Source: a bacterium | Lineage (GTDB): Bacteria > JAJRZV01 | DNA length: 13,451 bases | Direction: 5' to 3' | NCBI GenBank assembly: GCA_024275095.1 | Contig: JAJRZV010000007.1 | Location: forward strand, 1-13,451 | In this document: one piece after another, positions 1 to 13,451 of the stretch | Layout: every line of letters begins with the position of its first letter | Numbering within the stretch: the stretch's first letter is position 1 | Translations under genes and position numbers: made by a program | Notes under the pieces: model-generated | The model's input: only the letters and a program-made list of their open reading frames with translations | What the model was told of the DNA's origin: nothing | The model's database searches: none

Positions 1-1
1 C

Positions 2-748
2 TTATCTCACCTGTCCATGCTCCACGGTGCCATGCTCTCAGTTTTTTATTTCATATACCTGTACATTTTAATGAAACTTCCTCCAGAGGAAGATGCCGAA
101 CAGGCGGCCGGAATTGTTAAGTCTGTACTTTCGAAAGGTACCCGGTTTGCATCCGTTTTTGCCGTATCGTTGTTTCTTGCAGGCGGGATAGGACTTTATT
201 TTGTGGCAGAACCCTTTCTTCAAAGCATGCTGGTGGTGGCTGTGGTGTTGGGATTCAGCGAATTTTACTTCGTGCAGTGGGTGGCGCCTTTTCTCTCCGA
301 ATTTCCTGAGAAAATCAGTGCATTTAACTGGGCCCGCAAGATGCGGTTTTCTTCCATGGGAATTATAAATCTGGTGTCTTCCACCGTTAACCAGACGACA
401 CTTCTTGTAGGGATGGTACCCTTTATTTACGCGGTTTCCCTTGGTGCTCCCGAGGCTCTGGTTTTTGACAGGAATCAAATTTTTGAAATTGAACTCACGT
501 TGGCTCAGGTTCTCTTGGGCGTTCTTATTCTTTTAGACCATGAGTTCTCTTTTATTGATGCAAGCCTGATATTGCTGCTCTGGACGGTACAGTTTTTCGT
601 ACCTTCATGGAGAGAGGCAGTACTTGTGATATATTTACTCTGGAGTGTTGTGGAGTGCATCAAACTTGTAAAGGACAGGGCTCCCGGGTTGAAAGCCATG
701 AGATTTGTCCTCAGGGAGTATGTGCTTTCAAAATCTAAAAAGGTGTGA
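2..748 (+). CDS. Sodium/calcium exchanger-family (CaCA) membrane protein, C-terminal part
   Basis: The reading frame is open from the left edge, so the true start lies outside the window; an internal ATG at 17 is unlikely to be the start. The visible 248 residues hold several hydrophobic helices. Counting from that ATG, residues 82-143 look like the second alpha repeat of the CaCA antiporters: an aromatic-rich helix, then SEFPE (94-98) where the family has a Ser/Thr-x-x-Pro-Glu motif, then NLVSSTVNQ (118-126) in place of GSNxxN. The conserved Glu and Asn are kept. CaCA proteins exchange Ca2+ or other cations for Na+ or H+ across the inner membrane. The stop overlaps the resB start by four bases (GTGA), so it probably shares a transcript with the cytochrome c genes. 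The true substrate is unknown. The family call is moderately sure. Confidence 0.7.
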   Translation, partial: LSHLSMLHGAMLSVFYFIYLYILMKLPPEEDAEQAAGIVKSVLSKGTRFASVFAVSLFLAGGIGLYFVAEPFLQSMLVVAVVLGFSEFYFVQWVAPFLSEFPEKISAFNWARKMRFSSMGIINLVSSTVNQTTLLVGMVPFIYAVSLGAPEALVFDRNQIFEIELTLAQVLLGVLILLDHEFSFIDASLILLLWTVQFFVPSWREAVLVIYLLWSVVECIKLVKDRAPGLKAMRFVLREYVLSKSKKV

Positions 749-2082
749 AAGCGTATAACCGCATTATAAGGGAAGTTTCCACCTATCTTCTTCTTGTCAT
801 TATAATTTTACTTGTTATCGGTGCATTTCTTCCCAATCCTGATTACCTTACGGATCCTCAGGTGGTTGATTTTAAATCGAAGCACCCCTTTCTGTGGCAG
901 CTTGTTCTCCACCTTGCCCCTTCCCGGCTGACGGTATCCTGGCCTTTTATCGTTATTCTTTCAGCGATCGGATTGGCTCTTTTTTACTGTACTTTTCTTC
1001 GACTCCTTGAGTGGAGGAACCGGAGACGTCCACCTGTGCGGTTGCGTCCATTACCACGAGCGTATTCAGCGGATGTCAATTCAACACCTGAACGTGTGAT
1101 CCTTACCGCGGCTGATGTATTCTCACAAAAAAAATGGAACATGGATTGGAAGATAATGGAAGAGGGTGTTGCCGGAATTCGTTTCCGTAAAGGTATTAAG
1201 GGTTTTTACGCCTCTATCATTTTTCACCTGCTTCTTGTGGTTATTGTGGGCATTGCGGTGTGGGGGGGTCTTGCTGGTTTCAAAGGCGAGGTGGTTCTAT
1301 CTGAAGGCCAGCGGGTTGTTCTGGGTCCCGGTGCCTTTGTAAAGATTTACAGGATGCCACGTGCTGGCGGCGTGCCCGGTGGTGTTCTACTAGAACTCCA
1401 AAGGGCAGGTGTGTTGATTGATGAGAACACAGGCGATTATGACTATTACGCTGTTTTAAAAGTCAATTCAGGATCTGTTCAACACATCAAAGAAATATTG
1501 ATTAACAGGCCAGCAAAAATTGGCCGCCTGACATTTGTCCTTCGGCGCATGGGCTATGCCCCGCTGTTTAGAATTACTGACTTCAGCCAGAATCTGGATT
1601 TTTCCGCGTACGTGAACCTCATGATTTTTCAAAAAGGTGATGAGGATACTTTCGTAGTTCCAGCCTCTGCTCCTCTTACGGTTCACGTTTCCCTTCGAGA
1701 GTCTTCACCGGTAAAAGAGCATTTTGTCGTTGATGTAAAGATACTGCGCAAGGGAATGACAGTGCTGGATACCACCCTGTCACCGGGAGAGAGAATAAAG
1801 AGTTCAAGTTTATTTCTCAGTATTCCAGAGATGCGCATGTGGACGAGTTACAATGTGGTATATGATCCCACTTTCCCTCTGATTGCATGGGTAATGTTGG
1901 CGGCCGTCTGCTTTTCTGCAATTCGTTTTTTTGACCCGGATGTAATTGTAGACATTCGAACGCAGCGAAAAGACATATCAAGCACCGCGGTCCAGTGGAG
2001 CGTCTTTTCAAGGCATTACGCGCGGGGATACAATGAAATTAATAATATGATGGATATAGTGTTTGAAACATTGCGTCAATGA
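745..2082 (+). CDS. resB: Cytochrome c biogenesis protein ResB (CcsB), system II
   Basis: This 445-residue protein has the ResB architecture. Two membrane helices lie near residues 13-29 and 65-84, and a third near 156-176 carries His161, which sits where ResB proteins have a haem-contacting membrane His (inferred position). A large extracytoplasmic beta-rich domain follows (about 180-375), and a last helix at 376-394 is preceded by a YDPTFPLIAW segment typical of ResB ends. With CcsA it forms the system II haem exporter and synthetase that delivers haem outside the membrane and attaches it to CXXCH motifs of apocytochromes c. The GTG start at 745 overlaps the upstream stop, and its own stop overlaps the ccsA ATG by four bases. 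The length is normal for the family. The thiol-reducing partners (ResA, CcdA) are not in the window. Confidence 0.9.
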   Translation: MKAYNRIIREVSTYLLLVIIILLVIGAFLPNPDYLTDPQVVDFKSKHPFLWQLVLHLAPSRLTVSWPFIVILSAIGLALFYCTFLRLLEWRNRRRPPVRLRPLPRAYSADVNSTPERVILTAADVFSQKKWNMDWKIMEEGVAGIRFRKGIKGFYASIIFHLLLVVIVGIAVWGGLAGFKGEVVLSEGQRVVLGPGAFVKIYRMPRAGGVPGGVLLELQRAGVLIDENTGDYDYYAVLKVNSGSVQHIKEILINRPAKIGRLTFVLRRMGYAPLFRITDFSQNLDFSAYVNLMIFQKGDEDTFVVPASAPLTVHVSLRESSPVKEHFVVDVKILRKGMTVLDTTLSPGERIKSSSLFLSIPEMRMWTSYNVVYDPTFPLIAWVMLAAVCFSAIRFFDPDVIVDIRTQRKDISSTAVQWSVFSRHYARGYNEINNMMDIVFETLRQ

Positions 2083-2867
2083 AAGTATTTCTTTATACAT
2101 TGCTCGTTATAATTTATGCAGGGCTTTTTATCTCTACTGTGTTTTTTCTCGTGTCCCATATATTTAAAAAAGCAAAGCTACGCGCATGGGGCTGGAGGGT
2201 ATATGGAATTTCTTGCACATCACTGGGGACGTATATCATTTCCAGGTGGATCGCTTCAAGACATCCTCCGGTTCAGGGAAATTTCGAAAATGCAATTCTC
2301 GGAGCTTTTTTTTTGTTGCTTATTCACATATTTTCGGCCAGACGTGTGGATGTGCTCAAAACAGCTGCATGGACGGTATCAGGGTTTATCCTTCTCATGT
2401 TGGGCTGGGGGCTTTTCAACGGCTCGGTGGAAGTGGTACCGCTTGAACCGGCTTTTAAAAGCAATTGGTTGTGGTTTCATGTTGGATTCGCCTGGCTTGC
2501 CTTTGGAGCATTTACAATTTCTGCTGTGCTCGGTGGTATGTATATCGCCAAAAGGAAAGAGCCCGGCGATGCCCTCGAAACCTCGCTCGTACGGTTTGTA
2601 GCACTGGGATTCGTTGCTCAGGGGCTCATGATACTCACAGGTTCTATATGGGCATATTACCTGTGGGGTTCGTACTGGTCCTGGGATCCGGTGGAGACAT
2701 GGTCTCTCATTTGCTGGCTTATTTACGGGCTGTACCTGCACATGCGTTATGTGATGGGATGGAAAGGCAGGCGCATTGCATGGCTTACGATCATTTCATT
2801 TGTCGCCATGTTGATTACGTTTTTTGGTGTCAGTGCTCTTTCGCAATATCACACGGAACTGTTGTGA
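2079..2867 (+). CDS. ccsA: Cytochrome c biogenesis protein CcsA (ResC), haem-handling WWD-domain protein
   Basis: This 262-residue polytopic membrane protein belongs to the CcmF/CcsA/CcmC superfamily. The signature haem-binding WWD segment is clear: WGSYWSWDPVETWSLICW at residues 196-213. The histidines expected to ligate haem are visible: His134 in the loop before the WWD segment (LWFHVGFAW), His221 in the following helix, and His258 near the C-terminus (SQYHTEL). It partners ResB, the gene directly before it, to form the system II cytochrome c synthetase in the inner membrane. The ATG at 2079 overlaps the resB stop (ATGA). The size suits a stand-alone CcsA of about eight helices rather than a fused CcsBA protein. 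No key residue appears to be missing. Confidence 0.92.
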   Translation: MKVFLYTLLVIIYAGLFISTVFFLVSHIFKKAKLRAWGWRVYGISCTSLGTYIISRWIASRHPPVQGNFENAILGAFFLLLIHIFSARRVDVLKTAAWTVSGFILLMLGWGLFNGSVEVVPLEPAFKSNWLWFHVGFAWLAFGAFTISAVLGGMYIAKRKEPGDALETSLVRFVALGFVAQGLMILTGSIWAYYLWGSYWSWDPVETWSLICWLIYGLYLHMRYVMGWKGRRIAWLTIISFVAMLITFFGVSALSQYHTELL

Positions 2868-2875
2868 GAGTGCAC

Positions 2876-3376
2876 ATGATTAACAGAAGGGCAATCTTAT
2901 TGTTTTTTCTGTTTGTTGTTGCCGCATGTGATGCACTCTACGGTCGTCCCCGCATAAAAGAGGCTATTGTTAAGGATACCGTAAGGAAATACCTCAATGC
3001 TTTAGCTGATGCGTACAGATACATGGAATTGAGCGGGGTGAAGAAATACACAGGTGGAAAAGAGCGTGACAAGATAGTAGCTCTGGTGGGATTGCTGGGC
3101 ATGAAACACCAGATCATGGAATCCAGGATTCTGGATGTTAAATTTACCGGCATCAAATTCGACACACCTGAAAAGGCAAGGGTTAACACGATAGAACGCT
3201 GGCGGTTTCGATATCTGCACATGGCTTCTGGTAAGGAGGTGAAACCATGGAAGGAAGTAATGTATTACATGTCGTACGTGTTGAGCAAAGAGGGTGGGAT
3301 GTGGAAGGTGATTTCCTCTACAATGCTTCAGCAGAACGAAATAAAAAATGAAGGTGTGAAACCGCATGGGCGGTAA
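2876..3376 (+). CDS. Small lipoprotein with a possible NTF2/IMS-like domain
   Basis: The 166-residue product begins with a lipoprotein signal peptide: two Arg, a hydrophobic run, then the lipobox VAAC with the modified Cys at residue 18, followed by Asp. The mature part starts with a helical segment and ends with a pattern of paired strands (residues about 95-150, rich in Arg, Trp and Tyr, ending WKVISS). This resembles the NTF2-like/IMS fold of small periplasmic proteins, but the resemblance is pattern-based and weak. A GTG at 2864 in the same frame overlaps the ccsA stop (GTGA) exactly as at other junctions here. It would add four residues and may be the real start. The stop overlaps the next gene. 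By location it could be a periplasmic accessory factor of haem delivery; no function is demonstrated. Confidence 0.72.
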   Translation: MINRRAILLFFLFVVAACDALYGRPRIKEAIVKDTVRKYLNALADAYRYMELSGVKKYTGGKERDKIVALVGLLGMKHQIMESRILDVKFTGIKFDTPEKARVNTIERWRFRYLHMASGKEVKPWKEVMYYMSYVLSKEGGMWKVISSTMLQQNEIKNEGVKPHGR

Positions 3377-3725
3377 TTGGAAAGCAGCACTTGTTGCCCT
3401 TAATGCCTATCTTCACGATTTTTCAGTAGCCCTGGCTTTTACTTCTTCACTGGTTGCCTACTGGTTGACTCGAGAACTGCATCATTTGCAGGGATATTAT
3501 TCAATCCTGCTGAAACTGCGACGACTGATCATTTTTTCATTTGCGGGAATTTTTGTTTTTGGAGCCGTAAGAGTGTACTTTTATCGGACTTACGAGATGC
3601 CTGCTGGTGTTGATGAAAGCGTACTCATCAGTGTTCTTGTCGCCAAGCATATTATTCTGGCATCACTACTCATAGGAGCACTCTATCTTTCGGTGAAATT
3701 CTGGAAGTTGGCGGGTCGGTCTTGA
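3366..3725 (+). CDS. Three-helix membrane protein of unknown function
   Basis: This 119-residue protein has three strong hydrophobic helices at about residues 13-32, 52-72 and 88-110. His17 lies within helix 1 and His95 within helix 3, with a His39-His40 pair just after helix 1. Two histidines in separate helices could coordinate a haem b or a metal, but this is only an inference. I do not recognise the family. It has an AAGGTG ribosome site at 3351-3356, nine bases before the ATG. It overlaps the upstream stop by 11 bases and the downstream TTG start by four, so it is embedded in the cytochrome c maturation operon and its product probably acts in the same membrane. Confidence 0.72.
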   Translation: MGGNWKAALVALNAYLHDFSVALAFTSSLVAYWLTRELHHLQGYYSILLKLRRLIIFSFAGIFVFGAVRVYFYRTYEMPAGVDESVLISVLVAKHIILASLLIGALYLSVKFWKLAGRS

Positions 3726-5176
3726 AGCCGAGGATCCTTTTTGTTACTCCTCCCTATCACTGCGGTGTTGTTGAAGTGGCTGGCAGATGGGTGCCTCTTC
3801 AATTTGTATATCTGGCAGGTGCAGCTCGACGAGCAGGTTGGGAACCGGTAATGTACGATGCCATGAGTGCTTTCACGGGTTGGGATGAAATTCGAGCAAA
3901 GATTAGTGACGTCGATCCCCGTGTGGTCGCCACGTCTGCTATTACTGCAACACTGCCCGATGCTATTGAAGTCTTAAGGATGGCCAAAACAATATTTCCG
4001 GATGTTGTCACTGTTATAGGAGGTGTGCATCCCACCTTTATGGCCGATGAAGTTATGCAAATGGGCGAAGGTTGCATAGATTACGTGATCCGTGGCGAGG
4101 GCGAGGAAACCCTTCAGGAGCTTCTTCAGGCCATTGAGTCAGGAACGACTGTTGATGATATAAAGGGACTTTCCTGGAGAGATAAGCACGGAGAAATTAT
4201 TCATAATACCTCGCGTCCCTTTATCCAAAACCTGGACTCTCTTGCACAGGACTGGAACATCCTGGATTGGAGTCTTTACAAATATTTTGTCATTCCGGGG
4301 TCGCGTTTGGGCGCTGTTAGCTCTTCAAGAGGCTGTTCTATGGAGTGCACCTTCTGTTCCCAGCAAAAGTTCTGGCAGCGTGTATGGCGTGCGAGGGAAC
4401 CGGAGCTCGTTGTGGACGAGGTGGAAATGCTACATCGGGAATTCGGCGTAAATGTTTTTCTGATTACTGACGAGTACCCTACGAGTGAACGTGACAGGTG
4501 GATACGCATTTTAAAGGGACTCATTTCACGCAATTTAAAAGTGTATCTTCTTATAGAGACGCGGGTTGATGACATCATAAGGGACGAAGACATTATGGAG
4601 CTTTACCGTGCCGCGGGTGTTATTCATGTGTATGTAGGAGTGGAAAGCCCCAGTGAGAATGTTCTTGAGGCCATAAAAAAAGACATATCCGTTGAACAGT
4701 CCAAAGAGGCTCTGGAAATCCTGCGCAGGTGGGATTTCATCAGTGAAACGTCTTTTGTGCTGGGTTTTCCCTGGGACACTCCAGAAAGTATAGATGAAGT
4801 TATACGTCTCTCACTTTACTATAATCCCGACTTTGCCCACTTTCTGGCAATTACTCCATGGCCCTATGCGGATTTGTACAGGGAAGTGAAAGATTACATA
4901 GTGGTGCATGATTATCGCAAATACAACCTTATTGATCCTGTAATAAAACCTGAACGCATGAGCCTTCAAGAGGTGGATGCGGCCATAATGGAAGGTTATC
5001 GCAGGTTCTACATTAAAAAAATGGAAGAGGTGTCGAGGTGGCCCCAGGGACTTAAACGGGATTACATGATTCGTTCCATGAAGCTCATTATGAACAGTTC
5101 ATTTCTTCGGAAAAAGTTACCCGTTCTTGGAGAAATTCCTTCTGAAATTCAGGAGATGCTTTCCCGGCTTAGCTAA
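3722..5176 (+). CDS. BchE-like B12-binding-domain radical SAM protein
   Basis: This 484-residue protein has an N-terminal cobalamin-binding-type Rossmann domain (about 1-145, with GGVHPT at 100-105 but without the classical DxHxxG motif). It is followed by a radical SAM barrel with the [4Fe-4S] cysteines Cys205, Cys209 and Cys212 (CSMECTFC) and a GVES motif at 306-309. The C-terminal TPWPYADL segment (378-385) and the KYNLIDPVIKP segment (400-410) recall the anaerobic Mg-protoporphyrin monomethyl ester cyclase BchE. BchE forms ring E of chlorophylls using cobalamin and SAM, but nothing else here suggests phototrophy, so the substrate may be another tetrapyrrole or lipid. The TTG start at 3722 overlaps the previous stop (TTGA). 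It ends 3 bases from the convergent reductase gene. Family assignment is firm; reaction unknown. Confidence 0.88.
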   Translation: MKPRILFVTPPYHCGVVEVAGRWVPLQFVYLAGAARRAGWEPVMYDAMSAFTGWDEIRAKISDVDPRVVATSAITATLPDAIEVLRMAKTIFPDVVTVIGGVHPTFMADEVMQMGEGCIDYVIRGEGEETLQELLQAIESGTTVDDIKGLSWRDKHGEIIHNTSRPFIQNLDSLAQDWNILDWSLYKYFVIPGSRLGAVSSSRGCSMECTFCSQQKFWQRVWRAREPELVVDEVEMLHREFGVNVFLITDEYPTSERDRWIRILKGLISRNLKVYLLIETRVDDIIRDEDIMELYRAAGVIHVYVGVESPSENVLEAIKKDISVEQSKEALEILRRWDFISETSFVLGFPWDTPESIDEVIRLSLYYNPDFAHFLAITPWPYADLYREVKDYIVVHDYRKYNLIDPVIKPERMSLQEVDAAIMEGYRRFYIKKMEEVSRWPQGLKRDYMIRSMKLIMNSSFLRKKLPVLGEIPSEIQEMLSRLS

Positions 5177-5179
5177 AAG

Positions 5180-7498
5180 TTATTTTTTCTTTACCGTGAT
5201 TTTCCACCTGCCATCTGGCCGTTGTTCTTTTTTTAGCACGGGAACTCCATCATTTTGGAGACTTCTGGGAACATTTTCGATGGGCTCTCCATCATCCAGG
5301 ATCACTTCAAGCATCGCACCAGGAGGCAGTTCTTCGAGTTTCAGCTTGGTTTTTACATAGTTGAGCGGACAGGGGGTTCCGCTGAGGTCGAGAAGTTCTG
5401 CAGCCACAGAAGCCTCGCCGGTAGAGGAATTATCCCCGATCAGCTCCACGTCCTTACCGAAGTCAATTTTTACTTCGGGGTCGAGTACATCAAACACGTG
5501 CTGACAGCGTTTGTAAAGGAGTTCCAGGAGTTTTAATACGTTTTCACGCTTTTCCTTCGTCAGATTCTTGTGCAGATTTTTAAAATCCTTAGGCAGCAGG
5601 TGCCGCTGGTAGAGTTCTTTTTCGAATGTTTGCACGGCTTCCGCATCGTCAACAGGATCCGTGCCGAAGAGAATTAAAACGCTTCTCGCACATGCAGCAG
5701 CGGCAGAGATTGCACGCTTTCTAAAGATTTCTTCATCGATGTTAAATATATTTTCCTTGACGGAGTTAATAATTTTTTTAGCATCTCGCAGGTTGACTTC
5801 CATGAGATCAACCATGCTTCCAGCACACTCGCCTGGCCCGATTTCTTCGAGAGAGAATTTTCTATCGATTCCAAAATCGTAGTAGTATTCGGGAGCCTGT
5901 TCAAAAGGAGGGACCTCCAGAAGATCAGACAACATCTCCTCGAAACGGTGAGTACCTACACGTCCGATGTACTCTGAGAAATTTTCGGTGTTCCTGCGTT
6001 CCTTAAAGAAGGTTTCTACCAGCCTTTTGACGGCACGGGGAATGTTCCTGGCAGGAATGCGTAAAAGTGGTTTCGCGGCCGACGGCACATCACCGGATGG
6101 TGTTCCCCCTAAGAGAATCATGTAGTATGGTGCATAATCTCCGTGATGCTTCCGTGCTGCTCCGTAGAGCCCGATCCCTGCAATTTGGTGCTGGCCGCAA
6201 CTGCTGGGACATCCGCTGATGCGAATATCTAATCCGTCGAGGTTGTCGAGTTCCTTGTTAAGTTCCGAAGCAAGTGCACGTGTGTTGGTTATGGCCAGCC
6301 GGCACGAATAAATACCGGGGCATGTCACTGTTTCTGCTTCGACAGTAGTGTCCACAAGGTTAGCTTTTTTCAGTTCAAAAAATAGAGGATAAAGAGCATT
6401 CTTCTCGATCCACGGAATCAGGAAAGATTGTCGCAGCGTTGTTCTCAGGAAACCACCATTAAAGCGCTGAGCGAGTTCTGCAATGACGTCGAGCTCTTCA
6501 CTGGTGAAGATCCCGTAAGGCTTTCTGATTTCCACGGCAAAATAACCTTCCTGTTTCTGAGGAGTGACACGTGCCTTTTCCCATTGCAGAAATTCGTTTT
6601 GATCTTTAAGTTCAATATGCTCGTTTTCCACAGCGCTTGTGCGAGGTTCTTCCTGTATAAAATTTAGCGGGAGGTGCACGCTTGTCTCGATTTTATGATT
6701 TTGAAGCCACTGGGAGACTCTATTGTTAAATTCTTTCTCTCCCCATTTCAGCGCGAGAAATTTCATGCGGGCGCGGGCCCGGTTGCGTCGTTCTCCAAAT
6801 TCGTTGAAGAACGCGAGAACCGACGCGGTAAATTTTGTCACCTCTGCTTCAGGAAGGAATTCCTTAAATATGTGGGCCATGCGTGGATGCGCTCCAAGTC
6901 CTCCTGCAAGGTAGACTCGAAAACCGCGTTTTCCTTCGTGTGTGCACGCTATCAACCCCACATCATTAACCCGTGCGTATGCACAGTCTTTTGAACATCC
7001 GGAAAACGCAATTTTGAACTTTCTGGGTAGATTACCTCCGTATCCGGAGTTCACCAGAAAAGTGGTGGTTCTCCATGAGGCCTCACTTACATCAAATATT
7101 TCGTCGGGACATATTCCCGCAAGATGACATGTCGTGACATTACGTACTGCATTGCCACCTGCTTCAAGGGATGTTACTTCTGCTTCAGCAAGTTCATACA
7201 GCGCAGGCACGACATCAGATATTTTCAACCAGTGGATCTGAATGTCCTGCCTAGTCGTTACATGCGTTATTGACCTCCCGTACCGCCGGGCGACCTGTGA
7301 AATTACGGATAGCTGCTTCGCAGTGAGCCTACCAGCAGGAATTCTTGTGCGGATAAGATAAAATCCAGGTTGACGTTGGGCGTAAACTCCCAGGTTTATA
7401 CGGTAACGTTTAAATTTTTCTCCGTGCAACTTACCACTGGTGAAGGCCTCGACTTCCCTTTTGAATTGCTCCAGCAGTGAACTCAATACGGTGTTCAT
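5180..7498 (-). CDS. Siroheme nitrite/sulfite reductase with C-terminal TusA sulfur-carrier domain
   Basis: This 772-residue cytoplasmic enzyme has the duplicated ferredoxin-like/siroheme fold of assimilatory sulfite and nitrite reductases (residues 30-500). Likely substrate-binding residues are Arg83 (TTRQDIQIHW), Arg119 (VRNVTTC), Lys160 and Lys162 (LPRKFK), matching the basic active-site set of E. coli CysI. The second half has the siroheme-[4Fe-4S] cysteines Cys393, Cys399, Cys430 and Cys434. The first half also keeps a full set: Cys124, Cys130, Cys168 and Cys172. A helical region (about 565-680) follows, then a TusA-like domain (about 700-772) with Cys710 in a CPLN motif instead of CPxP. 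It should reduce sulfite to sulfide, or nitrite to ammonia, probably with ferredoxin, since no flavin domain is seen. Last gene of the minus operon; its ATG overlaps the upstream stop (ATGA). Confidence 0.93.
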   Translation of the reverse strand: MNTVLSSLLEQFKREVEAFTSGKLHGEKFKRYRINLGVYAQRQPGFYLIRTRIPAGRLTAKQLSVISQVARRYGRSITHVTTRQDIQIHWLKISDVVPALYELAEAEVTSLEAGGNAVRNVTTCHLAGICPDEIFDVSEASWRTTTFLVNSGYGGNLPRKFKIAFSGCSKDCAYARVNDVGLIACTHEGKRGFRVYLAGGLGAHPRMAHIFKEFLPEAEVTKFTASVLAFFNEFGERRNRARARMKFLALKWGEKEFNNRVSQWLQNHKIETSVHLPLNFIQEEPRTSAVENEHIELKDQNEFLQWEKARVTPQKQEGYFAVEIRKPYGIFTSEELDVIAELAQRFNGGFLRTTLRQSFLIPWIEKNALYPLFFELKKANLVDTTVEAETVTCPGIYSCRLAITNTRALASELNKELDNLDGLDIRISGCPSSCGQHQIAGIGLYGAARKHHGDYAPYYMILLGGTPSGDVPSAAKPLLRIPARNIPRAVKRLVETFFKERRNTENFSEYIGRVGTHRFEEMLSDLLEVPPFEQAPEYYYDFGIDRKFSLEEIGPGECAGSMVDLMEVNLRDAKKIINSVKENIFNIDEEIFRKRAISAAAACARSVLILFGTDPVDDAEAVQTFEKELYQRHLLPKDFKNLHKNLTKEKRENVLKLLELLYKRCQHVFDVLDPEVKIDFGKDVELIGDNSSTGEASVAAELLDLSGTPCPLNYVKTKLKLEELPPGAMLEVILDDGEPIENVPRSLQNDGVPVLKKEQRPDGRWKITVKKK

Positions 7499-7986
7499 GG
7501 CTTCCTCTCCTTTGACAGGATTTTATCGTTGAAAAAGATGACCTGTATTTTTTCGTGCAGTTCAGAAGGTAGTGATGGTTTGCGCTTTAATAAACGCTGT
7601 AGCCAGCCCTCCTTGCGTTTAACCCAGACAACAGCATCGGGATTTTCTCTTTTTATCAGTCGCGCAAGAAGTTCTTCTTCGTAACCGTTTTCTATGATGA
7701 TACGGATGCGGGCAGGATGGCTGCTCAGCAGGTGTTCAATTTCCGCTGCCCGGTCGTAGGCCTCCTGTCGAAACATTTTGATGATTATGCCCATAAGCTC
7801 TGCTCCCACTTTTTCTCCCACCCATCCCATATTCACGATTTTCTTCTCGGCATATTCTGCTTCTCTCTCATCTATGCATATGGCGATAAGGCATTCTTCA
7901 AAGCCTTCTCCTTTTTGATGTATTACCTGGGCAATGAATTTTGCATCAGCGTTGGTGACTTTGAAAAAAATGAGAAGTTTGCGCAA
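7495..7986 (-). CDS. Unknown 163-residue alpha/beta protein, possibly Usp-like
   Basis: The predicted soluble product alternates strands and helices: a first strand at residues 2-9, another at 32-39, a third at 93-98 followed by a helix, then AVVWV (118-122) and VIFFN (149-153). The last half, with a strand, a helix, a strand and then a basic GWLQRLLKR loop, recalls universal stress proteins, but the usual ATP-binding glycine loop is not evident, so this is only a suggestion. The start is TTG at 7986, supported by a strong ribosome site (GGAGGTGAG, minus strand, about six bases upstream). It lies 6 bases after the transporter stop and overlaps the reductase start by four bases, so it is almost certainly made together with both. 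It may be a regulator or accessory protein of the transporter or reductase. Confidence 0.75.
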   Translation of the reverse strand: MRKLLIFFKVTNADAKFIAQVIHQKGEGFEECLIAICIDEREAEYAEKKIVNMGWVGEKVGAELMGIIIKMFRQEAYDRAAEIEHLLSSHPARIRIIIENGYEEELLARLIKRENPDAVVWVKRKEGWLQRLLKRKPSLPSELHEKIQVIFFNDKILSKERKP

Positions 7987-7992
7987 TGTTTC

Positions 7993-9393
7993 TCACCTCC
8001 AGATAAAAAAGTACGAGGCAATGATAACTGTTATGGTCAATAGGTGCATGAGCAGCCCCACGCGGCCGGTATCTTTAATACTGATGTGGCCGGTAGAAAA
8101 GGCCAGAGCTGTTGCCGGTGTGCCTGCAGGAAGGATAAACGGAAGTCCCGCTGGTAACGCAACGACGAAAACAGCGTGTTCGGGAGGAAGCCCTAATGAT
8201 TCGAAGGCTCCTATAGCCACTGGTAAAATCACAGCTACAGCTGCACTGTTGCTCATCCCTTCGGTCAGTATGAGAGTAACGACCACGAGTATAAGAACTG
8301 TAAATACAGGCCCATGTGCTGTGGGGTTGAGAAGCGCTGACGCGATCCACCGGGCTGCACCCGTGGAATACATGGCACTTCCAAGTGAAATGGCACCGCC
8401 GTACATGAGAAAGACTCCCCAGTTGACAGTGTCTTCAACGTCGACCCATCGCACGATGTTGAATATAAAAAGGCATGCTGCACCGGTTAAACCGATGAGG
8501 GCCAATGCGACCGGTGTATGTGATCTTATCCAGAAAACAATGACCACCACAAATACCAGACCTGCAAGATAAGCTCTTATACCCGCGGGTCTTGCTCGCA
8601 ACTGGATGTCTTTCCCCTCCACTTCGGCCAATCCTTTGCGGAAGAAGAGCCACAGTAATATCTGGCCTCCTGCAATGAGAAAGAGCGAAGGAATAATAGA
8701 GTAGTGAAGCCACTCTACAAAGGCTATTTGTTTGCCGGTGATTTCCTGGAGTATTCCTATGGCGAGGGGGTTGCGTGCACCTCCTAAGAGTGTGGCAATC
8801 CCTCCTGTAATACTTCCCCATGTAAGTGAAAGTATGAGAAGCCTGGCATAAAGCGAACCGCGTCGGAGTTTCAGCTGAGAGATGGTTTCTATAACAACAG
8901 GTAAAAGTATGGCAGCTACCGCATGTTCCGGTATGAGGAACGAAAGGAATGCCGCGGCGTTATAGATAAGCAGGGGTAGCAATCTGGGTGAATGGCCGCC
9001 TGCTCGCAGGAGTCCACGGGCGATGAGTGTCCCTGTACCACTTTCCATGAGGGCACCTGCAAGCAGGAGAGCTGAGAGGAGAAAAAATACAACAGGATTT
9101 GCGAAAGAGTGCAGCAGCACCTGTGCCTCCACAGCCTTACCGCCCCATAAAAGCACTACGGCCATTATTGCGGGGATGACAGGAGGTACGATATTGAGAA
9201 TCCAGGAGAACGTGGTAAAAAGAAATACCAGAATACATTTATATGCTTGCGGGCTCAGCCCGGGTGGAGGGGTTCCTTCTGCCAGTAAGTAAACAACCCA
9301 TCCTAATCCTGTGAAAAATAGCGCATGGCGGTAAAAACGCTGGAGCAGAATCAGGATTAAGGGTCGTGTATCAATCTGGAAGCGCTCTTTCAT
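7993..9393 (-). CDS. DASS/SLC13-family anion transporter (divergent)
   Basis: This 466-residue protein has about a dozen hydrophobic helices in the two-repeat layout of the divalent anion:Na+ symporters (DASS, SLC13). The second repeat keeps SNSAA (381-385, SNT-type motif) and LPAGTPATALAFSTG (421-435). In the first repeat the equivalents are altered: IPEH (154-157) where SNTAT is usual, and LLGGARNPLA (202-211) where GTPPN is usual. Known family members move dicarboxylates, sulfate, phosphate or related anions. Lying in one operon with a sulfite/nitrite reductase, it probably imports sulfate, sulfite, thiosulfate or nitrite; which one cannot be read from the sequence. I chose ATG 9393; an in-frame GTG at 9399 would add two residues. 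Minus strand, 31 bases after the unknown 215-residue gene. Confidence 0.87.
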   Translation of the reverse strand: MKERFQIDTRPLILILLQRFYRHALFFTGLGWVVYLLAEGTPPPGLSPQAYKCILVFLFTTFSWILNIVPPVIPAIMAVVLLWGGKAVEAQVLLHSFANPVVFFLLSALLLAGALMESGTGTLIARGLLRAGGHSPRLLPLLIYNAAAFLSFLIPEHAVAAILLPVVIETISQLKLRRGSLYARLLILSLTWGSITGGIATLLGGARNPLAIGILQEITGKQIAFVEWLHYSIIPSLFLIAGGQILLWLFFRKGLAEVEGKDIQLRARPAGIRAYLAGLVFVVVIVFWIRSHTPVALALIGLTGAACLFIFNIVRWVDVEDTVNWGVFLMYGGAISLGSAMYSTGAARWIASALLNPTAHGPVFTVLILVVVTLILTEGMSNSAAVAVILPVAIGAFESLGLPPEHAVFVVALPAGLPFILPAGTPATALAFSTGHISIKDTGRVGLLMHLLTITVIIASYFFIWR

Positions 9394-9424
9394 AACCACT
9401 CTGATCTGAGTTAACGGTCATTTC

Positions 9425-10072
9425 TTATTCTTCAAATTTTTGAACCACGCGGAGAGATCTCCTCAATTTAAACAAAGTATATTTAAATTTCAGGATAAAA
9501 TCTTTCTTTCTGTCGTGTTTCTCTTTAAAAATGTTTTTAAAAATATCTCCTACAATGCCTCCGTTACCTGCGCAGATGAGGTAGAAGCAATCATTTCTCG
9601 GTGTAATAAGAGGCAGGCCGTTTATTTCTGGTAGCCTGTAGAGTTCTTCTGCATTTTCTATAATGATGCCCACGTTACCCTTAGGAAACACCCGGAGCGC
9701 TCTGTCCAATATTTTGCTGAAACGATGCGAAGAGATAGAAGTGGTATCAACATAAAATAACAGTACGTCTATACCGACAGCATAGGCCCAATCTATCCAT
9801 TCCTGCTGACCCGGAGGAGCACATACAGCGATGACGAAAGGGTTGTATTCTTTAATGATTTCATAAAGAATTTCACGGAAAGCAAACAGGCCTCCGTCAT
9901 TTTCTCGGGGGTTAATGTTGATGAGGAGCGTATATTTTACAGCAGGAGGCTGAACAGGGCCGAGCGTGTGTTTCTCCAGTACTTCGCAGATTTTTTTGTT
10001 AAATTCAATACTTGTGTTTGTGGCGAACGCAAGTCCCGCTGGTAACAGATATTTTGTTAGGTTTCCTTCCAT
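9425..10072 (-). CDS. Unknown 215-residue protein, radical SAM-like barrel fragment without cluster cysteines
   Basis: First gene of the minus operon, with a GGAG ribosome site before ATG 10072 and a promoter at 10096-10124. I do not recognise it with confidence. Residues 46-140 alternate strands and helices, and the stretch from a YAVGIDVLLF strand through HRFSKILDRALRVFPKGNVG (116-135) resembles the middle of radical SAM TIM barrels. The N-terminal part has no CxxxCxxC motif; the only cysteines are at 29, 84, 162 and 167. No transmembrane helix is evident. The C-terminus (185-215) is Lys/Arg-rich and helical. It could be a catalytically dead or shortened relative that binds a partner, or an unrelated alpha/beta protein. 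Its position suggests a link to the downstream transporter and reductase. Confidence 0.65.
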   Translation of the reverse strand: MEGNLTKYLLPAGLAFATNTSIEFNKKICEVLEKHTLGPVQPPAVKYTLLININPRENDGGLFAFREILYEIIKEYNPFVIAVCAPPGQQEWIDWAYAVGIDVLLFYVDTTSISSHRFSKILDRALRVFPKGNVGIIIENAEELYRLPEINGLPLITPRNDCFYLICAGNGGIVGDIFKNIFKEKHDRKKDFILKFKYTLFKLRRSLRVVQKFEE

Positions 10073-10095
10073 TTTCGTCTCCGCGTTGGGGGTAA

Positions 10096-10124
10096 ATGGT
10101 ACAAAAGTTCACTAAAATTGTCAA
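10096..10124 (-). promoter_or_regulatory. Sigma70-type promoter of the sulfur operon
   Basis: On the minus strand, TTGACA (10119-10124) is followed after exactly 17 bases by TACCAT (10096-10101). Transcription would start near 10089, about 17 bases before the ATG at 10072, with a GGAGACG ribosome site in between. The same box pair and spacing occur before rpsF, which supports TACCAT as a real -10 element here. Confidence 0.65.
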
Positions 10125-10175
10125 GAATTCGGGGTTTCAAAACTTCCTTTTCCATGTTAAATCCTCCCCGGGAGG

Positions 10176-10204
10176 TTCATCACAGGTGAAAATACAGGTA
10201 TAAT
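10176..10204 (+). promoter_or_regulatory. Putative promoter of the 70-residue gene
   Basis: A perfect TATAAT (10199-10204) lies 17 bases after a poor -35 candidate TTCATC (10176-10181). A start 7-10 bases downstream would fall at about 10211-10214, next to the ATG at 10214, so the message would have almost no leader. The -35 match is weak. Confidence 0.45.
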
Positions 10205-10213
10205 AATAAAATC

Positions 10214-10426
10214 ATGGATAAAATGACAGAAGATGAAATACTCCAGTTTATAAAAGGAGAAAATCTTGTGGAGTTTGTTCCTATATCATTTGAGGAAAGT
10301 GAGCGTTTGCTGGCTTTTATGAAGGGTCGTTACGCTTTTCTGGCAACGCGTGAGGGGACATTCAAGGTTACAGAAGAGGTGTTTAGGGAACTGGTAGAGA
10401 ATAATTTTAAAATTAAAAGGCTCTGA
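10214..10426 (+). CDS. Small unknown protein (70 residues)
   Basis: This small acidic and charged protein is mostly helical by composition: a Glu-rich helix at 5-15, a second at 26-37, a short strand turn near 40-51 and a final helix at 52-62, ending in a basic KIKRL. It has no cysteines, signal peptide or membrane helix. I do not recognise a family. There is no Shine-Dalgarno sequence before ATG 10214 or the in-frame ATG at 10223, while a TATAAT box lies only ten bases before the first ATG, which fits a leaderless message. It is divergent from the minus sulfur operon and precedes tRNA-Pro. Codon use looks like coding sequence, but a gene this short remains uncertain. Confidence 0.55.
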   Translation: MDKMTEDEILQFIKGENLVEFVPISFEESERLLAFMKGRYAFLATREGTFKVTEEVFRELVENNFKIKRL

Positions 10427-10451
10427 AATCGGTCGAGGGGTTGAAGGAGCG

Positions 10452-10479
10452 TTGAGGGACTGACGACATTTGCTAAAAT
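10452..10479 (+). promoter_or_regulatory. Putative promoter of tRNA-Pro
   Basis: TTGAGG (10452-10457), a 16-base spacer and TAAAAT (10474-10479) lie just before the tRNA. Transcription would start near 10486, about seven bases before the mature 5' end, and a GC-rich stretch lies between the -10 box and the tRNA, as is common for stable RNA promoters. Confidence 0.5.
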
Positions 10480-10492
10480 AACAGGCGGACAC

Positions 10493-10565
10493 CGGGGCGT
10501 AGCGCAGTGGTTAGCGCGTCCGGTTCGGGACCGGAAGGTCGGCCGTTCAAATCGGCTCGCCCCGA
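10493..10565 (+). tRNA. tRNA-Pro, anticodon CGG
   Basis: A complete 73-base cloverleaf can be folded by eye. The acceptor stem CGGGGCG (10493-10499) pairs with CGCCCCG (10558-10564). The D stem is GCGC/GCGC (10502-10505 with 10514-10517). The anticodon stem TCCGG/CCGGA encloses the loop TTCGGGA, with anticodon CGG at 10526-10528. The T stem GGCCG/CGGCT (one G-T pair) encloses TTCAAAT. The discriminator base is A, and CCA is not encoded. CGG reads the proline codon CCG. It lies on the same strand as the rpsF operon; the downstream TTGACA promoter suggests separate transcription. Confidence 0.97.
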
Positions 10566-10626
10566 TTTTTAGCCTTCCACTGGCTTGATAAAATGTATTT
10601 TGATTTGAAACAGGAGGCGTGCTAAC

Positions 10627-10655
10627 TTGACATCTTTAAGATGTCACATTACCAT
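10627..10655 (+). promoter_or_regulatory. Sigma70-type promoter of the rpsF operon
   Basis: TTGACA (10627-10632), 17 bases, then TACCAT (10650-10655). The predicted start near 10662 gives a leader of about 24 bases. This is identical in boxes and spacing to the sulfur operon promoter at 10096-10124. Confidence 0.65.
10628..10646 (+). repeat. Perfect 9+1+9 palindrome overlapping the rpsF promoter
   Basis: TGACATCTTTAAGATGTCA is a perfect inverted repeat around one central base. It covers five bases of the -35 box and most of the -35/-10 spacer. If transcription starts near 10662 the palindrome is not in the message and would act as a DNA operator for a dimeric regulator. In read-through RNA from the tRNA it would fold as a hairpin. 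There is no T-run after it, so it is not a standard terminator. Confidence 0.6.
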
Positions 10656-10666
10656 ACAATCTTCAT

Positions 10667-10686
10667 TACACCGGGAGGTTCGTGTA
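10667..10686 (+). promoter_or_regulatory. rpsF leader hairpin enclosing the ribosome binding site
   Basis: TACAC (10667-10671) can pair with GTGTA (10682-10686), leaving a ten-base loop that holds the GGGAGG ribosome site (10673-10678). The second arm includes the A of the rpsF start codon. This could control S6 translation, perhaps through the known S6:S18 feedback on rpsF leaders, but the 5-bp stem is short and the link is inference. Confidence 0.4.
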
Positions 10687-11087
10687 TGAAAAAACGGAAA
10701 TACGAGCTTGTGTATGTACTGGGTGAAAAAGCCGGTGATGTTGATTTTCAGGAGGTTCGTGATCGCCTGGAGAGAATTATCAAACGCTTTGAAGGAGAAA
10801 TTGAAGCTTTTGAAGACTGGGGTCAGAGAAAGCTGGCATATGAAATAGAAAAAAATAAGATGGGGTATTACTTTCGTATAATATTCACTGCCCTTCCTGC
10901 TGCTCAGCATGAGATACACAGAGTTCTCAGGATAGATGAAAGAGTGATCCGCTTTCTCAGTCTTTTGAAAAAAGAAGATAAACGCCATTCTCAACCAGAA
11001 GCAAAAACCCGGGAAAGTGCTGGAGAAGATAATACTGCTGAAAAAGAAGTAAAGGAGGATAAAGAAGACAATGCCCAGCTACAGTAG
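10686..11087 (+). CDS. rpsF: 30S ribosomal protein S6
   Basis: The product is 133 residues. The S6 ferredoxin-like fold covers residues 1-97 and includes the family signature WGQRKLAYEIEKNKMGYY (45-62) and the RIDERVIRFL segment (82-91). S6 binds the 16S rRNA central domain together with S18, which is encoded two genes downstream. ATG 10686 is chosen because GGGAGG (10673-10678) lies seven bases before it; earlier in-frame starts lack this and precede the conserved fold. The last 35 or so residues form a hydrophilic Glu/Lys-rich tail, longer than in compact S6 proteins. The gene overlaps the start of ssb by 17 bases, so the two are likely translated in a coupled way. Confidence 0.97.
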   Translation: MKKRKYELVYVLGEKAGDVDFQEVRDRLERIIKRFEGEIEAFEDWGQRKLAYEIEKNKMGYYFRIIFTALPAAQHEIHRVLRIDERVIRFLSLLKKEDKRHSQPEAKTRESAGEDNTAEKEVKEDKEDNAQLQ

Positions 11088-11460
11088 GGTCATTATTATT
11101 GGGAATCTTGTTCGGGATCCTGAGGTGCGCTATACGCCTTCCGGCACGGCTGTTGCCAACATGCGGGTTGCGGTGAACCATCGCGTTAAAAGGGGTGGAG
11201 AGGTTGTTGAAGAAGTGAGTTTTTTCGATGTTGTTGCTTTTGGTCGTACCGCTCAGGCATCTGCAGAATTTCTCGAGAAAGGAAGTATGGTATTTGTTGA
11301 TGGTAGCTTGCGCGAGAGAAGGTGGGAAACCCAGGATGGCCAGCGACGAAGCAAAATAGAAATCATTGCCGATACAATGCGTTTTCTTTCCCCCAGGAAA
11401 AACGCCTCGACTGCAGAGAGTCCTCCAGAAGAGGAGGAAGTTATTGAAGAACCTGAATAA
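11071..11460 (+). CDS. ssb: Single-stranded DNA-binding protein
   Basis: The product is 129 residues with a typical bacterial SSB OB fold (about 1-108): SRVIIIGNLVRDPEVRYTPS at 5-24, the VSFFDVVAFGRTAQ strand (49-62) and FLEKGSMVFVDGSL (67-80). It coats single-stranded DNA during replication and repair, usually as a tetramer. The tail is only about 20 residues, acidic, and ends VIEEPE. The usual C-terminal tip (acidic residues then Pro-Phe), through which SSB binds partner proteins, is absent, and no frameshift into a frame encoding it is apparent. The start is ATG 11071, inside the rpsF end, with GGAGG at 11054-11058. Its place between rpsF and rpsR is conserved in many bacteria. Confidence 0.95.
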   Translation: MPSYSRVIIIGNLVRDPEVRYTPSGTAVANMRVAVNHRVKRGGEVVEEVSFFDVVAFGRTAQASAEFLEKGSMVFVDGSLRERRWETQDGQRRSKIEIIADTMRFLSPRKNASTAESPPEEEEVIEEPE

Positions 11461-11476
11461 AGAGGAGGTGTAACTG

Positions 11477-11716
11477 ATGACCGAGCCGCAGAAACGTGCA
11501 CCTGCTTACTATGCACGTAAAAAAGTATGCAGGTTTTGCGCGGATAAAGAACTCACAATTGATTACAGAAACGTGGATTTACTCGAGCAGTACATTACAG
11601 AACGCGCCAAGATTTTGCCTCGTCGTATTACTGGTGTGTGTTCACGACACCAGCGAATGTTGAAAAGGGCCATCAAAAGAGCAAGGCTTCTTGCTCTTTT
11701 GCCTTTTGTTAGATAG
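11477..11716 (+). CDS. rpsR: 30S ribosomal protein S18
   Basis: This 79-residue protein has the full S18 pattern: a basic N-terminus, [20 protein letters not shown] (28-47) and [20 protein letters not shown] (48-67). Cys18, Cys21, Cys55 and His58 could make the zinc site of zinc-type (C+) S18 paralogs. S18 binds the 30S platform as a heterodimer with S6. A strong AGGAGGTG ribosome site (11462-11469) precedes ATG 11477. It is third in the rpsF-ssb-rpsR-rplI-dnaB operon, with a 16-base gap after ssb and 15 bases to the rplI start. Confidence 0.97.
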
Positions 11717-11731
11717 AAGCGGAGGTTGACA

Positions 11732-12175
11732 GTGAAGGTTATTCTTACAGAGGATGTGAAAGGACTTGGGAAGATGGGTGATGTCGTTCGGGTGAAGGAT
11801 GGATATGCTCGTAATTATCTCCTTCCGCGGCAGTTGGCTGTTCCTGCAGATGAGAAGAACTTAAAGGCTCTTGAACACGCTCAGCGGATTATAGAGGCAA
11901 AGAAGCGGAAAGCGGTGAGAACAGCAGAGAGCCTTAAACAGCGGATCGAAGAACTTTCTTTAACTATTAAGCGCAAGGCTGGCCAGGAAGAGAAGCTTTT
12001 CGGTTCAGTAACAACAGCAGATATAGAAGAGGCCTTGAAAAATGAAGGGATTAATGTGTCGCGTAAAGACATTTTAATGGATGAACCTATTAAGAAATTG
12101 GGATATTATACTCTTAGAGTGAGGCTGGCTCCTGAGATAGAGGCGGAGTTAAAAGTCTGGATTGTACAGGAATAA
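11732..12175 (+). CDS. rplI: 50S ribosomal protein L9
   Basis: The product is 147 residues, with the L9 N-terminal signature GLGKMGDVVRVKDGYARNYL (11-30), a long helical linker (about 42-76) and a C-terminal rRNA-binding domain ending in LRVRLAPEIEAELKVWI. L9 binds 23S rRNA near the L1 stalk and helps keep the reading frame. GTG 11732 is the start because GGAGG (11721-11725) lies six bases before it. The in-frame TTG at 11726 directly abuts that ribosome site and is not plausible. Length is normal for the family. Confidence 0.96.
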   Translation: MKVILTEDVKGLGKMGDVVRVKDGYARNYLLPRQLAVPADEKNLKALEHAQRIIEAKKRKAVRTAESLKQRIEELSLTIKRKAGQEEKLFGSVTTADIEEALKNEGINVSRKDILMDEPIKKLGYYTLRVRLAPEIEAELKVWIVQE

Positions 12176-12196
12176 AAGTAAGATGCGGGTGTTTCT

Positions 12197-13451
12197 GTGC
12201 CCGTAAAACAGAATCTTCCCAGGAACATAGAGGCAGAGAGAAACCTTCTTTCTGTATTGATATTTGATCCCTCACGATTCAGTGAGGTTTTGGAAATTCT
12301 TGGAAAGAATCCTGAACAGGCGTTTTACAGCGAACGCAATCGGACGATATTCGAGGGTCTTTTCTCCCTTTACAACGAAGGTATCCCTATTGATGCTGTA
12401 ACGCTGGAAGAGCATCTTAAAAAGACAGGTAAACTTCAAAAAGCAGGTGGTAGTGAGTATCTCAGTGAACTTGTTGCTCTCAGTCCCACGATTTCCATGA
12501 TGCCCCATTACGCAAAGATTCTCCGTGAGAAAAAACTTATGCGTCAGGTAATTAATGTGTGCTCGAAGATTATTGACGATGCCACAGCTGAACCGGAGGA
12601 TACAGACGAATTTTTTGATCGGGTAGAGCAGAGTGTTTTCGAAATCACCCAGGAAACGGTTCAGTCTCTTTTTGCACCCGCCAAAGACGTGGTGACAGAA
12701 ATCAATGAAATGATCGAGAAGATTTACCATGAACGAACCCTGCCCGGGGGTATTCCCACAGGTTTTTTGCGTCTTGATGAAATGACAGGCGGGCTACAGC
12801 CTTCAGAACTCATAATTATTGCTGCACGTCCTGGTATGGGTAAAACTTCTTTATGCCTGGATATTGCATACAATGTTGGTGTAAAGGCTCAAATGCCCGT
12901 GGCTATATTTTCCCTTGAGATGACGCGCATTCAATTGCTTTTGAGAATGATCTGTGCAGCATCCAAGATCAACTCTCACCTTCTCAGGCGTGGACTTGTG
13001 AGAATGAGTGATATATCGCGCTTCCTTAGGGAAGCTTCAAAAATTGCACGTTCTCCTATTTTCATCAATGACAGTTCAGCAATTTCTCCTATTGAAATTC
13101 GTGCAGGTGCACGCCGGCTCAAAGCTGAACATGATGTAAAACTCATTATTGTTGATTATCTCCAGCTTATACGACCTTACAGGCGTTTTGACTCGAGAGA
13201 ACAGGAAGTGGCGTACATTTCCAGATCGTTGAAATCCCTTGCAAAGGAGCTGGGTGTTCCTGTGATTGCTGTATCCCAGCTTAACAGGGCTATAGAACGA
13301 AGAGGTGAAAGAAGCCGCCCCATGCTTTCGGACCTGAGGGAGTCCGGGGCCATAGAGCAGGACGCTGACGTGATTATGTTCATTCACAGAGAGGCGGATT
13401 TCAGCGAGCTTTGTTCTTGCCCTCCGGATGAAGAGTGCATATGCGGCAGGC
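12197..13451 (+). CDS. dnaB: Replicative DNA helicase DnaB, N-terminal 418 codons (runs off the right edge)
   Basis: The frame is open from GTG 12197 (the only plausible start after an in-frame stop at 12179-12181) to the end of the window, so the C-terminus is missing. Residues 1-150 match the DnaB N-terminal helical domain (LPRNIEAERNLLSVLI). The RecA-like motor follows with Walker A ARPGMGKTS (210-218), catalytic Glu241 in SLEM, Walker B IIVDYLQL (317-324), and sensor Gln361 in VSQLNR. It unwinds DNA ahead of the replisome as a hexamer. After VIMFIHRE (392-399) the protein has an unusual stretch with Cys406, Cys408, Cys414 and Cys416. The ribosome site is weak. It follows rplI by 21 bases in the standard gene order. 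Confidence 0.96.
   Translation, partial: MPVKQNLPRNIEAERNLLSVLIFDPSRFSEVLEILGKNPEQAFYSERNRTIFEGLFSLYNEGIPIDAVTLEEHLKKTGKLQKAGGSEYLSELVALSPTISMMPHYAKILREKKLMRQVINVCSKIIDDATAEPEDTDEFFDRVEQSVFEITQETVQSLFAPAKDVVTEINEMIEKIYHERTLPGGIPTGFLRLDEMTGGLQPSELIIIAARPGMGKTSLCLDIAYNVGVKAQMPVAIFSLEMTRIQLLLRMICAASKINSHLLRRGLVRMSDISRFLREASKIARSPIFINDSSAISPIEIRAGARRLKAEHDVKLIIVDYLQLIRPYRRFDSREQEVAYISRSLKSLAKELGVPVIAVSQLNRAIERRGERSRPMLSDLRESGAIEQDADVIMFIHREADFSELCSCPPDEECICGR

Follow-up and report, generated by a model that had tools for sequence, protein, structure and literature searches.

Why does a single-chain sulfite/nitrite reductase carry a complete set of siroheme-[4Fe-4S] cysteines in each of its two halves, and what could the set in the first half do? 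The question is raised by a 772-aa protein encoded in the 13 451 nt stretch of bacterial DNA analysed here (the window). A first-pass annotation had proposed that this chain could hold two clusters or sirohemes, or represent a state closer to the ancestral duplication. The reading we favour, with a probability of roughly 0.6, is that the predicted protein is a single-chain sulfite reductase of the assimilatory type, whose siroheme-[4Fe-4S] active site is single and canonical and whose first half (N-half) holds a non-catalytic [4Fe-4S] cluster.

Architecture of the reductase

The gene and its two halves are located as follows:

5180..7498, minus strand: two-half sulfite/nitrite reductase gene, 772 aa (ORF, Pfam, AlphaFold2 model, VIA-align)
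6629..7393, minus strand: first half, DsrA/Fsr-like, about residues 36-290 (hhalign to the second half and to DsrA; superposition on Fsr)
5954..6601, minus strand: second half (C-half), about residues 300-515, with the canonical siroheme-[4Fe-4S] ligands (Pfam, alignments)

In the Pfam search, NIR_SIR_ferr and NIR_SIR each matched twice above cut-off, followed by a C-terminal TusA domain. The two stretches of both repeats mark the protein as a two-repeat single-chain siroheme sulfite/nitrite reductase, and its membership of the superfamily is also seen in the CX5CXnCX3C motif of the second half together with the basic substrate residues of the first. It is the sole sulfite/nitrite reductase of its genome. 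An assembly artefact was ruled out by the open frame without stops and by the presence of the same architecture in many genomes.

The AlphaFold2 model has a mean pLDDT of 88.7, with a disordered linker at residues 674-697 (pLDDT under 50). By VIA-align, its core matches NirA and plant nitrite reductases with Z 37-39 over about 460 residues (Z 38.9 to Mycobacterium tuberculosis NirA, 1zj8), while residues 24-270 superpose on Fsr (7np8) with Z 21.8 and an rmsd of 2.3 Å over 232 residues.

Two cysteine sets in register

All eight cysteines named in the first-pass annotation, as well as Arg83, Arg119, Lys160 and Lys162, are present at the positions given there, and its span of 6197-7129 is exact, i.e. 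from the codon of Cys434 to that of Cys124. The ligands and basic residues, all on the minus strand, are:

7127..7129, minus strand: Cys124, N-half ligand 1 (sequence position)
7109..7111, minus strand: Cys130, N-half ligand 2 (sequence position)
6995..6997, minus strand: Cys168, N-half ligand 3 (sequence position)
6983..6985, minus strand: Cys172, N-half ligand 4, corresponding to the cysteine that bridges to siroheme (position; half-to-half profile alignment)
6320..6322, minus strand: Cys393, Escherichia coli CysI Cys434 (alignment)
6302..6304, minus strand: Cys399, E. coli CysI Cys440 (alignment)
6209..6211, minus strand: Cys430, E. coli CysI Cys479 (alignment)
6197..6199, minus strand: Cys434, E. 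coli CysI Cys483, bridging (alignment)
7349..7351, minus strand: Arg50, E. coli CysI Arg83 (alignment)
7250..7252, minus strand: Arg83, E. coli CysI Arg117; Thr in DsrA (alignments)
7142..7144, minus strand: Arg119, E. coli CysI Arg153 (alignment)
7013..7021, minus strand: Lys160 and Lys162, E. coli CysI Lys215 and Lys217 (alignment)

When a family profile of each half, based on 42-47 relatives, was aligned with that of the other by hhalign (probability 99.9, E 3.5e-33, 189 columns), residues 124/393, 130/399, 168/430 and 172/434 fell in the same columns. The chain contains an internal duplication in which each of the four cysteine pairs is in register; this excludes chance cysteines in the N-half. 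Searched by itself, the N-half also finds the second half of tobacco nitrite reductase, and its cysteines align with those present there.

The contrast with E. coli CysI (1aop) that had been drawn at the outset is borne out by the alignment: CysI matches the window protein in the four C-half cysteines and in the five basic residues listed above, whereas the N-half cysteines fall on Asn160, Leu166, Pro223 and Asp227, and CysI has no C-terminal extension. The protein is thus not a single-chain aSir that has lost the N-half cluster motif, a type described in PMC10229431, since the full N-half quartet is kept. The basic residues of the first half, although present, are not unusual but normal in assimilatory enzymes; moreover, Arg83 of the window protein is not the counterpart of E. 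coli Arg83, which is Arg50.

One canonical active site and a probable second cluster

Judged by alignment, the active site is complete and canonical, formed by the C-half cysteines together with Arg50, Arg83, Arg119, Lys160 and Lys162 of the N-half. A second catalytic site is unlikely and was rejected on two grounds. First, the C-half is without the basic residues that such a site would need: among 21 quartet-bearing members, all of which have the N-half basic residues, the symmetric C-half positions are basic in only 1, 1, 5, 0 and 9 (in the order Arg50, Arg83, Arg119, Lys160, Lys162), and the position symmetric to Arg83, which is Arg356 in the window protein, is acidic in 13. Second, the second N-half pair varies, while that of the C-half is always Cx3C. 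Its spacing is 2, 3 or 4 in 3, 8 and 10 of the 21, respectively, and 4 in 27 and 3 in four of 31 proteins from two further phyla; the window protein has Cx3C. In known enzymes, the bridge to the siroheme is the last cysteine of the second pair. This is also the bridging residue in Fsr (PMC10229431).

The N-half quartet would therefore bind a [4Fe-4S] cluster outside any second active site, most likely without a catalytic siroheme, and two clusters per chain are the likeliest content predicted from these alignments. Of the original proposal of two clusters or sirohemes, the part that stands is a second, homologous and widely conserved ligand set, while two catalytic sirohemes have become less plausible. 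The N-half cluster may contribute to the stability of the fold, or to electron storage or relay.

In DsrAB, DsrA holds a structural site and also supplies substrate residues to the site bound by DsrB (PMC10229431). Since this arrangement parallels the two halves of the window protein, the N-half site can be likened to the DsrA structural site; it would be its counterpart, inherited from the enzyme that arose by the ancestral duplication, with many losses among relatives such as CysI and NirA. The parallel could go further, in that the N-half might hold a full siroheme-[4Fe-4S] pair, structural and non-catalytic as in DsrA, giving two sirohemes and two clusters per chain. The N-half indeed aligns with DsrA (hhalign E 2.9e-16), including the CX5CXnCX3C motif, and the combination of Cx3C with Arg356 in the window protein, where DsrB likewise has an arginine, leaves room for a structural siroheme in this particular N-half. 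However, in the quartet-bearing relatives, the residues at the symmetric C-half positions are for the most part non-basic or acidic, and the Cx2C or Cx4C found in most of them would shift the bridging cysteine, so that we consider a full second pair unlikely.

The window protein is not itself a DsrAB. Although both have a cluster motif in both halves, DsrA and DsrB are two subunits and the window protein is one chain, which scored 42.9 of 392.85 bits with TIGR02064 and 45.5 of 341.5 bits with TIGR02066; an identity as DsrAB was rejected on these grounds. In addition, the DsrB motif is CXnCCX3C as opposed to CX5CXnCX3C in the C-half, DsrA has Thr in place of Arg83, and, unlike in DsrAB, no ferredoxin domain was found in the Pfam search of the window protein. 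Fsr has the CX5CXnCX3C motif and an aSir-type Arg in common with the window protein, but consists of a single repeat fused to an F420H2 oxidase (PMC10229431).

Sulfite or nitrite as substrate

NCBIfam models place the protein between ferredoxin nitrite reductase, NirA and CysI, far under all equivalog cut-offs, i.e. 252.7 of 594 bits for PRK09566, 237.1 of 523 bits for PRK09567 (NirA/ferredoxin nitrite reductase) and 109 of 756.55 bits for TIGR02041 (CysI). It shares the two-half fold and the active-site residues with the ferredoxin nitrite reductases (tobacco Nii3/Nii4, spinach 2akj, M. tuberculosis 1zj8). These lack the GECA arm, the HEPN-fold bundle and the TusA domain, all three of which are present in the window protein, and the plant enzymes have no cysteines at the N-half quartet positions.

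Pathway genes were sought in the genome of the window one family at a time. It encodes ATP sulfurylase (Sat), a PAPS-reductase-family protein and a siroheme-synthesis dehydrogenase, while neither a DsrA over cut-off nor DsrC was found in this genome. The gene for the relative in Thermus oshimai lies next to hemD, cysG, a PAPS reductase gene (cysH), TauE, cobA and sat, and those of two Bacteroidota relatives adjoin cobA and cysG; the neighbours of relatives (MFS transporter, thioredoxin-like, DsbD and flavoprotein genes) show no common pattern. Based on the sulfate-assimilation and siroheme genes of the genome, the absence of DsrA and DsrC from it and the Thermus cluster, assimilatory sulfite reduction is the best functional call. 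The reductase would act on sulfite derived from sulfate via Sat and PAPS/APS reductase, encoded elsewhere in the genome.

Nitrite may nevertheless be the main substrate, considering that its closest matches among solved structures are nitrite reductases. That the protein is mainly a NirA-type nitrite reductase in an incidental sulfur context seems improbable to us: ferredoxin nitrite reductases are its best matches in both family and structure, yet every equivalog cut-off is missed widely (e.g. 252.7 against 594 bits), the chain is fused to TusA, the genome encodes Sat and the PAPS-reductase-family protein, and the Thermus relative lies in a sulfate-assimilation cluster.

Distribution and repeated loss of the N-half quartet

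The phylum of the window is represented by this one genome, and the nearest relatives of the reductase are about 40 % identical. Homologues at E <= 1e-60 were found in 54 of 386 sampled bacterial genomes, and relatives also occur on named MAG contigs of Omnitrophota, Planctomycetota, Deltaproteobacteria, Armatimonadetes, Actinobacteria and one archaeon. The full N-half quartet is present in 21 of 52 distinct aligned proteins and in all 31 proteins fetched from two further phyla, in one of which the reductase family occurs in 71 of 84 genomes. Its retention in these proteins suggests that the quartet is under selection over large distances. The CX5C and CX3C of the C-half, which served as a control for the variation in the N-half, are invariant in every row of the alignment that covers them.

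Incomplete N-half sets take the form CxCC (with D, T, N, A, L or V in place of the second Cys), CSCH or CTCH, SCCH or GCCL, or no cysteine is left. Many relatives keep either three of the cysteines or a mixture of Cys and His (CDCC, CSCH, SCCH); the N-half site can thus decay in steps, and cysteines alone are no proof of a cluster. Several NirA-type relatives (L014, L015, L016, L019, L027, L029, L031 and others) have three of the four N-half cysteines, the second being mostly Asp, Thr or Asn, and a cluster on three Cys and one other ligand is conceivable in these. The fourth cysteine is replaced by His (CSCH, CTCH, SCCH) in L022, L054, L056, L041, L044 and L045. A divergent protein of 508 aa (L028) has the full quartet in both halves but neither the C-terminal arm nor TusA, and scores under all NCBIfam cut-offs.

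Such decay could mean that the N-half cysteines of the window protein are themselves vestigial, or form a redox disulfide, without any cluster. In line with this, partial sets are widespread and all four cysteines are gone in several lineages (SDST, SSNN, PNYN, SSNT, ESSA) with the C-half intact. Against it, all four cysteines are kept in every one of the 31 proteins from two phyla, as well as in several separate lineages whose identity is 30-40 %. A weaker argument is a tendency towards joint loss of Cys124 and Cys172; the well supported branches provide two independent pairs for it, too few for significance. We regard a cluster-free N-half as somewhat less probable still than the structural siroheme pair considered above.

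In a maximum-likelihood tree built without the four cysteine columns, the rows with a full quartet are scattered among members that have lost it. Constraining them to one clade costs 78 log units and a single-clade origin was rejected by the AU test (p = 1.6e-7), with five state changes on the tree; counting state changes does not separate gain from loss. Profile alignments place CX5CXnCX3C at the same position in the C-half and DsrA, and Fsr has the motif at the same place as well (PMC10229431). Since the motif is identical and in the same place in these three, and since the quartet-bearing proteins do not form one clade, the simplest reading of the sequences is that the N-half quartet is an ancestral state that was retained here and lost repeatedly. 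A ligand set in each half is also what one would expect shortly after the ancestral duplication. The suggestion that the protein is closer to this duplication thus applies to the cysteine trait, but not to the position in the tree.

C-terminal arm, helical bundle and TusA domain

Behind the reductase core, the chain continues with three further segments:

5819..5917, minus strand: C-terminal arm, residues 528-560, GPGECAG with Cys558 (codon 5825-5827) (conserved GEC motif)
5480..5821, minus strand: helical bundle of probable HEPN fold, residues 560-673 (VIA-align Z 12.6 to the HEPN entry 2hsb)
5186..5392, minus strand: TusA domain, residues 703-771, Cys710 (codon 5369-5371) (Pfam PF01206, E 8.2e-20)

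The GEC motif occurs in 36 of 54 aligned proteins, where the arm ends in G-x-G-E-C-A and the equivalent of Cys558 is kept in all 36. In six of these, the chain ends within two residues after this cysteine; the T. oshimai protein, likewise, ends in GRGECAV, two residues after Cys. Longer members continue past the arm with the helical bundle and, in 16 of the 36, with a TusA domain. The bundle of the window protein has no Pfam match and resembles several HEPN entries with Z 11-12.6 over 100-117 residues, which is moderate support, given that helical bundles can reach Z of about 13 by chance. Model residues 697-772 match the TusA fold (VIA Z 12.7), and Cys710 lies in GTPCPLN. CPxP is usual at the active-site Cys of TusA; here and in relatives, the motif is CPxN.

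DsrC carries sulfur on the penultimate Cys (Cys111) of a flexible C-terminal arm (PMC3397948). The short reductase members resemble it in having a conserved Cys two residues from the end, but their arm belongs to the reductase chain itself and has no sequence relationship to DsrC. The model of one short member (L022) has a pLDDT of 93 for the last-but-one ten residues and of 60 for the last ten, which include the Cys, a pattern that suits a mobile arm tip and is no proof of its destination. In the long members, a TusA, i.e. a sulfur carrier, is fused to the reductase. A putative built-in relay from siroheme to Cys558 to Cys710 of TusA is therefore an attractive hypothesis by analogy; in this more speculative step, Cys558 would pick up sulfur from the active site and pass it on via Cys710. 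Zero-valent sulfur was reported as a product of assimilatory enzymes in 2026 (PMC13188885). A fuller scheme, in which the siroheme receives its electrons from the N-half cluster and a DsrC-like Cys558 hands zero-valent sulfur to TusA, so that the product would be carrier-bound sulfane sulfur instead of free sulfide, appears doubtful to us, about as much as the structural siroheme pair.

Place in sulfite reductase evolution

According to a published scheme, a duplication and a fusion gave rise to the assimilatory sulfite reductases, which lost one of two siroheme-cluster sites (PMC10229431). The family described here is a candidate for an uncharacterised branch of single-chain sulfite reductases with the second cluster site kept, and its quartet-bearing members may preserve, in extant enzymes, an intermediate stage of this evolution. 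A literature search for a single-chain reductase with two cysteine sets, or for a fusion with TusA, returned nothing specific. With full-set proteins beside relatives missing one, two or all four cysteines, the order of cysteine loss can be tested biochemically. Likewise, the Cys arm and the TusA fusion offer direct access to the question, reopened in 2026 (PMC13188885), of whether sulfide is released by assimilatory enzymes or zero-valent sulfur is passed on.

Gene neighbourhood

Two genes precede the reductase gene in the same direction:

7495..7986, minus strand: 163-aa protein with a weak Usp-like match; 4-base overlap with the start of the reductase gene
7993..9399, minus strand: DASS-family sodium-coupled anion symporter (TIGR00785, 211.5 bits against a cut-off of 198.6)

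Because of the four-base overlap, the 163-aa protein and the reductase are probably co-translated; its Usp match (E 0.12) is below cut-off, with no other family match. Upstream of the symporter lies a gene for a 215-aa protein without a family match (9425-10072). On the other side, a B12-binding radical SAM protein near BchE (428 bits, cut-off 481) is encoded at 3722-5176, directly convergent with the reductase gene, and cytochrome c assembly genes, ResB-like and CcsA-like, are located at 745-2867.
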